Positions 1-64,000 of a stretch of 64,000 nt of DNA are shown in pieces. The position numbers were made by a program, and so were the translations under genes. The stretch is taken from NCBI GenBank assembly GCA_010405405.1, contig MU004230.1, forward strand, positions 282,627 through 346,626, in the 5' to 3' direction. Numbering within the stretch: the first letter of the stretch is position 1; each line of letters opens with the position of its first letter. Source of the stretch: Microthyrium microscopicum (Eukaryota; Ascomycota; Dothideomycetes; Microthyriales; Microthyriaceae). The notes beneath the pieces were generated by a model, which saw nothing but the letters and a program-made list of their open reading frames with translations, made no database searches and was not told where the DNA came from.

Positions 1-1499
1 CTATAAACTAGAAATTTATAAAGTTATTCTTTTATATAATCTATACTTAGTCTAGTTATTACTAGTAGTTAGCTATTTTATCTTTCTTAACTAATATATC
101 TATTAAAAAGTAATACTAGTTTTACTTAGGTAGTTATAATATACTATATAGAATATACTAAATTTAAAAATTATTTCTATAATTAACTTTATTATACTAC
201 TTAATATAATATTTAAACCTTAAAATAAGAATATCTTAATAGCTTATTAATCTCTATATTTAATTTAAAAAAATAATATACTAATTAATTTTTATTATAT
301 TTTTTCTATTATAATAATAAAAAATACTATTTAAATTAATTTACTTATATTTTTATATTTAAATAATAATTAAATAGTAAAGAATATTTTAGTCTAAAAA
401 TAATTATAAGGCTAAAGATAAGTAACTAAAGTATTCCTTACTTTAATTATTTTTAGTTATAAAGGTTATACTACTAAAAAAAATTAAGACTATTATTAGT
501 AGTTATTTAAAGAGTATTACTACTAAAGTACTTACTAAAAAATAATAATTAGCTACTTATAGATTATATAATACTTTTATATTAGAAAGTTTTAGAACTA
601 TAATTTTAAAGAATAAATAAGTATAAATATTAATAGTAAAAGATATAAGTAGTATTATTATTATTATAATAATTTAAGTTTATACTATTTATACTAACTA
701 AAAATATTTATAATAGATTCTTTAAAGTTTATTATATAAGAGTATATAATTATAGTAGTAAGAGTTTACTTAATATAATAAAATAACTTCTACTATAATT
801 TATTCTTAAGATTTACTACTTAAGAAAGTAGTAAGATAAATATAAATACTACTAAAAATTTAGTAAAGAAAAGAAGATAAAAAAATAATAATAAGTAAAA
901 TCTAAAATAAAAAGTAGAATTAATATTATAACTTAAATAAACTTATAAAAATTAGAAAGTTATATAGACTTAAAAAGTTTAAAGTTATAGTCTTAAAGTA
1001 TAATTATATTTAGTAATAGTATATAGATAATTTATTATAAAAAGTTAAAAGTAATAAAATTTATTAAGATTAATATTTTATAATTAAGGCGTATTAAACT
1101 TTATATTAATATTAAGCTACTATTAAGGCTAAGTTTTAGAAAGTTATAAAAATATTAATTAGAATTTAAAAAGTTTATTATAGCTTCTACTTTCTAAAAT
1201 ATTTATTTATTATAGTATTTTTCTTTTATTAGTTTAAATTAAGTTTTATTAAATTAAAGGCTAATATTCTAAATATTCTTATTTACTATAGGCTATAAAT
1301 TATTCTATAGCTTACCCTATTAAGTTATTTACTTTTTTTAATTAGTTATTATATAATCTACACTTTATTAATCTTTATTATATTATTTTAACTTATTTTA
1401 TTATTTTAATATAACTATATTCTTCTTAACTTTATTTACTTATTTTTTAGAATTTCTTTCTTAATCTTAAATCTTTTATAATCTTTATACTTATTTTTA

Positions 1500-1810
1500 T
1501 TACCTTTTTTTTATCTACTTATAATCTTATTTTTTTCTTCTTACTTACTTATAATCTTATACTCTTTTTTATATACTATACTTTTCTTTATTACTTTTTT
1601 TTAATCTACTTATAACTTTATACTCTTTTTTACTTACTATACTCTTTTTTATTCTTTTCTTCTAATCTATTTATAACCTTATACTTCTTTTTATTTATTA
1701 TACTCTTTTTTATTCTTCTCTTTTAATTTACTTATAACTTTATACTTTTCTTTACTTATTATACTTTACTTTATTATCTTCTTTATATCTATTTATAACT
1801 TTACTTTTTT
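1500..1810. repeat. Imperfect 61-bp pyrimidine-rich tandem repeat
   Basis: Inside the AT-rich block, the phrase CTTATAAYYTTA recurs at about 1548, 1609, 1670, 1731 and 1791, so the spacing is 60-61 bp. Between copies the top strand is almost pure C/T with similar TACTCTTTTT segments. This gives about five degenerate units. The parent element is unknown. Confidence 0.65.
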
Positions 1811-4679
1811 ACTTTCTTTCTATTTACTTTTTTTCTATTAATAAAAGTAAGTTATAAAACTTTTACTACCTATTTTATAACTTTTTATTCTTATTCTTTA
1901 TATATTTTTAGTATTATTAAATAAATATTATTATTTAAGTTATTTTTTTTGCTAATATTCTTTATAAATAATAATATTAGTAATAAAGAAAAAAATATAT
2001 AATTAATAAACTATTAATATTCTATATTTTAAAAAAATATTTATTTATATTATATTAGAAGTTTTTTAAGCTACTAAGTTAACTTTACTAATACTAGCTT
2101 ATTATTAATACTATATTTAAGTTATAATAAAGGTTTTATTAAATTTATAAAATAATTCTTTTTAAGCTTAATTATTACTTACTATTAATACTATTTATAT
2201 ATACTTTTTTTTTTAAATAACTAAGAGCTTAGATTTAGACTAAGCTATTTATACTAATATATTCTTAAAGTAATTTCTTAATAAATAGATATTTAAGATA
2301 TAAGAAAAAAGTCTATAAAGTAAAAAAATAGCTTAAGAAGTTATAGAAAAAATTATTATATTTTTATTTTATTAGTCTAACTATATAAAAGAAACTTATA
2401 GTAATAAGTTAAAAACTTATAGTTAATAAGAGTAGTATAAATTTATAATATAGCTTATAAATTAAAAGTCTTAGCTTTTAAAATAGAACTAGTATTTTTA
2501 ATTAAAGCTAATAATAAATAATTAAAAAATATAACTATTTATATTAAAGCTTAACTACTTATTATATTAGGATTATAAAGTTAAAAATAGTAAGTTAAAT
2601 TTATATAAGTTAAAATAAATAGTTTTATTTTAATATTTTAATATTTTAAATAATATTATATCTATAATCTTATTTTCTAATTAATATTTAATTATACTTT
2701 ATTAAGAAAATATTATTTTTTAAAACTCTAACTAAAGCTAATACTAATTAATAAGTATTTTTATTTTATCTAAATTAAATATTAGTTATAATAAATTAAC
2801 TTATATTTACTAAAGAAACTAGAAAGAATCTTATACTTAAAGCTAAATATAAATAAATCTCTACTATTAACTTTTTAAACTTTACTAGTATCTTTTATAC
2901 TAACTTCTAAGTCTTTTTTTAAAGCTTTAAGGTAAATAAACTATTAGTTTTTTAAACTTTTTAATTCTCTATTTTCTAAATTACTTTATTAAATAGTATC
3001 TTTTTTTAAAAGTTAGGATACTAAGTTATTAAATTTATAATTACTTTTTACTTTATTTTAGTAAAAATAAGACTAGTACTAAAAAAGTAATTACTATATT
3101 TATAATAAGTCTAGAAATTTATTAGTATTAATTTTAGTATTAGCTTTATTATATCTTATAATTACTTTATAAAATAATTTTAAAAAATTTTTCTAAGTAT
3201 AAGTTAATAGCTAATATTTATAATTAAAATTTACTAACTTTTAATTCTTTTTTTAATTCTTTATAGTATATAATCTAGTAAAGTTTAAAAAGTATTTCTT
3301 ATATAGTATTAATTAAATTTATATATACTAAGTATAAAAAACTTATATTAAGAGTTTTTATAGAAATAAGAATCTAAAGATAGTAATAATCTTTAATAAA
3401 GCTAATTTCTTTATTAGCTAAATCTTTAATAGCGTAATTAATAAAGAAAATATTATAAATAGCTTTTTACTATTTATAAATAAGATTAATCTAAGAAAAG
3501 AATAAAATTTATAAATTATACTCTTAATAATTATACTTATAGAAAAGTTAATAAAATTTTAGATTAAAAGTAATTTAAGAAGCTTCTTTAAAAATAATAT
3601 AGCTAATAGTAATATTATAATTATAAGTAATATCTTTATTAGTATTAATATATATATTATACTACTTAGACTTTTTATACTTTATTTTTATTAATTCTTA
3701 ATAGTAAGCTAATAAAGTAATAATAGTAAAATATAGTTTAGTTTAATAAATAGTATACTTAAGTTTCTAGCTAAGTAATTCTATAAATTTACTAATATTA
3801 ATACTAAAAGAAATTAATAAAGAAAATCTAATAATAAAAAAGTATATACTACTTTTATTTAAAGAGTTTTATATAAGTAGTAAAAATAGTAATACGTTAG
3901 TCTTTAAAAGCTTCTTAGTATTCTATAGTTTTATACTTCTTATTATTTTTATAATTAACGTAAGTATTATTATTTTTCTTAAAATAATTATATTCTATAA
4001 TATAGCTATTAAAATTAATATAATAAGTATAATTCTTAATTATATAAAGATTTTAAAATAATTAATTTATAAGCTTCTTAATACTTATACTAAGAGAATA
4101 AAGTTTTAAAGAATTAAATAAGTATTAATTAAGCTAAGAAACTAAAATTAAGACTAATAAGAAAAGTATAGAGATTATTATTACTAATTAAAAGAGAATA
4201 TATAGAAAAAGTTAAAGTATATAAGTAATATAAAGTAGTATATATATATAGTTTTTTAAGTAATACTTTTTAAAATATATTAATTTTAGTATTAGATTAT
4301 AATACTCTTATTATTTTAAGTTAGCTCTATTATTACTTACTCTTCTTTACTACTTTACTTTTTTTAATTAGTTAAGTTTTTAAAGTTTTAAATTATACTA
4401 GTTTAATACTCTAAATATTTTCTTCTTATAAAGAAATATTAAGAGATAGTTTTTAATAAGTAATAAGCTTACTTTTTATATCTTTAAAAAATTTATCTAT
4501 TTTTTTTTTTTTAACTCTTTCTACTTTTTTAAGATTTCTAAGTTTCTTTTACTTTTACTATTTAGACCTTTACTATCTTAAAGAGCTTTATTATTACTAT
4601 AATATACCTAAATAATCTTAATTCTCTTTTCTTTATACTTTTCTAGATTCTAATAAACTTTATAATACTCTAAATTTCT

Positions 4680-4870
4680 TTATATAACCTTTATAAACTA
4701 TTCTAGCTTAGTAGTAACTTTTATAGCCTTTAAACCTTTTTATATATCTTTTATAAATTACTCTAACTTAATAGTAACTTTTATAGCCTTTAAATCTTCT
4801 TATACTACTTTTATAAACTACTCTAACTTAATTATAATCTTTATAAACTTTTATATATTAATAGTAATCT
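4680..4870. repeat. Imperfect 60-bp tandem repeat
   Basis: Units begin with TTTATAAAYTAYTCTARCTTA at about 4690, 4750 and 4810, a spacing of exactly 60 bp, followed by a decayed fourth unit. A period divisible by three could be the trace of a 20-residue protein repeat in the parent element, but no frame remains to test this. Confidence 0.6.
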
Positions 4871-5699
4871 TAATAAATTATTTTATACTAATAATTAACT
4901 CCTTAGTACTAATAAAACTTAGTTATAGCTTATAAAAATTATTATAAAAAAGCTTTAATTTATAGAAATTATTATAACTAGTAGAATACTTATTATTATA
5001 TACTTTAATATACTAAACTTAGTAGTAAGTTTTATATATTCTATTTTTTTTATAAATATTAACTATAATACTAGTAAAGGCTTTATATAAAATCTACTAG
5101 ATTTAGAAAGCTTATAATCTTCTAATTCTTAAAATATTATTTATAAAATTAGTTTATAAAATTTATATTATATTCTAAAAAACTTCTAGTAATAGTAGTA
5201 GTTTAATAAATCTAAATATATATTAGTAAAGTAGTATAATTTAATATCTATAAGAATTAATAAAAGCTTATTTTATTATATACTTTAAAAATAAGTTATA
5301 TTTTTATTTTCTAAATTATAAGTTATTAATTTTTATAAATACTAACCTTTATATAATTTATATAAAAAAAGTAATAATCTAGTAAAAAGATATAAACTTA
5401 ATAAAAGCTTTATATACTAGCTAGATTATAAACTATTAGATAAGTATTTAAAATTAATTAATAACTTTATTATAAGAAGGTAATTAGAACTAGTAAACTT
5501 TAAAGAATAGAAAAGGAATTATAGTTATATAATTATTTATAAATAATAGAATTAATAAACTAATTCTAAATCCTAATTAATACTTTTATAACTTACTAAA
5601 AAAGTAGTAATAAGATATAATTATTAAATACTATATTAAACTTTTTAAGTTAACTTAAATTATATAGTATTAGTTCTTTATTTAGGTTATTTATTAATA

Positions 5700-5830
5700 A
5701 ATACGACTTATAGGCTAAATTTATAAAAACTTAACCTATTTAAGTTAGGTTATAATATTTCTAAAACCTAACCTATATAGGTTATAAAAATATTTAGAGA
5801 AACCTATACCTAACCTAACCTAACCTATGC
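5700..5830. repeat. AACCT/AGGTT-rich edge of the AT block
   Basis: The last 130 bp of the AT block carry many copies of AACCTA and its complement TAGGTT. They end in a short direct run of CCTAA units at about 5812-5827, immediately followed by normal-composition DNA. It resembles but does not match the usual fungal telomere unit CCCTAA. It may be the terminal repeat of the decayed element. Confidence 0.5.
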
Positions 5831-6378
5831 CCTAGCATACTCAATATCAACTCTAGAAGAATTACTGCAATAAAGACTAAAAGCATGTTTGTTCTTTCTT
5901 AGACATTGGAAACGAGTGTCTTCCAGCCTGATTTCCGCCGTCTAGTTCATAGAGTGCGATAGACCCCAACCATGCAATGTTGTAAATAGCCCTTGGTATA
6001 TCGTTTGGCAACCACCAGCTATAGGAGTGGCCAAAAGTTGTCTAAATAGATTAAAAGACCTAGGCTCGACTGTCTAGACTCTACAATGAGTAGTAGATCC
6101 TATCCACATATCAATACTTTCTGAAACTTGACATCTCTGGCCAGACTTACCATGGATCAAGTATAAACGCCTCAGTCCAACTCAAACCCAACATCACTTC
6201 CTTCGATCGAATGCCCATATCAGAGTCACAAACTTCCTGTACCACACTCATTAGTTGTTGGAACACTCCCATTCCCCTAGAACGCAACATAACTCCTGTT
6301 GCCAATTGAATCTGCGAGACCATAACGACTAAATCCAAACATCAACCACAGCCTCTTCAAAACCCAACAACCATCACA

Positions 6379-7128
6379 ATGCGCCAATTCCTACCCATAA
6401 TCCTCTCCCTCCCCCTAATCCACGCCGCCGACCCTGCAACGGCAACAGCACCACCCCAACCAACAACCACCCCCTCCTCACCACCACCAACCGCACCCTC
6501 CGTCCGCGTCCCCCTCGCCGCAAAATCCCTAACCCCCTCCATCCTAACAATCTCCGCCTCAGCAACGACATTCCAATTCCACGGTCCCGCCGGTGCCGCA
6601 GGCGCCAGTGCTAACGCAGACCTAGACGCAACATTCACTGACGGCCCAGCACCCTTCTACGGCTGGCAAAACATCATCGTCACCACCGCCCCCGGTGTCC
6701 CGCAATTCACCGCCACAGGCCGCATCGCCTGCAACGCACCAGACCTCGTGGGCAAATGCAGTATGACGTTGATTCCGGGGCAGGGGTTTCCGGCGGAGGC
6801 GACGGGGGCGTTGGCGCAGTTTGGGAGGAGGTTGCCGGCGGAGGTGCAGGCTGCTATGGGGGCGGTTGAGTTTGTTAGGGTGGGTGCTGTTGGGGAGGGG
6901 CGGTTGGGTGGTGGAGAGGGCGTGGGTGGGAATGGAACGGCGGTAGAGAGTGGGGATGGGAACGGGAGTGCGAGTAGTGGTGGAAGTGTAGGATCAGGAT
7001 CAGCTCCAGGGGTAAAGGCGAGTGCGACGGGAGAGAAGAAGGCGGCGTCGACGGGAGCGGGTGTTGCTGTTCGAGGGTCGGTTGTTGGTGTTTTGGGAGC
7101 TTTCGTTTTGGGATTGACTATCTTTTGA
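6379..7128 (+). CDS. Secreted, probably GPI-anchored small protein
   Basis: Single exon, 249 residues. Residues 1-16 form a signal peptide (MRQFLPIILSLPLIHA). A Thr/Pro/Ala-rich stretch follows to about residue 45, then a globular part of roughly residues 50-165 with two cysteines (IACNAPDLVGKCSM), which could form a disulfide. Residues 170-225 are Gly/Ser-rich. The C-terminus is a short hydrophobic segment (VVGVLGAFVLGLTIF) after small residues, the pattern of a GPI signal. The likely place of action is the cell surface. I do not recognise the family. It is the first gene beside the RIP block and shows no sign of RIP leakage. Third codon positions switch from mostly A/C to mostly G/T near 6760. 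The start is the first ATG of the open frame. Confidence 0.75.
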   Translation: MRQFLPIILSLPLIHAADPATATAPPQPTTTPSSPPPTAPSVRVPLAAKSLTPSILTISASATTFQFHGPAGAAGASANADLDATFTDGPAPFYGWQNIIVTTAPGVPQFTATGRIACNAPDLVGKCSMTLIPGQGFPAEATGALAQFGRRLPAEVQAAMGAVEFVRVGAVGEGRLGGGEGVGGNGTAVESGDGNGSASSGGSVGSGSAPGVKASATGEKKAASTGAGVAVRGSVVGVLGAFVLGLTIF

Positions 7129-7483
7129 GGGTGGTAGGGACAAAGAAGACCTAATTGATGGGAGCATCACCAAAATTGCTGGCTTATTCTGATGTTGAGT
7201 TGAGAATCAGGTTCGAAAGGATGAAAAAGCTATATCAAGTTAGTTGAGATGATAAAAGTTGGGAGACATACCTGCATTGATGCCCAAAAAGCTACAACAT
7301 TGAAGGCTAAACTGGTGAGTTTACCAAATACACCGTTTGCAAAACACCAAGGATACAAAACATGGAAATGAAATTATGCTAAATTATGCGAGTAAACCAT
7401 ATTCCCTCGCTGAAATGCGTCAAGAACCAACCTGCTCTGTATATACAGTGACTCGCAACGAATGAGCAATCGAGTTGGGGGTA

Positions 7484-9043
7484 TCATTTCATAAACTTGA
7501 ACTTGCCAAACCAGCTATTTCCCTGGGACTTTTTTCTAGGCGATTCCCAATGAGTTTTGCATTTGACGCTGTACTTCTTTTCTTTGCCATTCTCGTCGAT
7601 AGTAAGAGCAGTCAGCTTTCCGCCTCTAACGCAGCCGCTGTCAAGACCTCGAGAATATTTCTTGAGATTGAGGCCAACGCGAGAATCATGACCGTATATG
7701 ACAGTCTTTTTCTGGAGGCCTCTGGGTTGATTGGCTTGGAAATGGTTCCATACCTGGGGACGTTAGTCTGATGCTTATAAGCTTGATGAATTGCAGAATA
7801 TACCTTTTCCCAAGGCTCTCCGCCTCGCATTTCACTGGGGACTCGGGTGGCGAGGTCGATGGTTCGCATGTTCATGACGTGGAAAGGATCCTGCTTTTCA
7901 AGTCGAATTCCTGGAGCCAGACCAGCGTGAACCACAACGTAGTCTTTCTTGCCCATTTGACCAATGTTTAGAATGACTGGACATTTTTGTAGCCATTCGA
8001 TTTGATCACTGTCAAATTCTCCTGCCAGCTGGCGGTGTTTGGTATCTCCATATGCCATGGCTTGATCCTCTTGAGACTCAATATTTGGCTTGCTTCTTGA
8101 ATCGTCAATTGGAAGAGTGTTGCTACGCATGCCCGCCCAAGCAAGAAGCATTCGGTCTTCATGGTTTCCTCGAACACAAGTTGCGCCTAGAGATCTTGCG
8201 AGGTTTACGACACCGGGAGAGTCTGGTCCTTTGAAGATTATGTCGCCAACGAATATTAAATGATCTGTCTCTTGACTGAACTCTAGTTTCTTTAGCAGTT
8301 CTGTCACTAGGTAAAGTCAGCATATGTCTCCAGGAAACAATGGGCGCCTTACACTCTTCTTTGCAGCCGTGGACATCGCCAATAACGACAAGTCGCTTGA
8401 TGCCAGAATGAGTAGCGCCAGGTATGAATTTGGAGTCGAGATATTTCAGGTGAACCATATCGACAAACTCCGGTTGAGCGTTCGTACCCAGCTCTGTGCC
8501 AAGCACATGTCGATTGTAGCTTGCGTCCAGTATATCTTCTTCATCCATGACCGGTTTCAACCACGACATCCAAAAGAAGATGCAAACTGTGATAAAGATG
8601 CAGTATAGTACCAGGTATTTGAAAGTACGTCTTGGAAAGCGACAAGGCCAACTCCAAAAGTCTTTTGCGATCTTATCGGTCATGATGAATTGGCCATACT
8701 CGTCTTCGTCATAGGTTTTATAGTAGTCAGGGTACTTGTGTTCGGTACTCTTCCATTCGTTGGTAACGTAGTCAATCAGCGGCTTATCGGGTATGTGGTG
8801 CATAGGCGGCGGCATGTATGATTGAGCATTAGAGGGTGGCGGGCCCCGGGGAGGTTGTTGTGTGCTGGGAGAAGTTACGAGAGTTGCGTCACTGCTCGCG
8901 TGCGACCATCTACGAGGATCTGGAGAACCGGGGAGAGGGGAGACTGATCGCATTCGGTGGCCACTGGTGTCGGAGGAAGGTATGTTGGACCTGGAAGGAT
9001 AGAGCGAGGCAGGGTGCTTGCCCTTTTTGTACTTTGGTTCCAT
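7484..9043 (-). CDS. Calcineurin-like phosphoesterase, Ppn2-type endopolyphosphatase
   Basis: Three exons: 9043-8353, 8306-7804 and 7753-7484, with introns of 46 and 50 nt. The spliced protein is about 487 residues. Residues 1-130 are low-complexity cytosolic sequence. One membrane segment (YLVLYCIFITVCIFFWMSW) lies near residue 145, followed by a PPP-fold phosphatase: GDVHGC, then GDIIFKGPDS, GNHED, VVVHAGL and YGHDSR. The metal-binding Asp, His and Asn residues are present. One membrane anchor followed by this phosphatase with a KGPDS second motif is the layout of yeast Ppn2 (YNL217W), a vacuolar enzyme that cuts polyphosphate chains internally. The second intron was placed so that GEPWEK runs into VWNHFQ and on to KKTVIYGHDS. 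The start at 9043 is the first ATG; the longer open frame upstream begins with TTG. The orthology is my inference. Confidence 0.82.
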
Positions 9044-10257
9044 TGCGACTGTCAAAACATGGCAATGGGTACAATAGGAGGTGGACGCGTGTACAAGTGG
9101 GTTGTGGGTACTGAGATTTTGGGTGTAGTTTTTTTGGAAGGCGTGAAGAAAGCGGGTAAAAGACAAGCGAGGGTGGATGTCGATCCTAGGCTGGGTTACG
9201 ACGGGTGCTGATCATGCCAGAAATAACATTGGATAAGACCAAACTGTTACTTTTTGAAAGGTACATATAAGATGAAATACGGGTACTTCGGTAGCTTGGC
9301 GGCGGTAAGTGAGTTAAGAGATGCGTTGGCAAATCTCTAGTACGACGGTGGTTTTGAGGGCATTTGGAAGGATACAAATCCAGGTATATTATCGAATCGA
9401 TATTCAGGTACACTTTATAATAGTGAACATACGATATGTACAACTTCAACTCTCTTCTGGGGAAATCGAGGGGCGTCAGCTGTCAAGAAAACAACGTGGG
9501 GCAATCTATCGAAAAAGCCAAGAGGCTATATAGTACATTGACGCGCGTAGATGCTGGTACTTTTATGCCGTTTATCAAATCAATACAGGAGAGCGATGGA
9601 AATTGGAGCGAAAGAGCCTCGCGATTGCTGGGGCGTATACTGAAGCTGCAGCCACATGCACAGACTGTATGGCCCCTAAGAGATGCCTGTATCGTGCAAG
9701 TGCATCTTGATCTCAACTCATCATGCCCTCAAGACACCACCAACCTCTACTCTCATTGTCACCTCCACCTATTTCCAAAGCTATTCGATAGCTAACACTG
9801 CAAAACCCGAGTATAATTCTTCAGCAATCGTCACAATACAAAGCAATAAGCAACAATCACCGGCGTTGCGACACTCGTCTCATCTCAACCCTTTAAAGCA
9901 TCGTGATCCTTGCTTGCCACTGGCCAACTCCAACCCTCCAAATTCCTACTTCGCGCCGTCTATCGAGTCTTTACCACGAACATACTGTCTGATCTCTGGT
10001 GTATAAGCACGCATTACTTTTGACCATCATCTGTGTGCTCTAACGATACTTTCTTCGCCCATCATCAGTCATTACTTGACAAAATCGCTCTAGCGAACAC
10101 AATACCGGGACATAATTGTAGTGGAGGAAAGGAGAGCGCAAATAACTGCGCGCGGGAGGGCGCAGAGCGCTCTACCTGGTAGTCTGCATTTGAAATGATC
10201 CTTTGATTCCTTACTTTCGGGTCCGCAGTTTGCATTCTGGTGTCAAAAGTCTGAGAC
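9044..10257. other. Divergent intergenic region
   Basis: About 1.2 kb between the start codons of two divergently transcribed genes. Several short open frames are present but none has recognisable protein features or plausible splicing. It presumably holds both promoters and 5' UTRs. Confidence 0.5.
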
Positions 10258-11946
10258 ATGGACCCCCAGTCTGCAATCTTTACTCCTAGAGACGATATCT
10301 GGAGGATGCAGTCAGATATGTCGCGAATACAACAAACTCAGCAAGAGCACTCTGATAGACTCAATAGGCTGGAGCGGCGACAAGACGATGATGCAAGAAC
10401 AAAGTCCATCTGGGGTGCCTCTTCTCCATTTCCAAGCGTTCTGGCTGGTACTCCTCAGCAAAGACCGATAGAACAACCTCCCGCGGATGCTTTTAGCGGA
10501 TTCGATGATACACCTGCCAATTTAATTGGTAGCTTACACTTGGATGCCGATGATGAACCACGTCGAGTTGGTGCTACGTCAAGAGCAAATAGTGTACGCT
10601 TTGACGAGACGGCTAATCAAGGACACTGGTCACACCCGAATAGATCCTCATTAGATCTCTTGCCGAGATCGGGGAGTAGTTTAGGCTCTCACCCGATGAT
10701 GGAAAGGACATACTCAACAAAGTCAGATGGACGACAAAGCTCTACTGGCCACTCGGTAACATCTAGGGCGAACAGTCTTGGGATTGATACTCTAAATGGC
10801 CTTGGAGTCAGCGATCTTCCACCACTCAATCCTGGTCTATTCATTCTCGGCACATGTCCTTCAATCATTCGATGCTGGCTGACAACAAAATTCAAACACG
10901 ACACACTGCTGTACGCCGCTGTTTGTACAGGATCATTTGAATCGTTGGTTTCGCTGTCGTTGATATCGAAACTTGGACTTTCAAATCAAATTCGAATCGA
11001 GGATGCGAAGCAGAAAGTCAAACTTGCAGTCTACCTACCAGAAGCTGTGGTTCGATCAGCTTCATCAAGATCCAGCAGTCCAGCTCCTCAATTGCCTACT
11101 CTGACCATCGATTTCACCATTGTTCCAGATGAGAATATCGATTGCGATAAGACCATCCGGATCGCAATTGGTAGTGACATTCTAAGAGCTCACAATGCGG
11201 ATATATTGTTTTCATCAAGCACAATGACGATATACGACGATGACCAGTCCAAACTATCTATACCTTTGGTGAGGCCAGAGGATGAAGGCACCTTCAAGTC
11301 TCTGCGCACATATGGACTCCCACTCCCTTCACAAGCATCGTCAGTTGGCACAGAAAATGATGAGGCAAGCCATCAATCGGAAGCCATAGAACCGAGCATA
11401 AAATCCAACGATGCAAAGGATTTTCTAGCTACCCCGTCTCCATCCATTCTGCCCACCCTTCTCCACGCCAAAGAGGAATCTAGAATATCCCTCGACAGCT
11501 CAAGCAGCAGACCATCTCTAGGTCGCCTAGACACATCTCGCGAGACATCAGCTCCACAAGATAGCCCCAACACCTCATCTTCGCGACCTTCAACATCGGC
11601 CCAGGCCATCTGGAACAACTGGCGTCGCGAGCCCGAAAAGTCCACAAACAGCAGCGAAAGCTCTTGGGGTAAATCTAGCACCGGCTACCAAAGACGCGAG
11701 ACAGGTATCAAAGTTCTCAGGCCCCTCAAATCGTCCTCGCGGACATTTTCAGGCACTCAACCAGCTCCTTCACCCAACGCCACCCAGTCACGTTTCTTTG
11801 AAGAAGGACGTCGTAGACCCAGTGGTGAGGGGCTAGACTCGTCAAAGAAGCCATCACTGGTCGCCATGGGCAAAGAGACAACTCGCACGACCAAGAGTGC
11901 GAATCCTGTTGGTGGCGGCACGGCATTCTCGTGGCTGCCTAAATAG
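10258..11946 (+). CDS. Protein with degenerate retropepsin-like domain
   Basis: Single exon, 562 residues. Residues 10-45 are a probable coiled coil (IQQTQQEHSDRLNRLERRQ). About 50-185 is Ser-rich and disordered. Residues 196-345 look like a retropepsin fold: AAVCTGSFESLVSLSLISKL resembles the active-site strand and turn of aspartic proteases (usually DTGS, then an S-LISxLGL helix), and IGSDILRAHNADI near 305 resembles the second conserved loop (usually LGxDxLxxHN). The catalytic Asp is Cys223, so proteolysis is unlikely. The rest to the C-terminus is Ser/Pro-rich disorder. Cellular, non-viral retropepsin folds are known (Ddi1). There is no transposon context here, and the gene looks whole and host-like. 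The function is unknown; a scaffold or dimerisation role is a guess. Confidence 0.7.
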   Translation: MDPQSAIFTPRDDIWRMQSDMSRIQQTQQEHSDRLNRLERRQDDDARTKSIWGASSPFPSVLAGTPQQRPIEQPPADAFSGFDDTPANLIGSLHLDADDEPRRVGATSRANSVRFDETANQGHWSHPNRSSLDLLPRSGSSLGSHPMMERTYSTKSDGRQSSTGHSVTSRANSLGIDTLNGLGVSDLPPLNPGLFILGTCPSIIRCWLTTKFKHDTLLYAAVCTGSFESLVSLSLISKLGLSNQIRIEDAKQKVKLAVYLPEAVVRSASSRSSSPAPQLPTLTIDFTIVPDENIDCDKTIRIAIGSDILRAHNADILFSSSTMTIYDDDQSKLSIPLVRPEDEGTFKSLRTYGLPLPSQASSVGTENDEASHQSEAIEPSIKSNDAKDFLATPSPSILPTLLHAKEESRISLDSSSSRPSLGRLDTSRETSAPQDSPNTSSSRPSTSAQAIWNNWRREPEKSTNSSESSWGKSSTGYQRRETGIKVLRPLKSSSRTFSGTQPAPSPNATQSRFFEEGRRRPSGEGLDSSKKPSLVAMGKETTRTTKSANPVGGGTAFSWLPK

Positions 11947-13195
11947 GCAGTCCCATGGCTACCAAATATTGAACTAGATATGCGAGAGTGGATCTGTGAG
12001 GGAAAACATGTAGTTGATATAAGAAATCACAAAGACACTGGCGTCACACAGGCTAAGGTGAGCGTTGTGTGGAACAAGGACGACCAACTGCTTGGTTCCG
12101 GACCATGTGTGAGTGTGGGGGAGATGCACGTTGTTCTGGGTGAAAATGGAATCATAAACCTTTGTGGCATTAGCATGTGATTTAGAAATTTACCTATCTC
12201 TCGCAATTGCCATACAGGAGTGATATTGACGGGTTGTGAAATTGGAAGAGCGATTGCTCCCGGTGGCAAGTTATGAAAGAATGCATGTCTGATATCATTT
12301 GATGTCTCATGCTAGCTTTCACAAGCTACCAAGCCTCAACAAGGAATCTCTTAACTCTCATCGACAGAACATGAAGACTATTGTCTTGGAACTGTGGTTT
12401 TATGGTACTGTTTTTGTGAAGCATGACATTGACAGTGGATGTCAAGACACCTGCTGAGATCCTTAAAAGCCATACATCAGTACTCCTCTTCGTATCCGTA
12501 ACAGAGCTATGTAAATGTGTAAGTTATATATTCTTACCTCAAAATCGCCGGAAATACTGCAATTCTAGAGTAGAAAAAGATAGGGAGTGGTCTTGTGTTG
12601 TAACAAAAATACTTTGAACTAATGCAGCTGCTTTGATTCTTTGTGTTGAGGATTTTTTATGCCCATGCAGCATAATTTTTTTCATCTCTAACAATCAAGT
12701 ATAACGCCATACATCTCATGTTATTTGCTATTACTCAGCTGTAGACTGTAGTTGGGCTGGTGACTTGATTGTCTTTGATGAGTGTATGTTTCAAGCAATT
12801 GTGGATGTTGTTGTCTCTCCAGATTGCTCAGCCGACAAACAAGGAAGGTACGGGTGGCATCGCCAGGTGCTCCTGCCCAGACTGCCACTCACTCCTGCCT
12901 CTGTCCGCTATGCACTAGTGATACCGGCAACTACAGCCAGTTACTGTACCCTACAGTCTACTACCCAGTTAGGCAGGGACCTGTCGTCAGTCTTTTGCTC
13001 CACGCTCCATCTCCGTTTCTCCCTTCAACACTCCCCTACATCTCCAAAATCCCTTTATCCACCACCACATCACTTCCACAGCCGCCTATTCCACCGCGTT
13101 GATTTAACCCCCGATCCCTCATTAACACTCTTCGCGTCACATATCAATCTCTTCTCCAGCCTGGTCAGCCTAGTTACTTTGCATCAGCCACGCCT
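11947..13195. other. Intergenic region upstream of the deubiquitinase
   Basis: About 1.25 kb holding the 3' UTR of the upstream gene and the promoter or leader of the UBP12-like gene. CT-rich sequence from 12990 to 13190 is typical of a fungal leader. The true start codon of the downstream gene may lie here behind an intron ending at TTTTCACCCCAG (about 13211). No independent gene was found. Confidence 0.45.
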
Positions 13196-16100
13196 GTGCT
13201 TTTCACCCCAGTAATCATCTCTCCCACCGTGCCTGAGGAGCTCGCCGGCTCCGCAGGCCACAACATCGCCAACACGGCTCAACTAAATTCAAAAAAGCGA
13301 AAGCTCGTCCAGCCAAACAACGATTCAGTCCTAGCACCTTATAACGCTCCCGATACCCCCAATACCGACGGGCCCGCCTCACCTCCTTCATCTTCCCCAC
13401 GCGCTGCAGACTCTCCAATCCACCGAGCCTCAGCCTCTCCAGGTCCGCCTTACAGACATCTGCCTCCACATATTCAACCAGAGGTCAGCTCCCCTTTCGA
13501 GGCTGGGTCCCCCAGCGAGGCTTTTGCAGGCGTCACGCTGAATAGCGACGCCGTCTCGGAAATGGGCATTGATCGCCCCGAAAACGATAGCCATGGAGCT
13601 CCAGTAGACACCACTTCGCCCTTAAAGCAACAGCAGGACTCTGGTGGTTCTTCTCCTCAGCATACACATACTTCAAGATCATCATCACCTACGAAGAGAC
13701 GAGCATCGGAAATGGACGAAGACGAGACTCAGGTTCCGGCGGACGACAGCATGGATGTTGATCGACCAAAAGCTGCCGGAGTTTTGAATACCACAGCCCA
13801 TGAATCTAGTTCCGGACCTGGCTCAAGAACTACTCCAAGCTCAAGCAGAATTGATGAGACATCCTCGGCCACAACGGATGAGGATAATAATGATCCTTTG
13901 CCATCTTTAGATGACCAAGTCACAATGGTTTATCAGCAGCTCATGCAGGAAACAGAAAAGACTGAAGGTCGCCCTGGCTATCTCATCTCTCGTCAATGGC
14001 TGGGACGTGTTATTAGCCGGTCAAAATTCAACAGCGAGATGGGTCCATTCGACAAGAACTGCCAAGAAGGAGAAATTGGTCCAGTGGATAACTCATCCAT
14101 TATTGATACTGGTAAGTAGAACTCAAAACGACGGTCTTTTCTTCTCTGACTTTGTCGTAGGTTCAATCGATACAAATCTACGGGATGAGGCCGGGAAACC
14201 CTTTGTACCTCTCAAAACAGGACTCCGCATATCGAGTGATTTTGAGATCTTATCAGAGGAGTCGTGGAAGCATGTTCTCAAATGGTACAACATCGCCGAG
14301 AATCAAAGTCCAATAATTCGATACCAGCACTCAACAACACCCGATACCGATGTCGAGCCCGAGTGGATGTTTGAAGTTTATCCTCCTATATTCACACTGA
14401 GGAAGCTGGTTTCAGACAAGGCGAATCTTGGTCCTGAGAAACTAACTCCAGCTCCTCGTGTTCTTACCAGCAGAAGTCAAAAGTACATGGAGTTTCTCAA
14501 GGTCGTTAAAAGACAACTGGGCATTTCCGTGTCGACAAAAATAAAACTCGCTCGCGTAGTTGACCTGGAAGCTGCGTCCGATAACACCGGAGCTATCAAT
14601 GGAGCTGGCATTCTCACCCCGGATGCCTCGCGGGATAATTCGCCTGCTCGTGCAACCGTGACAGCCACAAAGTTCATCGAGTCGGCTCAGTACAAGATCT
14701 TCCAAGAAAATGACCAGATTGATCTTCTTGAACAAAAGGACCAATCCATGGATGAAAACTACAACGGTCGTGTCAATCTCGGAACGTTAGGTCTAAACGT
14801 GGACCAAACTCTCATCATTTGCGAGGAGTCTGCTAAGCACAGCTTGCCCAAAAAGACTGGTGCTAAGGCTGCCTTGGCCAAAGATACCGATTCTGTGGCG
14901 TCCAGCGGAAGAAACAGCCCAGCTCGAATGATGACCAGAGGAAGATTCCAGCGTCAAGGCCGGCCTAAGGGAACCGTAGGCCTTGTCAATCTGGGCAATA
15001 CCTGCTACATGAACTCTGCCCTGCAATGTATGCGGGCCTGTCAGGAGCTTTCAACATTCTTCATCAGTAAGTGTGGATCTAACAATACAAGGATAAAACT
15101 AATTCTATTTAGGTAATACATGGGTGCATGAATTAAACAAAGACAATCCTATAGGCCACAAGGGTCAGCTCGCACAGTCTTATGCCGGTCTTCTTCATGA
15201 GATTTATGACAAGACATTGACATCAATGGCCCCAAGATCTTTCAAATCCACAGTCGGTCGATTTGCACCAATGTTCTCTGGCTACGGACAACAAGATTCC
15301 CAGGAGTTCATGAGTTTTCTGGTCGATGGCTTGCATGAGGATCTCAACCGTGTGCTGAAGAAGCCATACCGCGAAAATCCAGACTCAGATGATGCCACCG
15401 TTCATGACCCTGAAGCTATTCGCGAGCTCGGAGAAGTCTTCCGGGATAATCACCGAGCAAGAAACAGCTCAATCATTACAGATTTGTTCAATGGCTTTTA
15501 CAAAAACAAACTCGTCTGCCCGTCTTGCGAAAAAATCAGCATCACCTTCGACCCCTTCTCTCTCCTCACCTTGCAGCTTCCCATGGAACACTACTGGGAA
15601 TATACTTTTGAGTTTCACCCACTTCATGACAAGCCAATTTTGATGCGTGTTGACAACTCCAAAGGCCCCACAATTAAAGACCTGAAAGAATTTGTTGTGT
15701 CGCGCATACCGGGAACGGCCGTCTCTCGCCTACTCATGATTGAGGTTTTCGCCAACAAGGTGTACCGAGTTATGGAAGACCGTGCCGCGATTGTTGAGCA
15801 GAATCTGCTCGCCAACGACGACATGGTTATCTACGAGCTTGAAGATACACCCACAAACTACCCACAAAAGAAACCTCGTTCTATGCTGGATGTTGATAAG
15901 AAAGAGGAACCAGAAGTTCCTGCGGACGAAGTGCGCCAACTAGTCACAGTATACAACCGTCAACATGGGCGGTCGTACAACAATTCACGTAACGTTACAC
16001 TGATGCCAATGTTCATTACATTATCAAAAGACGAGATGGCAGACCACAGAGAGATTTATCGCAAGATTCTCCGAGTTGTTGCCAATTTGACAAGTCGTAA

Positions 16101-18267
16101 TCTGATGGACATTGTGGCAAATCACTCTGCTTCCTCAGACAACGAAACAAGTGCTTCTCCCGATCAGGAAGAATCTTTGGAAGAGAAATCTTCTGCCGAC
16201 AACATCAAGACACAATCCTTGGCTAGTGACTCTTATGTAGACGTCTCTATGGAAGATGCAGAAGAATCCGCCAAAGCCGTAGACACTGAATCCGAAGATT
16301 CCAGCTCTCCAGAGTCAATTTATCAATACCCCTTCCTTGAGCCGGGTGCTCCGATCCCAGATATACTACTCAAACTGTTTGATATCGCTGTTGGCCACAC
16401 GGGAGATGTCATTCCTACTAGCAGTGGCAACTTCAGCAGTACTTCAGTTGATCTTACAAAGCAGTACCCAAGTCTCTCATCCCGCATTCCCAAGCCTGTG
16501 GATCCTCTTACCCCTGAAGATTCGTCTGCTAGTCCGGCTCCAACCGAGGCCTCTGATGACACAACCTCTGATGAGCCTGCCACCAATACTACAGAGGCTC
16601 AGATGTCATATGACGACAATGAAAATAGCAGCGAGTTGTCGTTCAAGCCCGGATCAAACCGCAATGCCAGGGGCAAGGGCAAAAAGAATAAGCGCAAGGA
16701 CAAGAAATATGGCAAGGGCAACAACCGTACCCAAAATCCTCGAAAGGATAATAAGACCTCTCGATTCGTATCAGAAGAACCAGAAACCTTTGCAGAAGGC
16801 GATGCGAGCCTTATCCGACCCAACGAGTTCTTGTTCGTCGATTGGAATCCAGATGCCTATGAAGAGCTTTTCATTCCTGCAACTAAGTATGAAAGTCGTA
16901 AGAGGTCCTCACTGTTCGAAGATAAGGAGCTCGAGAGGAAACGTGAGCAACGTGAAGCTCGACGGAAGAGAGGCATACAATTAGACGACTGTTTCGCTGA
17001 GACCTCGAAAGAGGAGATACTGACTGAAGAGAATGCTTGGTACTGTAGTAACTGTAAGGAACGACGTCAAGCGTCCAAGAAACTAGAAATCTGGACCATT
17101 CCAGATGTTCTCGTCATTCATCTCAAGCGATTCAGCTTGGCTGGTCGTTCAATGAGAGACAAAATTGATGTTCTTGTCGATTTTCCGGTAGAAGGTCTTG
17201 ACTTGACTGGTCGAGTCGGCGTTGATGAAGGCAAACCATTGCTTTACGATCTTTTTGCTGTTGACAATCATTATGGTGGTATGGGAGGTGGACATTATAC
17301 TGCTTACGCCAAGAACTTTGTCGACGACGAGTGGTATGAGTATAATGGTAAGTTCGATTTTCCTTGAGTTGTTTCTCCTTGACTAATTTGTCTCGCAGAC
17401 GCGTCAGTTCACAAGATACAACCACATTCTACAGTAACCAAAGCAGCATATCTACTCTTCTACCGAAGACGTCAAGATGACCCTTTAGGCCCGCCCAACG
17501 TTCAAAAGATGGTTCACCAATACTTCAACGCGGACGACTCTGATAACACGTCTGATTCTAATCGATCAGATCGGTCGGGAAACGGCGCACGCCCCGCCGG
17601 CGGAACATTCTATCGCAATGGTTCGTCGGGCGCCTTGAAAGATCCCGCAGCGGCTCGCCCTCCGCTGCTAGGTGGGGCTTCTTCGGATGGGGGCTTGGGA
17701 GAGGATTCGGGCACGGAAATGGAGAACCTGAGCGGGATGGCAATGATTCCGTTCAACAACTCGATGGGTCTGACGAGCATGGAAGACCTGAATAATCCGC
17801 CAGGCTATGACGATGAGGGTGTCGATATGAGCGAAACTACCCTTTTCAGCAATATGCATGGCGGACGCATCACAAATCCTGTCCAGCAGCCGAGTTGGTC
17901 GTTTGACCAATTAGAAGCTGATGCGGATGGAGATGGCGATGTCGATTCAAATGCTGCTGCTGCGTCGGATGACGACTTTGACGATGCAACGGGCGGCAAG
18001 AAATTCGAGGACTTTGGTGATGATGAACATGATGACCAATACGGCCATCAATCTTCATTCCAAGTCAACTCTGGCTACGGCCCTGAACCGGAGCACAAGT
18101 CTCAGCTTTCCCGCTATACTTATGATCCCTTAGAGAATCAGCATAGATCATCGCCAGCGGACGACGAAGATGTGCCAGAGTTGAGCACATTCATGGACAT
18201 GGATACGGTGCAGAAAAGTGTGGAGACTGAGGAGCATGAGGTAAAACACGACACTGAGATGAAGTAA
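13196..18267 (+). CDS. UBP12: Ubiquitin carboxyl-terminal hydrolase, UBP12/USP4-15 type
   Basis: Four exons: 13196-14111, 14161-15066, 15113-17347 and 17399-18267, about 1,640 residues. The order is: a disordered N-terminus with a KKRK basic patch; a DUSP domain near residue 240 (YLISRQWLGRVISRSKF); a ubiquitin-like stretch; the Cys box GLVNLGNTCYMNSALQCM with catalytic Cys near residue 587; a central insert with a CPSC zinc pair; a second Ub-like region (ITLSKDEMADHREIYRKI); CSNC; the acidic and basic linker; and the His box NHYGGMGGGHYTAYAKN with His near residue 1335. The C-terminal 250 residues are acidic and disordered. It removes ubiquitin from target proteins. Start problem: the open frame has no ATG before 13562, although the sequence from 13215 onward looks coding. 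Either a 5' exon is missing from this model, or translation starts at a non-ATG codon such as the GTG in a good context at 13229. The coordinate 13196 is only the frame limit. Confidence 0.9.
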
Positions 18268-18725
18268 TGGCTTGTGATAAAAGCATACATGCATTGGCAA
18301 GACCGCAATGAATAGACATTGGTGTTATTGGTACATTCTGCAAGCTCTTGCAGAACTATTGGGCATTGTTTTGGGGTATTCAGGCATTATAAACTGTAGA
18401 GTTAAGTGTGTAGACATTCAGTCATGGCGCTACGGCCCAATACATGATCAGTCTTTCAGTCATGATTTACTTCTCGTCAAGAATCTTGATTGTGTCTCGT
18501 CTTATAATGTATCATATATCTGCTTGACGTTGAACTCGTTGACTTTTTGATAAAATGTGGTTCTGAGCACAGGCCACAGTGAGCTTGACCTTCATCGCGT
18601 TTGGTCCCTGGAAACTTGAGCATGAACAACACCAACCACCACTACTACAGCTCATACCTCACCAAACAAACTTTCCGAATCATTCGTTTTTTGTCCTTGG
18701 ATTGATGTAAAGCTCCATTGCCAAA

Positions 18726-21478
18726 ATGCCTCCGCAACCAGCGGAGACAGGCTCTCTAACCTCTGGCTCCATCCGCCTAACCGCAACTCGAGGACCATCA
18801 TTCACCCTCGACACCTTCTCCGTACCATTCTCCCCCTACACCACTTACCACCTTCTCCTACTAACACATATTCAGAGCAAAGATTTCATCGTAAAAGACT
18901 GGATCGAACGCCTCTCCGACGAAGCAACCTCCCGCCGCCGCTCCGGCACCCTCAATTCCGCACCAACGGCCTTTGACCCCAAACCACTAATCCGCGCCTT
19001 CGAAGCCGCGCGCCAAAACCTCACGGCCCTCAGCACGACGCTGGAATCGCGCGAAAATGAACTAAGTACGAATGTAAGGCGGGCAGAGGCACAGCATAAT
19101 GGCAGTGTGGTTAATTTAAGTGCAAAACTTGACGGGGCGGTTGCGCGGTTTGCGCGGTTAGAAGCTACGCTTAATGGATCTGATCAAGACAATGGTGTAA
19201 ACGGCGAGGCGGGTGGCAATGTAGCGATACGTGTGGGTGAAAGGCTAGAGGAATTGGAACGGCAGGCGTCACGGGCGCAGGATGCAAAGGGCTTGCTGCT
19301 TTGTTGGCTGGAGGTTAGTGAGCGGGGAAGTCTAAGTACGTTGGAGGATTTGAAGAGACGGCCGGGCGGGGATGGGAAATTGAAGTGTGCGAGTATAGCG
19401 CGGCAGTTGTTGAAGATATCGCAAAGACTTGAGGCTGATGAGGGTGGTGCGGTGACGAATGGGGGGAGTTTGAATGGGGGGAGTTTGAATGGGGTGAGTG
19501 GCAGTGGTGCGAGGATGCGGAGAAATGCGGCGGCGTCGGTGCCGCAGCATAATTCGAGGGAGATTATTGAGAAGTTTCTGGAGGGGTTGGAGACGGAGTT
19601 ACTGCAGGCTTTTGATGCGCATTATCGACGGCAGAATTTGGAGGGGATGAAGGAGTGTGCGACGGCGCTGAGAGATTTTGGGGAGGGGGCGAGTGTTACG
19701 GCCTTGTTCGTCAATCAGCATACGTTCTTTATTGATCGGAGTCAGTTGGTTACGGAGGAGGTTGGTGATGCGGAGACGTAAGTTGAGATTTTGGGCACTG
19801 AGTGCTTTCAGCTAACAGATATTAGATGGGATCGTATTGCAGATCCTGATGCTGAACCGCCAAGTGTGGAGCCAGGTTTACAGGCGCTGGTCGATGAAGT
19901 TAAGATCACTGCTCAGCAAGAGTCATATATCATCAAGCGGGCTTTCCCGTTCCCAGAGGAGATCCTCAATACGTTTCTCCAGCGGGTATTTCAGCAGTCA
20001 GTACAACAGCGCCTTGAACTGGTGCTGGAGAAGGCGGGAGCGATATCATCGCTTTCGTTTCTCCGTGCTCTTCAAAGTTCACGGACATATATCAGCTCTT
20101 TGGTGGATGACTTGAAGAGCCATGGTCTGACCGAATATCCTGAGCCAGCTTCAGCTCAAGTCGCTTCGAACATGGACCAGCAGCTGGAAGATCTTTTCGT
20201 ACCTTATTTATCTGGCTCGTCATACATTGAACGAGAGAAGAGAAATCTGGATGAGCTGTACTCTTCGCTGCTGTTCAAGTTTACTACATATCATGTAAGT
20301 CATGCCCACATTCACCGCCACTTTAAGCTAATCTATCATAGTCGAGAAGAAAAAAGATGCCAACGACATACCTGGATCGACTTGGGCAACGAGGTGCCCA
20401 GCTAATGCAGTCAGCCAGAGATGCATACATAGATCGACTTGATTCTTCTGATCTTCCTGTTTCCCAGAAAGCCATGCTTTTGCGGATTGCAGGTTTGAAG
20501 GATTCAGAAAAAGACAAGGAAATTGAGGTCACAGAACAAGATGGTCAACTCAACATATCTCATGCAAAGCGTATGATCAAATGGTTGGCTGAAGGTGTCG
20601 GCCGAAGTCTCGAGTTGAATGGTGGAAACGAGACACCAAAAGATATACAAGCTCTACTCAGTGTTTTACTCACTCAAATGGGAGAGATCTATCTCGACAG
20701 CGCCTTGGGAGCCGCCACGGACCTCATCTCAACTCAGGAATCAACAAAAACCGAACCTGATCTCTCTTTCCTCCCATCCCTTCGCACATCCATCCAAATT
20801 CTTCATCTTCTACAAACAACCATATCGACCATGCTCCTTCCTCTCACATCATCTAACATCACCATACGGCGTGAAATCGACAAGTCAACCACTGCTACGC
20901 TGTCAAATCTTGAGTCGAAGATAAGTAATATCCTTCATCGAACACTAGATGTCAGCCTGGCTTGGGTCTCTCGACTACTCCTGGCGCAAAAGAAGACCGA
21001 CTTCCGACCACGCGACGAAGATTTGGCAATGGCCATTGAAGCACTACAAACACCCACTTGTCTCTCCATATTCACCTTCCTATCCAAAGTGTCCAAGCTA
21101 GCACAACAAACGCTTGACGGTGCAAACCTATCTGCCTTCCTCGCAGAGCTGGCCGCTGGATTACGGTCGCTGCTACTTGATCACTTTCGCAAGTTCAGCG
21201 TCTCTCTCACAGGCGGTCTCATCATCAGCAAGGACGTTGCCAAATACTCCGAATTGGTACGGTCTTGGTCACTGTCGGGCACACCATTCCTGGCTCAAGG
21301 TGGCATGGAAGTAGTATCCGAGGTAGCCAACCTATTTGTTATCGGACCGGAAGCCCTTAGAGAGCGGCTAAAGGGCGGTCTTAGGTCGCAAGAAGAGATA
21401 TTAGAGCTTAGAAAGTATGTGGAAAGACGAGAGGATTCGAATAGCGTCGGTGTTCAGGCAGTTTTGAGTACACTGTAA
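18726..21478 (+). CDS. SEC10: Exocyst complex subunit Sec10
   Basis: Four exons: 18726-18821, 18876-19777, 19826-20294 and 20342-21478, 867 residues, a normal length for Sec10. Recognised by RGPSFTLDTFSSKDFIVKD at the N-terminus, FDPKPLIRAFE, the coiled-coil stretch RENELSTNVRRAEAQHN, CWLEVSERG, CASIARQLLKISQRL and FVNQHTFFIDRSQL, then the helical-bundle C-terminal half. Sec10 is a subunit of the exocyst, which tethers secretory vesicles at the growing hyphal tip. The first intron joins DTFS to SKDF. A 15-bp tandem duplication around 19461-19495 makes an NGGSLNGGSLNG insert in a loop. Third positions change from A/C-rich to strongly G/T-rich at about 19060 and back to mixed after the second intron. 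Confidence 0.93.
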
Positions 21479-21584
21479 TTGAACAGTTATTGATCAAAAT
21501 ATGTACGATTTTTGTGGGCCAAAACGCTAAATCTATCTCTATGCATCCCCCTTTGGATCTTCGACCTGCTGAATCTTCATGTTA

Positions 21585-22671
21585 CTATAGCTTTGAAGAC
21601 GGCTCGCCCACCACATTCAAGAACGCCTGATGTACATGCTCCGTCAAATCGCCCGCCTGCAAACTCCTTCCCTTCTGCTCAAAAGCCAACCTTGAACACT
21701 CTCTTGTTATCGCACTACCACCAAACGCACACAATGCCAACAAGTCTTCGGCACTCAAAGTCCCGTCATGCTCCCATAACTTGTCCAGATACGCCTTCCG
21801 CCAGCCCAACAACGTGCCTATCGTTCCTGTTAAGGTATCTCCCTGACCACCACTCCTCTTCCGTCCACCCTCCCCATCGGATATCAGCGTCAAATCGCCA
21901 TTACTCACATAATCCTTGCTGCCCTTTGCAATGATCGTGACACCACCATACGCCCGCGCCAACTCCTCCACTCTTGCCCTTACACCTTCCTCGCCTCCCT
22001 CAACTGTCACGCCTTTCGCTTTACATAGTCTCCCGAACTCCACGACATTCGGCGTTAACACGACTTCGCGCCATCCCGTCACGAGCTCTGGGCGGTTTTG
22101 CGCAAGCAGTAAACCATCCGCATCAAGAACCACCGGCAGTCCCTTTTCACGCGCAGCTTTTAGCACGGCCGTACAGGTATCCTGCATGGCCTCGTCCCGT
22201 CCCAACCCAGGCCCGATGACGAGTACGTGGACCCGCGGAAGCATGGCGGTGACGTTACTTGCGACGCTGTCTTTTGTGTCGGTGGAGTTGAGATGTTTGG
22301 TCTGGCGCATGTAGGGATGGACCATAAGGTTTGGGGAGTATGTTTTTATGACGGCGCTGGCGCCGGGCTCGCATATTACATGGGACTGGTTACCATTAGG
22401 ACCGCGCGGGCAGATACATATAAGGGAAACTGGGTACCATATCAGCGCCGAGTTTGGCTGAGGCCATGGCGGAGAAGTAGGGTGCGCCGGTATAGTCTTC
22501 GCTGCCGCCGATTACTGCGATACGTCCCAATTGGCCTACTCTGTGTTAGTCGCGCGAAAGAGAAGTTGGAGGGGAAATGGTGCCTTTGTGGAAAGTGTCT
22601 AGCATTGGGGGGACGAATTGGTGGACTTTGGCGAGGAGATCTTTGCGGGAGAGGGACGCAAGGGACGCCAT
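21585..22671 (-). CDS. ATP-dependent (S)-NAD(P)H-hydrate dehydratase
   Basis: Three exons: 22671-22584, 22535-22438 and 22385-21585, 328 residues. The enzyme (NNRD, yeast YKL151C family; ribokinase-like fold) repairs damaged NADHX/NADPHX using ATP. Motifs: [73 protein letters not shown] and [12 protein letters not shown], the anion-hole and catalytic Asp loop. The first intron appears to be a GC-AG intron: the exon ends AAAG and the intron begins GCACC, with a CTAAC branch point 7 nt before AGTAG. No GT donor would keep the conserved HKGQLGR. The start is the first ATG, in [16 protein letters not shown]. Tail-to-tail with SEC10, about 106 bp apart. Codon bias switches from A/C-ending to G/T-ending around 22230. 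Confidence 0.92.
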
Positions 22672-23120
22672 GTTGATTGGCGGTATAGGTGGGCTTTTTC
22701 GGATTCCGCTCTATCAGACAGTTGAAGTTATGAGAGATATGTGTGAAGAAATGTACGAAAGAAAGTGGTGATGTCGTTGGTGGGGTGTCTTTAAAGGACA
22801 GAAGGCCAGCCTTGTCTGATGTCATGGGATGGAGCTGGAATACAGCCACGACAAGGCTGAGAGCGTAGAATCCTAGATAATCAGACTTGAAAACATAACC
22901 AGGCTCAGGTTATTTGTTTAAAATATCTAAAATGTCCCAAAGAAAGCTACAATCGCTATAAAATATCAGATCTCAGCCTTGCAGAAAGAGCTCGAGGGTC
23001 CGTGCTCAAGATCCCTGCCACGCGAAATCCAACTCTAAAATTCTCGAAACTTTTTTTTGGATCTTTCCCCACACTCGCACCTACAACGGGGAGCTCCAGT
23101 ATTTCCTCCGCAGCGCAAAA
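22672..23120. other. Divergent promoter between NNRD and KRE33
   Basis: A 449-bp region between two divergent start codons. CT-rich leader sequence precedes the KRE33 ATG. No other feature was seen. Confidence 0.5.
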
Positions 23121-26100
23121 ATGGTCAAGAAGGCAATGTAAGCTTGGTCATATCACATGAGACTAACAAATACTAACCATGTTTTTCCAGTGACTCGCGC
23201 ATACCCGCCCTCATACGCAACGGCGCACAGGTTCGTGTCGCATCTTCAGATGGGCTATTTGGTCTAACCTGCTGTAGGAGAAAAAGCGCAGCTTCTTCGT
23301 CGTCGTCGGCGATCGCCAAAAAGATGTCATCGTAAATCTATACCATATCCTCCTCAATATCGACCTCAAGCTCAACAAATCCGTACTCTGGGCATACAAG
23401 AACAAGCTATTGGGTTTCACAAGTCATCGAAAGAAGAGAGAAAAGAAGATCAAGTCCGAAATCAAGCGCGGCATTCGAGAAGTTGATACAGCGGACCCGT
23501 TCGAGCTTTTCGTGTCGACGCAAGATGTACGATATGTCTATTACAAGGAGACGGAGAAGATTCTGGGCAACACATATGGAATGTGCATTTTGCAGGATTT
23601 CGAGGCAATAACACCAAATCTACTTGCACGAACGATAGAAACTGTGCAAGGTGGGGGATTGGTCATCCTCCTGCTCAAGGGAATGAACAGTTTGAAGCAG
23701 CTGTATACCCTGTCTATGGACGTACATTCAAGATATCGGACTGAAGCGCATAATGATGTGGTAGCTCGCTTTAACGAGAGATTCATACTGTCGTTAGGCG
23801 GTTGCGAAACATGTCTAGTAGTGGACGACGAACTGAATGTTCTTCCAATATCAGGCGGCAAGTCGGTGAAGCCGCTACCTCCACCAGATCCACAGGATGA
23901 ATCAAGATCGCCAAATGCCAAAGATCTAGAAGAAATAAAAACCAGCCTAGCAGATACACAACCTACTGGATCGCTAGTTACTCTGGCAAAAACGCTGGAT
24001 CAGGCCAATGCGCTTGTGACCTTCGTCGACGCCATCTCCGAGAAAACATTATCAAGTACTGTGACGCTCACAGCAGCAAGAGGGAGAGGAAAATCTGCCG
24101 CTCTAGGACTAGCAATTGCGGCTGCTGTTGCTTACGGATATAGTAACATCTTTGTCACATCACCAAGCCCGGAGAACTTGAAAACATTATTTGAGTTCAT
24201 TTTCAAAGGATTCGATGCTCTCGGATACCTAGACCACAACGATTATTCCATCATACAATCTACGAATCCCTCTTTCAACAAAGCCATTGTCAGAGTCAAT
24301 GTGCACAGACAACATCGCCAGACCATCCAGTATATCCGTCCGGAGGATGCCCATGTTTTAGGACAGGCAGAACTTGTCGTGATAGACGAGGCTGCAGCTA
24401 TTCCATTGCCGTTGGTGAAGAAGCTCATGGGTCCGTACTTGGTTTTCTTGGCCTCCACGATCAATGGCTACGAGGGTACGGGTCGATCTTTGTCTCTTAA
24501 GCTCATTCAGCAGCTTCGCGAACAAGCTTCCGGAACAAAGAAAGTCGACACGGGCGAAACAGAAATTCAAAAAAGCGGGAAAGTGATCGAGTCCGGTGGT
24601 TCTGGACGAAAGCTTCGAGAAATCACACTATCAGAGCCCATCAGATATGCTCAAGGCGATGCAGTAGAAAAGTGGCTAAATACTCTATTATGTCTTGACG
24701 CTACTCTGCCAAAAGCTTCAAAGGCTTATGGAACACCACATCCTTCATCATGCGAATTGCTCATGGTCAATCGCGATACCTTATTCTCCTTCCATCCTGT
24801 TTCCGAAAAGTTCCTCCACCAAATGATGGCGCTTTACGTTGCCAGTCATTACAAAAATTCTCCTAATGATCTCCAATTAATGTCAGATGCCCCAGCGCAT
24901 CAACTCTATGTTTTAGTACCACCGGTAGAGGAAAGCGCAGGTCGCCTTCCAGAGCCTTTGTGCGTTATACAAGTGGCATTGGAAGGTGAGATCAGCAAAG
25001 AAAGTGTACTCAACAGCCTCAGTCGAGGGCAAAGAGCGAGTGGTGATCTCATTCCCTGGCTTGTCAGTCAGCAATTTCAAGACGAGGAATTCGCCAGTCT
25101 ATCCGGCGCAAGAGTTGTTAGAATAGCGACCAACCCAGACTATCTAGGAATGGGCTACGGATCAAGAGCTCTTAGTCTTCTAAAAGAATTCTTCGAAGAG
25201 AAGTTTACGAGTTTGGAAGAAACAGAGGCCAAAGATCTGGAGCAAATGGTTCGGGTTACAGATGAAGAACTCGAAAACTCCTCACTTCTTCAAGATAACA
25301 TCAAAGTCAGAGATATTCGAAACATGCCACCCTTATTCTCAAGACTATCCGAAACCAAGCCTCCAAAGCTAGACTACATCGGCGTCAGCTATGGCCTCAC
25401 ACCCCCCCTCCACAAGTTCTGGAATACCGCTGGTTTCACCCCAGTTTACCTTCGTCAAACCGCCAATGATCTCACAGGTGAGCATACCTGTGTAATGATC
25501 CGTGTCCTCGCTTCAGAAGAAGGTAGCTGGCTCGGTTCATACGCCCGAGATTTCCACAAACGCTTCCTCACTCTCCTCTCCTACCAATTCCGTGCTTTCC
25601 CATCCAGCACTTCCCTCTCCATCCAAGCCTCCGCCTCATCCGGCAGCACACTCGACACATCTACTACACCGACGCCACTCACGAAGACAGAACTCGATGC
25701 CATCCTTTCCCCCTACGATCTCAAACGACTCGACAAATATGCCGACCAAATGATTGACTATCACCTAATCCTTGACCTTCTCCCCATCATAACCACTCTC
25801 TACTTCTCCGGCCGTCTACGCCCCGGCGTCAACCTCAGCCGTGTGCAAGAGTCTATCCTGCTAGCTACCGGTCTCCAGCGCAAAACGCTTGAAGACATGG
25901 AAAAAGAGCTAAACCTCGCAGCTTCGCAAATCCTCGGCATTTTCATTAAAATAATACGAAAGATCTCGAGTCACTTCCGCGCAGTCGTCGAAGGTGCCGT
26001 GGAAGATGCACTTCCAACTCGGACAAATGGCGACGGTTCAGGAGGGGCAGAAAATGGAGAGCGTTTGCAACTCAAGCCGCTAACTCAGTCGCTGGAGGAC

Positions 26101-26436
26101 GAGTTGGCTGAGGGTGAGGTGATTGAGAATGAGGAGCGGGAACGAATGAGAAGCATGATTGATGCTTTGCCTCTTGATCGGTAAGCCGCTCAACCCTCTT
26201 TGGTCCAGAAGCTAATTGTTTCCAGATATGCCATTACTGATGGTGGCGCGGATTGGGACGATGCTGAACGACAGATTCGTAATGCTCAAGGCAGTTCTCA
26301 TAAGAGCACGATGGTCAGTGTCAAGGGACAGAAGAAGGAGAAGCGTAAGGCCGGTGAAGCTATTGCCGAAGTTTTAAAAGAGGCAGAGGCAATCAAACCG
26401 AAAAAGGTCAAGAAGAGTAAGAAAGGTGGTAGGTAG
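23121..26436 (+). CDS. KRE33: RNA cytidine acetyltransferase Kre33/NAT10
   Basis: Four exons: 23121-23137, 23191-23230, 23278-26180 and 26226-26436, 1,056 residues. It makes N4-acetylcytidine in 18S rRNA and tRNAs using acetyl-CoA and ATP, in the nucleolus, and is needed for small-subunit assembly. Order: N-terminal TmcA-like domain (MVKKAIDSRIPALIRNG, RSFFVVVGDRQKD); helicase domain with P-loop ARGRGKSAALG near residue 288, the DEAA-box VVIDEAAAIP and a motif around NGYEGTGRSLSLKL; GNAT domain near residue 630 (RIATNPDYLGMGYGSRAL); a tRNA-binding-like C-terminal domain (NYLGVSYG-type segment DYIGVSYGLTPPLHKFW); and a basic Lys-rich tail (KKVKKSKKGGR) for nucleolar localisation. The first two coding exons are very short (17 and 40 nt), a layout seen in this family in other fungi. 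Confidence 0.96.
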
Positions 26437-26604
26437 AATCGGCATCAATTTTAGTCTAGGCTCAAACTCCACAACGATTCTTCACTCATCAAAGCCTGTC
26501 CAGTGTTTCCTTGATAAGTAAGTATCACCAATAATTGAGTTAAAAGTTTATGTACAGAGCTTGTTTGTATATCTAGATGTCTAACTCAGAACACTCGAAC
26601 CAGA

Positions 26605-28173
26605 TCATTGTCTTAATAACTGCCACTTATTGGTGTTTGGGTCGATCGTCATGGTCATCACATCGGTCTCCACAGGCCAATCTCCACCGTGATAAAAGAC
26701 TTCATCGAGCAAGCTTTTTGAGAACCAATTCAGCACTCTATCCATGGGGACAAGCTCAGTAATACTCATTCCTGTATTTGGGTCATCGAATGGTTTCAAT
26801 AGACACAAACCATAAACAGGCAAAAGCTCACCCTCGTCGTCAGCGGATAGGAAGCCTCCCATGAAGTCATTCTCCCATGCGCATCCCCATTCTTCGGAGT
26901 CGTCGTGCTGGTGGAAATGTATCTCATAATCATTCGGGTGGGGCTGTAAATCTTTGGCCGGAACATGTGCTGGAGCAGCTATATATTCAAGTAGATGGAT
27001 CAATTCATGGAGTAGAGTAATAGCGAAGACGAAGTTGATACGAAGATGCCCACACCTCATATCTAGTGAACTGTCCTCTTTGCTTCGCTTAAAATCTCTC
27101 GCGTACTCTCCAAATTCACTATTGAACTCAGTATACATGTCCTGGCAATACGGGTCAACAGATGGAGCCACCTTAGGGCCTGTGCAACCAAAGGTGCATT
27201 TATCTTGCTTGATATACATGCACCCTTTACATTCCTTCTGCTCATCGGTCTTTTTTCCAGCCCTCTTGATTGTAGCTCTTGTTCTTTGTGGGCTCGATTT
27301 CTCCCTCGTGCAAACTATATAGGTTAGGCGTTCCGTGCAAGCCCTACTACGCAAAAACTTGTTGGTTCGTTCGAGCAGATTGGGTGTGATGGGGATGTCT
27401 TCAAGGTACCACTTCTCAACACCTCCTTGTTGTGTTGTCAGCCATCTACCTTCAAGAATTCTACCATAGGTACCGAGCACAGAAGGAGTGTTCAGTAGAT
27501 AATTACATAATCGGAAGCCCAGGTCAAAGGCACTTCTAAACTGTTTGGGATTGTCCATTTGCCAGAAAGGGCCTTTGCCATTTTCATCCCCGAACAACAG
27601 AAGCGGATGATCAACAGGAGGAAGCTTGATGTCATTAAGGCTGTGCAGTCTTCCGATCAAAGGTCGTGTGATTCCAGTATCATTCATGTCTATCGATGAC
27701 CCGAAGATCTCCTCTAGAGCAAAGTAGGGATGGCCTGGATACACCCTGCTCTCTTCCGGTGGAGGTGATGATGTATCCATAGGCGAGCCAGGTGATTCAT
27801 CTTCTGATGAGTCTTCCTCGGGTGAGTCTTGTTCAGATGAGAGAACATGTTCCCCTGATTGGGAAGGTGATCTAAAAATTGTTAGTGTAAGTTCAAGTCA
27901 CAATGTTATTCTGGTTGCTCAAAGCAAGCACGATACGCTGGATAGGTTGTTCCTGTATCATCTTTTCGGGATAGAATCCCTTCGTACTTCGTGTAGCTAT
28001 AAATTACTATGGAAGCCACCAAGCGCGGGGATTTATCACAAATTTTTGACATCAGAGATCTCGATGACCTCAAGACGCGTTTTTGCAAGAAGTGGAAAGA
28101 CTTACTCTGTAGACAGGTCCATCGGCGAACCAGGCCTGTTAGGCGATGCATTGCTCTTGAAAAACGAGAACAT
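26605..28173 (-). CDS. Uncharacterised protein with HELIH zincin motif
   Basis: Two exons: 28173-28106 and 27871-26605, 444 residues. The intron is unusually long for this locus (233 nt) but has a clean GTAAGT donor and TTTTTAG acceptor, and it joins the frame MFSFFKSNASPNRPGSPMDL to an acidic Ser/Glu stretch. Residues 1-65 are disordered. Around residues 311-315 the sequence LLHELIHLLEY gives an HExxH zinc-metallopeptidase motif. About 35 residues later EWGCAWENDFMGG offers a Glu as possible third zinc ligand. A Cys cluster (ECKGCMYIKQDKCTFGC, about residues 236-252) could bind another metal or form disulfides; no signal peptide is seen. I do not recognise a named family. A gluzincin-like peptidase is an inference from the motif. 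Its neighbour at 28683 is also uncharacterised, and the two are divergent with 509 bp between start codons. Confidence 0.7.
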
Positions 28174-28682
28174 AGTTGAACTATCAACGGTCACCGGGAC
28201 TCGTAGTAGGTGTAGCGTAAATAAAGAAAGTCGAATATCATAGTTTAGGCAACTGGCACTCGACTGCTAATCTATAGGCACGGAGCTAGCATGGTCATCA
28301 ATCTCTTTTCTTTCACAAGTAGTCAGAAGCGAGTTCCAAAACCGCAATAAAAGCTGGGGCTCAAAGAGATTTCGATTCGAGCGAAGACTTCTTTATTCGA
28401 ATTACAATGACTTTAGCGACAGCATTGTAGCAGATTCAGAACGAACAAAGATGTTACAAAGGTAAACAAGGCTACCTATGATCAGATAGTGTATGTATTA
28501 TGTATTCCTGTTTGAGATCTAACTATGAGCTTGGTATAAGACTGATGATGTCTGAAGCCCATAGACGCAATCGCTTATGATTCACAAAGCTGGACCTTTC
28601 GACTTTAGCAACCAATTTAACGACTCTCCATACGTATTTCATGAGTACCTAGGTAGGCATTTTGACCTGCCTTCACTGTCTC
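28174..28682. other. Divergent intergenic region, 509 bp
   Basis: Between the start codons of the HELIH protein and the FRGF/SSWTAS protein. No coding or RNA feature was recognised. Confidence 0.45.
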
Positions 28683-30110
28683 ATGGTATCAGTATCCGTT
28701 TGGGATTATTTGGATCAGATGGTCTGTGAGCACCCGGAGTACTTCTCAGCCGAAGAATGCAAAAAATTCGAGTTGGCCCGTGAAAATATCCCACGTTTTA
28801 TTTTCAGAGGCTTCCATAAGGATTCCGGAGGAACGGAAAGTGGGCTGAACACCGCATACGAAATACGCCCATTAGCTTATGCACTGGAACCGCTGGTTAG
28901 CAACCCTTCTAATGAAAGAAATTTGGGTGATATCCAATACGGTCCCGATATGCTTGACCATCACTTGATGTTTGGACCGTTTCCCACAGAGTTTAGTAGC
29001 TGGACAGCAAGTTTACGCGTAGCCATGTACTATGCGCTTTACACGCAATCAAAAGATACCAAAAATATTTTCATAGCGATACTTGACACCAAGCACCCTG
29101 AATGTCGAGTTAAAGCTTATCCAGTTACAGCGAGTTCGTCAAATCGTCACTACTATGATGAATTCCTTGTTCAAGGAGTAGTAAGTGGGCCTGCTTTTCG
29201 AGTTGTTTCTTGGAAAGACTGGGAGGATGCATTGCCACATCGTATGTGGGAAGACATTAGAGCTGAGGGCCTTGTAGGTGAGCCTCATACCGGGCCACTG
29301 AGTATCGATGAGATACCTCAGTTTCAAGGACCTAGCGATTGTTCAGTCGACTTCATCACGGGAGCTTTGAAAATTGCCCGGCTTACCGCTCGGCCTAACG
29401 AACCAGATCTTGCCTTCGTAATCTTGATCGGCATATTAACATTGATGGAGCGGAGTTGGTTTGCAAGTCTATCCTCAACCCAAACAATTGCGCGCAAGAT
29501 GACTCATATGCTGAAAGTTAGCGGGTTTGAAGTTCCGCCTTCTATAGAAAACTACAGCCACAATTTGATACCGAGATATCCTCAAAATTGCGAGCTCTCC
29601 CCCGAAGTTAATCAACACTGGAATATCTTGCGAGCAATAACTGGCGAAGATCCGTGGTGCCATAGAACCATAGAGTGTTTGTTCGCCGAAGAATGTGGTT
29701 ATTACTATCCCTATTTCGAGTTGAAAGAAACATGGCCTTGGCCTGGAGCACCAGACTATGCAAAAGCAACATATGAGAAGTGGCTAAATTCGGGTTCGAG
29801 GGAGTTGAAAGAAGCCATTATGAAGAAGAAGTACGAAGATTTCCTCGCCATGCGCGAGTGGCTGGATTACATGACTCCAAAATATTTCTCCGAAAAGCTA
29901 GAAAGCGACTATTTGGCATTGTTGGCGGGGGATCACTATCAGTATGCGATGCAGAGTTCAAAGTTCAAGGTCACTTTTGATCGTTGGCTTCGTACAGACA
30001 CGAGTATTAGCAAAGAGAAAAAGCAAGCGGACTTTGAGCAGATGAAACTTGCCCACGCAGGCTGGCCTAGCGACTCCTCCGAATCCTCTGATTACTCTGA
30101 GTCAGATTAG
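28683..30110 (+). CDS. Uncharacterised protein with FRGF / SSWTAS domain
   Basis: Single exon, 475 residues from the first ATG (MVSVSVWDYLDQM). Residues 40-190 carry a pattern known to me from fungal proteins of unknown function: IPRFIFRGF, an NTAYEIRP segment, DHHLMFGPFPTEFSSWTASL RVAMYYAL, NIFIAILDT and FLVQGVVSGPAFRVVSW. An Arg on a first strand, a Ser-Thr-Ser-like SSWTAS strand before a helix, and a later strand with a polar residue are arranged as in the ADP-ribosyltransferase fold. This is a structural guess only. The C-terminal half is helical and rich in Trp, Tyr and charged residues, with a Ser/Asp tail. There are no membrane segments or signal peptide. The gene looks whole. Confidence 0.65.
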   Translation: MVSVSVWDYLDQMVCEHPEYFSAEECKKFELARENIPRFIFRGFHKDSGGTESGLNTAYEIRPLAYALEPLVSNPSNERNLGDIQYGPDMLDHHLMFGPFPTEFSSWTASLRVAMYYALYTQSKDTKNIFIAILDTKHPECRVKAYPVTASSSNRHYYDEFLVQGVVSGPAFRVVSWKDWEDALPHRMWEDIRAEGLVGEPHTGPLSIDEIPQFQGPSDCSVDFITGALKIARLTARPNEPDLAFVILIGILTLMERSWFASLSSTQTIARKMTHMLKVSGFEVPPSIENYSHNLIPRYPQNCELSPEVNQHWNILRAITGEDPWCHRTIECLFAEECGYYYPYFELKETWPWPGAPDYAKATYEKWLNSGSRELKEAIMKKKYEDFLAMREWLDYMTPKYFSEKLESDYLALLAGDHYQYAMQSSKFKVTFDRWLRTDTSISKEKKQADFEQMKLAHAGWPSDSSESSDYSESD

Positions 30111-30712
30111 AAATTACCCACCCGCGACGGGCATTGAGGTAGCGGGAAGAGAACAGTTCGGACTTGGTAAGTATTGGGAGCCAGGGAGTGCTAGGCGTGT
30201 ACTGTACCTCCCTATCTGCTTGCGCAACTAGTTATGTTAGACTTCTTAGACAAGATTTATAAAAAATCATGCCAATCAATCAAATAAGGAGATGGGCGTT
30301 GCTGCTGTTTAGTTCTGGGATCCTGCATGTGAACAGTTTCGTGTAAGGCTTTTTGGCTGTGTCGCACGGCAGCCAATTTCTCGGCAAAGAGAGGAATCGT
30401 TGTTCTGTATTTCAAGTTTCTTTGATCTTTTTATGACTCCTGTCTTTGTAAGGCTTAATATCAGCAGTGCCGACGATATTGTACTCGAAACTTATTGCTG
30501 CTAGACATGGATAACTGTTGGTTCGTAAGGAGATGAAGTTGGGAGTCTCCTAATCAAGTGACAAGAATGAATTCTGAGCTAGGTTATAGCCCTAACCTTG
30601 GAAACTCTAGCTATCCTGCTATCCACCAATTTCCAAACCACCAAGACCATCTCCAACTTTTGCATCCATTCTCTCACGACCATTTACCTATAACACATAA
30701 CAAGCCATCAAA
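30111..30712. other. Intergenic region before U1-C
   Basis: Some 600 bp between two genes on the same strand. It contains a terminator/3' UTR area and the U1-C promoter. No other gene is supported. Confidence 0.45.
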
Positions 30713-31446
30713 ATGCCGAAATATAAGTACTCCCCACAGAATTCGTCCGAAATATACAGCTAATAGTCTTTTACTCTTCTGTAGGAACTACGCGTAAACA
30801 ACGCCTCGATGTCCGGCTAACATAAATAGGTGACTATTGCGATGTCTATCTCACGCATGACTCCATGAGTGTGCGTAAAGCTCATAACAGTGGTCGTAAT
30901 CATCTCCGTAACGTTGTCGACTATTACCAGCGTACGCGCGTACTTTCCATATTATCGAATACAATCTAACATAGACCAGAAATCGGTCACGAGAAAACCC
31001 AAAGCGTAATCGAATCCATCACAAACTCCTACGCCGCCGCAGGCCAAGCCGACTCGAATCCAATGCTACAAGCGCCTATGGTTGGTCCCGGCTTCCCACC
31101 GCCTTTTCCCTTTCCTGGCGGCCCTCCACCAGGTGGTCGCGGAATGCCTCCCATGCCGTTTGGTATGCCTGGTATGCCTGGTATGCCTGGACAAATGCCT
31201 CCGCTACCACCGAACATGCCTTTCCCGCCCCCCGCAGGAATGCCATTCCCACCTTTTCCTCCCAACGGCTCGCAGATGCCACCCTTCCCTCCTGGAGGAT
31301 TACCACCACCTGGAAACTTTCCATTTCCAATGCCAATCGCGGGATCGCCTGTCGGTGGTCCTCCACATGGTATGGGAGGCCCGCCTCCTGGAATGGGACA
31401 TCATGGACCACCAGGGATGAATCAGCCTCCACCAGGCCAACGATAG
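30713..31446 (+). CDS. U1 snRNP protein C
   Basis: Best model has four exons: 30713-30726, 30767-30780, 30830-30931 and 30980-31446, 198 residues. U1-C (yeast Yhc1) stabilises pairing of U1 snRNA with the 5' splice site. The C2H2 zinc finger is clear in exon 3: [20 protein letters not shown] then [14 protein letters not shown]. Exon 4 continues [20 protein letters not shown] and ends in a Pro/Gly/Met-rich tail with [10 protein letters not shown]. The start MPKY matches the family. The first two exons are only 14 nt each. Exon 2 lies between TAATAG and GTAGGAAC and supplies the T of the first zinc Cys codon. This model gives MPKYNLLLFCDYC, four residues longer than the usual MPKFFCDYC, so the 5' end is less certain than the rest. 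Confidence 0.85.
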
Positions 31447-31649
31447 AATCGTTAGTCCTAGGGAGCATGATTTAAGCGAATACAATACGGTTGCATGGAA
31501 GGCGTTGTGAGCTTCGACGGTTTCATCACAGTACATGAAATGTCTTTGCATGGAGTTAAAGACGGATATGACTTTTTACTACTGGATACGGATACCCTAG
31601 CTTTTGTAGTATTACAGAAAAGTTGTGAGTTTACCGTCTCGCTAATATC

Positions 31650-32730
31650 TTATTTTCTGCCTGGTCTTTTTGGCTTTGAGAAGGCTGCTTTTTGTTCTTG
31701 CTTTGGCGCAAATTCTTCAGCAATGAACTTTTCGGTGATTTCACTTGGATCTGTAGCCTCCATCTACCACTGTATTAGCCTTGGTTGCAAAAATGAAGTG
31801 GATACCAGGCTTACCTTCTTTGCCAGGGCAATACCGGCCTCTTTCTCGCACAGCACTTCAGCTGATCGTCTCGAGCTCGCGTAAATCATGCGCTCTCTAA
31901 TCTTTGATGATGATGGACAAGTATAGAAGAAGAGGATCTGGCCGCCCTCATGCGCCCAATACGAATATCGTGGCTCACTGGCATCAATTTGCGATGCCAG
32001 ATTTTCCGCGCTCACGCCCTCGACCACTGGATTACTTGGATCTGCCAATACCACCTCCTCACTCGCATTGATCTTAAGCGTCACGAATCTTCCTGCGCCA
32101 TCTGCCAATTGCTTCAGCGCATCAACAACCCCTTCTCCTGATCCCATCGACTTGCCTCCTGCTGGGCCATACCCTGCACCCCGCCGTCCAGTGCCACCAA
32201 TCTCCGACGCCTCTGCGTCCCTAATGTCGGCCAAATTGCGCTCTTCCTCTGTCAATGGCACGTCCGCTTGTACATGCTTCTCATGTCTTTTCCAGCCTGC
32301 CGCACTCAGCTCCTCTGCCACAGTTGTGAAGAACGTCTCGGAAAAGTGCTCGGTACCCAGCTCGCGCGCTAGTGTCAGCCGCGTGCTGGCAAACAGTGTC
32401 TTTTGGCGCACAGGCGCGGTATCGGGCACGTAGGTGACAGCGGTCAGTGGTGCGGTGCTAGACCCATTGGGTGCGCGTATGAGGATATAGAGTGCTTCGT
32501 TGGGTTGCAAGTGTGTGGCGAGTGCGGAAAGGTCGTCGTAGAAATCGGAGGTGCTAGGGATGGTGCGCTTGGGGACTATAGTCTCACCGTTGATGCTAGC
32601 GAGTAGGGCGCGTGTGCTTGGGGTGGCTAAGAGGTCTTTGAAGGCTTCATGGAGCTCGACAGAGGCTGATTTGGTCAGCAAGGCGCATGACAGACATACA
32701 TGAGCACCGACCTGATATTCCGGACTGCAT
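31650..32730 (-). CDS. Twinfilin, two ADF-homology domains
   Basis: Three exons: 32730-32712, 32665-31815 and 31763-31650, 327 residues. Twinfilin binds actin monomers and caps filament ends to control actin turnover. ADF-H domain 1: MQSGISASVELHEAFKDLL, INGETIVPKRTIPSTSDFYD, AVTYVPDTAPVRQKTLFAST and the helix TLARELGTEHFSETFFTT. ADF-H domain 2: VDALKQLADGAGRFVTLKI, YSYWAHEGGQILFFYTCPSS and KIRERMIYASSRRSAEVLC. The tail ends SKPKRPGRK, as is usual for the family. The first exon is 19 nt. The convergent U1-C gene ends 203 bp away. Third positions switch from A/C-ending to G/T-ending near 32400. Confidence 0.93.
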
Positions 32731-33199
32731 GATGAGACGCCAGATCTTGTTTGTATGTCAAACTTGGGAGGTGGTTCCAATTCAGCTCTCACGCGAAGAT
32801 ATCAGAGTATCTGAGCAGAGTATTCGTCGAATTGCCCCGAACTGTGGTTCCAAGGAGATAATTGAGCTGCCTTTTATGCTCGATTCACTCGGTGTTGCCT
32901 GGCATGTGCAATCAATGCTAAATTGCAGTCTGCACGTCTACCAAAGAAATCTGACCAAAGCTTCAGTTGGACTATGGAATGGCGTATTCAAACGAAATTA
33001 GAGGCTGGAGAAGTTGAGGCCTGAATCAACGACTCCGGAACTCGAAACTCGCAAGGAAAGAGCTCTAGAGAAGTGGGGCAAGCACGTGATATATTCTCTT
33101 ACAAGGCTGAGTGAGTATAAGGCTGAATGCTCATTGTCTATCGTTGATCTATGAGGCTTTATATTGAGGAGCGAATCTATGTCCATGCTGATATGAAAG
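32731..33199. other. Intergenic region upstream of twinfilin
   Basis: 469 bp between the twinfilin start and the stop codon of the downstream esterase, both on the minus strand. No extra feature was recognised. Confidence 0.4.
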
Positions 33200-35043
33200 C
33201 TATATTAAACGTTTCGGCGTAGACGAGCCTTTCCCTAGCCCTCCAAACATCGAACTAAGGATACCTGACAGGCTGCAGGTTTTATCATACTCCGCTGAAG
33301 TCTTGTATGTGATGGCACTAGAATTGACACCTCCAAGGATTACGATGGTTGGTTCTGGAAGTGTCAGTATACCACGCTATGGGGAGCTTATGCTTGATTC
33401 TTACTTTCTGGATCGTATCTTGGCCATTTGAGAGTGTCAAGACCGCTCTCTGGCTTCTTGGCGAATGCGGTCCATGCCTCGCGCATCGTCTTGGCCAGTT
33501 GAAGCTGTTCGGGCGAGTCTGGCGACTTGCGCGTGAATTGAGTCGTTCCAAAGATCAGTCCAATCTCGCTTCCATGCCATGGTCCGGACACATCGGCAGC
33601 AGTGTTTTGATTAGGATAATCTCCAGCATACGAATATCTCCAGGTCGGGACCTTGGTCGTCCGAGCCTTTGCAACTGTTGCAGCCGCGCAGCTGAATACC
33701 GCAGTAAGCGATTTCTTGAAGGACGCAGATACGCTGTTTCCACGTATGAACGTGATCATCTCATTCTCAACGTTACCTATGAGAACTGGCTTTTTGATGT
33801 AGTTTCCAGCCGCTGTACGTGCTGCGTAGTCGTCAAACACTGTCTTCCCGTCCACTCTTGGCAAGAATACACCAAAGTTGAGAGCACTGGTCGAGCTGTT
33901 GGACGGCGGTGGTTTGACAACACTTATGATGTCGTCTGTCGATTTGGTCCGCATACAATCCAGTGTCTTCTCGCCATCTGCAGCTGTTCCACAACCAAGT
34001 TTCTCAGATGCCTTGTACCAAGCTTCGGAGACGTTGCCAAATCCAGAAAAGCTCATGGTGCTGCTAGTCCCGGACTGTGGGATGAAAGCATTGACGATCG
34101 GATCCTTTGTATACGCGTACGCATAGTAGTCAACACTAGCCGCGCCCGCAGACTGCCCAAAAAGTGTAATCCTGGAAGGATCACCGCCAAACTTTTCGAT
34201 GTTATCTGGGCTTTTTAGTATAAGAATTCCCTCACTTTCCACAGCTTGGACTTACCGCGTACCCATTCCAGAGCCATACGCTGGTCGAGAAGTCCCACAT
34301 TCTTATCTGGTAAAAATGACATACCTGGGAAACCAAACACGCTTATACGATAGCTGTGAATGGGAGTCAGCGACAGTGAGCAATAATGAAGTACAAAGGT
34401 CTTACTTCAGGTTAACCACGATAACATCATGCTCATCGGCTAGTAAAGCACCATTATAGCCTTTATTTGAGCCACTGCCGACGATAAATGCGCCGCCGTA
34501 GATCCAGACCTGTCGTAACATGAGAAACCACCCGTATTGGTCCCCAGCCGCAAACTTACCATAACAGCCTTTTTCTTTTCTCCAGTTTGTGGCTTGGTCC
34601 AAAGATTCAGGAATAAGCAATCTTCTTTTTGGGTGTCTGTTGCACCACCCATAGCTGCACTAGCAGGCGAGTTGTTCGCTGTTGAACAAGAACTATATGC
34701 CGTAAGTAGAGCTCATCCTTTGGAAAGTTATCATTCTATACAAGCCCTGTTTAACTGTTTAGCAGATAATACCAATAGAATTATGTTGAAGACGTACGTA
34801 TTTAGTAGCATTAATGGCTTTGCCGGAACCTTTTGCGGCGACTGGAGCTGCCCATCTTAGTTTTCCAACTGGTGGTTCTGCATATGGAATTCCAAGATAC
34901 TCGGACACCTCAGGCTTCCATGATGAAGGCTGACCAGTAATGTCCCCAGATGTCGTCTTTACTGTTTGGCCCGCTCGAAATGTCGACTGGGCTTGAACAG
35001 TAATGAAAGACAGAAGAGACAACAATAGATAATTTGGCATCAT
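33200..35043 (-). CDS. Secreted type-B carboxylesterase/lipase
   Basis: Seven exons: 35043-34798, 34746-34742, 34692-34560, 34509-34406, 34353-34256, 34205-33405 and 33354-33200, 513 residues. Signal peptide MMPNYLLLSLLSFITVQA. An alpha/beta hydrolase of the COesterase family hydrolyses ester bonds outside the cell. Motifs: YLGIPYAEPPVGKLRW; KYGFSC and EDCLFLNLW; WIYGGAFIVGS (oxyanion hole); NYRISVFGF; NVGLLDQRMALEWVRDNI; FGGDPSRITLFGQSAGA (nucleophile Ser); NVENEM (acid Glu); GPWHGSEIGLIFG (His); and a C-terminal PTIVILGG strand. The triad is complete. Exon 2 is only 5 nt; it restores the frame and the conserved Tyr-Gly-x-Ser-Cys, and the introns on both sides are 51 and 49 nt with normal signals. 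The start could also be the second Met at 35040. Confidence 0.9.
34742..34746 (-). other. 5-nt micro-exon of the carboxylesterase gene
   Basis: The exon reads GGCTT on the coding strand. Upstream intron: GTACGT donor, CTAAAC branch sequence, TTAAACAG acceptor. Downstream intron: GTATAG donor, CTTAC branch, ATATAG acceptor. Without it the frames on either side do not join. With it the protein reads KYGFSCST, as in relatives (Y-G-x-S-C). Confidence 0.7.
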
Positions 35044-36490
35044 GAACAGCTTGACGCTTCCTCGAGAACTCAGAACGAATGTTAAAAGTTGAAAAAGGAC
35101 AGCTTCAACTCTTCTGTTGTTTCGGCGAACTACTTGTCTATAAAGCATTGTTGAATATGGTAGGATGCTAATATATTCTATATTGGTCGGGAGGCATAAA
35201 CCCCGACGAGTGACTAGAAAAACAACGGCACACAGCTTTCTATGAACAGGAATAGCGTTCTTGTAATTTTTAGGCGATAGCCGCTTATTTGTTATATTAA
35301 TATAGGGTACTTTCTTCGCAGATTTGAGTTAGTAACAGCGCCCCTATTCGGCAAGCCCTTGTGTAAACACTGTCCCCTGAATTGGTCACAACTCTAAGAG
35401 ACAATAATCTTAAGTGTCACTAAGATGATACCCATCTTTTCTGCATTCTAAACGTTGGCTCTGTTAATTCATATTCCGATTTTGATTGATAGGGTAGTAA
35501 ACTTGATGTATTATCTTCTACGAGAGCACTCGGAGTGTATCTATGCACTTGAAAGAATGACGATAGACATCGCAGTATTTTGGACTCATGAGATGACTGA
35601 GAAGGCAGAATGAAGTTACTCAAAGCTCTTGGCAACGATTTCTCGTTCGCACTCAGAAGGGCGGTTGGTGCGCTTGCGACTTTTGATAACAAATGTCATC
35701 AGCCATGCAGTTGTCCAGTTGCAAACCTTGACGGTGTGGGTTGATTTTAGAGCCGAGCAGTGCGACTGACATTACGAATCAAGCAATAGAGACATCCAGA
35801 CTGGTAAGTACCAACTCGTTTCTGATTTCCTGTTCACGAGCGCTACCAAAGTTGTTGTTAAGAGCCCCAACTTCATGCCTCCCATTCAAAAGGCATTAAA
35901 TACCTACTCAACGTACCCGAATGTATCTGGCTCTGCCTCCGGTACTATAATTCAAGCAGATGGCGTTATCCCGCATATTTTGCACAACTTGGCGTTATCC
36001 TACAGACTTGACCATCCTCTATCATGCGCATGGCAGCCTGTAGTCACGCCATTGCCAGATTTGACTGTGAATTCAACAACACTTGATTTCTTTCTTTTTT
36101 TCTTCCCAGTTCTAGCCGCACATTAAGGTTCCATTAGTGTTATCTAGACTATCTTAATAATCGCAAGAGGCTACGGAATGTTCTCATCCACTGCCAATAT
36201 GATATCAGTCAAGCCAGTTTATGCATGTCGACACCAACCATCCAGCCATTCGCGAACAATGCCTAACAAGTGCAGAAAGCCCATAATTGGAAATAATCGT
36301 CGCTTCTTGCGAATTTCATAGCGTCTCGCTATTGCGAAGAGCTTACTGGTTGAAGCATGAGGTCTAGTCACCAAGTGGATCTTTGTTGGTTCTTGAGTCT
36401 TCTCATGAGTTTTGGATGGACTCATATATGGTTACCCGTGCAGCTTTGACTGTGAATTTCTACTGCAGATTGCTCCCTACTATCTGAAAT
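35044..36490. other. Divergent intergenic region, 1.4 kb
   Basis: Between the esterase and the permease, which are divergent. Short open frames at 35420-35692 (minus) and 35875-36126 (plus) have no recognisable features and are not called. It presumably holds the promoters of both secreted or transport functions. Confidence 0.4.
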
Positions 36491-38714
36491 ATGGCAGAAA
36501 AGACTTCATATGTCATGTCGGCTCCACCGAAAAGTAGCTGGAAAGGCTGGTTGTGGGATTCGGCAGATGTTTCCAAAGAAGAAAGGCGGTTCCTTCTGAA
36601 GGTTTGTGGCCTTCCAGCTTATTGAGGTACCACTGTGAGTTGGTTAAACTAACCTCGTTTAGTTGGACTTCACTCTCCTGACATTTGGAACTCTTGGAAT
36701 GCTGATCAAATGGGTAAGTAATACTATAAATCCTTGAGTGGTACAAGTTGTAACATTATTTTCAAGATTGACACATCGAATATCACCAATGCCTTCGTTT
36801 CAGGTATGAAAGAGGACCTAAACCTCTATGGAAACCAGTATAATTACATCGTCGTTGCTTGGACTGTTGGTTACATTATTGGGCAATGGGTAAACTTTTC
36901 ACTGCCAAATCTCTTTCTGATACTAATACAATACAGCCATCAAACTTTATCCTGACCAGAGTACGCGCTCACAGTAAGCATTTTCCAAAGTACTTGGAGA
37001 TATCTTGATCGGCTGACCTAACTTAGTTTGGATACCCTTTCTTGAGATTGGATGGACAATTTTTACTTTCGCGCTGGCAGGCGCAAAGACATATCCTCAA
37101 ATGCTGGCTCTTCGATTTGTTGTCGGACTCTTTGAAGCCGGTTATTGGCCTGCTCTCTATTACATCCTGGGCAGTTGGTACAACAAACGTATGTGTTTGC
37201 TCACTCTCCTTTTGAAGATCTTTCATGGGGCAAATCACTGATCATTGATATCACATAGGGGAGCTTGGAAAGCGTAATGGAATTCTACAGTCTGCGGTCT
37301 CAATCGCCCCTATCTTCAGTGGATTCTTACAAGCCGGAATTTACAACGGCCTGAATGGTCATGCCGGTCTCGCAGGATGGAGATGGCTTTTCGGTGGGTA
37401 TCATCGACAGCATCACCTGCACTTACAGAGTACTGACTCAGCTATGCAGTCATCAATGGGATTATATCTCTTCCAATTGCAATTCTCGCATTCTTCTTTC
37501 TACCTGACACTCCAGGTACTGCCAAACCTAACTGGTTGTTCAGTGAGCGTGTAAGTTCATCACATTGCCTCAATGTGAAATAAAAGCTAAGCAATGTGTT
37601 CTGCACTTTAGGAGATAGAAATTGCAAGAAAGAGAATGTCAGTTGCGGGCAGAGTCGCCGAAGGCAAGCCATACACAGTCAAGTCTATTCTTGGTTATCT
37701 TACGAGCTGGAAGACTATTCTTTTCACACTCGTCTTTAGTAAGAGCTTTAATCCGTTATTACCCTCAATGCTAATAGATTTTCTTAGCAATGCAGCCTTT
37801 TGGCAGTCAACCTGCGACCTCATTCGTGTTCTGGTTGAAAGCACACAACAAGAAAGGCAAACCGGCTGTCTACAGTGTCGCTCAAATCGTATGTTTAACT
37901 CCTTAGTCGTCGCGAAGAGCTCAACTAACCTAAACCTTACCAAACAGAATGAGTATCCTACACTCGGTAACGCATTCACTGCTGTATATTCTCTGGCTGC
38001 GGTATGGATTTCTGATGGGCCGCTGAGAGGCCGCCGCTGGCCAACAATCATCTTTGGAAATCTCGTTGCGATCGTCATTTTCGTTTTACTTGTTGTTACA
38101 CCAGTGTTTGGGCCTTTCTCTCATCGAGCACCGCTCTATATCCTGTCTTCCATTGGCGGAAGTGCTGTTCCACTGACCATGGCGTAAGTTTTCCATATCG
38201 TTTCAAATACACCAAGTCGAAGATTGAAGCTAACATGTTTGGACCTAGATGGATGTCAGAGTTGATTTCGGATAATGCCGAGCAGAGAGCATTCACTGCC
38301 GCTTCCATGAACACTCTTCAATGTAAGCTATTGATCCCGATACTCATGACTCAGCTGCTTATACTTATGTCCAGATACTTTCTCGGCGTGGATACCGTTG
38401 GTCTGGTTCCAACAAGTTCAACAGCCAAATGGTAAGTACTTATTCACTCTAAGGGGTAAGAATTTGTGTTTCTAACCTTTTGTCCAGTAACTGCCGGTAA
38501 CAGAGCTGCAGCAGTAGTAGCAGGACTCAACGTCATTGTGTTCACCATCATCACAGTTCTAGCTCATAGAGAGAAGCTACAGAAAAAGAGGAATGGTGAG
38601 CTTCCAGCAGCATCGACTTCCTCAAATTCCTCCACTCCAAGCATTGATGATGGGAATGAGAAGAACATCTCCTCGGTTGTTGTAGAGGATGTAGCTCCTG
38701 TCCTCAAACGATAA
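36491..38714 (+). CDS. MFS permease, allantoate/pantothenate transporter family
   Basis: Thirteen exons: 36491-36601, 36663-36713, 36767-36889, 36937-36973, 37027-37188, 37259-37393, 37450-37550, 37612-37738, 37788-37888, 37948-38183, 38249-38322, 38375-38431 and 38488-38714, 513 residues. All joins keep frame and membrane topology. About 12 membrane helices are present. Family signs: WIDTSNITNAFVSGMKEDL, YNYIVVAWTVGYIIGQWPSN, RFVVGLFEAGYWPALYYILG, SWYNKRELGKRNGI, WRWLFVINGI and LPDTPGTAKPNWLFSE. These place it in the anion:cation symporter (Dal5/Fen2/Liz1) group that imports vitamins, allantoate or other organic anions with protons. Fen2/Liz1-like pantothenate uptake is my best guess, but the substrate cannot be told from sequence. 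The C-terminal tail is Ser-rich. The intron density is far higher than in its neighbours. Confidence 0.88.
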
Positions 38715-39385
38715 ACAAACCCATTGAGTTTATCTATAGCACAAGGAGCACACCGACTTTGTGGGACGCGTCGGGTAACGATAGGTACAAGTTGATATGA
38801 TCATATGCTCAAGCTCATGATCTGAGACTTCGCTTTGATTATACTTAATACCTTTATTCAGGTTTGAAGATAACTTCAAGAATTGCTAACCCATGAGCCA
38901 TATTGTCCAAATCCGCTTGCGCAATTCTCGACATTCTACGATGCGAAGCATAAGAACTATTTCTCAGCCCGTCAAGAATTTGAATTAGAAGTACGACTTC
39001 GATGCTATGCTCGAAAGATGCTATCGGAAATGCTGAAATGGCCGTGTCGCTCCATCGAACGAGGGGGTTGATAGGCATGAAATTAGAAGAGCTGTCGTTT
39101 TTTTAGCGGACTTTGAGCAAGATATGAGAAATAAGCACATAGCAAGCTTGAGGTCCATCATTAAAGATACAGACAGAGGCTCAAGGGAAAATGATGAGTG
39201 TCAGCCCCAAACAATCACGACCCTCCGCAAAAGATGTGCCCCTATTACATTTCGGCATCCCGACACCAACATCCATCCATAAATGTCCACTCTCGGCATC
39301 CCGACACCCCCATTTACATCTCCATCAAAAAGTTCAACACCACCCATTGACCTTCAACCACCGCGCTCAGCGCCCTCACACCACC
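38715..39385. other. Intergenic region before uL14m
   Basis: 671 bp. A CA-rich leader directly upstream of the uL14m start contains a repeated phrase CGGCATCCCGACAC at about 39251 and 39295. Nothing else was recognised. Confidence 0.4.
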
Positions 39386-39919
39386 ATGATCCAACTAAAA
39401 GTACCCTATCCCTTTTCTCCCTGCCTCATCCCCGCTAACAAACACGCCCCCAGACCCTCCTAACCTGCATCGACAACTCGGGCGCCGCAATCGTCGAATG
39501 CATAACCCTAATGAAGCGCAAAAAACCCGCCTCCATCGGCGACCGCATAGTCGTCGTCGTCCAAAAGCAACGCTCCTTTGGCGCCGAAGCCCTCGGCCGC
39601 GTAAACAACACCTCCGCCGTATCGGCCGCAAATAAAGTGCGACGGGGAGATATACGGCATGCGGTGATAGTGCGGGCGAAGAAGGAGGTTATGAGGAGGG
39701 ATGGGACGAGGGTGCGGTTTGATGATAATGCGTGTGTGTTGATTAACAAGGCGGGGGAACCGATTGGGACGCGGTTGAGCGGTAAGTGATATCGAAGAGG
39801 GGAAGAGGAGATGTGGGATAGGGATGATGAGGCTAATTGTGGGGATAGGGGTTGTTGCGAGTGATTTGAGGTATAAGGGGTGGTCGAAGATACTGTCGTT
39901 GGCGCCGGCGCATGTATAG
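39386..39919 (+). CDS. Mitochondrial ribosomal protein uL14m
   Basis: Three exons: 39386-39400, 39454-39781 and 39849-39919, 137 residues, close to the length of yeast Mrpl38. It is a large-subunit mitoribosomal protein at the subunit interface. Motifs: MIQLKTLLTCIDNSGAAIVE, VRRGDIRHAVIVRAKKEV, RRDGTRVRFDDNACVLINK, GEPIGTRLSG and the C-terminal VVASDLRYKGWSKILSLAPA. The first exon is 15 nt. Third codon positions are nearly all A/C until about 39635 and nearly all G/T after it; this is the sharpest switch in the window. Confidence 0.94.
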
Positions 39920-40629
39920 CATGGAGTCTTGATGCATTTCTGGCGTTGGGGGTGAGATTGTATGATTCTCAGCTATGGGCAAAGTGATGGGTGTTGATAG
40001 ACGTGTACAACAAATGTGCCATATCATATTGAAATCGAAATCAATGAATCAAGTCATGCTCTGAATTGAAAGTGTATTCAGTGATGCTGCTCCAGCAGCT
40101 GTTACCCTAAAAGCCATGGTATATAACAATGATATCTCTTTTTGCCATCCATTCATATCATCCAACAGCCGTCAAAAGGTAGCTCTCGCTCTGTAGAAGA
40201 CAAATAGAACAAGAGACACCAAAAAGCTTGAAAGGTGTTTACAAAATGTCCATACATGCTCTAGGAAGGCCAGAAATGCGCCATGTTACCGACATTTGAT
40301 GCTTCAAAAGAAAATGAAGGGAAAATGAAAAGAAGATGAAAAGAAGATGAAACGATACCCCAGATTTTTTTCGTGAGCAGCGCCAAATCGAATTGAGCGC
40401 CAATTATGCAGATGAGTAAAAAAGATAGAGAAATGCTACAATGAAAAGGTAAGGTTGTAAGTGATTCAAAAAAGGTATTCCTCAAAAGAGAATGCTAAAA
40501 GAAACGAAAACCACATCTTTTCCTAATCCACCAACGCCTTTCATACATGTAATATCGTGCATGTTACTTTGAAAGAGGCCCAGGCCAACAAGATTGTACG
40601 ATGAGAGCCTCCAATAGTCGTGTGTTTAC
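39920..40629. other. Convergent intergenic region
   Basis: 710 bp between the 3' ends of uL14m and the Sec7-PH gene. It includes a short GAAGATGAAAA direct repeat near 40315-40350. No gene was seen. Confidence 0.4.
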
Positions 40630-43600
40630 TCATGCCTCCACGGCAGCCTCTCTCATCGGTTTCTTTTTATCGTCCTCAATGGTAGTGTTGACAGATCTAG
40701 AGCTGACGGCAGAGGAGCTGTGTGTACGAATGCTAGGTGCTCGCCGATCATGAGCTCGTATGCTTGAATTTCGAGGCGGATGTGGTGAGAATTCACTATT
40801 GGATTGTCCGGGATTTGGAGAACCAGGAGTAGGAGTGACCGAAAAATCACCATCGGCTATCTGTTTAGCATCCTCTTTCACAGCCCCGTCATCAGCAGTT
40901 GTCATTCGGCTCAATGGGGATTTGAGATTGGGTGGATCCTTGGAACTCCCACTTCCAGTAGGGCTTGAAGTGGCAGCTTTGACTCTTTGAAGCGTTTCCT
41001 CGGGGTTTGCAGACCATTCACCACCGAATGTTACAATGCTCGCCTTCTTGCCGTGCACGGTGAACAACGGCTTATCGCGAATTAGTCCCGTTGGAGCGTC
41101 GTCATCATCTGCTTTGCTTCCTGATCCATCCTCTTTTTGTAAGTCTTTACTATTACTGCCCTTTCGGTTTCTCCGATGCTTCGAGCCAGAGTGATGACTG
41201 TGATGTTTCCTCCCACGATCCGAGGTGGCACTATTGACCTTCGGTACTTCATCATCCGCATGGGTCGCAGATTGTGGTGTTACCGGGGTTATTGGGCGCT
41301 CCGCGTCGGATTCCTGGATTTCATTCACCTCGTCTAGTTCAGACTTGGCGGCATCTTCAACATCATCATCGTCAGTAACGATGGTCTGCATCTCTGATAC
41401 TGATGAAGCTTCTGTTTGAAGGTCCAAGGATGGTCGAGGGCCTCGTGGGGTTAGGCGGGATGTATGGCTATAATTTGAAGTCAAAGACTCTCTGTGAGGA
41501 TGTAAAAAGTTGTTGGGCGACTTTTGCTGAGGCGAAGGGGTGTTGTGTATTGAGTGACTCTGTTTGGGTGCTTGCGTCGAAGTTTCAGGGGTTGAAGGTC
41601 TATTTGCAGATTCGGGAGGGGTGTGAAAGTCTTCCGCTTCATCAGCTGTGCTATCAGCATTAGAAAAAGCATTGGATTCCTGTGAAGCGGTTGGTGCGTG
41701 TGAGGATACTTTTGCGGGAGCAGCTGAATTTGAAAATGTCCCGTTGGTCGTTGCGCTGTTTGTTGAGGTCGAGCGGTCGAGACCGTTAGGCTTCAAAGTG
41801 TTACTGGCTGAGTTTTGTCCTTTGATGTCTGGCCTTTGCTGAGCTTGGCGGCGATCCTCCTCTCGTTGTTCTTCGTCTAAATCCATGGACAAGATATCAC
41901 GATGACACTTTAATCGCCAATACTCCACCCGCTGTTGTTTCAATCTTTCGCGACACCGATCTGCGGCATGTACTAAGATATCCCGGGTTTTTTGTTGAAT
42001 TGGGGCCATGAGCAACAAATGTCTTGCATCTCTAAGCTCATTCTCAACGTGTTTGGTAGTGACTACAAGTTTTTCGTCAATCCCTTGCATTTTTGTTTGA
42101 ACCGCATTTTTCCGAGCTTCGCTCATCTGTTGGACCAATTTTGGATCAATCGATCCTCTTTGAATCGTCACTTCCCCAGTGGGAGTTTGAACGACTTGTG
42201 ATGAGGTTGAGTTCTCGTGTCGTCTTATAGCTCTCTGACGCTGGCCATTGTATTGCCCACCTATAGGTCCGCGTTGAGAAATGCCAGCAGCTTTGCATGC
42301 CGCTTGGTTGTTTAGTTTTGCTAGCCAGTCGTCCAGATCCGAATCACTATCCGCTAGGAATACCTCCTCAAAGCCGTTATGGCCAAAAAAGCAGAAAGCA
42401 TTCTTGTGTCGTTTGTACGTTTCGTCCTGTAGAGCAACTGCGTGATCCGTTGGGAGTGTATAATCAGGTTTGAATGAAGCTATTGGTGGCTTGAAGAGAC
42501 AGGACGTTCCAGCTCCGCCATGTTTGATATGGCTTTCATATTGGTGAATATAGTTTTTGACCCATCCAGAATTCTTGTAGAAATAGAGACCAACCCCAGT
42601 AAGGATGACCCCCCATTCCTGCCAAGGTGACCGGGCAGTCTTCTTTTTAGGATCCTTCCTCCACAATAAGCCCACCTTGTCGATAGGCAGATCGACAAGG
42701 CCGACTTTGGCTTCCGTTGGATTTTCGATTCCTGATCGTGACATGAATGCATCTGGCCTAGAACGCGAGGATTCAATCTGAATCACTCCAATCTTTGAAT
42801 TTCGGAGAACTCGACGATCAAAGAGCGGCAAGGATCCGAGATAAGTGTATGGGTCCTCTAGATTCATGCCTTCTCGTAGAGGTGGTCGCAACGTGTCTAG
42901 CCTTGACTCGAATATGAGAGTGTATGGATCTAGGGGCTGTTTGTGAGGCTTCTTGGTCGGATCTGACGGTACGTTTTTGATGGCTGCTTTGGCTGCTTTT
43001 GCTGCTTTCAGGGTTTTCCTATCTTTTCTTCTCCGCATCGTCATAACATCCTGATCTTCTTCAACACGGATGAATGGTGTGTAGATTATATTGTCATAGA
43101 AACATTCCAGAACGTCATTCGATATGCCTTCAATCGAGGTGTTCTTGACGTAACCTGGTTTTGTCATTTTCCGCTTATTGTTTTGGTTGAAAAAGTCCGT
43201 TTGTAGCATGAGGATCGAGAATGCAATAAAATAAGCGTCGCCTATAGAAGATTAGTGACCATTGCGGAACATATCACACGTACATACTAGCGGAGTTGAA
43301 AATTCCCGGATTACACTCATGATATCTATCAGCAAAGCTTTGCATAACTCGATCAATCTGCTGGGTTTCTTTTGGCAAATCAATTTCCATCAATAGTTTT
43401 CTAATGGCCATGTCCAATGGATCTCCAAAAAAGACGAATTTTCGCATGAAGCTGCGCATGACTGCCAATCGAAATTCGTCGCCACTTTTGGACAGCACAC
43501 AAGGTATCTGACTTCGTGGAGCCATATCCTCGACGCGCTCTAGATATTGGATCGCAGTCTCTCCCTCTTCTCGCTCAGGTAACGCTATGGAATCCCGGGT

Positions 43601-45032
43601 TATGGTTAGAGAGTTTGAAAGCGATGCATTGCCAGATGGACCGATAGTGACATTGGTTGATGAACCGTGGCGTGGACTCATATCATTCTGGCGGAATCTG
43701 TGGCTTAGGCCAAACAGATTGCTCAGACTACTTCGCCCAGCGGTTGAAGTTGAATTTCTACCACTTCCACCACTCATGAATGGTGGCGTTGGAGGCGTGT
43801 CTTCTGACTGTCCACTGGTGGATCCAAATGTCGACGACCTATGTCGACGGTTTCCTTCCGGTGGCGCAAGAGCAGGAGAAGATTTCGTGGACCGATCAGA
43901 TGTGATAGAGCTGGAACGTAGTAAGGCGGGATGTGGAGCGAACGTTATAGATGCAACAGTCGAAGGCGTTCCAGTCCCTGGATGAGAAACAGTGGCGCCA
44001 CGTACTGATCGCGACGAATCGTACTTTAGAGTACCAGGACGCGAATGACTTTCTGAATGCACAGCACTAGTTGATGGGCGGGGACTGGCGGAAGCGGTTG
44101 GAGGTGCAGTATGAGGCTTGGATGGGTCACGATCAACAAGTATAGGAAAAAGCGATTTGCGATTTCTTGGCTTTCGGGAAAGCCAAGAGGGAAACTGTCC
44201 TGAAGGACGGCCATTCTCCGAAGAGTTGTCCATGTGCGACAAGTCTTCTATGGATGAGTCCATATTTGGATCAGGCGATGAAAAAGATTCGCGCCCTGGC
44301 ACCGCGAGCCCAGAACGCTGAGATGACTCGGATGGTCGATTCTGCTGCTGGGATTCGAGTCTGGTACCAGCTAACTTTCCAAGCTCACTTATCGGGTCGC
44401 GGGAAGATCTTATGCTTGGGAACTTGCGTCTCTTCTTCTCAGTGTTGGGCACCCTATCAATCTGCTCGCTCCTACGCGGAGGTGGAGTACTCTCATCGCT
44501 AGAAGGTCGAAATCGTCCGAAAGTCAAAAGTTTAGATCGTTTTCGCGCCAAGGTAGGTCGATTAGTTTCGGGCTCTAAGGTTGGGGCAGTGGTAATGATC
44601 GAGGGAGCTAGACATGATATATCAGTATGACAACTCGAAAAAGCAAAGCTTGCTATCTTTCGACTAACCAGGCGGAAGTGCTGGCACAGGGGGAATTTCC
44701 TGGTCTAGATCTCTGGCCCGCGAAGCAAGATGGGTATCTGAGGAGTGTTGTCTAAACTTTAATCGGGAGAGTCTTGAAGAGGTAGGTCGAGTAGGAGAAG
44801 GATCGCGCGAGGAGTTGCGAAAGTCGGTAAAGCGAGAGGGCGATAGGAGGCTCGATGTCTTGGGACGAGGAGAATCGATTGAAGTAGCGCGTCTCGAGAG
44901 GGATGGAGAGAGATCGGAAGAACCATCGGGGCGAGGGATTTGGTCACTATGGCGCGGCGATTCTGATGCTACTGTGGTAGCTCTCCCGCTGGCCTTGCCG
45001 CCCCGGTTCCAGAGAAGGCCTTTGGCGGGCAT
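40630..45032 (-). CDS. Sec7-PH Arf guanine-nucleotide exchange factor (Syt1-like)
   Basis: Three exons: 45032-44669, 44607-43288 and 43241-40630, 1,431 residues. The N-terminal 420 residues are Ser/Pro/Arg-rich and disordered. The Sec7 domain (about residues 430-620) has ETAIQYLERVEDMAPRSQIP, the glutamic-finger segment IDLPKETQQIDRVMQSFADR, CNPGIFNSASDAYFIAFSIL, then MLQTDFFNQNNKRKMTKPGY. A PH domain follows (about 730-870): VGLLWRKDPKKK, WQEWGVILTGVGLYFYKNSG and FCFFGHNGFEEVFLADSDSD. Then comes a coiled coil (DRCRERLKQQRVEYWRLKCH) and a long acidic/Ser-rich tail. It should activate an Arf GTPase in vesicle traffic. Sec7 followed by PH with long disordered ends fits yeast Syt1. The catalytic Glu is present. 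The exon 2-3 join falls inside the Sec7 domain. Confidence 0.88.
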
Positions 45033-46892
45033 TCCTGTAGACTGAAGAAATCATCTACACTGGATGCGGCGCATTGCGAAAAGAACAGTGCTAAGAGGCA
45101 GTGTGATCAAGAGCGACGGGTATAGGACATGTAAAAGGATGATTTGGGTACAAAAGGAGGTAGGTGGTTTGCTTGCGGTCTCGTTGCTTGCTTGTTCTGG
45201 TGGTAGGGCTCAGGAGCTGATACAAGTACAAGAAGAGCACAGACACGAGCGAAAGGTAGCGAGAGGCGCAGAGGTGGGTGGCTAGTGAGCCATGCGGTAT
45301 GGAACTGATCGATGTCCGGAGAAGAGAAGAATAATTTTTCGCAAGTATATTCCTCTCGCGATGAGAGGAGATTGAAAGGTTTGTGGTGATAGTAGTGGGC
45401 TGGGTGTGGACTAGCGTCGTGGAAATTGAGGATAGAAGTAGCCAAGCCAAGTCCAAGTTCAAGTGGGAGGTTGGCTTGGTTGGCAGAGGAAGGAGCGTCT
45501 GCTCTTACTGCTGTTCTGGGCAGGAGCAAGCCAACACAAGCAAGGAAGGTGCGACTTTGGGATTCTCAGTCGGTCTTTCCTTGTCATTTGTGCTGCCATT
45601 GCTTGCCTTTCCAGCCAGTTATTAGACAGCATTTATGCATCCCCAGATACGTACTGAACTGAGTAAATGTACCAAACTATAAGGTACCTAGGTACTCCAA
45701 ACGAACAATGACCAACCACCGCCTCTCTGAATCAATTACATCTTGATCAATATCTTCACTCGTCCCATCCATGTTTGAGTGAAATGACCCGATATCCCAA
45801 ATCTAATAGGTATCATCAACAAACAACCGCGACCACTTTGATTCAATCTCACGTCTGTACGCGAGTCTTCCGTTTTCCACTTCTTCTCGACGTATTATCT
45901 GCATGGGCACCTGATACGTCACATACTATTTGGTACCTCTGAGGCTTGCATCTGAAACGACCAAATCCAGCACCATGAACCAAAAATTGTCACGAACCAA
46001 ACCCAATTCAAAATCGTGGTTCGTAATCCTTTCAGAATAGATTCGCTTATCCTGACTCAATTCTTACCTCGTGCGACACGACCAACCACAAAATCATCAG
46101 CTTCTCTTCCATGTCACGTCAGGCATGAGCTGCTGGCAATAGCTTACTACTCTTATGCCTCGACCCAGCATCCTTTTGCAGATTTTGCATTAGATACGCT
46201 TGACTTTTTTCTCAAGTTATCTCTAACTTTCCGAGGGACGAAAGGTCATTACCTGTATTGATGACGGCTTCGAAACGACAGGCTCCGTGACGTGTCTCAC
46301 GCAGTCCACTCTACGAAGCTATTGTCTTCACACACGCTTTTTCGTCCCGGTGCATGTCGAACTCGATTGTCCGCAATTTAAACTTATTTGTATGCAATAC
46401 TCACGCTTCCAGATAGATATGCCGGAAAAATGAAGGACCCATTCTGCATCATTGTTGGAGCTGATTTGGCCTCGAGAACAAAAGACTAGAGTATTTATCA
46501 AGCGATACGACTCGTCTTTGGGTTTCCAACATCTTTCATGCTCAACGGGATTCCAGCTCTTCAAGGTAAAGGGGCAACTTTAACTTCGTACAATGTGGTA
46601 GAGCGCAGGTAAGCTCTTTCTAAACTAGTAAACGACTGTGGACGAGCACGATGACCGACTTGAAATAAAAAGAAAGGCAGTCATACGCTACCCAGTGGCT
46701 TTTTACACATACGGCACCAATAATTATATTGCAAGGCATCATGAGTATACTTCCGGACAGCAAACCTCACAGCGTATGTCAAAAGCAGAACATCGTACGA
46801 TACGTAGTAGGTACAGAGCATATCTCTTGATTTGATGGGATTGTAGACTTTGCCCTTGATTAGAGCATGTAATGAGTCCGTCCCTCCCTCCA
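45033..46892. other. Long intergenic region, 1.9 kb
   Basis: Upstream of the Sec7-PH gene and downstream of the interrupted F-box-like gene. CT/GA-rich stretches between 45100 and 45560 look like a long leader on the minus strand. Several open frames of 60-140 codons overlap each other without recognisable features. No gene is called. Confidence 0.4.
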
Positions 46893-48990
46893 TCATCGAT
46901 AGGAAGACCAATCTATCTCATGAGTAACTTGGTGTCTGGGAACTTTTGATTCGTGGAGGTCACATATGCCCCATTGCTTCAGCATCTGTCCCAAAGTATC
47001 AGAAAAGAAATCATTGCGAGCCTGGTGGACGCGGGGCGTAGAAGGAAGGTCCGTTTCATCGTCTCCGACTGAGATGCAGTCTTCCATAAAAAATTCCCCC
47101 AGCTCTAAATCGACCAGCATGTGAATATCTTCAATGCGATCTTCCAGCTCCCACCCTGACCAAAGCTTACCGGGGATTGAGTCTGCGCTTCCAAAGTCGA
47201 AAAGATCTACATCTTTTGTCAAGTTGGTGATCACTTTGCCCTTGCCATTAATGTGCATTTCAAGCACTTGCTGTTGCTTACAAGCTAGTTCGTCGAGAAT
47301 GACTAGTTTCGTTCTAGGCTGTTGATCGAGGGTCCAATTGTGCGTAGTGTCATCCCAGTAACTAAGACCAGCGAATTTGACCCAGCTTTCACGGTTGTGA
47401 AGCGTGTCTTGGAAATTTGCGACACCTGCTAAAGCTTCCATGATGTAGCGCGGAGGAGTGGTAAGACTTTCGAGGTAATCGTGATCGCGAGTCTCGGTTG
47501 CACTTGCTTCGAATCTAGTAGCGTCGTCTAGCAGCTCTGCTTCAAGTATGGCGACAGAGCTCAATTCATCCTTAATGGATTCCATGAACTGGCTCACACT
47601 TTTGTCCGATGCCGCTTTTGACGCCTTAGTACCATCGCCATACCAAGTGCGAACAAAGCGGATGCACCATAAGCCATGTCTCATCTCTTGAGCCTGCTTG
47701 GCCATGTCTTGTGGGATCCATGACACCGCTTTTCATTCCCCGTAGGTCAACTGATGTCGAAAAGACTCTCGCCGAAGTTCAAAGCCGCCGGTAATCCATT
47801 GCTCCAACAACTGATCTCGCAGCTTAGCATTGAATTGGTTGTAGCTGCGTCGGAGTGAAGATATTTCTTGAAAAACCTATAAGTACCAAGGCGCAGCCGT
47901 GTATAAGGATTGTAAGGCGATTCGAGATGTCGGAGACGGATCTTCCAACATATAGTCAAGTATTATAGTCTGAATCTCAGGTGGCAGTTGCTCCAATGAA
48001 CTATTACGTCTCGCTCTTAAAGACTGCACAGACTCTCCATTTCTCAGCTCCAGAGAGCGAAGGTTCTTCAAACCCCGGCCTTGTGGTCTGGCAGCCATGA
48101 AGGCCTGGTGTACGAAATGATCGAATGGAAAGAAACCAAATGGTTGTTGTCCCTTTGTCACTCGTTCAAGGCGTCGTTTCTGTTTTTGGGTGGGGTATTT
48201 CCAACTATTTGTGCCTTTGCACAAATAGTTGCACAGTCGAAATTTTCGAAGTATTATTTCAACCGCTGGGTCGCCTACAATTCGTCAGTGTGGGGCTTCG
48301 ATGGCGAGTTGCTAGACCCGGGCTCGAGGGACTAGAATTGTCAGGTTGATGATGGGAGAACTTACAGGCCCATCCGCGCATTCGGACATCAATAGATTTG
48401 TCATCTGTTGGTAGATAGTAGCGTTCCTGATAAATTTCATCGTTTAGCTTAGACCAATCGTACTCCTCGTACTCAGTCTGATCATAGCCAGGATTCATCG
48501 CTTGAACCTTTGGATATGCTAGTGGGTGATCGCTCCGATGGTTCACTGGGCAAGCCCCGGGTGTGTGGTCCAAACCTTCAGTGGGCACAAATCCATATTC
48601 GCAAAGACTCGACTGTCGACCTCGCCAGTGATCAAAACCACATGTTTCACAGTTAGGCTTGTTGCAATCCAACTTTGGGCTTACAAAGTCGGCGATATAA
48701 TTGCGCCAAAGTGAGATATGAGCCGCCTGCTTCAAAAGTGTCTGTTTTAACTTTGGCGGCTTGCGCTTTGTCGCTATTGGCTTTTTTGAATCTCTTTTGG
48801 ATGAATGTCCTTTCTTGACTGAACGTCCTTTCTTGATCCCGATTCGAACAAAGCCATATCCGTAGAGTTTGGTTTGCTTGAGGCGCGAATGTTCTGCGCG
48901 TCGCGACTTGAAAGCGGTTGGAATACTCTCGAGTAATAGTCCTGGTCGCACGATGAAAGGTGCCACGGCAGGATCCATGTAATAAGCCAT
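46893..48990 (-). pseudogene. F-box-like gene interrupted by two in-frame stops
   Basis: Exon 1 48990-48366 and exon 2 48274-46893 join through a clean 91-nt intron. Exon 1 encodes basic sequence and a Cys cluster (LDCNKPNCETCGFDHWRGRQ). Exon 2 encodes LEQLPPEIQTIILDYMLEDP, an F-box-like helix pair, then about 400 residues with no known motif, ending HEIDWSSYR. The same frame runs to 46893 except for a TAG at 47877-47879 (between APWYL and VFQEISSLRRSYNQF) and a TGA at 47733-47735 (between LTYGE and KAVSWIPQ). The sequence stays coding-like on both sides. One C-to-T change each could explain both, as CAG to TAG and CGA to TGA. Alternatives are a 42-nt GT-AG intron that skips the first stop, or two separate genes split at the TGA. 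F-box proteins normally pass substrates to SCF ubiquitin ligases. Confidence 0.55.
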
Positions 48991-50017
48991 CTGCTCCGGC
49001 GGAATGAGGAGGAGTAACAGAGTCTATCAATTGTGAGAGTAAAGTGTTCGAAAGAGAGTTGCAAGGTGGAAGAGTATTTGCTAAATAGAAGAGCTGCAGC
49101 TTGTACACGCGAGAAAATTGGGCTGGCAGTGAAGTTGCAAATTGCGGGTGAAGCCATCAAGCCCGAGCAAGAAGGCATTGAGGTTGCGGAGCCAACCTAG
49201 CAACTACCGTACGATCACCTCAAAGATAAATCATGCCGGAGACTCTTTGATACTCAGAATTGCACCTCGGTGTAGGCATCCACCTCCTTGAAGCCGTTCA
49301 CTACGATCCATTACCGTGCGCCTTGCAAATTCTGCTTACCCAATATATAGAGAAATGAAGAGTCTGTACTCTGTAGAATGTAAAGTGGTAATCGGTGGCG
49401 TCAACTATCATTACCAAGTAGGTAGTCTCCATTGAATATAGAGTGATTACTTTACTCAGTTCTAATGAAGATAGATATCTACATGAAGTACATGCTACAC
49501 TATTCTGTAGCATTACTCGTTTAGCTTGTAAGAGAGATAAACATGAGCTTAAAGCTTTGGCGGCCAAGACAATTCGTAGGCGCTGATTCCGTCTGATAGT
49601 GAGCTACGGAGTACGGATACTGTAGATCCTCAAGCCTCGATAAGCCGTGCGATCAGGCGATATAAATGGTTAAGTACTGTTGGAGATAGGTACCTCAATG
49701 AGACTAATATCTTGGAAGCAGGAATGAAGTTGGAGTTGGCATAAAGCTCAGGGGAGATGTGCGTGGCTGTGCATGGCTAGCGCTTCGCCACGTTTCAACT
49801 CAAAAGGGGAAGGCGCAAGCGTGGCAAGCTAGTAGCTCAGCGTGCCAGCCAGCCAGCTTCCAAGCTTTCTGGACGTCTATCGTGCCTTCTATATGTGGGA
49901 GCCTACGATTCTCACAACTACAGTCTCTCCTTTAGACCACATCTCTTGAACCATGACTTGACGCGCAATTCTTCTTGTCGAGTGTATGATTCTGCCTAGT
50001 TTCTAATATCTCCCAAT
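48991..50017. other. Divergent intergenic region
   Basis: About 1 kb between the F-box-like gene and ECM14. AT-rich from 49300 to 49560. Overlapping short frames at 48653-49178 on the minus strand could mark an alternative 5' end of the F-box-like gene, but nothing supports them further. Confidence 0.35.
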
Positions 50018-51711
50018 ATGCTCCGGCTGTCTACTGTACTCTCACTCATCCTCCTCTCCCCCGCTCTGGTCATTGCCCATCCGGCAACGCCAACACATAC
50101 CCCATCATGGCGCAAACTCACTGATTCCATAATATCCAGAATTTGGCCTGCCCCAGATACCCCAACGACACACCAATCGAGTCATAGCAGTGTCAAACAG
50201 ACTTCTTTGCCTGCTGCCTTAGCGGCACGCGACATAGTTTTGCGCTTCAACCTGACCTCATTCGACCAAGCGCTGGCCATTAAAGAAGCTGCCGATGATC
50301 TATTCCTTGATATCTGGGAGTTTACAGACAATTGGGTCGATATCCGCGTTGCCAAAGACGTGGTAATTACCCAGTCCCACGTCCCGTTGTTTTAGTGTCC
50401 CATTAACTGACCCGCTTGCGCTAGGTCCCTTCGCTCATTAACCTTCTTCCTTCATCTCTCAGCAAAGCATATGCTCCATTAATACCCGAGTCTGTACTCA
50501 CGTCCTTGATAACCTCTTCATACCCGTATTCAACACCTGGCTCCTTTAGCCCTTCACTTCGAACTCATACCCGAGAACTCTTTTTTGCCGACTATCAGCC
50601 TATTTCAGTTATATACCCATGGCTACGTCTTCTTGCCAGCCTATTTTCTACTCATGTCCAAGTTATCACTGTCGGGAAAAGTTTCGAAGGTCGAGATATT
50701 CTCGGCCTACGCATAGGCACCAGGCCAAAAAACAATGACCAACCAATCCGTCCTAAGAAGACTATTTTAGTTACTGGAGGCTCACACGCTCGGGAATGGA
50801 TATCGACTAGCTCTGTCAACTATCTTGCTTACACGCTGGCAACTTCATATGGCAAAGAGCATATTTACACGTCCATGGTAGACGCCTTTGACTGGATCTT
50901 CATCCCAGTCGCCAATCCAGACGGGTACGAATACACGTGGACCACTGATCGTTTATGGCGCAAAAATCGGCAACCAACACCATTGCGCTTCTGCAAAGGC
51001 ATTGATCTAGATCGTAGCTATGCCTTCAAATTTGACCAAGGCAGTGCTGGCAATCCCTGCAGCGAAAGCTATGCCGGTCAAGGTGCATGGGAAGCAACCG
51101 AGTCGGTCCAGATACGTGACTGGGCTCGCAATCGGACTGCTAGTGGCGCCGAGTTTGTCGCATACTTGGACCTTCATTCGTACTCGCAACAAGTATTATA
51201 CCCATACTCGTATTCCTGTGACGTCGATCCTCCAACGCTCGAAAACCTTGAAGAACTCGCGTTTGGTTTGGTCAAAGCCATGTACCACTCATCTCATGGA
51301 AGTACATATCGACCCGCCGCAGCCTGTGAAGGCAATGTTGCAATGGACGCACACGGCAAAGTCTCACGCATGCCACGACTAGAGGCAGGTGGTGGCAGCG
51401 CACTGGACTGGTTCTACGAGGAAATGAAGATTCGGTATTCATATCAGATCAAGCTAAGAGATACTGGCAGTTATGGTTTCTTACTGCCAAAAGATCAGAT
51501 CATTCCAACTGGCAAGGAAGTCGTAGCAGCTGCAACATATCTCGGCCGCTTTCTACTAGGCGAAATCGGCTTTTCGGAGGAAGATATAGGTGGCGCATCG
51601 TCATTATTCCGCAAACCTCAACATTCAGAGAGCTCAGCGGCCACTGGCGATGAATCTGCGGAAGAAGCTCCTGCAATGTTGACGCAGTTTGAGTTACGAA
51701 GAAAACGATGA
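50018..51711 (+). CDS. ECM14: Inactive metallocarboxypeptidase Ecm14
   Basis: Two exons: 50018-50362 and 50425-51711, 543 residues. Signal peptide (MLRLSTVLSLILLSPALVIA). The propeptide spans about 70-190. The M14 carboxypeptidase domain has zinc ligands in GGSHAREWIS (HxxE) and the second His in YLDLHSYSQ. VANPDGYEYTW, LWRKNRQ and GIDLDRSYAF follow the family pattern. The catalytic Glu, normally in FELRDTG, is Lys here (QIKLRDTGSYGF). This loss is known for the fungal Ecm14 family, which keeps the zinc site but is a pseudoenzyme linked to cell wall or vacuolar functions in yeast. The start is the ATG of the signal peptide. Confidence 0.93.
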
Positions 51712-51949
51712 TGACAAGTCGAGATTGTTCAAATCTCACTTGGGGAGGATTGACTGATTCAGGCGTTTTGACAGCGTGACAGGTATTGCACGGGATGGCG
51801 GAAGGACTGCATTTGGTTGTATTGCATAGGAAGCATTCTTGCTCCGCCTTCACTTTCTATGAATTATTGGATTGTACATACTAGGTAGAATATACCTTTT
51901 CTCAACCATTTAGATCATCACCAAACTTCTCCGTCGCTTGCTTATCGTT

Positions 51950-52717
51950 TTACTCCCCAGTCCAGAGCTCGCTTACGTTAGACAGAACAGGCTCGTAGTC
52001 ATCCCTTTGAGCAGCTTCTACACGACGCCTACTTCCAATACCTGCCGACGCTCTCTCTTCCTGACTACTACGGCTGAGATATTGAGTATGCAGGTTTGGC
52101 AGATATTGTACGGTAGCTGTACAATAGTCCATCATCCAGCCATCAGTTGGTCGTCGAGTAAACCTCTCTCCCGGTTCTGATTCACGAGCTGTATTGACAC
52201 TATCAAATATCGCTTGCCGCCAGCTCTGTCGTGCTTCGTCCTCTGTTCCATCTACAACACACGACTCCATGGTCCTCAGGAACTTCCTGTCCTCGCCAGC
52301 TCTACGAGACACAACTTCCAAAAGCTGCAAGTCGACTACGTGAGCAAGTCTTATCCCATACAAACCCCAGAGCGCAGCAGCTTTGTCGCGCACGTCCCAG
52401 AAGCACTTTACTGGTCGTGGGTTCTCCAGGATGTTCCTGAGTGTTGTGCCATCGCTCGCAGGCGTTGTGAAGGCTGCGTTTCCAAGAGCTTGGATGTCGA
52501 TGATACGTACCGTTCTCATGAACCTCATCGATATTTGCCAATCAGTCAGTATGGTAACGTATTCTATCGTACCATTGCGACCAAGATTTCGTCCTTTGAT
52601 GTCCAAGTAAATGTGGGACTTGGAGGAGATTGTTAGGAGAAGCTCTTGAAGGTCAGAAATAGTGGTTACTACGTCTGTTGTGATACCAATGTCATGCCCA
52701 TGAAGGTTTCCGCTCAT
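51950..52717 (-). CDS. DEDD 3'-5' exonuclease-like protein, likely inactive
   Basis: Single exon, 255 residues. The N-terminal half follows the RNase D/Werner exonuclease pattern used by many fungal proteins: YLDIKGRNLGRNGTIEYVTI, IIDIQALGNAAF, GTTLRNILENP, KCFWDVRDKAAALWGLYGI and HVVDLQLLEVVSRR. Motif I, normally DxE, reads Asp-Ile-Lys, so one metal ligand is missing; FWDVR keeps an Asp in motif II. The C-terminal 90 residues (RFTRRPTDGWMMDYCTATVQ onward) are typical of this fungal group but of unknown role. Cytosolic or nuclear; no targeting signal. Convergent with ECM14, 238 bp apart. A short intron in the EYVTILTDWQ region cannot be excluded. Confidence 0.72.
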   Translation of the reverse strand: MSGNLHGHDIGITTDVVTTISDLQELLLTISSKSHIYLDIKGRNLGRNGTIEYVTILTDWQISMRFMRTVRIIDIQALGNAAFTTPASDGTTLRNILENPRPVKCFWDVRDKAAALWGLYGIRLAHVVDLQLLEVVSRRAGEDRKFLRTMESCVVDGTEDEARQSWRQAIFDSVNTARESEPGERFTRRPTDGWMMDYCTATVQYLPNLHTQYLSRSSQEERASAGIGSRRRVEAAQRDDYEPVLSNVSELWTGE

Positions 52718-53530
52718 GATTTAAGAAATTTGATTGATGAAACAGTGCGTTATTGAATCTCTTGAGTCAGACTTCTGGACTATCTTGTAATAATGAGAGG
52801 CTTTATATGTTTCTTTTCCTTCAAGGCTATTTGCTAAAACCCGCCGCGTGACGTGTAATTTGAAATCAACTTCTTCGCATGTGAAATAATAAATCTAATA
52901 ATCAACTCCTGACTGCTCAAAGTGCAAAGAACGAGTCTTCGGGCAATCGTTGGGGTTAGTAAAAAGATTTTGTTTAGTCACGGTGACTTTGCATCTTCGA
53001 CATAGATGGGGCGTCAACATCGCAAGGCTCAGCTTTTAAGATGAACTCTCCTAATGGTCCCCCTATACTTAGCGTTGTAGATGACAGATGTTTTGTATCA
53101 AATCCAGATAATATTCCGCAAACCCGGAATGAATAAGGCAGGTGGTGCTGAGGAGCATAGTCCATCCATCAGTTTCCTTAATTTTGCTGTCTGGATGTGA
53201 TGCTCTTATTCCAATTTCTTAGTCCAGAAAACTCGTTTTTCCAATACATCTGCTTACCAAAGCTTTCACCTTCTTCAAAATAATCAAACAGTGTCGTGGT
53301 CGTGGAGCAAACTTGCAGTGATGACGAGTGGATCCAGCTGCATGAAGCTTCTCCGTGGGGAAGATCGGCGAAAGCTGTCCATCAAGGTCCGTGGAAATGC
53401 TAAAACTAGCAGATTGCCAAAGATATGCTGCCTAAGTCCACTACTTTGATCTAGGATAATCTTCTTGGCTATTTTCTTGCGAATCGTAGATAACACCGAC
53501 GCTATCGCAATACTAGAAAACGGTTCAAAA
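52718..53530. other. Divergent intergenic region
   Basis: 813 bp between the exonuclease-like and SDR-like genes. One minus-strand frame (53284-53553) overlaps the SDR start and has no features. Nothing else is supported. Confidence 0.4.
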
Positions 53531-54713
53531 ATGGCAACTTCTACTCCTGGCAATGAGACAGCAATGGATTCTGAGCATTTCTCTCCTTATCGACCAGACG
53601 GGAAGCTTGTAAGTTTCATATCAATCCATTGAACACGATCGTTTTACTGAACTTCAAAATAGTATGGCTTTGTCTGCATCGTAACCGGAGCAACATGGCC
53701 AATTGGCAAAGCTATCACCCTGGAACTGGCAGGTAGGCGCTGAACACTGAATATCGAAAATTTAAAGACCAGTGACTGACAACTAATGTAGCTCATGGAG
53801 CAGCTTGTGTTTATGCCTGCTCAACATCAACAGAAGATGATTACATGGGCTTAGTCGAAGAAGCTGAAAAATTGTACCCCAACACAAAAGTCATTCCATA
53901 TCCATACAAACATGTCGACGAACAAGAGACATTAGCCCTTCTGGATGATGTGCTCAATTCATGGGGCAGACTTGATGTATGGGTCTCGAGCTGTGGACAG
54001 CTTGGACCGCCATCTATCGACGATACTTCGCCAAATGATCTCATTCGATGTTTCGAGTCTAATGCGATGGCGGCATTCTTTGCACTAAAATATGCACCAG
54101 CGGCCATGACGAAAACAACACCCAAAGGCAATTATCCAAATGCAGCCCCGAAAGATGTCAGCTATGGAAGCATTGTTGTCGTCTCAAGTGCAGCGAGCGA
54201 GTATGGTGGTTGCTGGGGACCTTGCTTTACCATGAGTTCACATGCAGCTCTCGGTGTTGTGAGATCAGGAGTCGCCGCTTTGAAAGGTAAGCCAGAATCA
54301 CCTTTCAGAGGATTAGGACTAAAGTGATAACAGGAACTGGCGTTCGAATAAACATGATTTCCCCAGGCCAGATTGATGTGGGTATTGATTTGAAACGTGT
54401 AAGTTTACTTGCGAAAGTTGACGCCTTTAGCTGATAGGTTACAAGTCGGATGTAAGAGGGATGACATCTCAACTCCCCCCTTCAACACTGCAATCAGAAA
54501 AGATTCGGAAAGAAGTCATTGGTCTGGAGAGAGCCGGCTTACCTACTGAAGTAGGCAGAGTAGCTGGCTTTCTCGCAAGTGGTTTCAGCAGCTATATCAC
54601 TGGCGCAAATCTTGTCGTAGATGGAGGAGCAACGTAAGTTATCGGCTTTTATATTGGGTTCTTTGAGCTAACTCTCCTTTAGTGTGATGAATCCTCTAAC
54701 TCTTCCGGTCTAG
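53531..54713 (+). CDS. SDR-family protein lacking the catalytic Tyr-Lys pair
   Basis: Six exons: 53531-53608, 53663-53732, 53792-54286, 54334-54398, 54446-54633 and 54683-54713, 308 residues. Rossmann fold: VCIVTGATWPIGKAITLELA (cofactor loop TGxxxxIG), GRLDVWVSSCGQLGPPS where NNAG is usual, SIVVVSSAASEYGG with the Ser of the triad, and RINMISPGQIDVGID and SYITGANLVVDGGATV at the C-terminus. The expected YxxxK is replaced by CFTMSSHAALG, so the catalytic Tyr and Lys are absent and normal oxidoreduction is doubtful. It could bind NAD(P) or act as a regulator. The intron between exons 4 and 5 has two possible placements differing by a few residues (RSDVRG or RYKSDVRG). It ends 100 bp from the convergent cytidine deaminase gene. 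Confidence 0.82.
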
Positions 54714-54813
54714 AATGATGTCTTAGATCTCCAATACTTCAAAATTTCGTATTGGTAACTTCTTCACGCATGCGACGACATGGGAAAGAGCAGATACGAT
54801 CATCTGTTAGCGG

Positions 54814-55589
54814 TCATGATGATCTTGCCGCATCATGTTTCTTTAGCGCATCCGGGCCAAAAGACATTGGAAGAAGCTGTAAAGTAAAGTCAATAAGCAA
54901 TACATGAAGAGATGTTCGAAGACTTACATCGCCCAAAGTCTTGACAGTGTACTTTCCGTCTTTATTAAACATGAAAATTGGAACCGAGAGATCGCAGAAT
55001 TCCCGAATGAACTGTCGACACATTCCACAAGGACTGCATGGCTCATCAATATTCGTTGAGACTGCTATGGCCTTAAAGTCCCCAAGGCCCAATCCAGAGA
55101 ATATGGCGGTGCCGAAAGCAACTCTTTCGGCGCATGTTCCAACAGGATAAGCCGCATTTTCGATATTAGCTCCTGATATGGTCGATCCTAATGGTGTAGA
55201 TTTGTTGAGAAGTAAAGTACAGCCAACGTTGAATTTGGAGTATGGGCCTGTGATGAGTGAGTGCATTGTCCAAAGGTACGGAGTCAACTATAGCAGATTG
55301 GAGGATCCGCTTTTCGAATGCTCAATGTACACTATCCGATCACTAGATAAGAGCGACTGGCTTTGACGGCAAATGGGTGATACCATAGATCGTGCACTGC
55401 TCAGTGAAATTTTTTATGAAAAGGACGTACAAAGGAGCATTCGAAGGGATACATGTCCTAGATTAGGCTTTTCACAGGTGAGAACTAACAGTATGCCTTT
55501 GCTTTGGCAGCTGTGGCTTCTTTTGATAGCTGTTCGATTTCTTGAACCGTCAGTCCGTGAACATTGGAGCTATCGTCAAGTCCTGACAT
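54814..55589 (-). CDS. Cytidine deaminase
   Basis: Three exons: 55589-55490, 55247-54928 and 54876-54814, 160 residues. Zinc-dependent hydrolysis of cytidine/deoxycytidine to uridine, in pyrimidine salvage. Motifs: YCPYSKFNVGCTLL, GANIENAAYPVGTCAERVAF (zinc Cys and catalytic Glu in CAE) and EPCSPCGMCRQF (the PCxxC zinc pair). The tail LLPMSFGPDAL is standard. The first intron is 242 nt, much longer than others here, but the join gives the exact family sequence AYCPYSKF. Confidence 0.94.
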
Positions 55590-55993
55590 TTTGGTGAAAG
55601 TGAAAATCAGCACTAGAACAAAATATCAGATTGTTGATGTATGGAAACTAGAAGAGTGAGGAATGCTTCAATACCTCGACTGAAGTAGAGCATGTGGGAT
55701 GAATGCGGGTATCAGCGGGCCGATAGCTCACTTGAAGCTGCGAGTTACACGAAGTTTGGTCACAAAACCCCTTAGGAACCAGTTCGTAGTTTTCAAAAAA
55801 ACTCCAAGGAAAAAGTTCAGGATATTATTGTTAAGATATGGAAAGCGGAGACAAACCACCGCACAAATAGCTAAAGGAATGGTTTTGAACAGAACGAAGC
55901 AGGGGACATGGCATGGACAATGATCATCATGTCTTTGCTCAAAAAGAGGACAGTGTCAAAATTTATATCAAGAACACAGCGAGGAAATTGGAA

Positions 55994-56815
55994 TCATTTG
56001 ACAAAGGGCCTACCACCTGGAAGCTTGACGATCAAAACCATGGTACTGTTCTAGGAAACATGTGAGCCGAAGTAATTATAAGTATTCCAGCGCAGAAACC
56101 AGTACTTACCTCCTGTATATCATAATCGGCCAGCGTTAGATCTGTATATCACTGATCAATGATATACTCCCTCAACGTCATCTCTAGAAAAACTTACTAC
56201 GCCCTTTTGCAAGCTGCTTGCCTCCGAAAATCAGCCCCACAGAGTCGGTGTTGACGGCCTTTTCGTTTTTGATTCGTTCAAAGAGTTGCTCCACACTGGT
56301 GGTAACGGGAACATCATTAAGGGTGTAAGTTCGATGAGCATCCTGAACGAAGACATTTTTCAAGACCCGACCCTCATAAGGAGGTGGAGCAATCTCATTA
56401 TTGGGTGGATCTTGAGTCACGACTGTAGGTGGCCGGATTGAAGGGTCGCGTCCAGCGCTGTCAACTCTTGTGATGGTATCATCCTATCGTCATATAAGTC
56501 CAAGTTGATCGAGGCGACTTCTAATCCAAAGACTTACATCTCGGATGTTGTAAGAAGATAGCGGCTTGTCTGAGGATACTGTTAGCATATGGAGCCACAA
56601 GGTTCAAGTATTTACTTAACTTCATTCATTTCTTCCCCAAATACCATGAGGTTGAGGTCCAAAGGGTTTACATAACGTCCCTCTTGTCTTTGAATTCTCA
56701 TAGTAACTAAGCTCTTGAATCGGCTGAGGCCCATCTGTCTCGGAAGACCAGAGAATTCGAATTTCTGGGAGCCATCCAGAGAGACAACGTTGATGTTATC
56801 AAAAACGTCGTCCAT
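55994..56815 (-). CDS. Tandem ubiquitin-like protein with C-terminal Gly-Gly tail
   Basis: Five exons: 56815-56621, 56564-56538, 56483-56198, 56141-56110 and 56050-55994, 198 residues. Ubiquitin-like domain 1, about residues 8-80, ends LMVFGEEMNE then PLSSYNIRDDDTITRV. A Pro-rich linker (RPPTVVTQDPPNNEIAPPPY) follows. Domain 2, about 112-193, matches ubiquitin more closely: VGLIFGGKQLAKGRNLTLAD, YDIQENSTMVLIVKLPGG. Gly192-Gly193 is followed by five residues, RPFVK, like precursors that a protease trims to expose Gly-Gly. Two ubiquitin folds in one short chain with such a tail is the layout of ISG15 in animals. I know no named fungal counterpart, so conjugation is inference. The first intron is the least certain: the alternative reading MNEDKPLSSY would fit ubiquitin better in length but needs a non-canonical site. 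Confidence 0.78.
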
Positions 56816-57625
56816 GCTCAATCAAATCGAGAGACTAGATACGTATGTTTTAGAATAGCGAAAAAGAATTCAGGTACTGGTTTGCACTATGTTTTCAAGG
56901 CTGGGGGTTGAGAAGAAGATATCAAGCTTCAGAGAATGACAGTCACTGCCAAATTATCTGCCAGCCTGCGCCAGAAATGTTTTCTGGATCTCTAATGTTC
57001 TATTACGTGGTTCGAAAGAGGGGAATCGTGAATGGCTCGTACTGGAAGGCTGGATCCGGCGAATGGAACAGTGCTCAACTTGCGCCTTGTCAATTGTTGG
57101 CTCTCGTATGGCAGACTATTCTATGGCCTTATCTAACAGCCAAGCCTCTAGTCTGCAATGCACTTCGGTGAAGATGAGCCTGAAACAGGGTCGCGTTGTT
57201 TTTGGTCAGAGTCGCTTCCATGCATCTGCCGATATGCCTTCCAAGGCTGGATCGGCCTTGGTGGCGGAGCACGTTGTTAGCTTAGCATCAGGCTGAATAT
57301 TTTGCGATACCATTCTATCTTCTTACAGAGTTTCAAAAACAAATCATATGAGAGAATAAACCTTTAGAACTACCATAGGGCGTTATGAGCTTTTCTGAAA
57401 GGCTTTGCTGGATACTCCAAGCATGCATTTGTGTGAAGTCAATCAGCCTACGCTACGTGTCTCGACTTGCTCTTTCTTGATCGCCAAGGAGTTTGAGGCC
57501 GCCTCATTATCTTTCATGTGCAGCCTGGTTATCTCATAACTCATTTCAGACGCTGTGAGTTACTATTGACGGACAATTGTTGAGCAGTCAAACCCAACCG
57601 CATTCGATACAGCGAAGCAAGAGCA
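56816..57625. promoter_or_regulatory. Shared divergent region between UBL and RBR genes
   Basis: 810 bp between the start codons of the tandem ubiquitin-like gene and the RBR ligase gene, which point away from each other. It probably contains both promoters. No motif could be assigned with confidence. Confidence 0.4.
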
Positions 57626-59185
57626 ATGGCAGAAGAAGAAGCTTTTGAGAACTGGAAAATATGTCACAAAGTCAACATTCAGTTCCATCAAAAGCAAGAA
57701 GTTTTAGACCAGGAAACATCAAAGAAATCTCGATGCATATGGTGCAAGAACTCAGAGGACATGGACGGCTCACTACGTTCCAACTTCTCGTCTACTGTTG
57801 TTCAGTGTCTAGCTGAACATAAACCGACCGACCCCTGGGCTACGTTGACTTGTCCGGATTGCGAGGTTGATTTAGTGCAGAGGATAAGTGAGCGAAAACA
57901 GGAATGCTTTGCAGAAGGATGTCGCCGGCTAGTACAAGTTGATCAGTGGAAGGTTAAACAGCGATTAGGTCCATCTGAACTGACTGATTCGTAAGTCAGT
58001 TCTCAGGAAATACTTCCAAGTATTTGGCACTGACTGAAAATAGATACCTCAGGCTTCTGAACAAATTCGCCGTCATTTCTTGCGAAATGTGCTTCGACGA
58101 TATTCCGATTGAAGAAATCACATCCCACACAGCGACTCCGCAGTGCCAACACGACCCTACAATGTGTGGCGACTGTTTATCACGCTATGTCACACATGAG
58201 ATTGAGACCGGAAATTGGCAATGTATAAAATGTCCAGATCGTCTATGTTCTCAAGAACTAAAAGGTCGCGACATTCGGGATCTAGTATCCATAGATGTCT
58301 TCAAAGTGTCAGTGATCCTCAGGACTATGTTTTGTGTTGCTCTTTGACTGACCATCGCAGCTATGATGATCAAATAACAAGGTCAAATTTGGCGAAAAAT
58401 CCTAATTTCAGATGGTGCATTGGAAAATGCGGTAACGGACAACTGGTCGCAGGTGTTCCAGATATGCCTCCACTAGAAGTCGTACCTCCAGCAACAGCTG
58501 AAAAGAAAAGCTTAGTTGGAAGCAAAGCCACCAGGAAGCGACAGAGTATATTTGGCGCTGTTCATCAAACCAGAAATGATAGAGGCCGTCACTTTCTCAT
58601 GCCGCCTGAGGTTGATGGTGTAAATACACCTAAAGCCAAAGCACCAACCTTGAGAGACGTCCAAGCAGCACAATGGCGATGTACAAAATGTTCTAAGTTG
58701 AACTGCTTTAGATGTAAAGAAGAAGCACATCCAGGAGAAACCTGTGAGCAGTCTCGTCAATTAAATCCACTCAGGGGCGATAATGAAAGAGAAAGAAAAC
58801 GAGTATCTAAGAAATGCCCGAAAAAGTGGTGTGGAAGATATATTGGCAAGACTTACGGTTGTGTTCATATGCATTGTAATCCCAAGATTGGTAGGTTGTT
58901 CTACGACTCTGTGCTTTCGCATCATTCATTCTAACTAAAGTTTTAGGCGGTTGCGGTGTAAAGTTTTGCTGGAAATGTAAAGTGATCTTTCCGAAGATAA
59001 ATGACTCGGAAATGTATCATTCATGGCAGTACAAGCATTTGAATACATGTCCGATGTTAGGGGGAAAGTATGAAACCACGGGAACGATGGCCGCACCCGG
59101 TGCTAGCGACGCACAGTATGAGGCGGACTGGAGTATAGACCCTTTATATGAGTCTGGAGATTCAGGAAGTGAGCAATGGAGATAG
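57626..59185 (+). CDS. RBR-type E3 ubiquitin ligase (RING1-IBR-RING2)
   Basis: Four exons: 57626-57990, 58044-58307, 58361-58890 and 58947-59185, 465 residues. The N-terminal part has a Cys cluster (CIWCKNSED, LTCPDCEVD, ECFAEGCRRL). RING1 (about 140-195): ISCEMCFDDIPIEEITSHTA, CQHDPTMCGDCL and CIKCPDRLC. IBR: FRWCIGKCGNGQ and, after a disordered insert, WRCTKCSKLNCFRCKEEAHP then GETC. RING2: KKCPKKWCGRYIGKTYGCVH, MHCNPKIGGCGVKFCWKC. The active Cys, which forms a thioester with ubiquitin, is Cys377 in YGCVHMHC. It should transfer ubiquitin or a ubiquitin-like protein to targets. Its divergent neighbour is the tandem ubiquitin-like gene, so the two may work together. The 58307 donor (GTCAGT) was chosen because it alone keeps frame. 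Confidence 0.9.
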
Positions 59186-59491
59186 TTGAATATACTCAAA
59201 ATGTATCAGTTTGTCGAAACTCGGGTTGTGGTCAAATCACCAACAGTTGAGGTTCAAGATAGATCTGCAACGAGAGAAACGAACAGCATAGCACTAGCGG
59301 GGACCTACAGAGACATTGCTTCTGTTGAGCGTGGTATAACAATCAATGTTGATTACTGGATCTCATTATATTTATTAGGTTATCTTCCACTATGCTACCT
59401 CGGAGCTAAGGTGACAACCAATCTGTCAAAGCGGTTCTGCTACGCATGGTTAGCATACCGGGGAATAGATATATAGGAGCATTCAAACTTA
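59186..59491. other. Convergent intergenic region
   Basis: About 300 bp between the RBR gene and the membrane-protein gene. It contains a 96-codon plus-strand frame directly after the RBR stop with no recognisable features. Confidence 0.35.
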
Positions 59492-60753
59492 CTACGCGGC
59501 TCCATCCTCATCATCGTCAGATATCATAGCTCTCCAAAGGTGATCCAGCATCGAGATGACAGCGGAGAGTCCAATCAATGCGCCCGTCGTCTTCGCTGAC
59601 GGACAGAATGCTGAGCTATCAAGCATAGGGACAGCTACCCAGATTACAAAGCTTAGTATCATGCGAATAAAGTTGAGGAGACTTGACAGGACCACAAATT
59701 TGGCGTACGCCTTGGCCTTGAGTTCTATGTCTGGCAGAACATACACAAGGACAAAGACCTGGAAGGCAAAAAGAGCGATACCAAATTTTGAACCATCCCT
59801 CATTCGAATATATCCAGTATGTTCAGCTGATGTGATGTCGCGTTGATGATTCATCCAGATCCTCTGAGGTGCAAGTGACTTTTGCATCAGAACAAATAAG
59901 CCAATGCTAAAAAAGCCTAGAAAAGACTCGATATACTGGTTCTCCATAGCATTGAGCGCAAACATGTGATAGTCTGACATTGAGATCAAAGTGAGAAAAG
60001 AACTCGGCTGAGGCCTTGCAACCCAAATCAGGAAGGCGTTTCTGAATGTGATAGAGGTGGCGGCTTTGGTCAGGATTGTGGCTGCGAAAACATTCTCGAG
60101 AATAAGCCGCAGCAGATAGTGACCAATTTGAAAGAGCGTCCTCCATAGAAATAGATTGCGCTTGTTTGGATTCTTCTTTAGTCTAGGACTCCGAATAGAT
60201 ATTTTCTCTCTGAGAATGGAATTTCCGAGAATGAATTGGCATAATGCGGGAGCAATCCAGAGCGTCAAATGAAATAGAATCATACTTTGTGGAGTATTGC
60301 AAATCCCATTTTCCTCCTGAATTTCAAAGAATCTTGTTGCTGGCTGAACATCGTTGTTGGTCGTCATTTCTGAATAACTTCCACCCTCTGCGAATATTGG
60401 GTTTGCTTCAGTCCAGGACTCAAATTCAAGTCGTCAAAGAACTTCCAAGTAATGAAGAAGTTTGGAACAGAAATATCGCAAGGCTTAGTTGAGACTAAGG
60501 TACCGTTCTGTTTCAAGTTCTCAATCATCCCACACAGCCTTGTGGCCTGTCTGCGCTGGCCTACGCCTTGCTTTTCATCTGCATCAGGCTGCAGAAGATT
60601 AGCGTCGAAATGGGTGTCCGCCTCGCCTGATTCTGCCAGCCGAACAGAGCACAGCCTACCCATACTGTCTTTTATGATGCTTTTGCACGGAAGCTGCTTT
60701 CGGCGACAATCAGAAGCCCCGCAACTTATCTCGACTTTGACAGTCTTCGTCAT
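59492..60753 (-). CDS. Multi-pass membrane protein, two abutting frames
   Basis: Two open frames abut here: 60753-60364 (129 residues, soluble, with GASDCRRKQLPCKS and ITWKFFDDLNLSPG) and 60367-59492 (291 residues, about seven membrane segments, including FGIALFAFQVFVLVYVLPDI and TGALIGLSAVISMLD, with an acidic tail DDDEDGAA). The stop of the first and the ATG of the second overlap as ATGA. In a fungus a single gene is more likely, joined by a short intron around 60385-60329, for example a GTGGAA or GTTATT donor to the GTTCAG acceptor before PATRFFEI. That intron would be only 35-41 nt. I do not recognise the family. The start codon at 60753 lies 24 bp from the divergent start codon at 60778. 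Confidence 0.6.
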
Positions 60754-60777
60754 TGTTCAACGCTCACTCTCTCCCAG

Positions 60778-61341
60778 ATGGCTCCTCTGGTGAATGGTCA
60801 GGTCATCAAACGCTCGAACCTTGCAAGTGGGAAAAATCTCGGATTCTGGACGTCTCTAGGGATCTTGATAAGCATCATATTTTTTGCTTCTCTATTATTC
60901 GCCTTCAATGTCTGGAAAAAGTATCCACTGCGACGACTCAAAAACTTAGAGGTATCGGACAGCGAGCAGAAAAAACAGCTTACTCTATTGAGGAATGAAG
61001 TAACCACGTTGGAAACCACCAAGTCTAGACTGGAAAACACGATCACTGGGAAAGATGCACTTATGCTACACAAAGATATTACGATATCAAGAAAGGATGC
61101 TTTAATCAACACAAAAGATACTGAAATCGCAAGATTGAATCCTTTCGAGCATGAAGCCAACACTCTGCGACCCCAGATTGGCGAACTCAAAGACGAAATC
61201 CGCGACCTTCAGAGAGAGCTTCAGACATCCAAAAGTGCAACATCTTCGGAGAAAGCACGGAATACTCAAATCGCTCGTCGGTTGGTTTTCGTAACCAGTG
61301 AGCTGGCTGAGCTCCAACAGAAAGGCAGCAAATGGTGGTAG
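60778..61341 (+). CDS. Single-pass membrane protein with coiled coil
   Basis: Single exon, 187 residues. A short N-terminus, then one membrane segment at about 23-44 (FWTSLGILISIIFFASLLFA), then a long coiled coil from about 55 to 180 (EQKKQLTLLRNEVTTLETTK; GELKDEIRDLQRELQTSK). A local repeat of GKDALMLHKDIT and SRKDALINTKDT lies in the middle. No family is recognised. It resembles small tethering or structural membrane proteins. Its start is only 24 bp from that of the divergent multi-pass membrane protein, so they must share a promoter and their leaders probably overlap. Confidence 0.65.
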   Translation: MAPLVNGQVIKRSNLASGKNLGFWTSLGILISIIFFASLLFAFNVWKKYPLRRLKNLEVSDSEQKKQLTLLRNEVTTLETTKSRLENTITGKDALMLHKDITISRKDALINTKDTEIARLNPFEHEANTLRPQIGELKDEIRDLQRELQTSKSATSSEKARNTQIARRLVFVTSELAELQQKGSKWW

Positions 61342-62199
61342 ACTCTTACTCGGAATGCAGTTTTTCTCACGCTGACTACACGCGTAGTAGTTGATTGTGG
61401 TTTTACAGCTGGCGCGTTATAGCCCTCGCTGTCACCGAAGTCTACTAGAAAGGTTGTGGGGCGCCAAGCAGCTACCTCACTGCCCACCAGCTGATGCCCA
61501 GGAAGCCTTCGAAAGAGAGCAACAGCCAAAGGAGACGAATGAAACCCCAGGCTTATGGAATTTGACAGTAGGCACTCGAAAGAGGGCTGTTTTGATGACA
61601 CTTTCGCAGATTGTCTTAGCAGATACTGACTGAGACTTTGACTGGTGGCAGGCCGCAGTATTATCTCTTGCGCCAAATCAAGATGGAAAACATGACAACT
61701 TAAGATACATGTACACTTATGTTGTTATATCGGATGTGGACCGGTTGCAAATTCTCCCATCAGTGAACGCTGAAGCATGGGAGGCAATACCAAGTCCGAG
61801 CAAGTGAGAAGTGTTTCTGCTGTTAAACATCATGGTAGGCAGAACTGTATGATTCACAAGCTGAGAGATGAATATGTTTCTCCCAGATCTCATAAACATT
61901 TGTCAATACAAAGAATGTTGAGCAAAGTGGTTAAACGTGAAGAGATGGAATGTTGTAGCAATACCATTTTGTAAACTAAGCAGTAGATCAGTATGATTTC
62001 TACACCGAACTGAGCTTTGGAAGCGGAATGAACAACTCGGGTTTATTGCATGGATCTTGACGCAAAAAGCTCTGCGGATTTGCAAAATGAACGGCGTGCG
62101 ATGTTTGATATTTGCCACGGTTCAAATCAAAGCCTTTTTGGAGTCTGAGCAGATGATAAGGCTGAGGCACTAAGGCAATCACGGAACTAGCCGCAGGCA
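61342..62199. other. Intergenic region left of the TIR element
   Basis: About 860 bp. Several short open frames on both strands, none convincing. No RNA gene was recognised. Confidence 0.4.
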
Positions 62200-62219
62200 C
62201 ATTAGCGGCGGTCTATGGG
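62200..62219 (+). repeat. Left terminal inverted repeat, 20 bp
   Basis: Reads CATTAGCGGCGGTCTATGGG, an exact inverted match to 62898-62917. If a TA target duplication is assumed, the element proper starts at GCGGCGG (62205). Confidence 0.85.
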
Positions 62220-62912
62220 GCTGAACAATGGTTGACGGAGTGTTGGTAGAGAATTACTGGTGATTAATAGTAATATTGCAATAACGCTTAATTAAGTAAG
62301 CGTTGGGATTACTTACTATTAATCCTATCTTATGGTTGGTGAATAGTAAGCAAAATAACTGTTTGAAAGCGATAAACGTTTGTTGATAATAAACGTTTAG
62401 CGCTATTATAAAGGTTTATAGTAAGCTTAAAGCTAAGAGCTATAGATCTACTATATAACCAGGATGTTTATAATTCTATCTTTAGTTTAGCTTATAGTAA
62501 CTAATAATAAACGTATTTTTTGCATGCTTATAAAACTAGTCTAGCCCTATTATGACGTAGCTTCTTCTATATTTAACCTTATTCTTTGTAAGCTTCTAAA
62601 GTTCTCTATTCCGTGTTTAATTCCTGCGACCGTAGCATTTTGAAAATCCTTAGAAATAGGCCTGCTAGCTAGAAATAGCTAGCTATCTTTTTACTAATTA
62701 TCTTTGGTTGCTTATTTAGTAGATTTGGGCGCTAAACGTTTATTATCTGTAAACGTTTATCAACACAAACTGGTATCGGCTTTAAACGGTTATTACTTAG
62801 CACGTTTGCAAAATTCATTGGAGTATTAACCGTTGTTATAGCGCAAACGTTCAGCTTACATAACCGTTCCTCAACTGCTAACTAACCGTTCTCCAGGCCC
62901 ATAGACCGCCGC
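62205..62912. mobile_element. Non-autonomous TIR DNA transposon (MITE-like), 708 bp
   Basis: Bounded by GCGGCGGTCTATGGG and its inverse, flanked on both sides by TA (62203-62204 and 62913-62914), which fits a Tc1/mariner-type TA target duplication. Similarity between the ends continues imperfectly (CTGAACAATGGTTGAC against CCTGGAGAACGGTTAGT). The interior is AT-rich with many AAACGTTTA-type palindromes and near copies (for example about 62383-62400 and 62733-62762). There is no open frame for a transposase. CpG sites remain, so RIP has not saturated it. The right end lies 124 bp before the HAT1 start codon. Confidence 0.78.
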
Positions 62913-62917
62913 TAATG
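62898..62917 (-). repeat. Right terminal inverted repeat, 20 bp
   Basis: Exact inverse of the left copy at 62200-62219. Confidence 0.85.
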
Positions 62918-63036
62918 CATTAAACGCTCTGACCTGATATCGTGAACTTTGGTCGCGTCAAACCTGCCAGTCTAAACTCGCGACAGCTGCAATATCATCC
63001 ACCAACCTACAAATTACTCCGTCAAAAACTGCAGGT

Positions 63037-64000
63037 ATGGCTCAGGACTTTGCAGATTACACGAATCCGGCCATCAGTGTCGTCAAAATTAACCTGGTAG
63101 GGCGTGATGGCAATGCGCACCACACCTTTGCGCCAGCCATCACTGAGAGCATCTACGAAAAGGACCACATATTTGGCTACAAATCGCCAAAAATCCACAT
63201 TTCGTTCCGCGCGGATGATATGCGCCCTTCAGTCAGCATCAAATTTGCCAAGAAACTGACTGTGCAAGAGGCAGAAAAGCTACTCGGCGTTCAAATTCCA
63301 GGCGAGGCTGCCGACCAAGTCGCCGATGAAGCTGCCAAAATTCTGGACATCGAAGGCCCCCTTCGCGAATACCTCCCCGAAGATGCTTTCGCGGAGCCCA
63401 GCAAAGATGCCATGCAAGGCGTACAAGACGGTGCCTGGACGCCTCCGGGCGAAAAGCACCACGAATACACCTTCGAAGGCCGCCAGATGCAAGTCTGGGG
63501 TGCCAGCCTACGCGACCGCCGCGCAATCGCCATCCTCAAGAACATGAAAATACTAATCCCAATGTTCATCGAAGGAGGCACTGTTGATTACCTTGACGAC
63601 GACGATGTCCCCGAGCACAAGTGGACCATTGACCGCTGGAAGGTCTTCCTCCTCTACCAAGTCACGAACTCCACCTACTCCCTCGCCGGCTTCTGCACAT
63701 CCTACCGTCTACCCATACCTACACCCAACGCCGCCCTTCTCCCCAATCAGTATCCTGCGCGCGAACGTATATCGCAATTCATCATACTCCCACCCTACCA
63801 ACACTCCGCCCACGGAATCCACCTCTACAACGCCGTGACTGCGACCTTCCTTGCCGACCCACTCACATTCGAAATTACAGTCGAAGATCCCAACGAAGCA
63901 TTCGACTACTTACGCGATTACTGCGATTTCCACCGCCTACTCGCTGACGCGGAATTTGCCGCGCTCGCTCTGCCAGCGCGCATTCCTACCGAAGACCTCA
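63037..64000 (+). CDS. HAT1: Histone acetyltransferase type B catalytic subunit, partial
   Basis: Open from the ATG at 63037 to the window edge, 321 codons, without an intron. Hat1 acetylates Lys5 and Lys12 of newly made histone H4, with its WD40 partner Hat2. Sequence signs: ISVVKINLVGRDGNAHHTFA (N-terminal Hat1 domain), TFEGRQMQVWGASLRDRRAI, LKNMKILIPMFIEGGT, RWKVFLLYQV, SLAGFCTSYRL, ISQFIILPPYQHSAHGIHLY (acetyl-CoA motif A, usually QxxGxG/H) and FEITVEDPNEAFDYLRDYCD. The C-terminal part is missing only because the window ends. Codons end mostly in A/C over the whole visible part. A TIR element sits just upstream in the promoter. Confidence 0.95.
   Translation, partial: MAQDFADYTNPAISVVKINLVGRDGNAHHTFAPAITESIYEKDHIFGYKSPKIHISFRADDMRPSVSIKFAKKLTVQEAEKLLGVQIPGEAADQVADEAAKILDIEGPLREYLPEDAFAEPSKDAMQGVQDGAWTPPGEKHHEYTFEGRQMQVWGASLRDRRAIAILKNMKILIPMFIEGGTVDYLDDDDVPEHKWTIDRWKVFLLYQVTNSTYSLAGFCTSYRLPIPTPNAALLPNQYPARERISQFIILPPYQHSAHGIHLYNAVTATFLADPLTFEITVEDPNEAFDYLRDYCDFHRLLADAEFAALALPARIPTEDL

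Follow-up and report, generated by a model that had tools for sequence, protein, structure and literature searches.

In ISG15, a covalent modifier induced by interferon or infection, two ubiquitin folds are joined by a hinge of about six residues. The available part of PMC9722776 describes this modifier as restricted to vertebrates, with LRLRGG as its conjugating end and with HHARI, an RBR enzyme, among its ligases. RBR ligases, which are thioester-forming enzymes, are also acted upon by ubiquitin and ubiquitin-like (Ubl) domains. According to the accessible text of PMC9834252, Ub/UBL activation is common to RBRs and operates at the RING1-IBR interface by way of the I44 patch, HOIL-1 is activated by M1-linked di-Ub, and contacts with the C-terminal ubiquitin arginines seem less important in HOIL-1 and critical in HOIP. 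No report of a fungal gene pair made up of a tandem Ubl and an RBR was found in the literature searched, with many subscription papers outside its scope, and the portion of PMC2904391 at hand names fungi only as future work on RBR genes.

Here, we report a head-to-head pair of genes in the fungus Microthyrium microscopicum in which a ubiquitin-like protein with a Gly-Gly end is encoded next to an RBR ubiquitin ligase. The pair lies in a window, the whole stretch of DNA that was analysed, of 64,000 nucleotides (C1:282627-346626; GC content 44%) within a genome of 36.9 Mb in 20 contigs, whose short introns and ubiquitin-system genes are those expected of a filamentous fungus. Both genes look real, with open spliced frames, and the evidence for their joint action, or for ubiquitin-like attachment of the Ubl protein, is weak. 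The reading that we tentatively prefer, as one that falls somewhat short of probable, is that the minus-strand gene encodes a ubiquitin-derived protein acting non-covalently, with the adjoining RBR as its first candidate partner.

The ubiquitin-like gene occupies positions 55994..56815 of the minus strand and was modelled, from splicing, the Pfam ubiquitin match and codon scores, as five exons (56815-56621, 56564-56538, 56483-56198, 56141-56110 and 56050-55994) encoding 198 aa, the translation of which ends in ...LIVKLPGGRPFVK*. A minus-strand gene of about 198 residues ending at 55994, as proposed in an earlier note on this DNA, was thus recovered as an open frame. Its four introns measure 54-59 nt and each is bounded by GT..AG. 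Intron 1 (56565..56620) needs an AAG acceptor because the CAG shortly upstream breaks the frame. The joined frame had the top codon score among six (0.083 vs -0.096 or lower). By exon, the score was 0.055 for exon 1 and 0.167 for the opening 195 nt of exon 3; random 195-nt stretches free of stops, drawn from the window with its coding parts included, did as well in 34% and 8.5% of cases, respectively. Codon usage thus gives mild support to the frame.

The C-terminal half of the protein reads clearly as a ubiquitin domain. Residues 119-190 matched Pfam PF00240 at E=7.9e-14 (51.6 bits vs a cut-off of 25.4), and this second domain is 39-40% identical to the polyubiquitin units of the same genome, where the top other matches of the gene are ubiquitin itself. 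Its closest solved relatives are likewise ubiquitins, both among the best 60 of 339 structure matches and, in a second comparison, among the best 60 of 113; no entry named ISG15 or NEDD8 occurred among the best 60 in either. In the alignment the domain retains hydrophobic residues at 67-71 as well as LIF-GGKQL in the I44/K48 region, and it has Lys at the ubiquitin-equivalent position 72, Pro at 74 and Val at 68. Lys72 is still positively charged. The protein ends in LIVKLPGG followed by RPFVK and a stop codon, in agreement with the LPGG and five-residue tail described previously, and Gly192-Gly193 (codons at 56012..56017, minus strand) align with ubiquitin Gly75-Gly76. Gly-Gly thus stands at the domain end, as in covalent ubiquitin-like modifiers. 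Such an end was found in three of nine aligned ubiquitin-type domains, namely ubiquitin, NEDD8 and the minus-strand protein, in a set that was hand-picked, eight domains coming from the 18 loci of this genome and ubiquitin being entered by hand.

The N-terminal half is more divergent, and a first ubiquitin fold in it is probable. Exons 1 and 2 (56538..56815, minus strand; residues 1-74) would supply the bulk of this putative fold, which extends a few residues into exon 3. When residues 1-90 were searched alone, no Pfam family was returned up to E=10, while in the whole 198-aa protein Pfam counted two ubiquitin stretches at the E=10 limit, the second stretch without a position. Scored with a small home-made ubiquitin profile, 19 of 10,000 shuffles did at least as well as the N-terminal segment, and 41 of 10,000 did so with a version of the profile built without the second domain. 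Among 794 control windows of 90 aa, taken from the open frames of fetched loci, most of those that outscored the segment came from known Ubl genes; with the profile free of the second domain, higher scores were also reached by the repeat in locus L019 and by L031 42-1076, a frame in which no Ubl is known. Structure prediction, which the earlier note had proposed for both folds, was made exon by exon, each exon being folded alone without an alignment. The model of exon 1 (65 aa; pLDDT 81, pTM 0.64) has a beta-beta-alpha-beta arrangement and returned no Foldseek match at E<=0.001, a ribosomal protein ranking first (E 0.4) and the Ubl domain 1wy8 twelfth (E 2.8). Beta-beta-alpha-beta is the element order of the ubiquitin fold. 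The model of exon 3 (95 aa) was poor (pLDDT 65, pTM 0.38) and its top Foldseek match, a Ubl domain at E 0.72, was not used as evidence. The first fold would end near residue 82, an uncertain boundary, and the second would start at about residue 114, with a proline-rich linker of approximately 30 residues in between. The two ubiquitin folds claimed before thus hold well for the second, and less strongly than stated for the first.

The plus-strand gene (57626..59185) was modelled with four exons (57626-57990, 58044-58307, 58361-58890 and 58947-59185) encoding 465 aa; an alternative last acceptor gives an open variant two residues longer. Its frame had the top codon score among six, at -0.05. The protein matched Pfam IBR at E=6.3e-10, its RING1 resembles that of RNF144A in the PDB (E=2.4e-5 and 1.4e-4), and its RING2 part gave a weak match to parkin (E=0.012). 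From its sequence, the protein would qualify as an RBR ligase of RING1-IBR-RING2 organization with full sets of zinc ligands, the roles of which, together with the catalytic place of Cys377, were assigned on the assumption that the RBR consensus applies. The putative ligands are C135, C138, C156, H158, C163, C166, C185 and C190 in RING1, C229, C233, C317, C320, C325, C328, H333 and C338 in the IBR, and C362, C367, C382, C389, C394, C397, H417 (or H411) and C421 in RING2. The candidate catalytic Cys377 (codon TGT, 58860..58862, plus strand) lies within YGCVHMHC of RING2. This bears out the complete RBR ligase that was proposed earlier, with Cys377 as its candidate active Cys. The IBR carries an insert of 83 residues between Cys233 and Cys317, and the first RING2 pair is C-x4-C. 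Its other matches in the same genome cover parts of its length at 25-37% identity, and the gene is therefore not a recent duplicate.

The two start codons face away from each other across 810 bp (56816..57625), in which the codon scores of the six frames ranged from -0.157 to -0.272, below those of both genes. The head-to-head arrangement and the outer ends at 55994 and 59185 are exactly those given in the earlier note. The significance of this proximity was considered against the content of the genome, in which at least 29 IBR matches were merged into 21 IBR/RBR loci (19 above the cut-off) and at least 22 ubiquitin matches into 18 ubiquitin-domain loci. The present genes are separated by 2,391 bp between match points, and the next-nearest such pair in the genome by 197 kb. 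When the 21 IBR/RBR and 18 ubiquitin-domain loci were given uniform random positions in 36.9 Mb, 4.9% of 20,000 trials contained at least one Ubl-RBR pair no more than 2.5 kb apart; the figure was 3.0% for a limit of 1.5 kb and 10.4% for one of 5 kb. A ubiquitin-profile scan of 19 regions of 6.2-9.9 kb, representing the 20 other IBR/RBR loci, gave no segment above the inclusion threshold, a scan that could miss a Ubl in short exons or in masked bases, the latter being present in L019. Two stretches considered as a second Ubl near an RBR were set aside, L019 7961-8569 as a repeat of low complexity and L010 5955-6101 because Pfam gave no match to it. With one linked pair, a chance expectation of 4.9% and none at the other loci, the linkage is therefore a single case, seen once in this genome and only mildly surprising.

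One alternative is that the genes are neighbours by chance and that the role of the Ubl protein is unrelated to the adjoining RBR. It is a statement about the pairing that can partly coincide with the other readings, and we consider it slightly on the probable side. Proximities of this order do arise in random placement, the next pair is remote and the surroundings of the 20 other IBR/RBR loci offered no Ubl segment over the threshold. However, a frequency of about 5% is uncommon, both genes belong to one pathway, and both are unusual, since the best other match of the Ubl gene in its own genome is ubiquitin itself and those of the RBR are only partial. A functional pairing of the two is possible, and we would give it rather less than an even chance. 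For the modifier-ligase pair suggested in the earlier note, the adjacency thus stands, and the random placements and the lack of a second such pair around the 20 other loci lend a working pair little support. Viral contigs scanned with both proteins yielded no relatives (five pattern-matching stretches appeared in one scan and none was confirmed), and neither did plasmids scanned with the DNA; both sets are without fungal genomes and are therefore silent on fungal orthologues.

A second alternative is that the protein is a covalent modifier in the manner of ISG15. A deubiquitinase would trim RPFVK, and the exposed LPGG would then pass to an E1, probably Uba1, to an E2 and on to targets, perhaps with the adjoining RBR as ligase. 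The Gly-Gly exactly at the place of ubiquitin Gly75-76, the short tail, the conserved K48 and the completeness of the neighbouring RBR speak for this, as does the presence of HHARI among the ISG15 ligases in the available part of PMC9722776, which agrees with the statement in the earlier note that RBR enzymes are among them. The machinery that such a modifier would meet was surveyed in the same genome. Eleven ThiF matches correspond to eight loci, and the Uba1 gene at C3:2500349-2503003 is the sole frame among them with two ThiF domains; no second Uba1-type (UBA7-like) E1 was present among the eight. The other loci include Uba2 (with an SCCH domain), Uba4 (with a rhodanese domain) and Atg7, and by our reading the remaining four are Uba3, as the pocket comparison supports, Aos1, Ula1 and a TcdA-like protein. 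A survey of E2 enzymes gave 29 UQ_con matches, a count of matches and not of genes.

In the Uba1 of this fungus, the Arg72 pocket retains its Asn, Gln, Tyr and Asp ahead of the catalytic Cys, the same residues as in the solved Uba1 chains, which we take to be those of yeast. In its Uba3, Gln-Ser-Lys is found where the solved chain has Asn-Ala-Arg, presumably Asn188 to Arg190, so placing a Lys at the position of Arg190. The residue numbers of PMC3731359 were set on Uba1 by counting back from Cys600. In the accessible sections of that paper, Arg72 was retained in all clones of an earlier ubiquitin E1 selection, none of 58 clones selected with the NEDD8 E1 had Arg, Lys or His at 72, both E1s were relaxed at positions 71, 73 and 74, and replacement of Arg74 or Gly75 blocked transfer from E2 to E3 for HECT and RING/U-box ligases alike. 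The published selections used enzymes of other organisms. The relaxation at position 74 would favour activation of the fungal protein by an E1. Lys72, on the other hand, is outside the residue types selected by the E1s tested (Arg for the ubiquitin E1, uncharged residues for the NEDD8 E1), in a comparison that leaves the E1s of SUMO, Urm1 and Atg7 outside. The block of HECT and RING/U-box transfer by non-native residues at 74 and 75, the retained Arg72 pocket of Uba1, the Lys at the Arg190 place of Uba3 and the single Uba1-type E1 stand against a covalent modifier as well. From Lys72 and Pro74, the published selections and the two pockets, the VKLPGG end would be expected to suit these enzymes poorly, that is, to be handled poorly in E1 and E3 steps of the ubiquitin type, the SUMO, Urm1 and Atg E1s being outside the comparison. 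Covalent attachment is thus unlikely in our view, and it is quite improbable that the locus represents a non-vertebrate counterpart of the ISG15 layout with an evolutionary origin of its own, in which a VKLPGG tandem-ubiquitin modifier is passed on by its own divergent RBR. If the protein should be conjugated after all, the ISG15 layout would have arisen more than once, and the fungus would offer a genetically easy model of it.

It is very improbable that the ubiquitin-derived gene is decaying or mis-spliced and yields no working product. The out-of-frame CAG acceptor of intron 1 and the highly diverged first domain might point that way, but five exons form one open frame with the top codon score of six, and the second domain is as well conserved as its Pfam match indicates.

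We therefore return to the preferred reading, a ubiquitin-derived protein that acts non-covalently. Such action by way of a binding surface is what we infer to be most likely for the Ubl protein. Its clear second fold, probable first fold and proline-rich linker could make it a look-alike of ubiquitin or di-ubiquitin. The I44-type surface of the second domain, the equivalent place in the first being occupied by Met, would dock on a ubiquitin receptor, of which the allosteric ubiquitin site of the adjoining RBR ligase is the first candidate. Docking there might activate the RBR in trans, by analogy with the action of ubiquitin or a Ubl on parkin, HOIL-1, RNF216 and HHARI. The ubiquitin domain fits this proposal in the conservation of its I44/K48 region (LIF-GGKQL) and of hydrophobic side chains at positions 67-71. 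Lys72 and Pro74 would likewise suit a protein that is not selected for handling by E1, E2 and E3 enzymes, judged by the available parts of PMC3731359, and among the eight ThiF loci there was no further E1 of Uba1 type. The main point against non-covalent action is the Gly-Gly, which lies exactly at the domain end and is followed by a five-residue tail, a feature that would be needless in a purely non-covalent protein and that among the nine chosen domains is limited to ubiquitin, NEDD8 and the minus-strand protein. It also counts against this reading that the first fold is only probable and that random placement yields an equally close pair in 4.9% of trials. If the protein is indeed non-covalent, it may be a naturally occurring Ubl that acts in trans on an RBR ligase, and such a type of regulation would be of wide interest.

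Compared with ISG15, the minus-strand protein shares two ubiquitin folds, of which the first is only probable, a terminal Gly-Gly and a short tail. The layout read from it in the earlier note, including the RBR neighbour, is thus mostly upheld, while the modifier function has been weakened by Lys72, Pro74 and the one Uba1-type E1. The two differ in the end motif, VKLPGG-RPFVK in the fungus and LRLRGG in ISG15 (PMC9722776, in the part available). They also differ in the linker, which measures about 30 residues with an uncertain first boundary as opposed to the short hinge of ISG15, and in the dedicated E1 of UBE1L/UBA7 type, which was not found among the eight ThiF loci. Given these differences in end motif, hinge and Uba1-type E1, the protein should not be filed as ISG15; by analogy, it could nevertheless work in an ISG15-like way. 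The likeness to ubiquitin lies in GKQL around K48, the terminal Gly-Gly and the 39-40% identity of the second domain, whereas VKLPGG in place of LRLRGG, a barely recognisable extra domain and the RPFVK tail set the protein apart. RBR ligases of the parkin and HOIL-1 type resemble the locus in bringing an RBR together with ubiquitin-like domains, but the fungal Ubl is a separate, divergently transcribed gene, and its binding to the ligase is putative. RNF144A is approached by the fungal RBR in its RING1 match and in the full RING1-IBR-RING2 ligand set, while the 83-residue stretch between Cys233 and Cys317 and the C-x4-C spacing of the first RING2 pair distinguish the fungal ligase from RNF144A and other RBR ligases.

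The IBR of the predicted RBR ubiquitin ligase carries a long insert at residues 234-316 (window 58431-58679, plus strand, with positions taken from the spliced gene model). The neighbours in the window, an M14 zinc carboxypeptidase (50425-51708, plus), a cytidine deaminase-type protein (54817-55287, minus) and a Hat1 N-terminal domain (62938-63999, plus), have no bearing on ubiquitin. Elsewhere in the fungus's own genome (G000; C, contig), the region L018 (G000:C15:602000-611900) holds two IBR-domain matches on opposite strands and about 2.4 kb apart, the first at G000:C15:605601-605774 (minus) and the second at G000:C15:608208-608369 (plus).

In the region L034 (G000:C7:2391000-2394000), a ubiquitin domain was matched by profile (E=5e-16), and the frame carrying it is adjoined by a 208-aa open frame (KPYVVKVYAGGVNVISGEP...) without significant match in Pfam (1156-2162, minus strand). 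The two frames possibly constitute a single multi-domain protein.

L033 (G000:C6:1920500-1923500) encodes a protein of the ubiquitin family (1433-1675, plus) that is free-standing, about 80 aa long, and terminates in ...LILALRG, with one Gly only. A divergent small protein in L035 (G000:C6:1086000-1089000; 1432-1707, minus) ends in ...MILSISG, also with a single Gly. Judged by eye from their sequences, the L033 protein appears NEDD8-like and that of L035 would be a second such protein beside it.
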